Origin: Callipepla californica brunnescens
Lineage: Eukaryota > Chordata > Aves > Galliformes > Odontophoridae
Assembly: GCA_023055505.1 (NCBI GenBank)
Contig: JALIRH010000049.1
Location: 3,410,001-3,474,000 of the forward strand
Reading direction: 5' to 3'
Length of the DNA stretch: 64,000 bases
Positions 1 to 64,000 of this stretch are shown in pieces; the stretch's first letter is position 1; every line of letters begins with the position of its first letter. Position numbers and translations under genes: made by a program. The notes beneath the pieces were generated by a model. The model was not told where the DNA came from, made no database searches, and worked only from the letters and a program-made list of their open reading frames with translations.

Positions 1-821
1 CACTCAAGGAAATGGTGCGAAAGGTGGTATATTTTCGGTAGGCTTTAAGTAGATGGTATACAAATAAATAGCAGAAGAGATCGGCTCACCTTGGTGATGG
101 TTGAGGCTTGCCGATAACTCCCCCAGGGAGGGATCTCCAACCAGAGATCCTTCCCCTCTGGTGGTGGTCAGCCCTTACATGGGGTCTGGGAGAGGTGGAG
201 TCAAACTGCACCCCTTCCAATCACACTCAATTGTGCCCCTGCAGCTGACTCAGTGCCTCAGGTGATCCATCAGTGGTTCAGGCCGTGATTCAGCAGTTCT
301 CATACATCCCTCCACCTTGGGCCCAAGAGATCTGAAGTTCAAAGTTCCATTGTGATTGAGTGCTTGTTCAGACTGGGCCCTTCTCACATCCAAATCCTAT
401 GATGAGACACATTGCCCACGTGGGACTTGGGCCTCGCAATATCTTGCACCCCACGCAGAGTGCTGCTGTTCCCTTGTCTCTCATTTGACATCACACAAAC
501 CTCCATCTCAATGCCCCAGGAAGGGCCCTGTGCCAGCATGAGGGACAGGATCTCCCCTCCATGGCTCCGGGGATCAGGGCATGGCCTTTCTGCTTCGTGA
601 GACAAAGAAGGGATTTCTCAGCATCACAGCCACCATTACAGTTCTTTGTCAACCTGTAACCGTGGCTTCCAATGATCTGCTCCAGCAAGTCCCTGGCGCT
701 AACGAAGCACGGAGCTGGGCCGGCCTTGCGACGGCAGCTAGCCGTGGGAGAACAGAAATCTCACGGCCAGTGGTTTGTAATGCTTTCATAATTGACCTGG
801 GTGCGGGACCTGAAGGCACGC
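1..821. other. Unrecognised sequence, no supported gene
   Basis: No reading frame here exceeds about 113 codons and none has a domain I recognise. The short frames overlap on both strands, as expected by chance. A small inverted repeat (GGATCTC, 6-nt loop, GAGATCC) lies at 131-150. The text reads like old interspersed avian repeat, but I cannot assign a family. It ends at the solo LTR. Confidence 0.5.
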
Positions 822-1373
822 TGTCAACGGTTTACCGGAATGGGTCGGCACGGTTCCGCGACCATTGGTGTGGGGGACCCACGGCCCAGGAAAGGGGAAA
901 GGGAAAAGGGAGATGGGCCTAGGGACAAAGCAGCGGCAACGATCTGAGGAGGAAAGCTAATTCACTAAATAAGATCTCAGGCAGCAAAATGACACAATCT
1001 AATACGATCTAATTGGAATTGAGGCTAATGAATCAAATAAAATGAGCAAGAGAATGTCTGATAAACCGAAGGCCTTATGCTAACGCTGAAAGCGAACGGC
1101 AGCGAGCACCCACTGCCGAGTGATCCCGAAGGAAAGAGAGCATCCCGTGACACACGAGCAGTTGATATCTTTTCCTCTGAGCAGAAAATACGTAAAAATA
1201 CAAAGCATCGCACAGTGCTCTGGGGAATGGAGTTCTTCTCTTCTGGGACAGGTACACCCATAACTACTGATGATCCGCGGAGCTGGAGCCCTGACTCTTT
1301 GACTCTTCATGCACTCCATGATGTTACGATGTGGAATACCAATGCCCCAAAATCATAAAACCGTGGCACACAC
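817..1373. other. Degenerate 5-bp target-site duplication around solo LTR
   Basis: CACGC at 817-821 and CACAC at 1369-1373 flank the TG...CA ends of the solo LTR. One mismatch is expected after long neutral decay. The 5-bp length agrees with the perfect duplication around the insertion at 9779-10024, so this family's integrase probably makes 5-bp staggers. Confidence 0.55.
822..1368 (-). repeat. Solo LTR of the same ERV family
   Basis: Read on the minus strand, this starts with TG, follows the U3 text of the ERV1 5' LTR (the TTTTATGATT start, the TATTCCACAT block, the TCCATTCCCCAGAG block, the AGCGTTAGCATAAGGCCTT block) and ends with CCGTTGACA. It has no internal retroviral sequence on either side, so it is a solo LTR, the usual product of recombination between the two LTRs of one provirus. 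The 5-bp flanks are CACGC (817-821) and CACAC (1369-1373), matching at four of five bases, which fits an aged target-site duplication. It has the long-form U3 (with the CCAGCTCC-GGATCAT segment) shared with the 5' LTRs of ERV1 and ERV2. The TATA-like stretch of the other LTRs has decayed here. Confidence 0.88.
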
Positions 1374-1639
1374 TGAGCAGGTTCGCGGATTGCACGGATT
1401 TGGGGTGAGCTCCTGACTCCCTTAGGACGTCCTGCTGAGAGATCTCGCCAAACTGGAGGGCTGGGCAATTGGCAGCAGCGTTCGGAGAACCCAACCTACG
1501 AGGTCACGCCGTCCCCAGCAGTTCTACTGAACCGTGGCCCTCAGCGCGAGGGCGAAACGCTCCTTCACAGCCCCGGGGTCGGTGTCTGCAACACCTCCCC
1601 GGGCCGCACGTTCTGGAGCCTGACAGCTCTTTTGAGAAG
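1369..1639. other. Unrecognised sequence between solo LTR and AT-rich tract
   Basis: Moderately GC-rich text with no open frame of note and no motif that I can assign. It separates the solo LTR from the AT-rich tract that precedes the CR1 fragment. Confidence 0.4.
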
Positions 1640-1762
1640 TATACTTTTATATATTTACATCAAAAGATAAATTTATGTATTCATATAGAAAGATAAATTT
1701 ATATATTTATATAAAAAAAATCTAAATTTGTATATTTGTGTAAAGATATATATCTTTATACT
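1640..1762. repeat. AT-rich imperfect tandem repeat
   Basis: Roughly three to four degenerate copies of a 25-28 bp AT-rich unit built on AAGATAAATTTATRTATT. It ends in a short palindromic stretch (AGATATATATCT) at about 1744-1755 and abuts the 5' truncation point of the CR1 element. Confidence 0.6.
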
Positions 1763-2675
1763 GTCGTGGTGGCGAACGGTGTTAAGTCCAGCTGGCGTCC
1801 TGTCACGAGTGGTGTCCCCCAAGGGTCGGTACTGGGGCCCATACTGTTTAATCTCTTTATTGATGACCTGGATGAGGGGATTGAGTGCACCCTCAGTAAG
1901 TTTGCGGATGACATCGAGTTGGGAGGAAGTGTGGATGTGCCTGAGGGTAGGGAGGCCCTTCAGCGGGATCTGGATAGGCTAGACAGTTGGGCTGAGCTCA
2001 ATGGGATGAGGTTCAATAAGACCAAGTGCCGGGTGCTGTATTTGGCCACAATAACCCCATGCAATGCTATAGGCTTGGGGCAGAACGGCTTGAGGAGTGT
2101 ACAGAGGAAAAGGACCTGGGGGTGCTGGTTGATGCCCAACGTGAGCCAGCAGTCTGCCCAGGTGGCCAAGAAGGCCAACGGCATCCTGGCCTGGATTAGG
2201 AACAGCGTGGCCAGCAGGAGCAGGGAGGGGATCATCCCCTGTACTTCGAGTACTGTGTTCAGTGTTGGGCCCCTCATTACAAGAGAGACATCGAGGCCCT
2301 GGAGCGTGTTCAGAGAAGGGCGACAAAGCTGTGAGGGGTCTGGAGCACAAGTCTTACGAGGAGCGGCTGAGGGAGCTGGGATTGTTTAGCCTGGAGAAAA
2401 GGAGGCTTAGAGGAGACCTCAACACACCCTACCACTTTCTGAAGGGAGGCTGTGGTGAGGAGGGGGTCAGCCTCTTCTCCCAGGTAACTTACTACAGGAC
2501 AAGAGGGAATGGCCACAAGTTGTGTCGGGGAAGATTTAGATTAGACTTGAGGAAAATTTTTTTCTCTGAGAGAGTGGTCCGGCACTGGAATGGCCTGCCT
2601 AGGAAGGAGGTTGAGGCACCGTCCCTAGCGCTGTTCAAGAAGCGTTTAGATGAGGTGCTGAGGGATTTGATTTAG
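1763..2675 (+). pseudogene. CR1 ORF2 reverse transcriptase remnant
   Basis: The first frame covers the conserved [10 protein letters not shown] block, then the catalytic FADD box at 1901-1912, followed by the DRLDSWAE and FNKTKC segments. Frame is lost near 2040-2060. Fragments in other frames carry the EKDLGVLVD and KKANGILA region. The C-terminal part (about 2300-2675) restores a readable frame with [23 protein letters not shown] and RTRGNGHKL, and ends at a natural stop (2673-2675). The endonuclease and the N-terminal half of the RT are absent because of 5' truncation. With several frameshifts and no 5' half, this is a dead copy. Confidence 0.9.
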
Positions 2676-2769
2676 TAGCTTGGTTGGTAGGGATAGTGGT
2701 GTGAGGATGGTTGGACTAGATGATCTTCTAGGTCCTTTCCAACCTCATGAATCTATGAATCTATGAATC
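1763..2769 (+). mobile_element. CR1 LINE fragment, 5'-truncated, complete 3' end
   Basis: The sequence enters CR1 ORF2 within the reverse transcriptase palm and runs to the CR1 3' UTR and tail. The 3' UTR contains the usual GGTTGGACTAGATGATCTTC block followed by CCTTTCCAACC. The element ends in a short 8-bp repeat (ATGAATCT units) at 2747-2769, the typical end of CR1. CR1 is the dominant LINE of birds and is usually 5'-truncated as here. The tail runs directly into the 18-bp satellite with no spacer. Confidence 0.93.
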
Positions 2770-5700
2770 AGTGTTGCCACAGGGATCAATGGGGCCACAG
2801 GGATCAATGAAGCCACAGGGATCAATGGGGCCATAAAACTCAGTGGGGCCATAGGAATCAATGAGCCCATAGGAATCAATGGGGACATAGGGAACAATGG
2901 GACCATAGGAATCAACGGGGCCATAGGAATTAATGGGGCCATAGGGATCAATGGAACCATAGGAATCAATGGGGCCATAAGAATCAATGGGGCCGTAGGG
3001 ATCAATGGGGCCATAGGGATCAAAGGGGCCATAGAACTCAATGGTGCCATAGGGATCAGTGGGGCCATAGCAATCAATGGGGCCATAGAGATTAATGGGG
3101 ACATAGGGATCAATGGGGCCATAGGGATCAATTTGTCCATAGGGATCAATTGGGCCATAGAACTCAATGGGGCCATAGGAATTAATGGGGCCATAGGAAT
3201 CAATGGAGCCATAGAAATCTATGGGGCCTTAGGGATCAATGGGGCCATAGAACTCAATGGAGCCATAGGGATCAATGGGGCCATAGGGATCAATGAGGCC
3301 ATAGGAATCAATGGGACCATAGGGATCAATGGGACCATAGGGATTAGTGGGACCATAGGAATCAGTGGGGTCATAGGAATCAAAGGGGACACAGGGATCA
3401 ATGGGGCCGTAGGGATCAATGGGGCCATAGGAATCAATGGTGCCATAGGAATCAATGGAGACATATAACTCAATGGGGCAATAGGGATCAATGGAAGCCT
3501 AGGAATCAATGGGGCCATAGAACTCAATGGGGCCATAGGAATCAATGAAGCCATAGGAATCAATTGGGTCATAGGAATCAATAGGTCCATAGGAATCAAT
3601 GGGGACTTAAGGATCAGTGGGGCCATAGGAATCAATGGGGCCATAGGGATCAATGGGGCCATAGGGATCAATGGGGCCATAGGGATCGATGGGAACATAG
3701 GAATCAATGGGAACATAGGAATCAATGGGGCCATAGGGATCAATGGGGCCATAGGGATCAATGCTGCCATAGAACTCAATGGGGCCATAGGTATCAATGG
3801 GGCCATAGGGATCAATGGGGCCATAGGGATCAATGGGGCCATAGGGATCAATGGGGCCATAGGGATCAATTGGGCCATAGAACTCAATGGGGCCATAGAA
3901 CTCAAAGGGGTCAAAAAAATCAATGGGGCCATAGGAGTCAATGGGGCCATAGAACTCAATGGGGTCAGAGAACTCAATGGGGCCATAGGGATCAATGTGG
4001 CCACAGCGATCAATGGGGCCATAGGACTCAATGGGGCCATCGGGATCAATGGAGCCACGAGGATCAATGGGGCAATAGGAATCAATGGGGCCATAGGGAT
4101 CAATTGGGACATAGGAATAAGTGAGGCCATAGGAATCAGTAAGGCCATAGAACTCAGTGGGGCCATAGGGATCAATGGGACCATAGGAATCAATAGGGCC
4201 ATAGGAATCAGTGGGGCCATAGGAATCAATGGTGCCATAGGGATCAATGGGGCCACAGGAATCAATGTGGCCTTAGGGATCAATAAGGCCATAGGAATCC
4301 ATGCGGCCATAGAACTCTGTGGGGCCATAGGGATCAATGGGGCCATAGGAATCAATTGGGCCATAGGGATCATTGAGGCCATAAAGATCAATGGGGCCAT
4401 AGGGATCAATGGGGCCATAGGGATCGATGGGAACATAGGAATCAATGGGAACATAGGAATCAATGGGGCCATAGGGATCAATGGGGCCATAGGGATCAAT
4501 GCTGCCATAAAACTCAATGGGGCCATAGGTATCAATGGGGCCATAGGGATCAATGGGGCCATAGGGATCAATTGGGCCATAGAACTCAATGGGGCCATAG
4601 AACTCAAAGGGGCCAAAAAAATCAATGGGGCCATAGGAGTCAATGGGGCCATAGAACTCAATGGGGTCAGAGAACTCAATGGGGCCATAGGGATCAATGT
4701 GGCCACAGCGATCAATGGGGCCATAGGACTCAATGGGGCCATCGGGATCAATGGAGCCACGAGGATCAATGTGGCAATAAAAATCAATGGGGCCATAGGG
4801 ATCAATAGGGACATAGGAATAAGTGAGGCCATAGGAATCAGTAAGGCCATAGAACTCAGTGGGGCCATAGGGATCAATGGGACCATAGGAATCAATAGGG
4901 CCATAGGAATCAGTGGGGCCATAGGAATCAATGGTGCCATAGGGATCAATAGGGCCACAGGAATCAATGTGGCCTTAGGGATCAATAAGGCCATAGGAAT
5001 CCATGCAGCCATAGAACTCAATGGGGCCATAGGGATCAATGGGGCCATAGGGATCAATGGGGCAATAGGAATCAATGGGGCCATAGGGATCAATGGGGCC
5101 ATAGGAATAAGTGGGGCCATAGGAATCAGTGGTGCCATAGAACTCAATGGGGCCGTAGGGATCAATCGGGTCCCAGGAATCAATGGGGCCTTAGGAATCA
5201 ATGGAGCCATAGGAATCAATGGAGCCTTAGGGATCAATTTGGCCATAGAACTCAATGGGGCCATAGGGATCAATGGGGCTATAGGGATCAATGGGGCCAT
5301 AGGGATTCATGCGGCCATAGAACTCAATGGAGCAATAGGGATCAAAGGGCCATAGGGATCCATGGGGCCATAGAACTCAATGGGGCCATAGGGATCAATG
5401 GAGCCATAGGGATCAATGGTGCCCCAGGAATCAATGGCGCCATAGAAATCAATGGGACCATATGGATCGATGGGTCCATAGGAATCAATGGGCCCATAGG
5501 AATCAATGGGGCCATAGGGATTAATGGGGCCATAGGTATCAATGAGGCCATAGTCATCATTGTGGCCATAGGGATCAATAGGGCCACAGTGATCAATGGG
5601 ACTATAGGAATCAATGGGGTATAGGGATCAATGGAGCCATAGAACTCAATGGGGCCATAGGGATCAATGGGGCCACAGGAATCAGTGGGGCCATAGAACT

Positions 5701-5863
5701 CATAGGGGCCATAGGAATAAATGAAACCATAGGAATCAATGGGGCCATAGCAATCAATGGGGCCATAGGAATCAATAGGGCCATAGGGATCAATGGGGCC
5801 ATAGGGTTCAATGGGGCCTTAGTAATCAATGGGACCATAGGAATCAATGGAGCCATGGAACTC
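2767..5863 (-). repeat. 18-bp satellite, block 1 (minus orientation)
   Basis: About 172 tandem monomers. On the plus strand they read ATCAATGGGGCCATAGGG, the reverse complement of the block 2 monomer. The three common variants are the same as in block 2: GGGATCAAT, GGAATCAAT and GAACTCAAT at the variable end. The first monomer (2767-2784) is diverged and overlaps the CR1 tail. The last one is cut at GAACTC directly before the TG of the ERV1 LTR. Because 18 is a multiple of three, very long open frames occur on both strands (693 codons at 3219-5300 on the minus strand, 452 codons at 3997-5355 on the plus strand). They encode hexapeptide repeats only and I do not call them genes. Confidence 0.97.
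3640..5075. repeat. Tandem duplication of about 0.7 kb inside block 1
   Basis: A stretch with distinctive monomers (ATCGATGGGAACATAGG, CTCAAAGGGG, GGGGTCAGAGAAC, CCACAGCGATC, GAATCCATGC) occurs twice, starting near 3640 and near 4378. The spacing is 738 bp (41 monomers) at the left end and 702 bp (39 monomers) from about 3870/4572 onward. The first copy carries two extra monomers. It is a local segmental duplication, with differences such as CATAGAACTC versus CATAAAACTC. Confidence 0.85.
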
Positions 5864-6422
5864 TGTCATGGTTTTATGATTTTTGGTACTGGTATTCCAC
5901 ATCATAACATCATGTATTTCATTAGGAGTTAAAGAGCTAATACTCCAGCTCCATAGATCATTGATAATTCCAGGTATACCTGCCTCAGAAGTGAAGAAGA
6001 TCTCCATTCCCCAGAGGACTTTGCGATGCTTTGTATTTTTACGTGTTTTCCACTCAGAGGGAACAGATAAAAACCCTCAGCAGTCACGGGACGCTCTCTT
6101 TCCTTCAGGATCGACTCAGCAGTGGGTGCTCGCTGCCTTCTCGCCTTCAGCGTTAGCGTAAGGCCTTCGGTTTATCGGACACTCTCTCTTGCTCATTCAT
6201 TAGCCTCAATTCCAATTTTATTGTATTATATTGTGTTATTTTACTTTCTGATATCTTATTTAGTAAACTAGCCTTCCTCCTCAGACCATTGCCGCTGTTT
6301 TGTTTCTGGGCCCATCTCCCTTTTCCCTTTTTTCCCTTCCCCTTTCCTGGGGCGTGTGTTCGTGGCTCCCCCGCACCAATCGTCACGGAACCGGGCCGAT
6401 CCAGCCCGGTGAACCGTTGAAA
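5864..6422 (+). repeat. ERV1 5' LTR (long U3 subtype)
   Basis: It starts TGTCATGG right after a satellite monomer broken at GAACTC, and ends at a degraded TGAAA where the ERV2 copy has TGACA. It shares with the ERV2 LTR and the solo LTR a U3 segment of about 60 bp (near 5937-6000) that the 3' LTR of ERV1 lacks. A GATAAAAA promoter-like element and a conserved GCGTTAGCGTAAGGCCTTCGG block follow. A 10-bp gap relative to ERV2 lies near 6205. I cannot place the U3/R/U5 borders, as no AATAAA signal is evident. Confidence 0.93.
6066..6073 (+). promoter_or_regulatory. TATA-like element in ERV1 5' LTR
   Basis: GATAAAAA lies about 200 bp into the LTR. The same string occurs at the equivalent place in the 3' LTR (12826-12833) and the ERV2 LTR (62290-62297), embedded in a conserved GGAACA...CCCTC context. 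Position and conservation fit a Pol II TATA box. There is no direct evidence of transcription. Confidence 0.5.
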
Positions 6423-6426
6423 TTTT

Positions 6427-6444
6427 TGGCGCCCAACGTGGGGC
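6427..6444 (+). other. ERV1 primer-binding site, tRNA-Lys type
   Basis: TGGCGCCCAACGTGGGGC lies five bases after the LTR and is complementary to the 3' end of tRNA-Lys (the Lys1,2 type used by betaretroviruses and many ERVK elements). It would prime minus-strand DNA synthesis. Confidence 0.9.
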
Positions 6445-6643
6445 AATAGAGCTGCCTTAGCCAGGCAGAGACATACTTTTAGAGTGAATCTCTGTCTCTT
6501 GCTTGCAAGCTTATCTGTACTGCAGGTGCTGTACGGCATAACACGGCCTTGAAGCCTGGGCGTACTGCCAGTTGTTCTGGGATATTTGTCAACTTTTTTG
6601 GGTGCTGCCAGCTTGTTTAAGTAAAAAAAAAAAAAAAAAAAAA
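6445..6643 (+). other. ERV1 5' leader with oligo(A) run
   Basis: Untranslated leader between the PBS and the gag start. It is alignable with the ERV2 leader (62688-62877), including CAGAGACATACTTTTAGAG and AAGCTTATCTGTACTGCAG. It ends in a run of 21-22 A residues directly before the ATG, where ERV2 has a shorter, interrupted A run, so this run has expanded. A packaging signal would lie here, but I see no motif that proves one. Confidence 0.6.
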
Positions 6644-7336
6644 ATGCTCTTGCTTTTTAAACTGCTCTTAAAGGGGCTGCATTTCGTGGTTTCTTCCCTT
6701 GTAATGCTCAGAATATACTGGGACTTAACTAAGTTTGCCAGTCTGATCTATGTTGCTTGGTCTGTATATGATAAACTAAAAACACTGATAGAAATACCTA
6801 CCTGGCTTTTGTATATGATGTGGCATTCAGTTCCAGAGGGAGCAACCCCAGGTGGAGTTGTTAATTCTACGGAACTCATGATTTTGAAACCGGCTCCTGG
6901 CCTCTCCTTTGAATTCATTAGGCGTTTTCTGAATGCTCATCCAATGCTCGTAATGATTGTGGTGTCAGTCTCCCTGAATGTACTCTTTATCGGTATCTAT
7001 ATTTATAATATTTTGAGAAAGCCTTCCCCAGAGCCAGAGAACAGTGACTGGCAGGGAGTTTGGAGGGACTTAGGAGAGACTTTAGAGAAGTGGTCATCAC
7101 CGGTGTCATGGGACTTTTCTCCTGAACACCTGCAAGATCCTGAGAACCTAAGCAGATATCTGAGACAGGGATGTTGCGGCTCAGACAGATCTGAGGAGGC
7201 CCAAATTATTTGGGATCTGGCTTATGCTTACCGGGCCTTATTCAATACTATTCCAGAGAGGCTTAGAGTTTTTGAAATAGAGCGAGAGAGTCTCCGAGCC
7301 GAGACAGTCTCCAAATTGAGAAAGACAGTCTTTTAG
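6644..7336 (+). pseudogene. ERV1 gag N-terminal membrane domain (frameshifted)
   Basis: 230 codons. The ATG after the A run is chosen because it aligns with the ERV2 start (shared LLLKGLHF at residues 7-14). Residues 1-24 and about 30-42 are strongly hydrophobic, and residues 101-123 form a clear transmembrane helix. An NST glycosylation sequon sits between them at residues 74-76. A conserved soluble part follows with WQG (136-138), PVSWDFSPEHLQDPE (153-167) and a GCCGS motif (176-180). The reading frame then shifts near 7300 and stops at 7334. In the other frame the next codons continue as a heptad repeat, so the two parts were once one protein. There is no myristoylation-type N-terminus as in ordinary matrix proteins. 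The exact role is unknown. Capsid-like sequence downstream argues that this is the N-terminal part of Gag. Confidence 0.8.
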
Positions 7337-7998
7337 CTGACAATCAGACCCTCCAGACCGAGAGAGATACCCTCCAGACCGAGAGAGACGCCTTCCAGTC
7401 TCAACAAGAAGCTCTCCAGACCAACATGGATGCCCTCCAGACCGAGAGAGACGCCCTCCGGTCTCAACATGATGCTCTCCAATCCAACATGGACGCCCTC
7501 CAGACCGAGAGAGACGCCCTCCAGACCGAAAGAGACATACTCCAATCCGAGAGAGACGCCCTACAGTCTCAACATGATGCCCTCCAATCCAAACTCAATA
7601 GCCCTCAGTCTCAACAAGATGCCCTCCAATCTGAGCGAGGTGCCCTCCAATCTGAATTAGATGCCCTCCAATCTGAGCGAGACTCCCTCAAAACTGAGCA
7701 AGATGCCTACCAATTTACATTACTCCGTTTCCAAAATGAACTAATCCATGTTCGGGCTCAACAAGTCAGGCTCCAAGGTGAACTAAATTTTGTCACAGCT
7801 GAACGAGATGGACTTCGAGCCGAGCTAGAGAAGATGATCATTAATTCTAACCAATATGATCAACCACAGGTGACACCAGAATCGATGTCAGTTGCCCCTG
7901 TAAGAGGGCGGAAAATGAAAAAAGTCTCGATGCCCTTAACAGAGAAGAAAGAGGAGGAGCTGAGAGTGGAAGAAGCAGATTCTGAAAGGGAAGAGTAG
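7300..7998 (+). pseudogene. ERV1 gag heptad-repeat (coiled-coil) segment
   Basis: Readable from just after the frameshift near 7300 to a stop at 7996-7998. From about 7336 to 7720 the protein is a seven-residue repeat of the form LQxERDA, giving a long charged helix. It is followed by a less regular helix to about 7840, then SVAPVRGRKMKKVS (about 7888-7929) and an acidic tail. The SVAPV-basic stretch has a clear counterpart in ERV2 (SVAPVEGKKWKRVS), so this is the same Gag region. The heptads themselves are almost absent from ERV2. A further frameshift near 7993 separates this part from the capsid; the other frame continues with VEESD, also found in ERV2. Confidence 0.78.
7336..7720 (+). repeat. 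21-bp coding minisatellite in gag
   Basis: Tandem 21-bp units around CTCCAGACCGAGAGAGAC(GCC), about 18 copies with variants that change ACCGAGAGA to TCTCAACAA/T or TCCAACATG. Because 21 bp equals seven codons, each unit is one helical heptad. Copies in the middle are more alike than those at the 3' end (7620-7720), as expected for slippage or unequal exchange. Confidence 0.88.
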
Positions 7999-9141
7999 AG
8001 GAATCAGACGCTGCAAGAGAGGAGGAGAAAATAGGTCCAGAGAGGTTGTTTAAGACTTCAGACTTTCCATCAGGAGGGCTGAGACACCCCACAAGATTAC
8101 AGTCACCAACACCTAGGAGGGCAATGAGTTCTGATAGAGTAGAAGATGAAAGGGAGGTTATTACCGATGTTACTCGACCTATGAAAATGAATGAAATTCG
8201 AAGTTTGAGAAAAGACTTTACACGCCACGCAAATGAACCTGTTGTCACCTGGTTACTACGCTGTTGGGACAGTGGGGCCAACTGTATGGCTAGATGGTAA
8301 TGAAGCTCGCCAATTGGGTAGCATTGCCAGGGACTCTGCCATTGACAGAGGCATTAGTACATGCCACAATAGACCCTTCACTCTCTGGAAGCGGATGCTG
8401 ATATCTGTGAAAGAAAAATACCCCTTCAGAGATGATCTGTTGCCTGAGAAAAAGAAATGGTCTGATATGGAAAAAGGCATAAATTATATGAGAGAATATG
8501 CTGTAGTGGAAATGTTACATGACCCTGCATTCGTTCACGATGAACCAGACCAAGAGCATGATCCTGAGAGAATCAGGTGTACACCAGTTATGTGGCGTAT
8601 ATTCACAAGAACTGCACCAGACAGGTATGCCAGTACATTAGCAGCAATGTATGGCAGAAGACAAAGAAGACCCCTTATAAATGTCTTGATTAACAGACTT
8701 CAAAACACTGAGTTACATTTAACTCCTCTATGAGCTTACGTCTCAGCCTTTGCAAAGGTAACCGAAAGACTGGACAGAATGGAGAGCAATCAAGAAGATA
8801 TAATGGACGAACTGGCTACGCTTAATTCTGATGAAACTGATGGATCTGATGAGAACGAGGATTCCCAAAACAGCAACATCTCAGCTATCAAAAGAGGACG
8901 TTCTCCTGCTCGAAGAAGTGTCAACAGTAAAACTATATCACGTACTGCCCTGTGGCGTTATCTACGTGACCAGGGGGAAGATATGAAGAAGTGGCATAAG
9001 AAACCCACTTCTGCCCTTCAGGCACGTGTAAAACAGTTACAAAATAGGTCAACCACCAGGGTGAACTTCTCCAAGAAGGTGACTGCTCCAGTGATTGCCG
9101 GATATGGCAGTAGCCGTAGAGTCAACAGAGGTAACATATAG
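7993..9141 (+). pseudogene. ERV1 gag capsid and basic C-terminal region (broken)
   Basis: After the frameshift near 7993, one frame runs to 8300 and holds the capsid start (RPMKMNEIRSLRKDF and TWLLRCWDSGAN). A second frameshift near 8280 moves to the frame of 8233-8733 with EARQLGSIARD, LWKRMLISVKEKYPFRDD and an APDRYAS segment. An in-frame TGA at 8731-8733 interrupts it. The same frame is open again to 9141, giving a helical acidic linker (about 8780-8870) and a lysine/arginine-rich tail. Capsid identity rests on position before pro-pol and on the matching segment in ERV2; the aligned part shares TWLLRCWD.GAN and EARQLG.IARD. The tail has no cysteines, so the zinc knuckles of most retroviral nucleocapsids are missing. 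Confidence 0.75.
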
Positions 9142-9500
9142 AGCGGCCCTGCCCCCAGCCAGGGGGGGGGGAAAGGGATAACAGAGTGTATTGGACTGTG
9201 TGGATTCGATGGCCTGGCACATCAGAACCACAAAAATATAAGGCATTGGTGGACACTGGTGCACAGTGCACTCTAATGCCCTCAAGTCACCAAGGGACAG
9301 AATTAATCTATATTTCTGGGGTGACTGGGGGTTCCCAAGAGCTGACCAAGTTGGAGGCTGAAATAAGTCTCACTGGTAAAGACTGGCAAAAACATTCTAT
9401 TGTGACTGGCCCAGGGGCTCCATGTATACTTGGTATTGATTACCTCAAAAGGGGATATTTTAAGGATCCCAAAGGGTATCGATGGGCTTTTGGAATAGCT
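9135..9500 (+). pseudogene. ERV1 aspartic protease region
   Basis: The frame opens after a stop at 9132-9134, six bases before the gag stop, and is -1 relative to gag, as in many retroviruses that reach pro by frameshifting. No convincing slippery heptamer is visible in the short overlap, and a ten-G run at 9162-9171 may have changed length. The catalytic motif is LVDTGA with the aspartate at 9252-9254. The GAPCILGIDYL segment (about 9414-9446) resembles the C-terminal ILG motif of retropepsins. There is no stop before reverse transcriptase, so protease and RT form one frame. No dUTPase is present. Confidence 0.82.
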
Positions 9501-9778
9501 GCTGTGGGCGCAGATAACACTAAGCAGCTGTCTGCTTTGCCTGGCCTGTCAGAAGATCCGTCTGTTGTGGGGTTGCTACAAGTGAAGGAGCAACAGGTAC
9601 CGATTGCTACAAAAACGGTGCACAGACGGCAGTACCGCACCAACAGGGATTCCTTGCTCCCCATTCATAACCTGATGCGTCAGCTAGAGAGCCAGGGAGT
9701 GATCAGCAAAACTCACTCCCCGTTTAACAGCCCCATATGGCCAGTGCGTAAAGCCAATGGAGAATGGAGGTTGACGGT

Positions 9779-10024
9779 TGTCATGGTTTTATGATTTTTG
9801 ATACTGGTATTCCACATCATAACATCATGTATTGCATTGAGAGTTAAAGAGCTAATGCTCCAGCTGCATGCTGGGTATACCTGACCGGGAATCGAACCCG
9901 GGCCGCGACCGTGAGAGCGCCGGCTCCTAACCACTAGACCAAGAGCAATAGCTCTTTAACTCTCAATGCAATACATGATGCTATGATGTGGAATACCAGT
10001 ATCAAAAATCATAAAACCATGACA
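9779..10024. mobile_element. Palindromic LTR-end mini-element carrying a tRNA-Glu-like core
   Basis: A 246-bp insertion in ERV1 RT. The first 82 bases (9779-9860) are the left end of the ERV family LTR, from TGTCATGG to the GAGTTAAAGAGCTA block. The last 82 bases (9943-10024) are an inverted copy that differs at two positions. The left arm goes on with further LTR text (CTCCAGCTGCAT and GGTATACCTG, with a gap of about 18 bases relative to the ERV1 LTR). It switches to tRNA sequence at a shared CCTG. On the right side the switch is abrupt. Both ends are therefore U3-type ends, unlike a normal LTR (U3 left, U5 right). With TG...CA ends and a 5-bp duplication, it was most likely integrated in trans by an integrase of this family. 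Confidence 0.9.
9878..9948 (-). pseudogene. tRNA-Glu(CTC)-like sequence, acceptor stem lost
   Basis: On the minus strand an A box (TGGTCTAGTGG), a D arm, an anticodon loop CTCTCAC with anticodon CTC (plus-strand 9913-9915), and a T arm with CCGGG/CCCGG stem and B box GGTTCGATTCC follow in order and at tRNA spacing. This matches vertebrate tRNA-Glu. The acceptor stem pairs at only about three of seven positions, because its 5' strand is replaced by LTR sequence. The anticodon stem has a G-G mismatch next to the loop and a G-T pair. It should not give a working tRNA, but the internal Pol III promoter boxes look intact. Confidence 0.9.
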
Positions 10025-11240
10025 ACGGTAGATTACCGTGGCCTGAACGAAGTCACACCTCCACTGAGTGCTGCTGTGCCGGACATGCTTCAACTCCAGT
10101 ATGAACTGGAGACAAAAGCAGCCAAGTGGTATGCCACCATTGACATTGCCAATGCCTTCTTTACAATTCCTCTGGCCACAGAATGCAGGCCACAGTTTGC
10201 CTTCACCTGGAGAGGCGTTCAGTACACCTGGAACCGTTTGCCCCAGGGGTGGAAGCACAGCCCAACCATTTGCCATGGGTTGATCCAAACTGCATTGGAA
10301 CAGGGCGGCGCTCCTGAGCACCTGCAGTACATTGATGACATCATTGTGTGGGGCAATACAGCAGGGGAAGTTTTCGAGAAAGGAGAGAGAATAATCCAGA
10401 TCCTCCTGCGAGCTGGCTTCGCTATTAAACGAAGCAAAGTAAAAGGGCCTGCACAGGAAAGTCAGTTCCTAGGAATAAAGTGGCAAGATGGACGTCGTCA
10501 CATCCCAACAGATGGGATTGACAAAACCATTGCTATGTCTCCACCCACCAGTAAGACAGAGCCAAGCTTTTCTGGGTGTAGTGGGCTTTTGGAGAATGCA
10601 TGTTCCAAACTACAGCCTCATTGTGAGCCCCCTTTATCAGGTGACCTGGAAGAAGAATGATTTTGTGTGGGGTCCTGAGCAGCAGCAGGCTTTTGAGCAA
10701 ATGAAGCAGGAGATAGCCCGTGCCGTGGCCCTGGGGCCAGTGCGGACGGGACAGGATGTAAAGAACATCCTCTACACTGCTGCTGGAAAGGAAGGTCCCA
10801 CTTGGAGTTTGTGGCAAAGAGCTTCTGGAGAGACCCGAGGCCGACCCCTTGGTTTCTGGAGTCGAGCATACAGGGGGTCTGAGGAGCGCTACACTCCAAC
10901 TGAGAAGGAGATCTTAGCCACGTATGAGGGGGTTCGAGCTGCTTCCGAAGTAATCGGTACCGAAACGCAGCTCCTTCTGGCACCTCGACTGCCAGTGCTG
11001 AATTGGATGTTTAAAGGAACAGTTCCCTCTACCCATCATGCTACTGATGCCACTTGGAGTAAGTGGATTGCGCTGATTACACAGCGAGCTCGGATGGGGA
11101 ACCTCAGTCATCCAGGAATCCTAGAAGTGATCATGGACTGGCCTGAAGGTAAAAAGTTTGGAACAACACCAGCAGAGGAGGTGTCACATGCTAAAGAAGC
11201 CCCACCATATAATGAACTAACAGAAGATGAAAAGAGATAC

Positions 11241-11710
11241 GCCCTGTTCACAGATGGATCGTGTCGCATTGTGGGAAAGCACCGCAAATGGAAATCTGCT
11301 GTATGGAGTCCCATGCAACAAGTTGCAGAGGCCACTGAAGGAGAAGGAGAATCAAGTCAATTTGCAGAGGTAAAGGCTGTCCAATTAGCCTTAAATATTG
11401 CTGAACGTGAGAGGTGGCCAGTGCTTTATCTTTATACTGACTCATGGATGGTGGCAAATGCTTTGTGGGGGTGGTTACAGCAGTGGGAACAAAATGGTTG
11501 GCAACGGAAGGGTAAACCTATTTGGGCCGCTGAACTGTGGAAAGATATTGCTGCCCGAATAAAGAACATGGTTGTAAAGGTGCGCCATGTAGATGCTCAT
11601 GTTCCTAAGAGCCGGGCAACTGAAGAACAACAAAACAACCACCAAGTAGATCGAGCTGCCAAAGTTAAGGTGACTCAAGTAGACCTGGACTGGCAACATA
11701 AGAGTGAATT
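11241..11710 (+). pseudogene. ERV1 RNase H domain
   Basis: In the same frame as the RT connection. The catalytic acidic residues are visible: FTDGS with aspartate at 11253-11255, the glutamate in QFAEVKAVQLAL, the aspartate in LYTDSWMVANAL, and the VRHVDAHVPK segment at the end. It would degrade the RNA strand of RNA/DNA hybrids. This stretch itself carries no stop or frameshift. The gene is counted as broken because of the lesions on either side. Confidence 0.92.
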
Positions 11711-12573
11711 ATTTTTAGCTCGGTGGGCCCATGAGACCTCGGGCCATCAAGGAAGAGATGCGACCTATAAGTGGGCTAGAGACCGAGGGGTGGACTTAAC
11801 TATGGATGCTATTGCACAGGTGATCCATGACTGTGATACATGCGCCGCAATTAAACAAGCCAAGAGCATGAAACCTCTTTGGGAGGAAGGGCGATGGCAA
11901 AAATATAAATATGGGGAGGCGTGGCAGGTTGATTATATCACCTTGCCACGGTCTCGCAATGGTAAGTGTTATGTGCTCACCATGGTGGAAGCGACCACTG
12001 GGTGGCTTGAAACATACGCAGTACCCCATGCTACCGCCCGAAACACCATTCTAGGTCTGGAGAAACAAGTCCTGTGGCGACATGGTACTCCAGAAAGAAT
12101 TGAGTCTGATAATGGAAGTCATTTTAAAAATTCTCTTGTAGATACTTGGACCAAAGATCATGGCATTGAATGGATTTATCATATCCCCTATCACGCACCA
12201 GCTTCTGGTAAAATTGAAAGGTACAATGGATTGTTAAAAACCATGTTGAAAGCAATGGGTGGTGGAACATTTAAGCACTGGGAGAAAAATTTGTCAGAAG
12301 CCACCTGGTTGGTCAACACTCGAGGATCCATCAATCGCAATGGTCCAATCCAGCTCTCTGCCTAAGGTAGAGGGAGATAAGGTCCCTGTAGTACACGTAA
12401 AGAACATGTTGGGCAAAGCAGTTTGGGTACTTCCAGCTTCTGGAAAGGGCAAACCTCTCCGTGGAACTGTCTTTGCTCAGGGACCTGGGTCTACCTGGTG
12501 GGTGATGCAGAAGAATGGGGATGTTCAATGTATACCACAAGGGAATTTGATGTCTGGAGACTGCCCTCAATAA
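11711..12573 (+). pseudogene. ERV1 integrase (C-terminal frameshift)
   Basis: The zinc-binding N-domain shows HETSGH and CDTC. The catalytic core has Asp in WQVDY (11931-11933), Asp in ESDNGSHF (12108-12110) and Glu in GKIERYNG (12216-12218), with exactly 35 residues between the second Asp and the Glu, the D,D-35-E spacing. The frame is lost near 12350 and stops at 12363-12365. The C-terminal domain continues in another frame to 12573 with VPVVHVKNML and STWWVMQKNGDV, the usual SH3-like end. Apart from this shift the protein is intact, so it was probably functional until fairly recently in element terms. Confidence 0.94.
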
Positions 12574-12672
12574 TTCTATGTATATACTTGTATATATATT
12601 GTGTGCGTGTATCTAATGCACGTTAATCATTGTTCTTCTGTATGTATCAAGCATGATACAGTGATGTGGAAT
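12574..12672 (+). other. ERV1 3' untranslated stretch, no env
   Basis: Only about 100 bp of AT-rich sequence lies between the integrase stop and the polypurine tract, and it encodes nothing recognisable. The element therefore has no envelope gene and no obvious remnant of one. Confidence 0.8.
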
Positions 12673-12683
12673 AAGGGGTGGAA
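12673..12683 (+). other. ERV1 polypurine tract
   Basis: AAGGGGTGGAA lies directly before the TG of the 3' LTR. A purine run at this position primes plus-strand DNA synthesis in retroviruses. One T interrupts the run. Confidence 0.75.
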
Positions 12684-12947
12684 TGTCGTGGTTTTATGAT
12701 TTTTTGGTACTGGTATTCCACATCATGGCATCAGGTGGTGCATTGGGAGTCAGGGAGAACTACATTCCCCGGAGGACTTTGCAATGCTTTCTATTTTTTC
12801 ACGTGTTTTCCGCTCAGCGGGAACAGATAAAAACCCTCTGCAGTCACGGGACGTTCTCTCTCTTTCCTCTAGGATCACTTAGGAGTGGGTGCTCGCTGCC
12901 GTCCGCCTTCAGCGTTAGCGTAAGGCCTTCGGTTTATCGGGCACTCA

Positions 12948-13002
<55 letters not shown>

Positions 13003-13243
13003 CTCATTTTGTTTGATTATTGGGCTTAATTCCAAATTGAATTACATTATATTGTGTTATTTACTTCCTGATGTCTTATTTAGAAAATTAGATTTTCCCC
13101 CTCAGATCGTTGCCGCTGTTTTGTTTTGGGGCTTATCTCCCTTTTTTCCCTTTCCCCCTTCCCCCTGTCCGGGGTGTGGGCCTGTGGGTCTCCTACCTTG
13201 GTTGTTGCGGGGCCGGGCCTAGCCAGCCCACAAACCCCTGACA
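12684..13243 (+). repeat. ERV1 3' LTR (short U3 subtype)
   Basis: It starts TGTCGTGG and ends CCTGACA. It aligns with the 5' LTR but lacks about 60 bp of U3 (5' LTR near 5937-6000), reads CATGGCATCAGGTGGTGCATTGGGAG where the others read CATAACATCATGTATTGCATTAAGAG-like text, and has an expanded CT run. TATA-like GATAAAAA is at 12826-12833. It is less like its own partner than that partner is like the ERV2 LTR. Confidence 0.93.
12955..12999. repeat. (CT)n microsatellite in ERV1 3' LTR
   Basis: About 22 uninterrupted CT dinucleotides, where the other LTRs have only CACTCTCTCTTGCTC. It is a lineage-specific expansion and useful as a length marker. Confidence 0.95.
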
Positions 13244-13248
13244 GGACA

Positions 13249-16200
13249 CACTGAGTTCTATGGCCCCATTGATTCCTATGGCCCCATTGATTCCTATGGT
13301 CCCATTGATCCCTATGGCCCCATTGATCCATATGGCTTCATTGATCCCTATGTCTCCATTGATCCCTATGGCCACATTGAGATCTATGGCCCCATTGATT
13401 TCTATGGCCCCATTGATTCCTATGGTCCCATTGATTTCTAAGGCTACATTGATCCCTATGGCCCATTGATCCCTATGGCCCCATTGATTCCTATGGCCGC
13501 ATTGATCCCTATGGCCCTATAGATCCCTATGGCCCCATAGATTCCAATGGCCACATTGATCCCTATGGCCCAACTGAGTTCTATGGCCCCATTGATTCCT
13601 ATGGCCCCATTGAGATCTATGGCCCCATTGATCCCTATGGCCCCATAGATTCCTATGGCCGCATCGATCCCTATGGCCCCATTGATTACAATGGCCCTAT
13701 TGATTCCTATGGTCCCATTGATCCCTACGGCCGTATTGAGTTCTATGGCCCCATTGATCCCTATGGCCCCATTGATTCCTATGGCCCCATTGATTCCTAT
13801 GGCCCCATTGATTCCTGAGGCCCCATTGATCCATATGGCCCCATTGATCTATATGGCCCCATTGATTCTTATGACCCCATTGAATCCTGTGGCCCCACTG
13901 GTCCCTATGGCTCCATTGATCGCTGTGGCCTCATTGATTCCTATGGCCCATTGATTCCTATGGTCCCATTGATTCCTGTGGCACCATTGATCCCTTTGGC
14001 CCCATCGATCCCTATGGCCCCATTGATTCCTATGGTCCCACTGATCCCTAAGGCCCCATTGAGTTCTATGGACCCATTGGGTTCTATGGCTCCATTGATT
14101 CCTATGGCCCCACTGATTCCTATGGCCCCATTGATTCCTATTGTCCCATTGATACCTGTGGCCCCATTGAGTTCTATGACCCCATTAATTCCTATGGCCA
14201 CATTGATCCCTATGGCCCCATTGATCCCTATGGCCCTATTGATTCCTATGGCCCCACTGATTCCTATGACCGCATTGATCCCTATGGCCCTATAGATCCC
14301 TTTGGCCCCATAGATCCCTATGGTCTCATTGATCCCTATGGCCCCACTGAGTTCTATGGCCCCATTGATTCCTATGGCCCCATTGAGTTCTATGGCCCCA
14401 TTGATCCCTAAGGCCACATTGATTCCTATGGCCCCATCGATCCCTATGGCCCCATTGATTCCAATGGCCCTACTGATTCCTATGGTCCCATTGATACCTA
14501 CGGCCCCATTGAGTTCTATGGACCCATTGAGTTCTATGGCTCCTTTGATTCCTATGGCCCCACTGATTCCTACGGCCACATTGATTCTTATGGTCCCACT
14601 GATTCCTGTGGCCCCATTGAGTTCTATGGCCCCATTGATTCCTATGGCCACATTGATCCCTATGGCCCCATTGATTCCTGAGTCCCCATAGATCCCTGTG
14701 GCCCAATTGATTCCTATGGCCAAATTGATTCCTGTGGCCCCATTGATCCATATGGCTTCATTGATCCCTATGTCTCCATTGATCCCTATGGCCCCATTGA
14801 GATCTATGGCCCCATTGATTCCTATAGCCCCATTGATTCCTATGGTCCCATTGATTCCTATGGCCCCATTGATCCCTATGGCCCATTGATCCCTATGGCG
14901 CCATTGATTCCTATGGCCGCATTGATCCCTATGGCCCTATAGATCCCTATGGCCCCATAGATCCCTATGGCCACATTGATCCCTAAGGCCCCACTGAGTT
15001 CTATGGTCCCATTGATTCCTAAGGCCCCATTGAGTTCATTGACCCCATTGATCCCTATGGCCCCATAGATTCCAATGGCCCCATCGATCCCTATGGCCCC
15101 ATTGATTCCAATGGCCCTATTGATTCCTAAGGTCCCATTGATCCCTACGGCCCTTTTGAGTTCTATGGCCCCATTGATCCCTATGGCCCCATCGATCCCT
15201 ATGGCCCCATTGATTCCTATTGGCCCATTGATTCCTATGGCCCCATTGATTCCTATGTTCACATCGATCCCTGTGGCCCCATTGATCTCTATGACGCCAT
15301 TTATCCCTATGGCCCTATTGATTACTATGGCCCCATTGATGCCTATGGTCCCATTGTTCCCTATGGCCCCATTGATCCCTATGGCCCCATTGATCCCTAT
15401 GGCCCCATTGATTCCGATGGCTTCATTGATCCCTATGGCCCCATTGATTCCTGAGTCCCCATTGATCCCTGAGGCCCAATTGATTCCTATTGCCAAATTG
15501 ATTCCTATGCCCCAATTGATTCCTGTGGCCACATTGATCCCTATGGCTCCAGTGATGCCTATGGCCACATTGAGATCTATGGCCCCATTGATCCCTATGG
15601 CCCCATTGATCCCTAAGGCCCTATTGATTCCTATGGCCCCATTGATGCCTATGGTCCCATTGTTCCCTATGGCCCCATTGATCCCTATGGCCTTATTGAC
15701 CCCTATGGCCCCATTGATCCCTGTGGCCCAATTGATTCCTATTGCCAAATTGATTCCTATGCCCCAGTTGATTCCTGTGGCCACATTGATCCCTATGGCT
15801 CCATTGATCCCTATGGCTCCATTGATCCCAATGGCCACATTGAGATCTATGGCCCCATTTATTCATATGGCCCCATTGATTCCTATGGCCCCATTGATCC
15901 CTATGGCCCATTTATACCTATGGCCCCATTGATTCCTATGGCCGCATTGATCCCTATGGTCCTATAGATCCCTTTGGCCCCATAGATCCCTATGGCCTCA
16001 TTGATCCCTATGGCCCCAATGAGTTCTATGCCCGAATTGATTTCTATGTCCCTATTGAGTTCTATGGCCCCATTGATTCCTGAGGCCCCATTGATCCATA
16101 TGGACCCATTGATTCTTATGACCCCATTGATTCCTGTGGCCCCACTGGTCCCTATGGCTCCATTGATCGCTGTGGCCCCATTGATTCCTATGGCACATTG

Positions 16201-19200
16201 ATTCCCATGGCCCCATTGATTCCTATGGTCCCATTGATTCCTGTGGCCCCATTGATCCCTAGTGCCCCATCGATCCCTATGGCCCCTTTGATTCCTACGG
16301 TCCCATTGATCCCTGAGGCTCCATTGAGTTCTATGGCTCCTTTGATTCCTACGGCCCCATTGATTCCTATGGCCCTATTGATTCCCGTCGCCCCATTGAT
16401 TCCTGAGGCACCATTGATCCATATGGCCCCATTGCTCCTTATGGCCCCATTAATTCTTATGACCCCATTGATTCCTGTGGCCCAACTGGTCCCTATGGAT
16501 CCATTGATCGCTGTGGCCCCATTGATTCCTCTGGCCCCATTGATTCCTATGGTCCCATTGATTCCTGTGGCCCCATTGATCCATATGGCCCCATCGATCC
16601 CTAAGGCCCCATTGATTCCTATGGTCCCGTTGATCCCTAATGCCCCATTGAGTTCTATGCCCCATTGATCCCTATGGCCCCATTGATTCCTATGGTCCCA
16701 CTGATTCCTGTGGCCCCATTGAGTTCTATGACCCCATTAATTTCTATGGCCCCATTGATCCCTATGGCCCCATTGTTTCCTATGTTCCCATCGATCCCTA
16801 TGGCCCCATTGATCCTAATGGCCCCATTGATCCCTATGGCCCCATTGATTCCTATGGCCCCATTGCGGCCTCTGGTCCCATTGATCCCTATGGCTTCATT
16901 AATCCCTATGGTCCCATTGATTCCTATGAACCCACTTATTCCTATGGTCCCACTGAGTTCTAAGGCCCCATTGATCCCTATGGCCCCATTGATTCCTATG
17001 GCTCCATTGATCCCTAAGGCCCCATTGATTCCTGTGTCCCCATTGAACCCTGTGGCCCAATTGATTCCTGTGGCCCAATTGATTCCTGTGTCCACATTGA
17101 TCCCTATGGCTGCATTGATCCCTATGGCTCCATTGATCCCTATGGCCCCTTTGAGATCTATGGCCCCATTTATTCCTATGGCCCCATTGATTCCTATAGT
17201 CCCATTGGTTCCTATGGGCCCATTGATCCCTATGGCCCTTTTATCCCTATGGCCCCATTAATTCCTATGGCCGCATTGATCCCTATGGCCCTATAGAACC
17301 CCTTGGCCCCATAGATCCCTATGGCCTCATTGATTCCTATGGCCCCACTGAGTTCTATGGCCCCATTGATTTCTATGGCCCCATTGAGTTCTATGGCCCC
17401 ATTGATCCCTATGGCCTCATAGATTCCTATGGACCCATCGATCCCTATGGCCCCATTGATTCCAATGGCCCTATTGATTCCTATGGTCCCATTGATACCT
17501 AAGGCCCTATTGAGTTCTATGGCCCCATTGATCCCTATGGCCCCATTGAACCCTATGGCCCCATTGAATCCTATGTCCCCATTGATTCCTATTGTCCCAT
17601 TGATCCCTATGGCCCAATTGAGTTCTTTGGCCCCATTGATTCCTATGTTCCCATCGATCCCTATGGCCCCATTGATCCCTAAGGCTCCATTGATCCCTAT
17701 GGCCCTATTGATTCCTATGGCCCCATTGATGCCTATGGTCTTATTGATCTCTATGGCCCCATTGATCCCCATGGCACCATAAATCCCTATGGCCCTATTG
17801 AGTTCTATGGCCCCATTGATCCCTATGGCCCCATTGATCCCTATGGCCCCATTGATTCCTATGGCCCCATTGATTCCTATGGTCCCACTGAGTTCTAAGG
17901 CCCCATTAATACCTAAGGCCCCATTGATTCCTATGGCCCCATCGATCCCTATGGCCACATTGATTCTTATGGCCCCATCGATTCCTATGGTCCCATTGTT
18001 TCCTATGCTCCCATCGATCCCTATGGCCCCATTGATCCCAAAGGCCCCATTGATCCCTATGGACCCATTGATTCCTATGGTCCCACTGAGTTCTAAGGCC
18101 CCATTGATCCCTATGGCCCCATTGATTCCTATGGCCCGATTGATCCCTATTGCCCCATTGATTCCTGTGTCCCCATAGATCCCTGTGGCCCAATTGATTC
18201 CTATGGCCCAATTGATTCCTGTGGACACATTGATCCCTATGGCTCCATTGATCCCTATGGCTCCATTGATCCCTATGGCCCCATTGAGATCTATGGCCCC
18301 ATTTATTACTATGGCCCTATTGATTCCTAATCTCCCATTGATTCCTATGGTCCCATTGGTTCCTATGGCCCCATTGATCCCTATGGCCCATTTATCCCTA
18401 TGGCCCCATTGATCCCTATGGCCCTATAGATCCCCTTGGCCCCATAGATCCCTATGGCCTCATTGATCCCTATGGCCCCACTGAGTTCTATGGCCCCATT
18501 GATTCCTATGGCCCCATTGAGTTCTATGCCCCCTTTGATCCCTATGGCCCCATAGATTCCTATGCCCCCATCGATCCCTATGGCCCCATTGATCCCTATG
18601 GCCCCATTGATCCCTATGGCCCCATTGATTCCTATGGAACCATTGATTCCTATGGTCCCATTGATCCCTATGGCCCAATTGAGTTCTATGGCCCCATTGA
18701 TCCCTAAGGTCACATCGATCACTATGGTCATGAGTTCTATGCCCGAAATGATTTCTATGGCCCTATTGAGTTCTATGGCCCCATTAATTGCTATGGCCCC
18801 ATAGCTTCCTATGGCCCCATTGATTCCCGTGGCCCCTTTGATTCCTGAGGCCACAATGATCCATATGGCCCCATTGAACCTTAAGACCTCATTGATTCCT
18901 GTGTGCCCAATGGTTCCTATGGCTCCATTGATCGCTGTGGCCCCATTGATTCCTATGGCCCATGATTCCTATGGCCCCATTGATTCCTATGGTCCCATTG
19001 ATTCCTGTGGACCCATTGATCCCTATGGCCCCATCGATCCCTATGGCCCCATTGATTCCTATGGGCCCATTGATCCCTAAGGCCCCATTGAGTTTTATGG
19101 CACCTTTGATTCCTATGGCCCCACTGATTCGTATGGGCCCTTTGATTCCTATGGTCCCATTGATTCCTGTGGCCCCATTGAGTTCAATTACCCCATAAAT

Positions 19201-22200
19201 TCCTATGGCCACATTGATCCCTATGGCCCATTGATTCCTATGTTCCCATCGATCCCTATGGCCCCATTGATCCCTATGGCCCCATTGATCAATATGGCCC
19301 CATCGATCCCTATGGCCCCTTTGAGTTCTATGGCCCCTTTGAGTTCTATGGCTCCATGGATTCCTAAGGCCCCTTTGAGTTCTATGGCCCCATTGATTCC
19401 TATGTCCCCATTGATTCCTATGGCACCATTGATCCCTATGTCCAAATTGATTCCTATGGCCCCATTGAGTTCTATAGCCCAATTGATCCCTATGGCCCCA
19501 TTGATCCCTATGGCCCCATTGAGTTCTATGGCTCCATTGAGTTCTATGTCTCCATTGATTCCTATGGTCCCAAAGATCCCTATGGCCCCATTGTGTTCTA
19601 TGTCCCCATTGATCCCTATGGCCCCACTGATCCCTAAGGCCCCATTGAGTTTTATGGCACCTTTGATTCCTATGGCCCCACTGATTCGTATGGGCCCTTT
19701 GATTCCTATGGTCTCATTGATCCCTATGGCCCCACTGAGTTCTATGGCCCCATTGATCCATATGGCTACATTGATCCCTATGTCTCCATTGATCCCTATG
19801 GCCCCATTGAGATCTATGGCCCCATTGATTCCTATGGCCCCATAGATTCCAATGGTCCCATTGATTCCTATGGCCCCATTGATCCCTATGGCCCATTGAT
19901 CCCTATGGCCCTATAGATCCCTATGGCCCCATAGATCCCTATGGCCACATTGATCCCTACGGCCCCACTGAGTTCTATGACCCCATTGATCCCTATGGCC
20001 CCATAGATTCCTATGGCCCCATCGATCCCTATGGCCCCATTGATCCCTATGGTCCCATTGATTCCTGTGTCCCCATTGATCCCTGTGGCCCATTTCATTC
20101 CTATGGCCCAATTAATTCCTGTGGCCACATTGATCCCTATGGCTATATTGATCCCTATGGCTCCATTGATCCCTATGGCCCCATTGAGATCTATGGCCCC
20201 ATTTATTCATATGGCCCCATTGATTCCTATGGCCCCATTGATCCCTATGGCCCATTTATACCTATGGCCCCATTGATTCCTATGGCCGCATTGATCCCTA
20301 TGGTCCTAAAGATCTCTTTGGCCCCATAGATCCCTATGGCCTCATTGATCCCTATGGCCCCACTGAGTTCTATGGCCCCATTGATTCCTATGGCCCCATT
20401 GAGTTCTATGGCCCCATTGATTCCTATGGTCACATCGATCCCTATGGCCCCTTTGAGTTCTATGCCCGAATTGATTTCTATGTCCCTATTGAGTTCTATG
20501 GCCCCGTTGATTCCTATGGCCCCATTGACTCCTATGGCCCCATTGATTCCCGTGGCCCCATTGATTCCTGAGGCCCCATTGATCCATATGGCCCCATTGA
20601 TTCTTATGACCCCATTGATTCCTGTGGCCCCACTGGTCCCTATGGCTCCATTGATCGCTGTGGCCCCATTGATTCCTATGGCCCATTGATTCCAATGGCC
20701 CCATTGATTCCTATGGTCCCATTGATTCCTGAGGCCCCATTGATCCCTATTGCCCCATCGATCCCTATGGCCCCATTGATTCCTATGGTCCCATTGATCC
20801 CTAATGCCCCATTGAGTTCTATGGACCCATTGAGTTCTATGGCTCCATTCATTCCTATGGCCCCACTGATTCCTATGTCCCCATTGATTCAAATGGTCCC
20901 ATTGATTCCTGTGGCCCCATTGAGTTCTATGACCCCATTAATTCCTATGGCCCCATTGATACCTATGGCCCCATCGATCCCTATGGCCCCATTGATCCCT
21001 ACGTCCCTATTGAGTTCTATGGCTCCATTGATCCCTAAGGCCCCATTGATCCCTATGGCCCTATTGAGTTCTATGTCCCAATTGATTCCTATGGCCCCAT
21101 TGATTCCTATGGCCCTATTGATTCCCGTGGCCCCATTCATTCCTGAGGCACCATTGATCCATTTTTCCCCATTGCTCCTTATGGCCCCATTGATTCTTAT
21201 GACCCCATTGATTCCTGTGGCCCCACTGGTCCCTATGGATCCATTGATCGCTGTGGCCCCATTGATTCCTCTGGACCCATTGATTTCTATGGTCCCATTG
21301 ATTCCTGTGGCCCCACTGATCCATATGGCCCCATCGATCCCTATGGCCCCATTGATTTCTATGGTTCCATTGATCCCTAAGGCCCCATTGAGTTCTATGG
21401 CCCCATTGAGTTCTACAGCTCCATTGATTCCTATGGTCCCACTGATTCCTGAGGCCCCATTGAGTTCTATGACCCCATTAATTCCTATGGCCCCATTGAT
21501 CCCTATGGCCCCATTGTTTCCTATGTTCCCATCGATCCCTATGGCCCCATTGATCCCAATGGCCCCATTGATCCCTATGGCCCCATTGATTCCTATGGCC
21601 CCATTGATGCCTCTGGTCCCATTGATCCCTATGGCTTCATTGATCCCTATGGTCCCATTGATTCCTATGGACCCATTGATTCCTATGGTCCCACTGAGTT
21701 CTAAGGCCCCATTGATCCCTATTGCCCCATTGATTCCTATGGCCCCAATGATCCCTCTGGCCCCATTGATTCCTGTATCCCCATTGATCCCTGTGGCCCA
21801 ATTGATTCCTATGGCACAATTGATTCCTGTGACCACATTGATCCCTATGGCTCCATTGATCTCTATGGCTCCATTGATCCCTATGGCCCCATTGATCCCT
21901 ATGGCCCATTTATCCCTATGTCCCCATTGATTCCTATGGCCGCATTGATCCCTATGGCCCTATAGATCACCTTGGCCCCATAGATCCCTATGGCCTCATT
22001 GATCCCTATGGCCCCACTGAATTCTATGGCCCCATTGATTCCTATGGCCCCATTGAGTTCTATGGCCCCACTGATCCCTATGGCCTCATAGATTCCTATG
22101 GCCCCATCGATCCCTATGGCCCCATTGATTCCAATGGCCCTATTGATTCCTATGGTCCCATTGATACCTACGGCCCTATTGAGTTCTACGGCCCCATTGA

Positions 22201-24114
22201 TCCTTATGGCCCCACTTATCCCTATGGCCCCATTGAATCCTATGGCCCCATTGATTCCTATTGTCCCATTGATCCCTATGGCCCAATTGAGTTCTTTGGC
22301 CCCATTGATCCCTATGGTCACATCGATCCCTATAGCCCCATTGAGTTCTATGCCCGAATTGATTTCTATGGCCCTATTGAGTTCTATGACCGAATTGATT
22401 TCTATGGCCCTATTGAGTTCTATGGCCCCATTGATACCTATGGCCCCATTGATTCCTAAGGCCCCATCGATTCCCGTGGCCCTATTGATTCCTGAGGCCC
22501 CACTGATCCATATGGCCCCATTGATTCCTATGACCCCATTGATTCCTGTGGCCCCACTGGTCCCTATGGCTCCATTGATCGCTGTGGCCCCATTGATTCC
22601 AATGGCCCTTTGATTCCTATGGCCCCATTGATTCCTATGGTCGCATTGATTCCTGTGGCCCCACTGATTTCTATGGCCCCATTGATTCCTATGGTCCCAT
22701 TGGTTATTGTGGCCTCATTGAGTTCTATGACCCCATTAATTCTTATGGCCCCATTGATCACTATGGCCCCATTGATTCCTATGTTCCCATCGATCCCTAT
22801 AGCCCCATTGATCCCTAAGGCCCCATTGATCCTTATGGCCCTATTGATTCCTATGGCCCCATTGATGCCTATGGTTCTATTGATCTCTATGTCCCAATTG
22901 ATCCCCATGGCCCCATTAATCCCTACGGCCCCATTGATTCCTATGGTCCCATTGATCCCTATGGCCCCATTGAGTTCTATGGCCCCATTGAGTTCTATGG
23001 CTTCATTGATTCCCATGGCCCCTCTGATTCCTATGGCCCCATTGATTCCTATGGTCCCATTGATTCCTGTGGCCCCATTGAGTTCTATGACCCCATTGAT
23101 TCCTATGGCCCCATTGATCCCTATGGCCCCATTGAGTTCAATGGCCCCGTTGATCCCTATGGTCCCATTGATCCCTATGGCCCCATTGATTTTTATGGCC
23201 CCACTGAGTTCTATGGCCCCTCTGATTCCTATGGCCCCATTGATTCCTATGGCCCCTTTGAGTTCTATGGCCCCATTGATCCCTATGGCTCCATTGATCC
23301 CTATGGCCCCATTGATTCCTATGGTCCCATTGACTCCTATGGCCCCATTCAGTTCTATGGCCCCATTGAGTTCTATGGCTCCATTGATTCCCATGGCCCC
23401 ACTGATTCCTATGGCCCCATTGATCCCTGTGGCTCCATCGATCCCTATGGCCCCATTGAGATCTATAGCCCCATTGATTCCTATGGCCCCATTGATTCCT
23501 ATGGTTCCATTGATCCCTATCGCCCCATAGATCCCTATGGCCCCATAGATCCCTATGGCCCCATTGAGTTCTATGGCCCCATTGATCCCTAAGGCCCCAT
23601 TGATCCCTATGGCCCCATTGATCCCTATGGCCCCATTGATTCCACTGACACCATTGCTTCCTGTGGCCCCATTGATCCCTATGGCTCCACTGATCGCTGT
23701 GGCTCCATTGATCCTTATAGCCCCATTGATTTCTATGGTCCCATTGATTCCTATGGTCCCATTGATTCCTGTGGCCCCATTGATCCCTATGGCCCCATTG
23801 ATCCCTATGGCCCCATTGATCCCTATGTCCCCATTGAGTTCTATGGCCCCATTGATCCCTATGTCCACATTGATTCCTATGGCCCCATTGTTTCCTGTGC
23901 CCCATTGATCCCTATGGCCCCATTGATCCCTATGTCCACATTGATTCCTATGGCCCCATTGATGCCTATGGTTCTATTGATCTCTATGTCCCAATTGATC
24001 CCCATGGCCCCATTAATCCCTACGGCCCCATTGATTCCTATGGTCCCATTGATCCCTATGGCCCCATTGAGTTCTATGGCCCCATTTAGTTCTATGGCCC
24101 CATTGATCCATATG
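13249..24114 (+). repeat. Satellite subregion with diverged higher-order structure
   Basis: Monomers here are more heterogeneous. Recurrent composite blocks can be followed, for example ATTGATCCATATGG, then ATTGATTCTTATGACCCC, then CCCACTGGTCCCTATGG, then ATTGATCGCTGTGGCC. These recur near 13830-13930, 16090-16180, 16410-16520, 20580-20660, 21150-21260 and 22500-22590. 17-bp monomers recur near 13462, 13945, 14878, 16657, 20682 and others. The spacing is irregular, so this looks like an older, partly scrambled higher-order repeat. Confidence 0.75.
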
Positions 24115-27100
24115 GCCCCATTGATCCCTATGGCCCCATTGATTCCTATGGCCCCACTCATCCCTATGGCCCCATTGAGTTCTATGGCCCCATTGATTCC
24201 TATGGCCCCATTGATCCCTATGGCCACATTGAGTTCTATGGCACCCTTCATTCCTATGGCCCCATTGATTCCTAGGGTCCCATTGATTCCTATGGCCCCA
24301 TTGATCCCTATGGCCCACTGCATCCCAATGGCCCCATTGAGTTCTATGGCCGCATTGATTCCTATGGCCCCATTGATCCCTATGGCCCCTTTGAGTTTTA
24401 TGGCTCCATTGAGTTCTATGGCTCCATTGATCCCTATGGCCCCATTGATCCCTATGTCCCCATTGATTCCTATGGCCCCGATGATCCCTATGGCCCCGAT
24501 GATCCCTATGGCCCCTTCGATCCCTATGGCCCCATTGATACCTTTGGCCCCATTGAGTTCTATGGCCCCATTGAGTTCTATGGTCCCATTGATCCCTATG
24601 GCCCCATTGAGTTCTATAGCTTCATTCATTCCTATAACACCATTGATTCCTATGGCCCAATTGATCCCTATGACCCCATTGAGTTAAAAGGCCCCATTGA
24701 TTCCTATGGCCTCATCGATCCCCATGGCCTCATCGATCCCTATGGCCCCATCGATTCCTATGGCCCCATTGATACCTATGGTCCCATTGATTCCTATGGC
24801 CCCATTGATCCCTGTGGCCCCATTGATCCCTATGGCCCCTTTGATTCCTATGTCCCCACTGATTCCTATGGCCCTACTGATTCCTATAGCCCCATTGATT
24901 CCTATGGCCCCATTGATCCCTATAGCCCCATTGATCCCTTTGGACCCATTGAGTTCTATGGCCTCATTGATCCCTATGGATCCATTGATTCCTATGTCCC
25001 CATTGATTCCTATGGCCCCATTGATTCCTGTGGCCCCATTGATCCCTATGGCCCCATTGTTTTCTATGGCCCCATTGATCCCTATGGCCCCACTTATTCC
25101 TATGGTCCCATTGACCCCTATGGCCCCATTGATCCCTGTGGCCCCATTGATCCCTAGGTCCCCATTGATTCCTATGGCCCCATTGATCCCTATGGCCCCA
25201 TTGTTTTCTATGGCCCCATTGATCCCTATGGCCCCATTGATCCCTACGGCCCCTTTGATTCCTATGGCCCCATTGCGTTCTATGGTCCCATTTAATTCTT
25301 TGGTCACATTGAGTTCTATGGCTCCATTCATTCCTATGGCCCCATTGATCCCTTTGTCCCCATTGATCCCTATGGTCCCATCGATCCCTATGGCCCCATC
25401 GATACCTATGGCCCCATTGATCCCTATGGCCTTATTGAGTTCAATGGCCCCATTGATTCCTATGGCCTCATGGATCCCCATGGCCTCATCGATCCCTATT
25501 GCCCCATCGATTCCTATGGCGCCATTGATCCCTATGGTCCCATTGATTCCTATGGCCCCATTGATCCCTGTGGCCTCATTGATCCCTAAGGCCCCATTGA
25601 TTCCAAAAGCCCCACTGATTCCTATAACCCTACTGATTCCTATGGCCCCATTGATTTCTATGGTCCCATTGATTCCTGTGGCCCCATTGAGTTCTATGAC
25701 ACCATTGATTCCTATGGCCCCATTGATCCCTATGGCCCCATTGATTCCTATGGTCCCATTGATCCCTATGGCCCAATCGATCCCTATGGCCCCATTGATC
25801 CCTATGGCCCCATTGGTTCCTATGGCCCCATTGATCCCTATGGTCCCATTGATCTTTATGGCCCCATTGATCCCTATGGCCCCATTGATCCCTATGGCCC
25901 CATTGATCCCTATGGCCCCATTGATTCCTATGCTCCCATTGATCCCTATGGCCCCATAGAGTTCTATGGCACCATTGATCCCTATGGACAGATGGAGTTA
26001 TATAGCCCCATCGAACCCTATGGCCCCATCGATCCCTATGGCCCCATTGATCCCTATGGCCCCATTGATTCCTATGGCCCCATTGATTCCTATGGCCCCA
26101 TTGATTCCTCTGCTCCCATTGATCCCTATGGCCCCATTGATTCCTATGCTCCCATTGATCCCTATGGCCCCATAGAGTTTTATGGCACCATTGATCCCTA
26201 TAGCCCCATTGATCCCTATGGCCCCATTGATTCCTATGGTACCATTGATCCCTATGGCCCAAATGAGTTCTATGGCTGCATTGATTCCTATGGTCCCATT
26301 GATCCCTATGGCCCCATTGATTCCTATGCTCCCATTGATCCCTATGGCCCCATTGAGTTCTATGGCCTCATTGATTCCTCTGGTCCCATTGATCCCTATG
26401 GCCCCATCGATCCCTATGGCCCCATTGATTCTTGTGGCCCCATTGATCCCTATGGCCCCATTGATTCCTATGGTCCCATTGATTCCTATGGCCCCATTGA
26501 TCCCTATGGACAGATGGAGTTATATAGCCCCATCGAACCCTATGGCCCCATCGATCCCTATGGCCCCATTGATCCCTATGGCCCCATTGATTCCTATGGC
26601 CCCATTGATTCCTATGGCCCCATTGATTCCTATGGTCCCATTGGTCCCTATGGCCCGACTGATTCCTATGGTTTCATTGATCCCTAAGGCTCCATTGATT
26701 TCTATGGCCCCATTGATCCCTATGACCCCATTGATTCCAACGGCCCCGTTGATTCCTATGGTCCCATTGATTCCTATGGTCCCATTGATCCCTATGGCCG
26801 CATTGAGTTCTATGGCCCCATTGATTCCTCTAGCCCCATTGATCCCTATGGCCCCATTGATTCCTATGGCCCCACTCATCCCTATGGCCCCATTGAGTTC
26901 TATGGCACCATTGATTCCTATGGCCCCATTGATCCCTATGGCCACATTGAGTTCTATGGTACCCTTCATTCCTATGGCCCCATTGATTCCTAGGGTCCCA
27001 TTGATTCCTATGGCCCCATTGATCCCTATGGCCCACTGCATCCCAATGGCCCCATTGAGTTCTATGGCCGCATTGATTCCTATGGCCCCATTGATCCCTA

Positions 27101-30100
27101 TGGCCCCTTTGAGTTTTATGGCTCCATTGAGTTCTATGGCTCCATTGATCCCTATGGCCTCATTGATCCCTATGTCCCCATTGATTCCTATGGCCCCGAT
27201 GATCCCTATGGCCCCGATGATCCCTATGGCCCCTTCGATCCCTATGGCCCCATTGATACCTTTGGCCCCATTGAGTTCTATGGCCCCATTGAGTTCTATG
27301 GTCCCATTGATCCCTATGGCCCCATTGAGTTCTATAGCTTCATTCATTCCTATAACACCATTGATTCCTATGGCCCAATTGATCCCTATGACCCCATTGA
27401 GTTAAAAGGCCCCATTGATTCCTATGGCCTCATCGATCCCCATGGCCTCATCGATCCCTATGGCCCCATCGATTCCTATGGCCCCATTGATACCTATGGT
27501 CCCATTGATTCCTATGGCCCCATTGATCCCTGTGGCCCCATTGATCCCTATGGCCCCTTTGATTCCTATGTCCCCACTGATTCCTATGGCCCTACTGATT
27601 CCTATAGCCCCATTGATTCCTATGGCCCCATTGATCCCTATAGCCCCATTGATCCCTTTGGCCCCATTGATCCCTATGGCCCCATTGAGTTCTATGGCCT
27701 CATTGATTCCTCTGGTCCCATTGATCCCTATGGCCCCATCGATCCCTATGGCCCCATTGATTCTTGTGGCCCCATTGATCCCTATGGCCCCATTGATTCC
27801 TATGGTCCCATTGATTCCTCTGGTCCCATTGATCCCTATGGCCCCATCGATCCCTATGGCCCCATTGATTCTTGTGGCCCCATTGATCCCTATGGCCCCA
27901 TTGATCCCTATGGCCCCATTGATTCCTATGGCCCCATTGATTCCTATGGCCCCATTGATTCCTATGGTCCCATTGGTCCCTATGGCCCGACTGATTCCTA
28001 TGGTCTCATTGATCCCTAAGGCTCCATTGATTTCTATGGCCCCATTGATCCCTATGACCCCATTGATTCCTACGGCCCCATTGATTCCTATGGTCCCATT
28101 GATTCCTATGGTCCCATTGATCCCTATGGCCGCATTGAGTTCTATGGCCCCATTGATTCCTCTAGCCCCATTGATCCCTATGGCCCCATTGATTCCTATG
28201 GCCCCACTCATCCCTATGGCCCCATTGAGTTCTATGGCCCCATTGATTCCTATGGCCCCATTGATCCCTATGGCCACATTGAGTTCTATGGCACCCTTCA
28301 TTCCTATGGCCCCATTGATTCCTAGGGTCCCATTGATTCCTATGGCCCCATTGATCCCTATGGCCCACTGCATCCCAATGGCCCCATTGAGTTCTATGGC
28401 CGCATTGATTCCTATGGCCCCATTGATCCCTATGGCCCCTTTGAGTTTTATGGCTCCATTGAGTTCTATGGCTCCATTGATCCCTATGGCCCCATTGATC
28501 CCTATGTCCCCATTGATTCCTATGGCCCCGATGATCCCTATGGCCCCGATGATCCCTATGGCCCCTTCGATCCCTATGGCCCCATTGATACCTTTGGCCC
28601 CATTGAGTTCTATGGCCCCATTGAGTTCTATGGTCCCATTGATCCCTATGGCCCCATTGAGTTCTATAGCTTCATTCATTCCTATAACACCATTGATTCC
28701 TATGGCCCAATTGATCCCTATGACCCCATTGAGTTAAAAGGCCCCATTGATTCCTATGGCCTCATCGATCCCCATGGCCTCATCGATCCCTATGGCCCCA
28801 TCGATTCCTATGGCCCCATTGATACCTATGGTCCCATTGATTCCTATGGCCCCATTGATCCCTGTGGCCCCATTGATCCCTATGGCCCCTTTGATTCCTA
28901 TGTCCCCACTGATTCCTATGGCCCTACTGATTCCTATAGCCCCATTGATTCCTATGGCCCCATTGATCCCTATAGCCCCATTGATCCCTTTGGACCCATT
29001 GAGTTCTATGGCCTCATTGATCCCTATGGATCCATTGATTCCTATGTCCCCATTGATTCCTATGGCCCCATTGATTCCTGTGGCCCCATTGATCCCTATG
29101 GCCCCATTGTTTTCTATGGCCCCATTGATCCCTATGGCCCCACTTATTCCTATGGTCCCATTGACCCCTATGGCCCCATTGATCCCTGTGGCCCCATTGA
29201 TCCCTAGGTCCCCATTGATTCCTATGGCCCCATTGATCCCTATGGCCCCATTGTTTTCTATGGCCCCATTGATCCCTATGGCCCCATTGATCCCTACGGC
29301 CCCTTTGATTCCTATGGCCCCATTGCGTTCTATGGTCCCATTTAATTCTTTGGTCACATTGAGTTCTATGGCTCCATTCATTCCTATGGCCCCATTGATC
29401 CCTTTGTCCCCATTGATCCCTATGGTCCCATCGATCCCTATGGCCCCATCGATACCTATGGCCCCATTGATCCCTATGGCCTTATTGAGTTCAATGGCCC
29501 CATTGATTCCTATGGCCTCATGGATCCCCATGGCCTCATCGATCCCTATTGCCCCATCGATTCCTATGGCGCCATTGATCCCTATGGTCCCATTGATTCC
29601 TATGGCCCCATTGATCCCTGTGGCCTCATTGATCCCTAAGGCCCCATTGATTCCAAAAGCCCCACTGATTCCTATAACCCTACTGATTCCTATGGCCCCA
29701 TTGATTTCTATGGTCCCATTGATTCCTGTGGCCCCATTGAGTTCTATGACACCATTGATTCCTATGGCCCCATTGATCCCTATGGCCCCATTGATTCCTA
29801 TGGTCCCATTGATCCCTATGGCCCAATCGATCCCTATGGCCCCATTGATCCCTATGGCCCCATTGGTTCCTATGGCCCCATTGATCCCTATGGTCCCATT
29901 GATCTTTATGGCCCCATTGATCCCTATGGCCCCATTGATCCCTATGGCCCCATTGATCCCTATGGCCCCATTGATTCCTATGCTCCCATTGATCCCTATG
30001 GCCCCATAGAGTTCTATGGCACCATTGATCCCTATGGACAGATGGAGTTATATAGCCCCATCGAACCCTATGGCCCCATCGATCCCTATGGCCCCATTGA

Positions 30101-33100
30101 TCCCTATGGCCCCATTGATTCCTATGGCCCCATTGATTCCTATGGCCCCATTGATTCCTCTGCTCCCATTGATCCCTATGGCCCCATTGATTCCTATGCT
30201 CCCATTGATCCCTATGGCCCCATAGAGTTTTATGGCACCATTGATCCCTATAGCCCCATTGATCCCTATGGCCCCATTGATTCCTATGGTACCATTGATC
30301 CCTATGGCCCAAATGAGTTCTATGGCTGCATTGATTCCTATGGTCCCATTGATCCCTATGGCCCCATTGATTCCTATGCTCCCATTGATCCCTATGGCCC
30401 CATTGAGTTCTATGGCCTCATTGATTCCTCTGGTCCCATTGATCCCTATGGCCCCATCGATCCCTATGGCCCCATTGATTCTTGTGGCCCCATTGATCCC
30501 TATGGCCCCATTGATTCCTATGGTCCCATTGATTCCTATGGCCCCATTGATCCCTATGGACAGATGGAGTTATATAGCCCCATCGAACCCTATGGCCCCA
30601 TCGATCCCTATGGCCCCATTGATCCCTATGGCCCCATTGATTCCTATGGCCCCATTGATTCCTATGGCCCCATTGATTCCTATGGTCCCATTGGTCCCTA
30701 TGGCCCGACTGATTCCTATGGTTTCATTGATCCCTAAGGCTCCATTGATTTCTATGGCCCCATTGATCCCTATGACCCCATTGATTCCAACGGCCCCGTT
30801 GATTCCTATGGTCCCATTGATTCCTATGGTCCCATTGATCCCTATGGCCGCATTGAGTTCTATGGCCCCATTGATTCCTCTAGCCCCATTGATCCCTATG
30901 GCCCCATTGATTCCTATGGCCCCACTCATCCCTATGGCCCCATTGAGTTCTATGGCACCATTGATTCCTATGGCCCCATTGATCCCTATGGCCACATTGA
31001 GTTCTATGGTACCCTTCATTCCTATGGCCCCATTGATTCCTAGGGTCCCATTGATTCCTATGGCCCCATTGATCCCTATGGCCCACTGCATCCCAATGGC
31101 CCCATTGAGTTCTATGGCCGCATTGATTCCTATGGCCCCATTGATCCCTATGGCCCCTTTGAGTTTTATGGCTCCATTGAGTTCTATGGCTCCATTGATC
31201 CCTATGGCCTCATTGATCCCTATGTCCCCATTGATTCCTATGGCCCCGATGATCCCTATGGCCCCGATGATCCCTATGGCCCCTTCGATCCCTATGGCCC
31301 CATTGATACCTTTGGCCCCATTGAGTTCTATGGCCCCATTGAGTTCTATGGTCCCATTGATCCCTATGGCCCCATTGAGTTCTATAGCTTCATTCATTCC
31401 TATAACACCATTGATTCCTATGGCCCAATTGATCCCTATGACCCCATTGAGTTAAAAGGCCCCATTGATTCCTATGGCCTCATCGATCCCCATGGCCTCA
31501 TCGATCCCTATGGCCCCATCGATTCCTATGGCCCCATTGATACCTATGGTCCCATTGATTCCTATGGCCCCATTGATCCCTGTGGCCCCATTGATCCCTA
31601 TGGCCCCTTTGATTCCTATGTCCCCACTGATTCCTATGGCCCTACTGATTCCTATAGCCCCATTGATTCCTATGGCCCCATTGATCCCTATAGCCCCATT
31701 GATCCCTTTGGCCCCATTGATCCCTATGGCCCCATTGAGTTCTATGGCCTCATTGATTCCTCTGGTCCCATTGATCCCTATGGCCCCATCGATCCCTATG
31801 GCCCCATTGATTCTTGTGGCCCCATTGATCCCTATGGCCCCATTGATTCCTATGGTCCCATTGATTCCTCTGGTCCCATTGATCCCTATGGCCCCATCGA
31901 TCCCTATGGCCCCATTGATTCTTGTGGCCCCATTGATCCCTATGGCCCCATTGATCCCTATGGCCCCATTGATTCCTATGGCCCCATTGATTCCTATGGC
32001 CCCATTGATTCCTATGGTCCCATTGGTCCCTATGGCCCGACTGATTCCTATGGTCTCATTGATCCCTAAGGCTCCATTGATTTCTATGGCCCCATTGATC
32101 CCTATGACCCCATTGATTCCTACGGCCCCATTGATTCCTATGGTCCCATTGATTCCTATGGTCCCATTGATCCCTATGGCCGCATTGAGTTCTATGGCCC
32201 CATTGATTCCTCTAGCCCCATTGATCCCTATGGCCCCATTGATTCCTATGGCCCCACTCATCCCTATGGCCCCATTGAGTTCTATGGCCCCATTGATTCC
32301 TATGGCCCCATTGATCCCTATGGCCACATTGAGTTCTATGGCACCCTTCATTCCTATGGCCCCATTGATTCCTAGGGTCCCATTGATTCCTATGGCCCCA
32401 TTGATCCCTATGGCCCACTGCATCCCAATGGCCCCATTGAGTTCTATGGCCGCATTGATTCCTATGGCCCCATTGATCCCTATGGCCCCTTTGAGTTTTA
32501 TGGCTCCATTGAGTTCTATGGCTCCATTGATCCCTATGGCCCCATTGATCCCTATGTCCCCATTGATTCCTATGGCCCCAATGATCCCTATGGCCCCGAT
32601 GATCCCTATGGCCCCTTCGATCCCTATGGCCCCATTGATACCTTTGGCCCCATTGAGTTCTATGGCCCCATTGAGTTCTATGGTCCCATTGATCCCTATG
32701 GCCCCATTGAGTTCTATAGCTTCATTCATTCCTATAACACCATTGATTCCTATGGCCCAATTGATCCCTATGACCCCATTGAGTTAAAAGGCCCCATTGA
32801 TTCCTATGGCCTCATCGATCCCCATGGCCTCATCGATCCCTATGGCCCCATCGATTCCTATGGCCCCATTGATACCTATGGTCCCATTGATTCCTATGGC
32901 CCCATTGATCCCTGTGGCCCCATTGATCCCTATGGCCCCTTTGATTCCTATGTCCCCACTGATTCCTATGGCCCTACTGATTCCTATAGCCCCATTGATT
33001 CCTATGGCCCCATTGATCCCTATAGCCCCATTGATCCCTTTGGCCCCATTGAGTTCTATGGCCTCATTGATCCCTATGGATCCATTGATTCCTATGTCCC

Positions 33101-35760
33101 CATTGATTCCTATGGCCCCATTGATTCCTGTGGCCCCATTGATCCCTATGGCCCCATTGTTTTCTATGGCCCCATTGATCCCTATGGCCCCACTTATTCC
33201 TATGGTCCCATTGACCCCTATTGCCCCATTGATACCTGTGGCCCCATTGATCCCTAGGTCCCCATTGATTCCTATGGCCCCATTGATCCCTATGGCCCCA
33301 TTGTTTTCTATGGCCCCATTGATCCCTATGGCCCCATTGATCCCTACGGCCCCTTTGATTCCTATGGCCCCATTGCGTTCTATGGTCCCATTTAATTCTT
33401 TGGTCACATTGAGTTCTATGGCTCCATTCATTCCTATGGCCCCATTGATCCCTATGTCCCCATTGATCCCTATGGTCCCATCGATCCCTATGGCCCCATC
33501 GATCCCTATGGCCCCATTGATCCCTATGGCCTTATTGAGTTCAATGGCCCCATTGATTCCTATGGCCTCATGGATCCCCATGGCCTCATCGATCCCTATT
33601 GCCCCATCGATTCCTATGGCGCCATTGATCCCTATGGTCCCATTGATTCCTATGGCCCCATTGATCCCTGTGGCCTCATTGATCCCTAAGGCCCCATTGA
33701 TTCCAAAAGCCCCACTGATTCCTATAACCCTACTGATTCCTATGGCCCCATTGATTTCTATGGTCCCATTGATTCCTGTGGCCCCATTGAGTTCTATGAC
33801 ACCATTGATTCCTATGGCCCCATTGATCCCTATGGCCCCATTGATTCCTATGGTCCCATTGATCCCTATGGCCCAATCGATCCCTATGGCCCCATTGATC
33901 CCTATGGCCCCATTGGTTCCTATGGCCCCATTGATCCCTATGGTCCCATTGATCTTTATGGCCCCATTGATCCCTATGGCCCCATTGATCCCTATGGCCC
34001 CATTGATCCCTATGGCCCCATTGATTCCTATGCTCCCATTGATCCCTATGGCCCCATAGAGTTCTATGGCACCATTGATCCCTATGGACAGATGGAGTTA
34101 TATAGCCCCATCGAACCCTATGGCCCCATCGATCCCTATGGCCCCATTGATCCCTATGGCCCCATTGATTCCTATGGCCCCATTGATTCCTATGGCCCCA
34201 TTGATTCCTCTGCTCCCATTGATCCCTATGGCCCCATTGATTCCTATGCTCCCATTGATCCCTATGGCCCCATAGAGTTTTATGGCACCATTGATCCCTA
34301 TAGCCCCATTGATCCCTATGGCCCCATTGATTCCTATGGTACCATTGATCCCTATGGCCCAAATGAGTTCTATGGCTGCATTGATTCCTATGGTCCCATT
34401 GATCCCTATGGCCCCATTGATTCCTATGCTCCCATTGATCCCTATGGCCCCATTGAGTTCTATGGCCTCATTGATTCCTCTGGTCCCATTGATCCCTATG
34501 GCCCCATCGATCCCTATGGCCCCATTGATTCTTGTGGCCCCATTGATCCCTATGGCCCCATTGATTCCTATGGTCCCATTGATTCCTATGGCCCCATTGA
34601 TCCCTATGGACAGATGGAGTTATATAGCCCCATCGAACCCTATGGCCCCATCGATCCCTATGGCCCCATTGATCCCTATGGCCCCATTGATTCCTATGGC
34701 CCCATTGATTCCTATGGCCCCATTGATTCCTAAGGTCCCATTGGTCCCTATGGCCCGACTGATTCCTATGGTTTCATTGATCCCTAAGGCTCCATTGATT
34801 TCTATGGCCCCATTGATCCCTATGACCCCATTGATTCCAACGGCCCCGTTGATTCCTATGGTCCCATTGATTCCTATGGTCCCATTGATCCCTATGGCCG
34901 CATTGAGTTCTATGGCCCCATTGATTCCTCTAGCCCCATTGATCCCTATGGCCCCATTGATTCCTATGGCCCCACTCATCCCTATGGCCCCATTGAGTTC
35001 TATGGCACCATTGATTCCTATGGCCCCATTGATCCCTATGGCCACATTGAGTTCTATGGTACCCTTCATTCCTATGGCCCCATTGATTCCTAGGGTCCCA
35101 TTGATTCCTATGGCCCCATTGATCCCTATGGCCCACTGCATCCCAATGGCCCCATTGAGTTCTATGGCCGCATTGATTCCTATGGCCCCATTGATCCCTA
35201 TGGCCCCTTTGAGTTTTATGGCTCCATTGAGTTCTATGGCTCCATTGATCCCTATGGCCTCATTGATCCCTATGTCCCCATTGATTCCTATGGCCCCGAT
35301 GATCCCTATGGCCCCGATGATCCCTATGGCCCCTTCGATCCCTATGGCCCCATTGATACCTTTGGCCCCATTGAGTTCTATGGCCCCATTGAGTTCTATG
35401 GTCCCATTGATCCCTATGGCCCCATTGAGTTCTATAGCTTCATTCATTCCTATAACACCATTGATTCCTATGGCCCAATTGATCCCTATGACCCCATTGA
35501 GTTAAAAGGCCCCATTGATTCCTATGGCCTCATCGATCCCCATGGCCTCATCGATCCCTATGGCCCCATCGATTCCTATGGCCCCATTGATACCTATGGC
35601 CCCATTGATTCCTATGGCCCCATTGATCCCTGTGGCCCCATTGATCCCTATGGCCCCTTTGATTCCTATGTCCCCACTGATTCCTATGGCCCTACTGATT
35701 CCTATAGCCCCATTGATTCCTATGGCCCCATTGATCCCTATAGCCCCATTGATCCCTTTG
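24115..35760 (+). repeat. 4,050-bp higher-order repeat, about 2.9 copies
   Basis: The copies start near 24115, 28165 and 32215. Distinctive monomer strings recur at exactly 4,050 bp (225 monomers): for example the GAGTTAAAAGGCCCC junction at 24682, 28732 and 32782, and the GGACAGATGGAGTTATATAG marker at 25983, 30033 and 34083. Over 1.26 kb the first two copies give identical translations and the third differs at a handful of sites. Within each unit a segment of about 0.85 kb is itself repeated at an offset of 2,718 bp (151 monomers). The third copy departs from the pattern near 35760. Confidence 0.93.
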
Positions 35761-38700
35761 GCCCCATTGAGTTCTATGGCCTCATTGATCCCTATGGCTC
35801 CATTGATTCCTATGTCCCCATTGATTCCTATGGCCCCATTGATTCCTGTGGCCCCATTGATCCCTATGGCCCCACTGTTTTCTATGGCCCCATTGATCCC
35901 TATGGCCCCACTTATTCCTATGGTCCCATTGACCCCTATGGCCCCATTGATCCCTGTGGCCCCATTGATCCCTAGGTCCCCATTGATTCCTATGGCCCCA
36001 TTGATCCCTATGGCCCCATTGTTTTCTATGGCCCCATTGATCCCTATGGCCCCATTGATCCCTACGGCCCCTTTGATTCCTATGGCCCCATTGCGTTCTA
36101 TGGTCCCATTTAATTCTATGGTCACATTGAGTTCTATGGCTCCATTCATTCCTATGGCCCCATTGATCCCTATGTCCCCATTGATCCCTATGGTCCCATC
36201 GATCCCTATGGCCCCATCGATCCCTATGGCCCCATTGATCCCTATGGCCTTATTGAGTTCAATGGCCCCATTGATTCATATGGCCTCATGGATCCCCATG
36301 GCCTCATCGATCCCTATTGCCCCATCGATTCCTATGGCGCCATTGATCCCTATGGTCCCATTGATTCCTATGGCCCCATTGATCCCTGTGGCCTCATTGA
36401 TCCCTATGGCCCCATTGATTCCAAAAGCCCCACTGATTCCTATAACCCTACTGATTCCTATGGCCCCATTGATTCCTATGGCCCCATTAATTCCTATAGC
36501 CCCATTGATCCCTATGGCCCCATAGAGTTCTATGGCACCATTGATCCCTATGGCCCCATTGATCCCTATGGCCCCATTGATTCCTATGGTACCATTGATC
36601 CCTATGGCCCCATTGAGTTCTATGGCTGCATTGATTCCTATGGTCCCATTGATCCCTATGGCCCCATTGATTCCTATGCTCCCTTTGATCCCTATGGCCC
36701 CATTGAGTTCTATGGCCTCATTGATTCCTCTGCTCCCATTGATCCCTATGGCCCCATTGATCCCTATGGCCCCATTGATTCCTGTGGCCCCACTGATCCC
36801 TATGGCCCCATTGATTCCTATGGTCCCACTGATTCCGATGGCCCCATTGATCCCTATGGACAGATGGAGTTATATAGCCCCATCGAACCCTATGGCCCCA
36901 TCGATCCCTATGGCCCCATTGATCCCTATGGCCCCATTGATTCCTACGGCCCCATTGATTCCTATGGTCCCATTGATTCCTATGGTCCCATTGATCCCTA
37001 TGGCCGCGTTGAGTTCTATGGCCCCATTGATTCCTCTGGCCCCATTGATCCCTATGGCCCCATTGATTCCTATGGCCACACTCATCCCTATGGCCCCATT
37101 GAGTTCTATGGCCCCATTGATTCCTATGGCCCCATTGATCCCTATGGCCACATTGAGTTCTATGGCACCCTTCATTCCTATGGCCCCATTGATTCCTAGG
37201 GTCCCATTGATTCCTATGGCCCCATTGATCCCTATGGCCCACTGCATCCCTATGGCCCCATTGAGTTCTATGGCCGCATTGATTCCTATGGCCCCATTGA
37301 TCCCTATGGCCCCTTTGAGTTTTATGGCTCCATTGAGTTCTATGACCCCATTGATCCCTATGGCCCCATTGATTCCTACGGCCCCGATGATCCCTATGGC
37401 CCCGATGATCCCTATGGCCCCTTCGATCCCTATGGCCCCATTGATACCTTTGGCCCCATTGAGTTCTATGGCCCCATTGAGTTCTATGGTCCCATTGATC
37501 CCTATGGCCCCGTTGAGTTCTATAGCTTCATTCTTTCCTATAACACCATTGATTCTTTTGGCCCAATTGATCCCCATGACCCCATTGAGTTCAAAGGCCC
37601 CATTGATTCCTATGGCCTCATCGATCCCCATGGCCTCATCGATCCCTATGGCCCCATCGATTCCTATGGCCCCATTGATCCCTATGGCCCCATTGATTCC
37701 GATGGCCCCATTGATCCCTGTGGCCCCATTGATCCCTATGGCCCCTTTGATTCCTATGTCCCCACTGATTCCTATGGCCCGACTGATTCCTCTGGCCCCA
37801 TTGATCCCTATAGCCCCATTGATCCCTTTGGCCCCATTGAGTTCTATGGCCTCATTGATCCCTATGGCTCCATTGATTCCTATGTCCCCATTGATTCCTA
37901 TGGCCCCATTGATCCCTGTGGCCCCATTGATTCCTATGGCACCATTGATCCCTATGGCCCCACTGATTCCTATGGCCCCACTTATTCCTATGGTCCCATT
38001 GAGCCCTATGGCCCCATTGATCCCTGTGGCCCCATTGATCCCTATGTCCCCATTGATTCCTATGGCCCCATTGATCCCTATGGCTCCATTGATTCCTTTG
38101 TCCCCATTGATTTCTATATCCCCTTTGATTCCTTTGGCCCCATTGATCCCTGTGGCCCCACTGATTCCTATGGCCCCATTGAGTTCTATGGCACCACTGA
38201 TTCCTATGGCCCCACTTTTTCCTATGGTCCCATTGTTTTCTATGGCCCCATTGATTCCTATGGTCCCATTGATCCCTAAGTCCACATTGATCTTTATGGT
38301 CCAATTTATCCCTATGGTCCCATTGATCCCTATGGCCCCATTGATCCCTATGGCCCCATTGATTCCTATGGTCCCATTGATCCCTACGGCCCCATTGAGT
38401 TCTATGGCCCCATTGAGTTCGATGGCCCCACTGAATCCTATGGCCCCACTGATTCCTACGGCCCCCGTTGATTTCTATGGTCCCATTGATTACTATGGCC
38501 CCATTGAGTTTAAAGGCCCCATTGATCCCTATTGCCCCGTTGATTCCTATGGACCAAAGATCCCTATGGTCTCATTGATTCCATGGCCCCATTGATTCCT
38601 GTGGCACCGTTTATCCCTATGGCCCCATTGATTCCTATAGCCTCATTGATTCCTATGGCCCCGTTGATTCCTAAGCTCCCATTGATCCCTATGGCCCCAT

Positions 38701-41700
38701 TGATTCCTATAGCCTCATTGATTCCTATGGCCCCGTTGATTCCTAAGCTCCCATTGATCCCTATGGCCCCATTGATTCCTATGCTCCCATTGATCCCTAT
38801 GGCCTCATAGAGTTCTATGGCACCATTGATCCCTATGGCCCCATTGATCCCTATGGCCCCATTGATTCCTATGGTACCATTGATCCCTATGGCCCCATTG
38901 AGTTCTATGGCTGCATTGATTCCTATGGTCCCATTGATCCCTATGGCCCCATTGATTCCTAGGCTCCCATTGATCCCTATGGCCCCATTGAGTTCTATGG
39001 CCTCATTGATTCCTCTGCTCCCATTGATCCCTACGGCCCCATTGAGTTCTATGGCCCCATTGAGTTCGATGGCCCCATTGATCCCTATAGCCCCATTGAT
39101 CCCTTTGGCCCCATTGAGTTCCATGGCCTCATTGATCCCTATGGCTCCATTGATTCCTATGTCCCCATTGATTCCTATGGCCCCATTGATCCCTGTGGCC
39201 CCATTGATTCCTATGGCACCATTGATCCCTATGGCCCCACTGATTCCTATGGCCCCACTTATTCCTATGGTCCCATTGATCCCTATGTCCACATTGATCC
39301 CTATGGTCCCATTTATCCCTATGGTCCCATTGATCCCTATGGCCCCATTGATCCCTATGGCCCCATTGATTCCTATGGTCCCATTGATCCCTACGGCCCC
39401 ATTGAGTTCTATGGCCCCATTGAGTTCGATGGCCCCACTGAATCCTATGGCCCCACTGATTCCTACGACCCCGTTGATTTCTATGGTCCCATTGATTACT
39501 ATGGCCCCATTGAGTTTAATGGCCCCATTGATCCCTATTGCCCCGTTGATTCCTATGGACCAAAGATCCCTATGGTCTCATTGATTCCATGGCCCCATTG
39601 ATTCCTGTGGCACCGTTTATCCCTATGGCCCCATTGATTCCTATAGCCTTATTGATTCCTATGGCCCCAGTGATTCCTAAGCTCCCATTGATCCCTATGG
39701 CCCCATTGATTCCTATGCTCCCATCGATCCCTATGGCCCCATAGAGTTCTATGGCACCATTGATCCCTATGGCCCCATTGATCCCTATGGCCCCATTGAT
39801 TCCTATGGTACCATTGATCCCTATGGCCCCATTGAGTTCTATGTCTGCATTGATTCCTATGGTCCCATTGATCCCTATGGCCCCATTGATTCCTATGCTC
39901 CCATTGATCCCTATGGCCCCATTGAGTTCTATGGCCTCATTGATTCCTCTGCTCCCATTGATCCCTATGGCCCCATTGATCCCTATGGCCCCATTGATTC
40001 CTGTGGCCCCATTGATCCCTATGGCCCCATTGATTCCTATGGTCCCATTGATTCCTATGGCCCCATTGATCCCTATGGACAGATGGAGTTATATAGCCCC
40101 ATCGAACCCTATGGCCCCATCGATCCCTATGGCCCCATTGATCCCTATGGCCCCATTGATTCCTACGGCCCCATTGATTCCTACGGCCCCATTGATTCCT
40201 ATGGCCTCATCGATCCCTATGGCCCCATCGATTCCTATGGCCCCATTGATCCCTATGGCCCCATTGATTCCGATGGCCCCATTGATCCCTGTGGCCCCAT
40301 TGATCCCTATGGCCCCTTTGATTCCTATGTCCCCACTGATTCCTATGGCCCGACTGATTCCTATGGCCCCATTGATTCCTATGGCCCCATTGATCCCTAT
40401 AGCCCCATTGATCCCTTTGGCCCCATTGAGTTCTATGGCCTCATTGATCCCTATGGCTCCATTGATTCCTATGTCCCCATTGATTCCTATGGCCCCATTG
40501 ATCCCTGTGGCCCCATTGATTCCTATGGCACCATTGATCCCTATGGCCCCACTGATTCCTATGGCCCCACTTATTCCTATGGTCCCATTGAGCCCTATGG
40601 CCCCATTGATCCCTGTGGCCCCATTGATCCCTATGTCCCCATTGATTCCTATGGCCCCATTGATCCCTATGGCTCCATTGATTCCTTTGTCCCCATTGAT
40701 TTCTATATCCCCTTTGATTCCTTTGGCCCCATTGATCCCTGTGGCCCCACTGATTCCTATGGCCCCATTGAGTTCTATGGCACCACTGATTCCTATGGCC
40801 CCACTTTTTCCTAAGGTCCCATTGTTTTCTATGGCCCCATTGATTCCTATGGTCCCATTGATCCCTATGTCCACATTGATCCCTATGGTCCCATTTATCC
40901 CTATGGTCCCATTGATCCCTATGGCCCCATTGATCCCTATGGCCCCATTGATTCCTATGGTCCCATTGATCCCTACGGCCCCATTGAGTTCTATGGCCCC
41001 ATTGAGTTCGATGGCCCCACTGAATCCTATGGCCCCACTGATTCCTACGGCCCCCGTTGATTTCTATGGTCCCATTGATTACTATGTCCCCATTGAGTTT
41101 AATGGCCCCATTGATCCCTATTGCCCCGTTGATTCCTATGGACCAAAGATCCCTATGGTCTCATTGATTCCATGGCCCCATTGATTCCTGTGGCACCGTT
41201 TATCCCTAAGGCCCCATTGATTCCTATAGCCTCATTGATTCCTATGGCCCCATTGATTCCTAAGCTCCCATTGATCCCTATGGCCCCATTGATTCCTATG
41301 CTCCCATTGATCCCTATGGCCCCATAGAGTTCTATGGCACCATTGATCCCTATGGCCCCATTGATCCCTATGGCCCCATTGATTCCTATGGTACCATTGA
41401 TCCCTATGGCCCCATTGAGTTCTATGGCTGCATTGATTCCTATGGTCCCATTGATCCCTATGGCCCCATTGATTCCTATGCTCCCATTGATCCCTATGGC
41501 CCCATTGAGTTCTATGGCCTCATTGATTCCTCTGCTCCCATTGATCCCTATGGCCCCATTGATCCCTATGGCCCCATTGATTCCTATGGTCCCATTGATT
41601 CCTATGGCCCCATTGATCCCTATGGACAGATGGAGTTATATAGCCCCATCGAACCCTATGGCCCCATCGATCCCTATGGCCCCATTGATCCCTTTGGCCC

Positions 41701-42660
41701 CATTGATTCCTACGGCCCCATTGATTCCTATGGCCCCATTGATCCCTATGGCCACATTGAGTTCTATGGCACCCTTCATTCCTATGGCCCCATTGATTCC
41801 TAGGGTCCCATTGATTCCTATGGCCCCATTGATCCCTATGGCCCACTGCATCCCTATGGCCCCATTGAGTTCTATGGCCGCATTGATTCCTATGGCCCCA
41901 TTGATCCCTATGGCCCCTTTGAGTTTTATGGCTCCATTGAGTTCTATGGCTCCATTGATCCCTATGGCCCCATTGATCCCTATGTCCCCATTGATTCCTA
42001 TGGCCCCGATCATCCCTATGGCCCCGATCATCCCTATGGCCCCTTCGATCCCTATGGCCCCATTGATACCTTTGGCCCCATTGAGTTCTATGGCCCCATT
42101 GAGTTCTATGGTCCCATTGATCCCTATGGCCCCATTGAGTTCTACAGCTTCAATCATTCCTATAACACCATTGATTCCTATGGCCCAATTGATCCCTATG
42201 ACCCCATTGACTTCAAAGGCCCCATTGATTCCTATGGCCCCACTGATTCCTATGGCCCCACTTATTTCTATGGTCCCATTGAGCCCTATGGCCCCATTGA
42301 TACCTGTGGCCCCATTGATCCCTATGGCCCCATTGATCCCTGTGGCCCCATTGATCCCTATGGCCCCTTTGATTCCTATGTCCCCACTGATTCCTATGGC
42401 CCTACTGATTCCTATAGCCCCATTGATTCCTATGGCCCCATTGATCCCTATAGCCCCATTGATCCCTTTGGCCCCATTGAGTTCTATGGCCTCATTGATC
42501 CCTATGGCTCCATTGATTCCTATGTCCCCATTGATTCCTATGGCCCCATTGATCCCTGTGGCCCCATTGATTCCTATGGCCCCATTGATCCCTATGGCCC
42601 CACTGGTTCCTATGGCCCCACTTATTCCTATAGTCCCATTGACCCCTATGGCCCCATTGA
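35761..42660 (+). repeat. Mosaic satellite subregion between two higher-order repeats
   Basis: Blocks from the 4,050-bp unit and from the right-hand unit are mixed here. The ACAGATGGAGTTATATAG marker occurs at about 36856, 40076 and 41623. The GGACCAAAGATCCCTATGG marker, where frame changes, occurs at about 38551, 39568 and 41141. Spacings are irregular (about 1.0, 1.6, 2.5 and 3.2 kb). It is best read as rearranged copies of neighbouring units. Confidence 0.7.
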
Positions 42661-45600
42661 TCCCTGTGGCCCCATTGATCCCTAGGTCCCCATTGATTCC
42701 TATGGCCCCATTGATCCCTATGGCCCCATTGTTTTCTATGGCCCCATTGATCCCTATGGCCCCATTGATCCCTACGGCCCCTTTGATTCCTATGGCCCCA
42801 TTGCGTTCTATGGTCCCATTTAATTCTATGGTCACATTGAGTTCTATGGCTCCATTCATTCCTATGGCCCCATTGATCCCTATGTCCCCATTGATCCCTA
42901 TGGCCTCATCGATCCCTATTGCCCCATTGATTCCTATGGCGCCATTGATCCCTATGGTCCCATTGATTCCTATGGCCCCATTGATCCCTGTGGCCTCATT
43001 GATCCCTATGGCCCCATTGATTCCAAAAGCCCCACTGATTCCTATAACCCTACTGATTCCTATGGCCCCATTGATTCCTATGGCCCCATTGATTCCTATA
43101 GTCCCATTGATCCCTATGGCCCCATTGAGTTCTATGGCCCCATTGATCCCTATGCCTCCCTTGATTCCTTTGTCCCCATTGATTCCTATATCCCCTTTGA
43201 TTCCTTTGGCCCCATTGATCCCTGTGGCCCCACTGATTCCTATGGCCCCATTGAGTTCTATGGCACCACTGATTCCTATGGCCCCACTTTTTCCTAAGGT
43301 CCCATTGTTTTCTATGGCCCCATTGATTCCTATGGTCCCATTGATCCCTATGTCCACATTGATCCCTATGGTCCCATTTATCCCTATGGTCCCATTGATC
43401 CCTATGGCCCCATTGATCCTTATGGCCCCATTGATTCCTATGGTCCCATTGATCCCTACGGCCCCATTGAGTTCTATGGCCCCATTGAGTTCGATGGCCC
43501 CACTGAATCCTATGGCCCCACTGATTCCTACGGCCCCCGTTGATTTCTATGGTCCCATTGATTACTATGGCCCCATTGAGTTTAATGGCCCCATTGATCC
43601 CTATTGCCCCGTTGATTCCTATGGACCAAAGATCCCTATGGTCTCATTGATTCCATGGCCCCATTGATTCCTGTGGCACCGTTTATCCCTATGGCCCCAT
43701 TGATTCCTATAGCCTCATTGATTCCTATGGCCCCATTGATTCCTATGCTCCCATTGATCCCTATGGCCCCATTGATTCCTATGCTCCCATTGATCCCTAT
43801 GGCCCCAGAGTTCTATGGCACCATTGATCCCTATGGCCCCATTGATCCCTATGGCCCCATTGATTCCTATGGTACCATTGATCCCTATGGCCCCATTGAG
43901 TTCTATGGCTGCATTGATTCCTATTGTCCCATTGATCCCTATGGCCCCATTGATTCCTAAGCTCCCATTGATCCCTATGGCCCCATTGAGTTCTATGGCC
44001 TCATTGATTCCTCTGGTCCCATTGATCCCTATGGCCCCATTGATCCCTATGGCCCCATTGATTCCTGTGTCCCCATTGATCCCTATGGCCTCATTGATTC
44101 CTATGGTCCCATTGATTCCTATGGCCCCATTGATCCCTATGGACAGATGGAGTTATATAGCCCCATCGAACCCTATGGCCCCATCGATCCCTATGGCCCC
44201 ATTGATCCCTATGGCCCCATTGATTCCTACGGCCCCATTGATTCCTATGGTCCCATTGATTCCTATGGTCCCATTGATCCCTATGGCCGCGTTGAGTTCT
44301 ATGGCCCCATTGATTCCTCTGGCCCCATTGATCCCTATGGCCCCATTGATTCCTATGGCCACACTCATCCCTATGGCCCTATTGAGTTCTATGGCCCCAT
44401 TGATTCCTATGGCCCCATTGATCCCTATGGCCACATTGAGTTCTATGGCACCCTTCATTCCTATGGCCCCATTGATTCCTAGGGTCCCATTGATTCCTAT
44501 GGCCCCATTGATTCCTATGGCCCACTGCATCCCTATGGCCCCATTGAGTTCTATGGCCGCATTGATTCCTATGGCCCCATTGATCCCTATGGCCCCTTTG
44601 AGTTTTATGGCTCCATTGAGTTCTATGGCTCCTTTGATCCCTATGGCCCCATTGATCCCTATGGCCCCATTGATTCCTATGGCCCCGATGATCCCTATGG
44701 CCCCGATGATCCCTATGGCCCCTTCGATCCCTATGGCCCCATTGATACCTTTGGCCCCATTGAGTTCTATGGCCCCATTGAGTTCTATGGTCCCATTGAT
44801 CCCTATGGCCACATTGAGTTCTATAGCTTCATTCTTTCCTATAACACCATTGATTCTTTTGGCCCAATTGATCCCCATGACCCCATTGAGTTCAAAGGCC
44901 CCATTGATTCCTATGGCCTCATCGATCCCCATGGCCTCATCGATCCCTATGGCCCCATCGATTCCTATGGCCCCATTGATCCCTATGGCCCCATTGATTC
45001 CGATGGCCCCATTGATCACTGTGGCCCCATTGATCCCTATGGCCCCTTTGATTCCTATGTCCCCACTGATTCCTATGGCCCGACTGATTCCTATGGCCCC
45101 ATTGATTCCTATGGCCCCATTGATCCCTATAGCCCCATTGATCCCTTAGGCCCCATTGAGTTCTATGGCCTCGTTGATACCTATGGCTCCATTGATTCCA
45201 ATGTCCCCATTGATTCCTATGGCCCCATTGATCCCTATGGCTCCATTGTTTTCTATGGCCCCATTGATCCCTATGGCCCCATTGACCCCTACGGCCCCTT
45301 TGATTCCTATGGCCCCATTGCGTTCTATGGTCCCATTTAATTCTATGGTCACATTGAGTTCTATGGCTCCATTCATTCCTATGGCCCCGTTGATCCCTAT
45401 GGCCCCATCGGTCCCTATGGCCCCATCGACCCCTATGGCCTTATTGAGTTCAATGGCCACATTGATTCCTATGGCCTCATGGATCCCCATGGCCTCATCG
45501 ATCCCTATTGCCCCATCGATTCCTAAGGCGCCATTGATCCCTATTGCCCCATCGATTCCTATGGCCCCATTGATCCCTGTGGCCCCACTGATCCCTATGG

Positions 45601-48600
45601 CCCCTTTGATTCCAAAAGCCCCACTGATTCCTATGGCCCTACTGATTCCTATGGCCCCATTGATCCCTATAGCCCCATTGATCCCTATGGCCCCATTGAG
45701 TTCTATGGCCCCATTGAGTTCTATGGCCCCATTGATCCCTATGCCTCCATTGATTCCTTTGGCCCCATTGATCCCTGTGGCCCCACTGATTCCTACGGCC
45801 CCATTGAGTTCTATGGCCCCACTGATTCCTATGGCCCCACTTTTTCCTATGGTCCCATTGATCCCTATGGCCCCATTGATTCCTATGGTCCCATTGATCC
45901 CTATGTTCCCTTTGATCCCTATGGTCCCATTTATCCCTATGATCCCATTGATCCCTATGGCCCCATTGATCCCTATGGCCCCATTGATTCCTATGGTCCC
46001 ATTGATCCCTATGGCCCCATTGAGTTCTATGGCCCCGTTGAGTTCGATGGCCCCACTGAATCCTATGACCCCACTGATTCCTACGGCCCCCTTTGATTCC
46101 TATGGTCCCATTGATTACTATGGCCCCATTGAGTTTAATGGCCCCATTGATCCCTATTGCCCCGTTGATTCCTATGGCCCAATGATCCCTATGGTCTCAT
46201 TGATTCCATTGGCCCCATTGATTCCTGTGGCACCGTTTATCCCTATGGCCCCATTGATTCCTATTGCCTCATTGATTCCTATGGTCCCATTGATTCCTAT
46301 GGTCCCATTGATCCCTATGGCCCCATTGAGTTCAATGGCCTCTTTGGGTTCTATGGCTCCATTGATTCCTATGGCCCCACTGATCCCTCTGGCCCCATTG
46401 ATTTCTATGGTCCCATTGATTCCTGTGGCCCCATTGAGTTCTATGACACCATTGATTCCTATGGCCCCATTGATCCCTATGGCCCCATTGATTCCTATGG
46501 TCCCATTGATCCCTATGGCCCAATCGATCCCTATGGCCCCCTTGATCCCTATGGCCCCATTGGTTCCTATGGCCCCATTGATCGCTATGTCCCCATTGAT
46601 CTTTATGGCCCCATTTATCCCTATGGACCCATTGATCCCTATGGCCCCATTGATTCCTATGCTCCCATTGATCCCTATGGCCCCATAGAGTTCTATGGTA
46701 CCTTGATCCCTATGGCCCAATTGAGTTCTATGGCCGCATTGATTCCTATGGTCCCATTGATCCCTATGGCCCCATTGATTCCTATGCTCCCATTGATCCC
46801 TATGGCCCCATTGAGTTCTATGGCCTCATTGATTCCTCTGGTCCCATTGATCCCTATGGCCCCATTGATCCCTATGGCCCCATTGATTCCTGTGGCCCCA
46901 TTGATCCCTATGGCCCCATTGAACCCTATGGCCCCATTGATTCCTGTGGCCCCATTGATCCCTATGGCCCCATTGATTCCTTTGGTCCCATTGATTCCTA
47001 TGTCCCCATTGATCCCTAAGGACACATGGAGTTCTATAGCCCCATCGAACCCTATGGCCCCATCGATCCCTCTGGCCCCATTGATCCCTATGGCCCCATT
47101 GATTCCTATGGCCCCATTGATTCCTATGGCCCCATTGATTCCTATGGTCCCATTGGTCCCTATGGCCCGATTGATTCCTATGGTCGCATTGATCCCTATG
47201 GCCCCATTGAGTTCTATGGCCCCATTGATCCCTATGACCCCATTGATTCCTACGGCCCCATTGATTCCTATGGTCCCATTGGTTACTATGGCTAGATTGA
47301 TTCCTATGGTCCCATTGATCCCTATGGCCCCACTGATTCCTATGGTACCATTGATCCCTATGTCCCCATTGATCCCTATGGTCCCATTTATCCCTATGAT
47401 CCCATTGATCCCTATGGCCCCATTGATCCCTATGGCCCCATTGAGTTCTATGGCCCCATTGAGTTCGATGGCCCCACTGAATCCTATGGCCCCACTGATT
47501 CCTACGGCCCCCTTTGATTCCTATGGTCCCATTGATTACGATGGCCCCATTGAGTTTAATGGCCCCATTGATCCCTATTGCCCCGTTGATTCCTATGGCC
47601 CAATGATCCCTATGGTCTCATTGATTCCATTGGCCCCATTGATTCCTGTGGCACCGTTTATCCCTATGGCCCCATTGATTCCTATTGCCTCATTGATTCC
47701 TATGGTCCCATTGATTCCTATGGTCCCATTGATCCCTATGGCCCCATTGAGTTCAATGGCCTCTTTGAGTTCTATGGCTCCATTGATTCCTATGGCCGCA
47801 CTGATCCCTATGGCCCCATTGATTTCTATGGTCCCATTGATTCCTGTGGCCCTTTTGAGTTCTATGACACCATTGATTCCTATGGCCCCATTGATCCCTA
47901 TGGCCCCATTGGTTCCTATGGTCCCATTGATCCCTATGGCCCAATCGATCCCTATGGCCCCCTTGATCCCTATGGCCCCATTGGTTCCTATGGCCCCATT
48001 GATCCCTATGGTCCCATTGATCTTTATGGCCCCATTTATCCCTATGGACCCATTGATCCCTATGGCCCCATTGATTCCTATGCTCCCATTGATCCCTATG
48101 GCCCCATAGAGTTCTATGGTACCTTGATCCCTATGGCCCAATTGAGTTCTATGTCCGCATTGATTCCTATGGTCCCATTGATCCCTATGGCCCCATTGAT
48201 TCCTATGCTCCCATTGATCCCTATGGCCCCATTGATCCCTATGGCCCCATTGATTCCTGTGGCCCCATTGATCCCTATGGCCCCATTGATTCCTATGGTC
48301 CCATTGATTCCTATGGCCCCATTGATCCCTAAGGACACATGGAGTTCTATAGCCCCATCGAACCCTATGGCCCCATCTATCCCTATGGCCCCATTGATCC
48401 CTATGGCCCCATTGATTCCTATGGCCCCATTGATTCCTATGGCCACATTGATTCCTATGGTCCCATTGGTCCCTATTGCCCGATTGATTCCTATGGTCTC
48501 ATTGATCCCTATGGCCCCATTGAGTTCTATGGCCCCATTGATCCCTATGACCCCATTGATTCCTACGGCCCCATTGATTCCTATGGTCCCATTGGTTACT

Positions 48601-51600
48601 ATGGCTAGATTGATTCCTATGGTCTCATTGATCCCTAAGGCCCCATTGAGTTCTATGGCCCCATTGATCCCTATGACCCCATTGATTCCTACGGCCCCAT
48701 TGATTCCTATGGTCCCATTGGTTACTATGGCTAGATTGATTCCTATGGTCCCATTGATCCCTAAGGCCCCATTGAGTTCTATGGCCCCATTGATCCCTAT
48801 GGTCCCATTGATTCCTATGGCCCCATTGATCCCTATGGCCACATTGATTTCTATGGCACCCTTCATTCCTATGGCCCCATTGATCCCCATGGTCCCATTG
48901 ATCTTTATGGCCCCATTGATCCCTATGGCCCCATTGATCCCTATGGCCCCATTGAGTTCTATGGCCCCATTGAGTTCTATGGCCCCATTGATCCCTATGC
49001 CTCCATTGATTCCTTTGGCCCCATTGATCCCTGTGGCCCCACTGATTCCTACGGCCCCATTGAGTTCTATGGCCCCACTGATTCCTATGGCCCCACTTTT
49101 TCCTATGGTCCCATTGATCCCTATGGCCCCATTGATTCCTATGGTCCCATTGATCCCTATTTCCCCATTGATCCCTATGGTCCCATTTATCCCTATGATC
49201 CCATTGATCCCTATGGCCCCATTGATCCCTATGGCCCCATTGATTCCTATGGTCCCATTGATCCCTATGGCCCCATTGAGTTCTATGGCCCCGTTGAGTT
49301 CGATGGCCCCACTGAATCCTATGACCCCACTGATTCCTACGGCCCCCTTTGATTCCTATGGTCCCATTGATTACTATGGCCCCATTGAGTTTAATGGCCC
49401 CATTGATCCCTATTGCCCCGTTGATTCCTATGGCCCAATGATCCCTATGGTCTCATTGATTCCATTGGCCCCATTGATTCCTGTGGCACCGTTTATCCCT
49501 ATGGCCCCATTGATTCCTATTGCCTCATTGATTCCTATGGTCCCATTGATTCCTATGGTCCCATTGATCCCTATGGCCCCATTGAGTTCAATGGCCTCTT
49601 TGGGTTCTATGGCTCCATTGATTCCTATGGCCCCACTGATCCCTCTGGCCCCATTGATTTCTATGGTCCCATTGATTCCTGTGGCCCCATTGAGTTCTAT
49701 GACACCATTGATTCCTATGGCCCCATTGATCCCTATGGCCCCATTGATTCCTATGGTCCCATTGATCCCTATGGCCCAATCGATCCCTATGGCCCCCTTG
49801 ATCCCTATGGCCCCATTGGTTCCTATGGCCCCATTGATCGCTATGTCCCCATTGATCTTTATGGCCCCATTTATCCCTATGGACCCATTGATCCCTATGG
49901 CCCCATTGATTCCTATGCTCCCATTGATCCCTATGGCCCCATAGAGTTCTATGGTACCTTGATCCCTATGGCCCAATTGAGTTCTATGGCCGCATTGATT
50001 CCTATGGTCCCATTGATCCCTATGGCCCCATTGATTCCTATGCTCCCATTGATCCCTATGGCCCCATTGAGTTCTATGGCCTCATTGATTCCTCTGGTCC
50101 CATTGATCCCTAAGGCCCCATTGATCCCTATGGCCCCATTGATTCCTGTGGCCCCATTGATCCCTATGGCCCCATTGAACCCTATGGCCCCATTGATTCC
50201 TGTGGCCCCATTGATCCCTATGGCCCCATTGATTCCTTTGGTCCCATTGATTCCTATGTCCCCATTGATCCCTAAGGACACATGGAGTTCTATAGCCCCA
50301 TCGAACCCTATGGCCCCATCGATCCCTCTGGCCCCATTGATCCCTGTGGCCCCATTGATCCCTAGGTCCCCATTGATTCCTATGGCCCCATTGATCCCTA
50401 TGGCCCCATTGTTTTCTATGGCCCCATTGATCCCTATGGCCCCATTGATCCCTACGGCCCCTTTGATTCCTATGGCCCCATTGCGTTCTATGGTCCCATT
50501 TAATTCTATGGTCACATTGAGTTCTATGGCTCCATTCATTCCTATGGCCCCATTGATCCCTATGTCCCCATTGATCCCTATGGCCTCATCGATCCCTATT
50601 GCCCCATTGATTCCTATGGCGCCATTGATCCCTATGGTCCCATTGATTCCTATGGCCCCATTGATCCCTGTGGCCTCATTGATCCCTATGGCCCCATTGA
50701 TTCCAAAAGCCCCACTGATTCCTATAACCCTACTGATTCCTATGGCCCCATTGATTCCTATGGCCCCATTGATTCCTATAGCCCCATTGATCCCTATGGC
50801 CCCATTGAGTTCTATGGCCCCATTGATCCCTATGCCTCCCTTGATTCCTTTGTCCCCATTGATTCCTATATCCCCTTTGATTCCTTTGGCCCCATTGATC
50901 CCTGTGGCCCCACTGATTCCTATGGCCCCATTGAGTTCTATGGCACCACTGATTCCTATGGCCCCACTTTTTCCTAAGGTCCCATTGTTTTCTATGGCCC
51001 CATTGATTCCTATGGTCCCATTGATCCCTATGTCCACATTGATCCCTATGGTCCCATTTATCCCTATGGCCCCATTGATTCCTATGGTCCCATTGATCCC
51101 TACGGCCCCATTGAGTTCTATGGCCCCATTGAGTTCGATGGCCCCACTGAATCCTATGGCCCCACTGATTCCTACGGCCCCCGTTGATTTCTATGGTCCC
51201 ATTGATTACTATGGCCCCATTGAGTTTAATGGCCCCATTGATCCCTATTGCCCCGTTGATTCCTATGGACCAAAGATCCCTATGGTCTCATTGATTCCAT
51301 GGCCCCATTGATTCCTGTGGCACCGTTTATCCCTATGGCCCCATTGATTCCTATAGCCTCATTGATTCCTATGGCCCCATTGATTCCTATGCTCCCATTG
51401 ATCCCTATGGCCCCATTGATTCCTATGCTCCCATTGATCCCTATGGCCCCAGAGTTCTATGGCACCATTGATCCCTATGGCCCCATTGATCCCTATGGCC
51501 CCATTGATTCCTATGGTACCATTGATCCCTATGGCCCCATTGAGTTCTATGGCTGCATTGATTCCTATGGTCCCATTGATCCCTATGGCCCCATTGATTC

Positions 51601-54600
51601 CTAAGCTCCCATTGATCCCTATGGCCCCATTGAGTTCTATGGCCTCATTGATTCCTCTGGTCCCATTGATCCCTATGGCCCCATTGATCCCTATGGCCCC
51701 ATTGATTCCTGTGTCCCCATTGATCCCTATGGCCTCATTGATTCCTATGGTCCCATTGATTCCTATGGCCCCATTGATCCCTATGGACAGATGGAGTTAT
51801 ATAGCCCCATCGAACCCTATGGCCCCATCGATCCCTATGGCCCCATTGATCCCTATGGCCCCATTGATTCCTACGGCCCCATTGATTCCTATGGTCCCAT
51901 TGATTCCTATGGTCCCATTGATCCCTATGGCCGCGTTGAGTTCTATGGCCCCATTGATTCCTCTGGCCCCATTGATCCCTATGGCCCCATTGATTCCTAT
52001 GGCCACACTCATCCCTATGGCCCTATTGAGTTCTATGGCCCCATTGATTCCTATGGCCCCATTGATCCCTATGGCCACATTGAGTTCTATGGCACCCTTC
52101 ATTCCTATGGCCCCATTGATTCCTAGGGTCCCATTGATTCCTATGGCCCCATTGATTCCTATGGCCCACTGCATCCCTATGGCCCCATTGAGTTCTATGG
52201 CCGCATTGATTCCTATGGCCCCATTGATCCCTATGGCCCCTTTGAGTTTTATGGCTCCATTGAGTTCTATGGCTCCTTTGATCCCTATGGCCCCATTGAT
52301 CCCTATGGCCCCATTGATTCCTATGGCCCCGATGATCCCTATGGCCCCGATGATCCCTATGGCCCCTTCGATCCCTATGGCCCCATTGATACCTTTGGCC
52401 CCATTGAGTTCTATGGCCCCATTGAGTTCTATGGTCCCATTGATCCCTATGGCCACATTGAGTTCTATAGCTTCATTCTTTCCTATAACACCATTGATTC
52501 TTTTGGCCCAATTGATCCCCATGACCCCATTGAGTTCAAAGGCCCCATTGATTCCTATGGCCTCATCGATCCCCATGGCCTCATCGATCCCTATGGCCCC
52601 ATCGATTCCTATGGCCCCATTGATCCCTATGGCCCCATTGATTCCGATGGCCCCATTGATCACTGTGGCCCCATTGATCCCTATGGCCCCTTTGATTCCT
52701 ATGTCCCCACTGATTCCTATGGCCCGACTGATTCCTATGGCCCCATTGATTCCTATGGCCCCATTGATCCCTATAGCCCCATTGATCCCTTAGGCCCCAT
52801 TGAGTTCTATGGCCTCGTTGATCCCTATGGCTCCATTGATTCCAATGTCCCCATTGATTCCTATGGCCCCATTGATCCCTATGGCTCCATTGTTTTCTAT
52901 GGCCCCATTGATCCCTATGGCCCCATTGACCCCTACGGCCCCTTTGATTCCTATGGCCCCATTGCGTTCTATGGTCCCATTTAATTCTATGGTCACATTG
53001 AGTTCTATGGCTCCATTCATTCCTATGGCCCCGTTGATCCCTATGGCCCCATCGGTCCCTATGGCCCCATCGACCCCTATGGCCTTATTGAGTTCAATGG
53101 CCACATTGATTCCTATGGCCTCATGGATCCCCATGGCCTCATCGATCCCTATTGCCCCATCGATTCCTAAGGCGCCATTGATCCCTATTGCCCCATCGAT
53201 TCCTATGGCCCCATTGATCCCTGTGGCCCCACTGATCCCTATGGCCCCTTTGATTCCAAAAGCCCCACTGATTCCTATGGCCCTACTGATTCCTATGGCC
53301 CCATTGATCCCTATAGCCCCATTGATCCCTATGGCCCCATTGAGTTCTATGGCCCCATTGAGTTCTATGGCCCCATTGATCCCTATGCCTCCATTGATTC
53401 CTTTGGCCCCATTGATCCCTGTGGCCCCACTGATTCCTACGGCCCCATTGAGTTCTATGGCCCCACTGATTCCTATGGCCCCACTTTTTCCTATGGTCCC
53501 ATTGATCCCTATGGCCCCATTGATTCCTATGGTCCCATTGATCCCTATGTTCCCTTTGATCCCTATGGTCCCATTTATCCCTATGATCCCATTGATCCCT
53601 ATGGCCCCATTGATCCCTATGGCCCCATTGATTCCTATGGTCCCATTGATCCCTATGGCCCCATTGAGTTCTATGGCCCCGTTGAGTTCGATGGCCCCAC
53701 TGAATCCTATGACCCCACTGATTCCTACGGCCCCCTTTGATTCCTATGGTCCCATTGATTACTATGGCCCCATTGAGTTTAATGGCCCCATTGATCCCTA
53801 TTGCCCCGTTGATTCCTATGGCCCAATGATCCCTATGGTCTCATTGATTCCATTGGCCCCATTGATTCCTGTGGCACCGTTTATCCCTATGGCCCCATTG
53901 ATTCCTATTGCCTCATTGATTCCTATGGTCCCATTGATTCCTATGGTCCCATTGATCCCTATGGCCCCATTGAGTTCAATGGCCTCTTTGGGTTCTATGG
54001 CTCCATTGATTCCTATGGCCCCACTGATCCCTCTGGCCCCATTGATTTCTATGGTCCCATTGATTCCTGTGGCCCCATTGAGTTCTATGACACCATTGAT
54101 TCCTATGGCCCCATTGATCCCTATGGCCCCATTGATTCCTATGGTCCCATTGATCCCTATGGCCCAATCGATCCCTATGGCCCCCTTGATCCCTATGGCC
54201 CCATTGGTTCCTATGGCCCCATTGATCGCTATGTCCCCATTGATCTTTATGGCCCCATTTATCCCTATGGACCCATTGATCCCTATGGCCCCATTGATTC
54301 CTATGCTCCCATTGATCCCTATGGCCCCATAGAGTTCTATGGTACCTTGATCCCTATGGCCCAATTGAGTTCTATGGCCGCATTGATTCCTATGGTCCCA
54401 TTGATCCCTATGGCCCCATTGATTCCTATGCTCCCATTGATCCCTATGGCCCCATTGAGTTCTATGGCCTCATTGATTCCTCTGGTCCCATTGATCCCTA
54501 TGGCCCCATTGATCCCTATGGCCCCATTGATTTCCTGTGGCCCCATTGATCCCTATGGCCCCATTGAACCCTATGGCCCCATTGATTCCTGTGGCCCCAT

Positions 54601-57600
54601 TGATCCCTATGGCCCCATTGATTCCTTTGGTCCCATTGATTCCTATGTCCCCATTGATCCCTAAGGACACATGGAGTTCTATAGCCCCATCGAACCCTAT
54701 GGCCCCATCGATCCCTCTGGCCCCATTGATCCCTATGGCCCCATTGATTCCTATGGCCCCATTGATTCCTATGGCCCCATTGATTCCTATGGTCCCATTG
54801 GTCCCTATGGCCCGATTGATTCCTATGGTCGCATTGATCCCTATGGCCCCATTGAGTTCTATGGCCCCATTGATCCCTATGACCCCATTGATTCCTACGG
54901 CCCCATTGATTCCTATGGTCCCATTGGTTACTATGGCTAGATTGATTCCTATGGTCCCATTGATCCCTATGGCCCCACTGATTCCTATGGTACCATTGAT
55001 CCCTATGTCCCCATTGATCCCTATGGTCCCATTTATCCCTATGATCCCATTGATCCCTATGGCCCCATTGATCCCTATGGCCCCATTGAGTTCTATGGCC
55101 CCATTGAGTTCGATGGCCCCACTGAATCCTATGGCCCCACTGATTCCTACGGCCCCCTTTGATTCCTATGGTCCCATTGATTACGATGGCCCCATTGAGT
55201 TTAATGGCCCCATTGATCCCTATTGCCCCGTTGATTCCTATGGCCCAATGATCCCTATGGTCTCATTGATTCCATTGGCCCCATTGATTCCTGTGGCACC
55301 GTTTATCCCTATGGCCCCATTGATTCCTATTGCCTCATTGATTCCTATGGTCCCATTGATTCCTATGGTCCCATTGATCCCTATGGCCCCATTGAGTTCA
55401 ATGGCCTCTTTGAGTTCTATGGCTCCATTGATTCCTATGGCCGCACTGATCCCTATGGCCCCATTGATTTCTATGGTCCCATTGATTCCTGTGGCCCTTT
55501 TGAGTTCTATTACACCATTGATTCCTATGGCCCCATTGATCCCTATGGCCCCATTGGTTCCTATGGTCCCATTGATCCCTATGGCCCAATCGATCCCTAT
55601 GGCCCCCTTGATCCCTATGGCCCCATTGGTTCCTATGGCCCCATTGATCCCTATGGTCCCATTGATCTTTATGGCCCCATTTATCCCTATGGACCCATTG
55701 ATCCCTGTGGCCCCATTGATCCCTATGGCCCCTTTGATCCCTATGGCCCCATAGAGTTCTATGGTACCTTGATCCCTATGGCCCAATTGAGTTCTATGGC
55801 CGCATTGATTCCTATGGTCCCATTGATCCCTATGGCCCCATTGATTCCTATGCTCCCATTGATCCCTATGGCCCCATTGATCCCTATGGCCCCATTGATT
55901 CCTGTGGCCCCATTGATCCCTATGGCCCCATTGATTCCTATGGTCCCATTGATTCCTATGGCCCCATTGATCCCTAAGGACACATGGAGTTCTATAGCCC
56001 CATCGAACCCTATGGCCCCATCTATCCCTATGGCCCCATTGATCCCTATGGCCCCATTGATTCCTATGGCCCCATTGATTCCTATGGCCACATTGATTCC
56101 TATGGTCCCATTGGTCCCTATTGCCCGATTGATTCCTATGGTCTCATTGATCCCTATGGCCCCATTGAGTTCTATGGCCCCATTGATCCCTATGACCCCA
56201 TTGATTCCTACGGCCCCATTGATTCCTATGGTCCCATTGGTTACTATGGCTAGATTGATTCCTATGGTCTCATTGATCCCTAAGGCCCCATTGAGTTCTA
56301 TGGCCCCATTGATCCCTATGACCCCATTGATTCCTACGGCCCCATTGATTCCTATGGTCCCATTGGTTACTATGGCTAGATTGATTCCTATGGTCCCATT
56401 GATCCCTAAGGCCCCATTGAGTTCTATGGCCCCATTGATCCCTATGGTCCCATTGATTCCTATGGCCCCATTGATCCCTATGGCCACATTGATTTCTATG
56501 GCACCCTTCATTCCTATGGCCCCATTGATCCCCATGGTCCCATTGATCTTTATGGCCCCATTGATCCCTATGGCCCCATTGATCCCTATGGCCCCATTGA
56601 GTTCTATGGCCCCATTGAGTTCTATGGCCCCATTGATCCCTATGCCTCCATTGATTCCTTTGGCCCCATTGATCCCTGTGGCCCCACTGATTCCTACGGC
56701 CCCATTGAGTTCTATGGCCCCACTGATTCCTATGGCCCCACTTTTTCCTATGGTCCCATTGATCCCTATGGCCCCATTGATTCCTATGGTCCCATTGATC
56801 CCTATTTCCCCATTGATCCCTATGGTCCCATTTATCCCTATGATCCCATTGATCCCTATGGCCCCATTGATCCCTATGGCCCCATTGATTCCTATGGTCC
56901 CATTGATCCCTATGGCCCCATTGAGTTCTATGGCCCCGTTGAGTTCGATGGCCCCACTGAATCCTATGACCCCACTGATTCCTACGGCCCCCTTTGATTC
57001 CTATGGTCCCATTGATTACTATGGCCCCATTGAGTTTAATGGCCCCATTGATCCCTATTGCCCCGTTGATTCCTATGGCCCAATGATCCCTATGGTCTCA
57101 TTGATTCCATTGGCCCCATTGATTCCTGTGGCACCGTTTATCCCTATGGCCCCATTGATTCCTATTGCCTCATTGATTCCTATGGTCCCATTGATTCCTA
57201 TGGTCCCATTGATCCCTATGGCCCCATTGAGTTCAATGGCCTCTTTGGGTTCTATGGCTCCATTGATTCCTATGGCCCCACTGATCCCTCTGGCCCCATT
57301 GATTTCTATGGTCCCATTGATTCCTGTGGCCCCATTGAGTTCTATGACACCATTGATTCCTATGGCCCCATTGATCCCTATGGCCCCATTGATTCCTATG
57401 GTCCCATTGATCCCTATGGCCCAATCGATCCCTATGGCCCCCTTGATCCCTATGGCCCCATTGGTTCCTATGGCCCCATTGATCGCTATGTCCCCATTGA
57501 TCTTTATGGCCCCATTTATCCCTATGGACCCATTGATCCCTATGGCCCCATTGATTCCTATGCTCCCATTGATCCCTATGGCCCCATAGAGTTCTATGGT

Positions 57601-57985
57601 ACCTTGATCCCTATGGCCCAATTGAGTTCTATGGCCGCATTGATTCCTATGGTCCCATTGATCCCTATGGCCCCATTGATTCCTATGCTCCCATTGATCC
57701 CTATGGCCCCATTGAGTTCTATGGCCTCATTGATTCCTCTGGTCCCATTGATCCCTAAGGCCCCATTGATCCCTATGGCCCCATTGATTCCTGTGGCCCC
57801 ATTGATCCCTATGGCCCCATTGAACCCTATGGCCCCATTGATTCCTGTGGCCCCATTGATCCCTATGGCCCCATTGATTCCTTTGGTCCCATTGATTCCT
57901 ATGTCCCCATTGATCCCTAAGGACACATGGAGTTCTATAGCCCCATCGAACCCTATGGCCCCATCGATCCCTCTGGCCCCATTGA
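42661..57985 (+). repeat. Tandem duplication of about 7.64 kb (two copies)
   Basis: The segment from about 42661 to 50340 is repeated from about 50341 to 57985. Matching landmarks are 7,680 bp apart at the left end and 7,644-7,645 bp apart after a 36-bp (two-monomer) loss near 51065 in the second copy. Each copy contains smaller units with spacings of about 1,421, 1,835 and 3,256 bp, marked by the string GGTACCTTGATCCC (46696, 48119, 49954, 54341, 55764). The sequences are nearly identical, with scattered single-base differences. Confidence 0.9.
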
Positions 57986-60900
57986 TCCCTATGGCCCCAT
58001 TGATTCCTATGGCCCCATTGATTCCTATGGCCCCATTGATTCCTATGGTCCCATTGGTCCCTATGGCCCGATTGATTCCTATGGTCGCATTGATCCCTAT
58101 GGCCCCATTGAGTTCTATGGCCCCATTGATCCCTATGACCCCATTGATTCCTACGGCCCCATTGATTCCTATGGTCCCATTGGTTACTATGGCTAGATTG
58201 ATTCCTATGGTCCCATTGATCCCTATGGCCCCACTGATTCCTATGGTACCATTGATCCCTATGTCCCCATTGATCCCTATGGTCCCATTTATCCCTATGA
58301 TCCCATTGATCCCTATGGCCCCATTGATCCCTATGGCCCCATTGAGTTCTATGGCCCCATTGAGTTCGATGGCCCCACTGAATCCTATGGCCCCACTGAT
58401 TCCTACGGCCCCCTTTGATTCCTATGGTCCCATTGATTACGATGGCCCCATTGAGTTTAATGGCCCCATTGATCCCTATTGCCCCGTTGATTCCTATGGC
58501 CCAATGATCCCTATGGTCTCATTGATTCCATTGGCCCCATTGATTCCTGTGGCACCGTTTATCCCTATGGCCCCATTGATTCCTATTGCCTCATTGATTC
58601 CTATGGTCCCATTGATTCCTATGGTCCCATTGATCCCTATGGCCCCATTGAGTTCAATGGCCTCTTTGAGTTCTATGGCTCCATTGATTCCTATGGCCGC
58701 ACTGATCCCTATGGCCCCATTGATTTCTATGGTCCCATTGATTCCTGTGGCCCTTTTGAGTTCTATTACACCATTGATTCCTATGGCCCCATTGATCCCT
58801 ATGGCCCCATTGGTTCCTATGGTCCCATTGATCCCTATGGCCCAATCGATCCCTATGGCCCCCTTGATCCCTATGGCCCCATTGGTTCCTATGGCCCCAT
58901 TGATCCCTATGGTCCCATTGATCTTTATGGCCCCATTTATCCCTATGGACCCATTGATCCCTATGGCCCCATTGATTCCTATGCTCCCATTGATCCCTAT
59001 GGCCCCATAGAGTTCTATGGTACCTTGATCCCTATGGCCCAATTGAGTTCTATGGCCGCATTGATTCCTATGGTCCCATTGATCCCTATGGCCCCATTGA
59101 TTCCTATGCTCCCATTGATCCCTATGGCCCCATTGATCCCTATGGCCCCATTGATTCCTGTGGCCCCATTGATCCCTATGGCCCCATTGATTCCTATGGT
59201 CCCATTGATTCCTATGGCCCCATTGATCCCTAAGGACACATGGAGTTCTATAGCCCCATCGAACCCTATGGCCCCATCTATCCCTATGGCCCCATTGATC
59301 CCTATGGCCCCATTGATTCCTATGGCCCCATTGATTCCTATGGCCACATTGATTCCTATGGTCCCATTGGTCCCTATTGCCCGATTGATTCCTATGGTCT
59401 CATTGATCCCTATGGCCCCATTGAGTTCTATGGCCCCATTGATCCCTATGACCCCATTGATTCCTACGGCCCCATTGATTCCTATGGTCCCATTGGTTAC
59501 TATGGCTAGATTGATTCCTATGGTCTCATTGATCCCTAAGGCCCCATTGAGTTCTATGGCCCCATTGATCCCTATGACCCCATTGATTCCTACGGCCCCA
59601 TTGATTCCTACGGTCCCATTGGTTACTATGGCTAGATTGATTCCTATGGTCCCATTGATCCCTAAGGCCCCATTGAGTTCTATGGCCCCATTGATCCCTA
59701 TGGTCCCATTGATTCCTATGGCCCCATTGATCCCTATGGCCACATTGATTTCTATGGCACCCTTCATTCCTATGGCCCCATTGATCCCCATGGTCCCATT
59801 GATCTTTATGGCCCCATTGATCCCTATGGCCCCATTGATCCCTATGGCCCCATTGAGTTCTATGGCTCCATTGATTCCTATGGTCCCATTAATCCCTATG
59901 GCCCCTTTGAGTTCTATGGCCCCTTTGACTTCTATGCTCCCATTGATTCCTATGGCCCCATTGATCCCTATGGCCCCTTTGAGTTTTATGGCTCCATTGA
60001 GTTCTATGGCTCCATTGATCCCTATGGCCCCATTGATCCCTATGGCCGCATTGATTCCTATGGCCCCGATGATCCCTATGGACCCGATGATCCCTATGGC
60101 CCCGATGATCCCTATGGACCCGATGATCCCTATGGACCCGATGATCCCTATCGCCCCTTCGATCCCTATGGCCCCATTGATTCCTATGGCCCCATTCAGC
60201 TCTATGGCCCCATTGAGTTCTATGGTCCCATTGATCCCTATGGCCCCTTTGAGTTCTATAGCTCCATTCATTCCTATAACACCATTGATTCCTCTGGCCC
60301 AATTGATCCCTATGACCCCATTGAGTTAAAAGGCCCCATTGATTCCTATGGCCTCATCGATCCCCATGGCCTCATCGATCCCTATGGCCCCATTGATCCC
60401 TGTGGCCCCATTGATCCCTATGGCCCCACTGATTCCTATGGCCCCATTGATCCCTGTGGCCCCATTGATCCCTATGGCCCCTTTGATTCCTATGTCCCCA
60501 CTGATTCCTATGGCCCTATTGATCCCTATGGCCCCATAGATCCCTATAGCCCCATTGATCCCTTTGGCCCCATTGAGTTCTATGGCCTCATTGATCCCTA
60601 TGGCTCCATTGATTCCTATGTCCCCATTGATTCCTATGGCCCTATTGATTCCTGTGGCCCCATTGATCCCTGTGGCCCCATTGATTCCTATGGCCCCTTT
60701 GATCCCTATGGCCCCATTGATCCCTATGTCCCCATTGATTCCTATGGCCCCATTGATCTCTATGGCCCCATTGTTTTCTATGGCCCCATTGATCCCTATG
60801 GCGCCATTGATCCCTACGGCCCCTTTGATTCCTATGGCCCCATTGCGTTCTATGGTCCCATTTAATTCTATGGTCAAATTGAGTTCTATGGCTCCATTGA

Positions 60901-62087
60901 TTCCTATGGCCCCATTGATCCCTATGGCCCCATTGATCCCTGTGGCCCCATTGATGCCTATGGCCCCATTGATTCCAAAACCCCATTGATTCCTATGGCT
61001 CTACTGATTCCTGTGGCCCATTGATTCCTATGGCCCCATTGATCCCTATAGCCCCATTGATCCCTATGGCCCCATTGAGTTCTATGTCCCCATTGATCCC
61101 TATGGCTCCATTGATTCCTTTGTCCCCTTTATTCCTATATCCCTTTTTATTCCTGTGGCCCCATTGATCCCTTTGGCCCCATTGATTCCTCTGGCCCCAT
61201 TGAGTTCTATGGCCCCACTGATTCCGATGGCCCCACTTTTTCCTGTGGTCCCATTGATCCCTATGGCCCCATTGATTCCTATGGTCCCATTGATCCCTAT
61301 GTCCCCATTGATTCCTATGACCCCATTGATCCCTATGGCCCCATTGAATTCTATGGCCGCATGGATTCCTATGGCCTTATTGATCCCTATGGCCCCATTG
61401 ATCCCTATGGCCCCATTGAGTCCTATGGCCCTATTGATTGCTGTGGCCCCATTGATGCCTATAGCTCCATTGAGTTCTATGGCCCCTTTGAGTTCAATGG
61501 CCCCATTGATTCCTATGGCCCCATTGATTTTAAGGCCCCTTTGAGTTCTATGGACCCATTGAGTTCTATGGCGCAATTGATCCCTATGGCCCCTTTGATC
61601 CCTATGGCCCCATTGATTCCTATGGCCCCATTGAGTTCTATGGCTCCATTGATCCCTATGGCCCCATTGATCCCTATGGCCCCATTGAGTTCTATGGCCC
61701 CATTGATTCCTATGGCCCCATTGATCCCTATGGCCCCATTGATTCCTATGGCCCCATTGATTCCTAAGTTCCCATTGATCCCTACGGTTCCATTGATTCT
61801 TATGGCCCCTTTGATTTTTATGGCCCCATTGATCCCTATGGCCCCATTGAGTTCTATGGCCCCATTGATTCCTATGGTCCCTTTGATCGCAGTGGCCCCA
61901 TTGATCCCTCTGGCCCCATTGATTTTTATGGCCCCTTTCAGTTCTATGGCCACATTGTTTCCTATGGCCCCATTGAGTTCTATGGCCCTATTGATCCCTA
62001 TGGCCCCATTGAGTTCTATGGCCCCACTGAGTTCTATGGCCCCATGGATCCCTATGACCCCATTGATCCCTATAGCCCCATTGATTC
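57986..62087 (+). repeat. Distal satellite end, partial third copy then divergence
   Basis: About 57986-59865 again matches the 47085-48965 segment (offset about 10.9 kb). From about 59870 the order of monomers is different, with a local run GATGATCCCTATGGACCC repeated five times at 60068-60150. From 61000 onward the monomers are more diverged, with short frames. The block stops at ATTGATTC before the ERV2 LTR. Confidence 0.75.
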
Positions 62088-62662
62088 TGTCATTGTTTTA
62101 TGATATTTGGTACTTGTATTCCACACCATAACATCATGTATTGCATTAAGAGTTAAAGAGCTAATACTCCAGCTCCATAGATCATTGATAATTCCAGGTA
62201 TACCTGTCTCAGAAGAGAAGAAGCACTACATTCCCCAGAGGACTTTGTGATGCTTTGTATTTTTACGTGTTTTCCGCTCAGAGGGAACAGATAAAAACCC
62301 TCTGCGGTCACGGGACGCTCTCTTTCCTTCGGGATCGACGCAGCAGTGGGTGCTCGCTGCCGTATCGCCTTCAGCGTTAGCGTAAGGCCTTCGGTTTATC
62401 GGACACTCTCTCTTGCTCATTTTATTTGATTCATTAGCCTCAATTCCAATTATATTGTATTATATTGTGTTATTTTACTTTCTGATATCTTATTTAGTAA
62501 ATTAGCTTTCCTCCTCAGATCGTTGCCGCTCTTTTGTTTCTAGGCCCATCTCCCTTTTCCCTTTTTCCCTTTTCCTTTCCCCTTTCCTGGGGCGTGGGTC
62601 CGTGGGTCCCTCGCACCTGTCGTCGCGGAGCCGGGCCGATCCAGCCCGGTGAATCGTTGACA
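62088..62662 (+). repeat. ERV2 5' LTR (long U3 subtype)
   Basis: Starts TGTCATTG and ends CGTTGACA. It carries the U3 segment from CTAATACTCCAGCTCC to TACCTGTCTCAGAAG that is shared with the ERV1 5' LTR and missing from the ERV1 3' LTR. This is the best preserved of the LTRs here and serves as reference for the ends TGTCA...TGACA. Confidence 0.95.
62290..62297 (+). promoter_or_regulatory. TATA-like element in ERV2 5' LTR
   Basis: GATAAAAA in the same context as in both ERV1 LTRs, downstream of GAGGGAACA and upstream of CCCTCTGCGGTCACGGG. Probable core promoter of the LTR, inferred from position and conservation only. Confidence 0.5.
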
Positions 62663-62669
62663 TTTTTTT

Positions 62670-62697
62670 TGGCGCCCAACGTGGCGCCCGAACTGCC
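62670..62697 (+). other. ERV2 primer-binding site with tandem TGGCGCCC
   Basis: TGGCGCCCAACGTGGCGC at 62670-62687 matches the tRNA-Lys1,2 primer except for one base near its end (ERV1 has TGGGGC). A second TGGCGCCCGAAC starts at 62682, overlapping the first, and resembles the start of the site used with another lysine tRNA (Lys3). Either one substitution and local change created it, or priming switched. Confidence 0.75.
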
Positions 62698-62877
62698 TTA
62701 GCCGGGCAGAGACATACTTTTAGAGTGAATCTCTGTCTCTCGCTAGCAAGCTTATCTGTACTGCAGGTACTGTACAGCATAACCCGACCTTGAAGTCTGG
62801 GCACACTGCCAGTTGTTCTGGGATATTTGTCAACTTCTATAGGTGCTGCTAACTTGTTATAGTAAAGAAAAAAAAAA

Positions 62878-63789
62878 ATGTTCTCTCATTTTGAACTGCT
62901 CTTAAAGGGGCTGCATTTCATTGCTTTTTCCCTCTTAATGCTCAAAACGTACTGGAACTTGGTTAGGTTTGCCATTCTGTTCCATTGGTTCTGGTCCCTA
63001 TATGATAAATTAAAAGCAATGGTAGAGGCACCTGCCAGATACCAGGGCACCCCAGCTAATGGAACAAACGATAGCATATTAACGAACCATGTGATGTTTG
63101 AATGGGTATCCGGGTTCCCCTATCAGTTTTTTATGAATTTTCAAGATCACAACTTAGGGATGGTGTTAATAATTGGGATATTAGTCCTCTTTCATGTAGT
63201 AGCACTTTACATCATGTGCAGGAAGCTTCTCCCAGAAACAGAGAATGTTGAATGGCAGGGAGAGTGGAGAGTTTTAGGAAAGAAATTAGAAGCATGGGGA
63301 CACCCGGTGTCATGGGATTTTTCTCCTGAACAATTGCAGGATCCTGAGGAGCTAGGCCTGTATCTGAGTAAAGGGTGTTGCGGCTCAGAAAGATCTGAGG
63401 TGGAACAGCTTATTTGGGGCTTGGCTTATGCTACCCGAGGATTATATACTATTGTGAAGGGAGAGAGTGTCCAAACTGAGGCCCAAACCAAAGAGGAAAA
63501 CCTCCCGGTCACACCTGACCAGCCAAAGGAAGCACTAGTATCAAAGTCCGTTGCCCCTGTGGAAGGCAAGAAATGGAAACGTGTGTCCTCGCGCCTAGAA
63601 CGCAAAGAAGAGGTGCCGAAAGAAGAGGAAGATATAGGTGAGGGGGTGGCCACAACCCCCCCACCATCGAGAAAGGCAACAAAGAAAAGTGAGAGACATG
63701 TAGAAGAAAGTGATGATGAAGGTGAAGAGAAAGTTAAAGTTACGACGTTTCGTCGGCCCATGAAAACGTCGGCCCATGAAAATGTCTGA
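62878..63789 (+). pseudogene. ERV2 gag N-terminal region (frame broken by 16-bp duplication)
   Basis: 303 codons from an ATG after an A-rich run. Hydrophobic at residues 1-45. Tandem sequons NGT and NDS lie at 61-66. A transmembrane helix spans about 93-114, then come WQGEW, PVSWDFSPEQLQDPE and GCCGS as in ERV1. A proline/glutamate-rich linker with SVAPVEGKKWKRVS and an acidic stretch HVEESDDEGEE follow. The long LQxERDA heptad helix of ERV1 is absent. A 16-bp tandem duplication (63751-63766 and 63767-63782) shifts the frame and ends it at 63787-63789, just before capsid. Conservation of the membrane domain in two diverged copies suggests it mattered to the element. Confidence 0.85.
63751..63782. 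repeat. 16-bp tandem duplication in ERV2 gag
   Basis: CGTCGGCCCATGAAAA occurs twice in direct succession. ERV1 has a single equivalent copy (RPMKM), so the duplication is derived in ERV2. It shifts the frame by one. Confidence 0.95.
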
Positions 63790-64000
63790 GATCCAAGGCT
63801 CAAGAAAGGAGTTTGTTCGACGTCCGGATGAGAGTATTGTCACCTGGTTGCTTCGGTGTTGGGACAACGGGGCCAACAGTGTGTCCCTTGATAGTAACGA
63901 AGCTCGCCAACTAGGAAACATTGCCCGAGATCCGGCTGTCGACAGAGGAATCAGCAGGTATATGGATGGAATCGCCAGCCTCTGGCAACGAATGCTAGTA
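63776..64000 (+). pseudogene. ERV2 gag capsid start (runs off the window)
   Basis: Open from the ATG at 63776 to the window end, 75 codons without a stop, in the frame entered after the duplication. It contains RKEFVRR, TWLLRCWDNGAN, EARQLGNIARDPAVDRGIS and a LWQRML segment, all colinear with the ERV1 capsid (8170-8400). It confirms where the ERV1 frameshift near 8280 lies. The remainder is outside the window. Confidence 0.85.

Follow-up and report, generated by a model that had tools for sequence, protein, structure and literature searches.

A dispersed tRNA-Glu-like repeat family in a quail genome with inverted retroviral U3 sequences at its ends

Within the window (the whole 64,000-nucleotide stretch of Callipepla californica brunnescens DNA analyzed here), the reverse transcriptase (RT) region of an endogenous retrovirus (ERV) is interrupted by a 246-bp sequence belonging to a repeat family with copies dispersed through the source genome. 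Its members occupy separate insertion sites and share a tRNA-Glu-like core; their right-hand joins vary, some have captured RNAs there, and the two retroviral U3 arms of a copy match each other. The family is probably SINE-like, parasitizing an endogenous retrovirus where other SINEs use a LINE and renewing its U3 ends from this helper. With less assurance, we lean toward a broader reading, namely, that it represents a class of element passed on solely as a small Pol III RNA core, which retakes both termini from retroviral U3 plus-strand DNA at every transposition and has long kept pace with its helper across a succession of several U3 lineages.

Anatomy and insertion of the element

The sequence-only reading had described an insertion of 246 bp with TG...CA ends and a perfect ACGGT duplication, and each of these features is exact: positions 9779 to 10024 form a 246-bp near-palindrome that begins with TG, ends with CA, and is flanked by the 5-bp sequence ACGGT at 9774 to 9778 and again at 10025 to 10029. 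The order of its parts is U3(1–91), 4 nt, GGTATACCTG, antisense tRNA-Glu, AGAGCAATAGC, and U3(82–1, inverted), the last of which overlaps the AGAGCAATAGC piece; apart from a little U3-derived sequence, the arms enclose the tRNA core alone. The left arm (U3 1–91 in sense orientation, 9779 to 9869, plus strand) matches the U3 starts of window LTRs at 93.4% over 91 nt (LTR at 5864) and at 91.2% (LTR at 62088), and the right arm (U3 82–1, inverted, 9943 to 10024, minus strand) matches the U3 at 5864 at 91.5% over 82 nt. The arms are, as originally read, inverted U3 ends of the resident ERV family, but the identity of 80/82 does not apply to arm against LTR: it is the figure for arm against arm, in that 9779 to 9860 and 9943 to 10024 differ at 2 of 82 positions (97% over 87 nt in the arm-to-arm repeat comparison).

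The left arm extends beyond 82 nt, U3 1–91 being followed, after a short deletion relative to the LTRs, by GGTATACCTG. Because GGTATACCTG lies deeper inside U3 in the window LTRs, the insert's left arm therefore carries a small U3 deletion. GGTATACCTG abuts the tRNA-Glu within the presumed acceptor stem, with CCTG common to LTR and tRNA, and the right arm meets the other tRNA end at U3 position 82. The insert contains no U3–R–U5 LTR, only U3 1–91, a few nucleotides of U3 near position 115, and U3 82–1; its arms are inverted, and a repeat search found no direct repeat family in 9700 to 10100.

The tRNA-Glu(CTC)-like core (9880 to 9941, minus strand) is truncated at both acceptor ends and contains motifs that we take to be a B box (GGTTCGATTCC, 9888 to 9898, minus strand; GGTTCGA[TG]TCC is exact in 62 of 89 core rows) and an A box (TGGTCTAGTGG, 9931 to 9941, minus strand; exact in 72 of the 89). 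At 20.5 bits, its match to the Rfam tRNA model (cmscan, RF00005, minus strand) falls short of the gathering score (29), and ARAGORN called no tRNA in the window. In sister loci, ARAGORN called tRNA-Glu(CTC) in four of seven (one of the others being called tRNA-Gly and two giving no call) and Glu in 5 of 10 of a second set, such that the identity first read from the letters, a tRNA-Glu(CTC)-like core with A and B boxes, is borne out in part of the sister loci. A match of the element to Rfam MIR831 (55.5 bits, with a gathering score of 100) was attributed to the palindrome.

The 246-bp sequence is a genuine insertion into ERV RT. To its left lie the ERV protease and the start of RT (9135 to 9776, plus strand; Pfam gag-asp_proteas, below cut-off), and to its right RT continues (10025 to 10657, plus strand; Pfam RVT_1, E = 1.2e-21); matches to foamy-virus Pol stop at residue 213 in the left flank and resume at residue 215 in the right. 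An empty-site check in orthologous ERV copies, suggested along with the original reading, succeeded at L064, where a relative of the window RT stretch lies beside another family member and has the site uninterrupted. Aligned separately to this locus, the 200-bp flanks of the window fall at 1197 to 1396 and 1392 to 1591 and overlap by exactly 5 bp, which makes it a natural empty site with ACGGT in a single copy. The host RT had been assigned to ERV1; judging from the foamy Pol matches of its RT, the ERV looks foamy/class III-like and not obviously ERV1.

By comparison of LTRs in the window, the resident provirus has a helper-family LTR of U3 lineage V1 (5864 to 6420, plus strand), followed by a primer-binding site (PBS) that we presume to be of the tRNA-Lys type (6427 to 6444, plus strand). 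At the other end, a polypurine tract (PPT), AAGGGGTGGAA (12673 to 12683, plus strand), stands immediately 5′ of the U3 of an LTR of lineage V2 (12684 to 13245, plus strand), and the same motif precedes U3 in L017 and L049. A second helper-family LTR, again followed by a PBS, occurs at 62088 to 62660 (plus strand), and a more diverged one with a V4-like U3 at 824 to 1368 (minus strand). For most of their extent, the LTRs at 5864 to 6420 and 12684 to 13245 resemble each other at only about 71%, and their U3s are of unequal length, so they are not a normal pair, and either recombination or two elements may be involved. Most of the window (about 52 kb; 2765 to 5860 and 13258 to 62087) is occupied by an 18-bp satellite that reads GAATCAATGGGGCCATAG to the left of the provirus and is flipped, to the reverse complement of this, to the right of it, and the gag region contains a tandem 21/63-bp repeat (7349 to 7714).

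Copies across the source genome

We searched one genome, the source genome itself (1.085 Gb in 321 contigs). The 246-bp query gave at least 85 matches (40 of 1,743 candidates were scored), and the 87-nt core gave at least 40 (40 of 150 scored). The family-defining junction, at which U3-derived GGTATACCTG meets antisense tRNA-Glu ACCGGGAATCGAACC (9874 to 9898, plus strand), had 104 genome matches when its pattern was allowed up to three mismatches, versus 0 for the reversed-pattern control. Scans of viral contigs, genome contigs, and plasmids returned no matches, and a phage scan returned weak ones, mostly to phage tRNA genes.

In total, 97 loci were examined, including the window; 5 of the 100 listed junction matches and four others lie outside this sample. 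Eight of these loci have flanks common to another locus (L027, L040, L044 to L047, L083, and L085), and their removal leaves 89 separate sites. Copies were selected by their match to the element, to its core, or to the left junction, so those parts are common by construction, and it is the remainder of each copy that is informative. Seven copies on contigs C60 and C119 (L041, L044 to L047, L083, and L085) have their flanks in common and lie beside CCCTAACCC-like sequence; they have spread by duplication, perhaps in a subtelomeric location. At L023, the 25 bp flanking the element on either side are exact reverse complements, indicative of a larger palindrome or of an assembly fold-back.

At 46 of the 89 sites, a script detected a duplication of at least 5 bp, which is exactly 5 bp in 44 of them (the other two being 6 bp at L034 and a duplication within a run of A at L080). 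Adding L075, L103, and L048 (a 1,794-bp composite that contains L017 and carries a duplication) raises the number of sites with a duplication of at least 5 bp to 49, with 46 different sequences, and one-mismatch duplications are present at five sites (L069, L079, L092, L094, and L099). The family has the TG...CA ends and the constant short duplication typical of retroviral integrase. Further copies of the kind that the sequence-only reading proposed to look for do exist in the source genome, with independent duplications, but not simply as a fixed 246-bp unit.

The 40 sites without an exact duplication, among them the five with one mismatch, weigh against the model set out below. At 10 of them, the left U3 end was not found; at 21, the left end was found but the right end could not be bounded, including L111, which has a U3′ end without a duplication, and L110, which has a U5-like end. 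Both arms are present without a duplication at L014, L019, L021, and L023. L056 and L057 both terminate on the right in AAGAGCA and show a 4-of-5 match to the left flank; it is as though integration had used an end other than U3 that finishes in CA.

Right-hand joins and captured RNAs

The core and the left junction are constant among copies; the right side varies from copy to copy. Right U3 arms range from about 7 to 82 nt, some being preceded by filler. Among the 53 bounded copies, the right arm measures 82 nt in 8, 69 to 71 nt in 16, 65 to 68 or 72 to 75 nt in another 8, and less in 21, several of the short values (L018, L033, and L092) being alignment slips. All 53 have a retroviral U3 end on both sides, except for U5 on the right in L094; this copy and L110 are those whose right side terminates in a U5-like end. 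The recurrent breakpoints at 69 to 71 and at 82 flank GAGCTAATGCTC. On the core side, the right-hand break could be placed relative to the A box in 35 copies: it lies 5 to 15 nt before the box in 21, 0 to 2 nt before it in 11 (in at least 4 of which the core itself is cut), and 18 to 20 nt before it in 3. Many copies diverge inside or just past the corresponding region of the insert (9942 to 9952, minus strand), the putative 5′ end region of a Pol III RNA; given the spread of the breaks, such an RNA start is only a tendency.

The fillers are of several kinds. The pol gene of the window provirus is matched by 8 of 16 right-hand stretches (L064, L066, L071, L078, L082, L084, L096, and L098). L071 and L098, which are unrelated, have fillers from neighboring parts of the ERV protease region (window positions ~9298 to 9370), which is perhaps a favored jump site. 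Read by eye, the filler of L028 is a run of T, i.e., poly(T), and those of L061 and L091 are pieces of the core itself. Other fillers resemble tRNAs or 5S rRNA, the tRNA names being presumed except where ARAGORN or Rfam made the call: L069 and L093 contain tRNA-Cys-like 3′ ends with CCA that are followed directly by U3 (again by eye), and L034 contains a complete tRNA-Ala(AGC). L070 has a complete 5S rRNA (100.8 bits, model positions 1 to 120) that follows, with no intervening base, on a tRNA 3′ half whose last letters are CCA; two T after the 5S, U3 begins from about position 70. CCA is added to tRNAs after their transcription. In L065, a tRNA-Lys-like 3′ half with CCA leads into the PBS and is thereby fused to antisense U5, a join that also points to the helper's primer and agrees with the type of PBS assigned at 6427 to 6444. 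Finally, the copies at L048, L049, and L050 lie within longer composites with pol, PPT, and further U3.

Assortment of arms and cores

Sorted by motif, U3 1–60 of the arms falls into at least six lineages, V1 to V6. The V1 and V2 U3s occur as real LTRs, V4 resembles one (in the window and at L050), and V3 adjoins PPT and pol in L049. Both arms belong to the same lineage in 39 of the 40 copies with both arms classified, a count that leaves out 17 copies with an unclassified arm as well as copies without an arm; in the exception, L018, the arms differ in the length of a T run and share the same unusual base. Over 43 copies, left/right arm differences sum to 75, versus a mean of 204.5 and a minimum of 155 in 5,000 reshufflings, and a copy's own right arm is the closest, or tied for closest, in 35.

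The arms have recombined against the core. All four combinations of core allele and arm lineage are present (A/V1 in 34 copies, C/V1 in 5, A/V3 in 4, and C/V3 in 9), and three sets of identical cores span several arm lineages. On a core tree of 85 of the 89 rows (82 columns; 44 of 63 inner branches open), arm lineage needs 26 changes where 5 would suffice, and well-supported branches force at least five lineage changes each for V1 and V3. With shuffled lineage labels, the mean is 34.2 changes, and none of 200 shuffles needed as few as 26; thus, there is some linkage of arms to core, through either age or inheritance. Median core divergence from the majority is 11.1 to 15.9% for copies with V4 to V6 arms versus 3.7% for those with V1 to V3 arms, which is what one would expect of old copies with equally old helper ends. 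The core is CpG-rich. Its columns 56 and 61, of which one would lie beside the anticodon loop and one at the wobble base of tRNA-Glu, are recurrently variable among arm lineages, perhaps through modified bases that reverse transcriptase copied.

Discussion

The inherited form in our model would be a tRNA-Glu-headed RNA of about 110 nt with a 3′ tail antisense to the helper U3; it is the breaks 5 to 15 nt before the A box, together with the joins at RNA ends, that point to a Pol III RNA. We infer its transcription, packaging, order of strand transfers, and integrase as follows. An integrated copy would be transcribed by Pol III from the A and B boxes of the tRNA, and the RNA would enter helper particles, as is known for tRNAs and 5S rRNA. 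Plus-strand DNA is primed at the polypurine tract and therefore begins exactly at the U3 end; as the junctions suggest, it would stall at about U3 position 70 to 82, switch onto the RNA tail, and copy this tail toward the RNA 5′ end. Stalling at 69 to 71 and at 82 is plausible, since the sequence of GAGCTAATGCTC can fold back. The new 3′ end would then switch, directly or via other packaged RNAs, to another U3 plus strand, and synthesis would run to the exact 5′ end of this second strand, so that U3 DNA would prime synthesis on one side and, on the other, provide the second template. Template switching at RNA ends would be expected to leave joins at complete ends, such as those at CCA, at the 5S 5′ end, and, nearly, at the 5S 3′ end in L070. 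The product, with a U3 end on each side, would be inserted by the helper integrase with a 5-bp duplication. With U3 ends taken from the helper on both sides, each round would keep only the core.

Some results run against this model, the partial linkage of arms and core among them. The A and B boxes are conserved at 92.6% and 95.0%, versus 91.9% for the rest of the core, and show no clear signal of purifying selection across the 89 core rows; also, the expected Pol III terminator is merely TTT. The predicted fold of the putative RNA is unremarkable (z = −1.57) and is not used as evidence. The more general proposal made from sequence, in which two U3 ends enclose a Pol III-type unit and the ERV integrase moves this non-autonomous element in trans, gains support from the many copies, their independent duplications, and the empty site.

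We allow a limited but real chance that the element is instead copied whole, in which case a Pol II read-through transcript or a helper genomic RNA with the complete U3–tRNA–U3′ unit would be reverse transcribed, its arms being inherited with occasional homologous switching to a helper U3. This would account for the matching arms of each copy, for arm lineages that cluster on the core tree more than shuffled labels do, and for the copies inside longer composites (L048, L049, and L050); the agreement between arms is expected here as well and hence cannot, on its own, decide between whole-element copying and replacement of the ends. Such copying fits poorly with right arms of very unequal length that have different fillers and independent duplications, with the pairing of one core allele with different arm lineages and of identical cores with several, and with right-hand breaks that mostly, if not always, sit just before the A box.

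The remaining explanations fare worse. Inverted termini and a nearly constant duplication length would suit a MITE-like DNA transposon whose long inverted ends would have given rise to the LTRs, but the U3 arms switch between LTR lineages, some right arms are about 7 to 12 nt long, the ends coincide with the PPT/U3 boundary, and captured RNAs have CCA ends, making this origin very unlikely. The element termini are the U3 end of the ERV LTRs in the window. An ordinary LINE-mobilized SINE placed by chance next to an LTR sequence would explain the tRNA head with its A and B boxes, but not that 44 of the 46 script-detected duplications are exactly 5 bp or that the 53 bounded copies end in U3 on both sides (U5 on the right in L094); we consider it extremely improbable, and a LINE-type SINE, whose insertions have variable, longer duplications and a LINE-like or A-rich tail, was rejected. 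There is next to no chance that the sequence is a one-time insertion, by the ERV integrase, of an aberrant reverse-transcription product, an option raised from the sequence alone: the anatomy of 9779 to 10024 by itself is compatible with it, but the 104 junction matches and the 89 separate sites among the examined loci reject a one-off insertion. A SINE-like family that draws its ends from an endogenous retrovirus is the reading that we retain.

Searches of an open-access library gave no description of a family of this design, in agreement with the sequence-only reading, and we regard its architecture and the way in which it appears to propagate, as seen in one genome, as new. The nearest known relatives are the Helenus and Cassandra TRIMs. 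The relevant parts of Kojima 2024 (PMC10886601) describe Helenus as TRIMs with tRNA-like LTRs, and Helenus and Ajax as carrying Pol III promoters in ordinary LTRs. Like Helenus as presented there, the quail family is a small non-autonomous element with tRNA-derived A and B boxes, 4- to 5-bp duplications, and a probable dependence on an autonomous LTR element; Helenus, however, has two LTRs, a PBS and a PPT between them, and a tRNA inside each LTR (PMC10886601). The quail family shares the tRNA-like Pol III promoter (by sequence) and the target duplication of 4 to 5 bp with Helenus/TRIMp3 but has two inverted U3 ends in place of direct LTRs, and R, U5, PBS, and PPT are missing in their standard form; without direct LTRs and without a PBS and PPT between them, membership in TRIM/Helenus was rejected. 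Cassandra, in the partial accounts drawn on here, is a plant TRIM with a 5S rRNA promoter in its LTRs and resembles the quail family in that it is small, non-autonomous, and of the LTR type and has a Pol III promoter; there, 5S is a fixed part of the LTR, whereas in the quail family it is captured filler, complete in one locus (L070). Cassandra also has direct LTRs, a PBS, and a PPT.

Likenesses to SINEs are of another kind. tRNA-derived SINEs combine a Pol III-type tRNA head and a helper-related tail with a reverse transcriptase borrowed from another element; their helpers are LINEs, which use target-primed reverse transcription, and SINEs are thought to be tied to them. The quail family shares such a head (the tRNA-Glu core places a Pol III promoter, as recognized by its motifs, at the head of the element), the helper-related tail, and the borrowed reverse transcriptase, but in its ends, duplications, and tail it bears the marks of a retrovirus and of retroviral integrase. 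In LTR-mediated retrocopies, as summarized in part of PMC5408686 from Tan et al., retroviral-type reverse transcriptase alternates between its template and a co-packaged cellular RNA at microsimilarities, integrase inserts the product, and ordinary LTRs are kept around the mRNA copy; the quail family, by contrast, has its U3 ends in inverted orientation and represents a captured RNA that is now dispersed as a family. Retroviruses package tRNAs and 5S rRNA, and host RNAs can be patched into recombinants (PMC4997597, PMC5086612); retroviruses have also been suggested to make pseudogenes of packaged RNAs (PMC4997597). The portions of these two sources that deal with patch insertions and packaged host RNAs describe no self-perpetuating family (PMC4997597, PMC5086612).

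The same Pol III RNAs that founded SINEs are, according to part of one of these sources, packaged by retroviruses (PMC4997597). It is unsettled whether retroviruses mobilize the Pol III RNAs that they package, and the quail family looks like a genomic record of one doing so. Its dozens of integrated copies preserve reverse-transcription products that are normally lost: they would record the sites at which U3 plus strands tend to stall and the RNA ends that are jumped to (CCA ends and 5S ends), and they show how short a U3 end integration may need.
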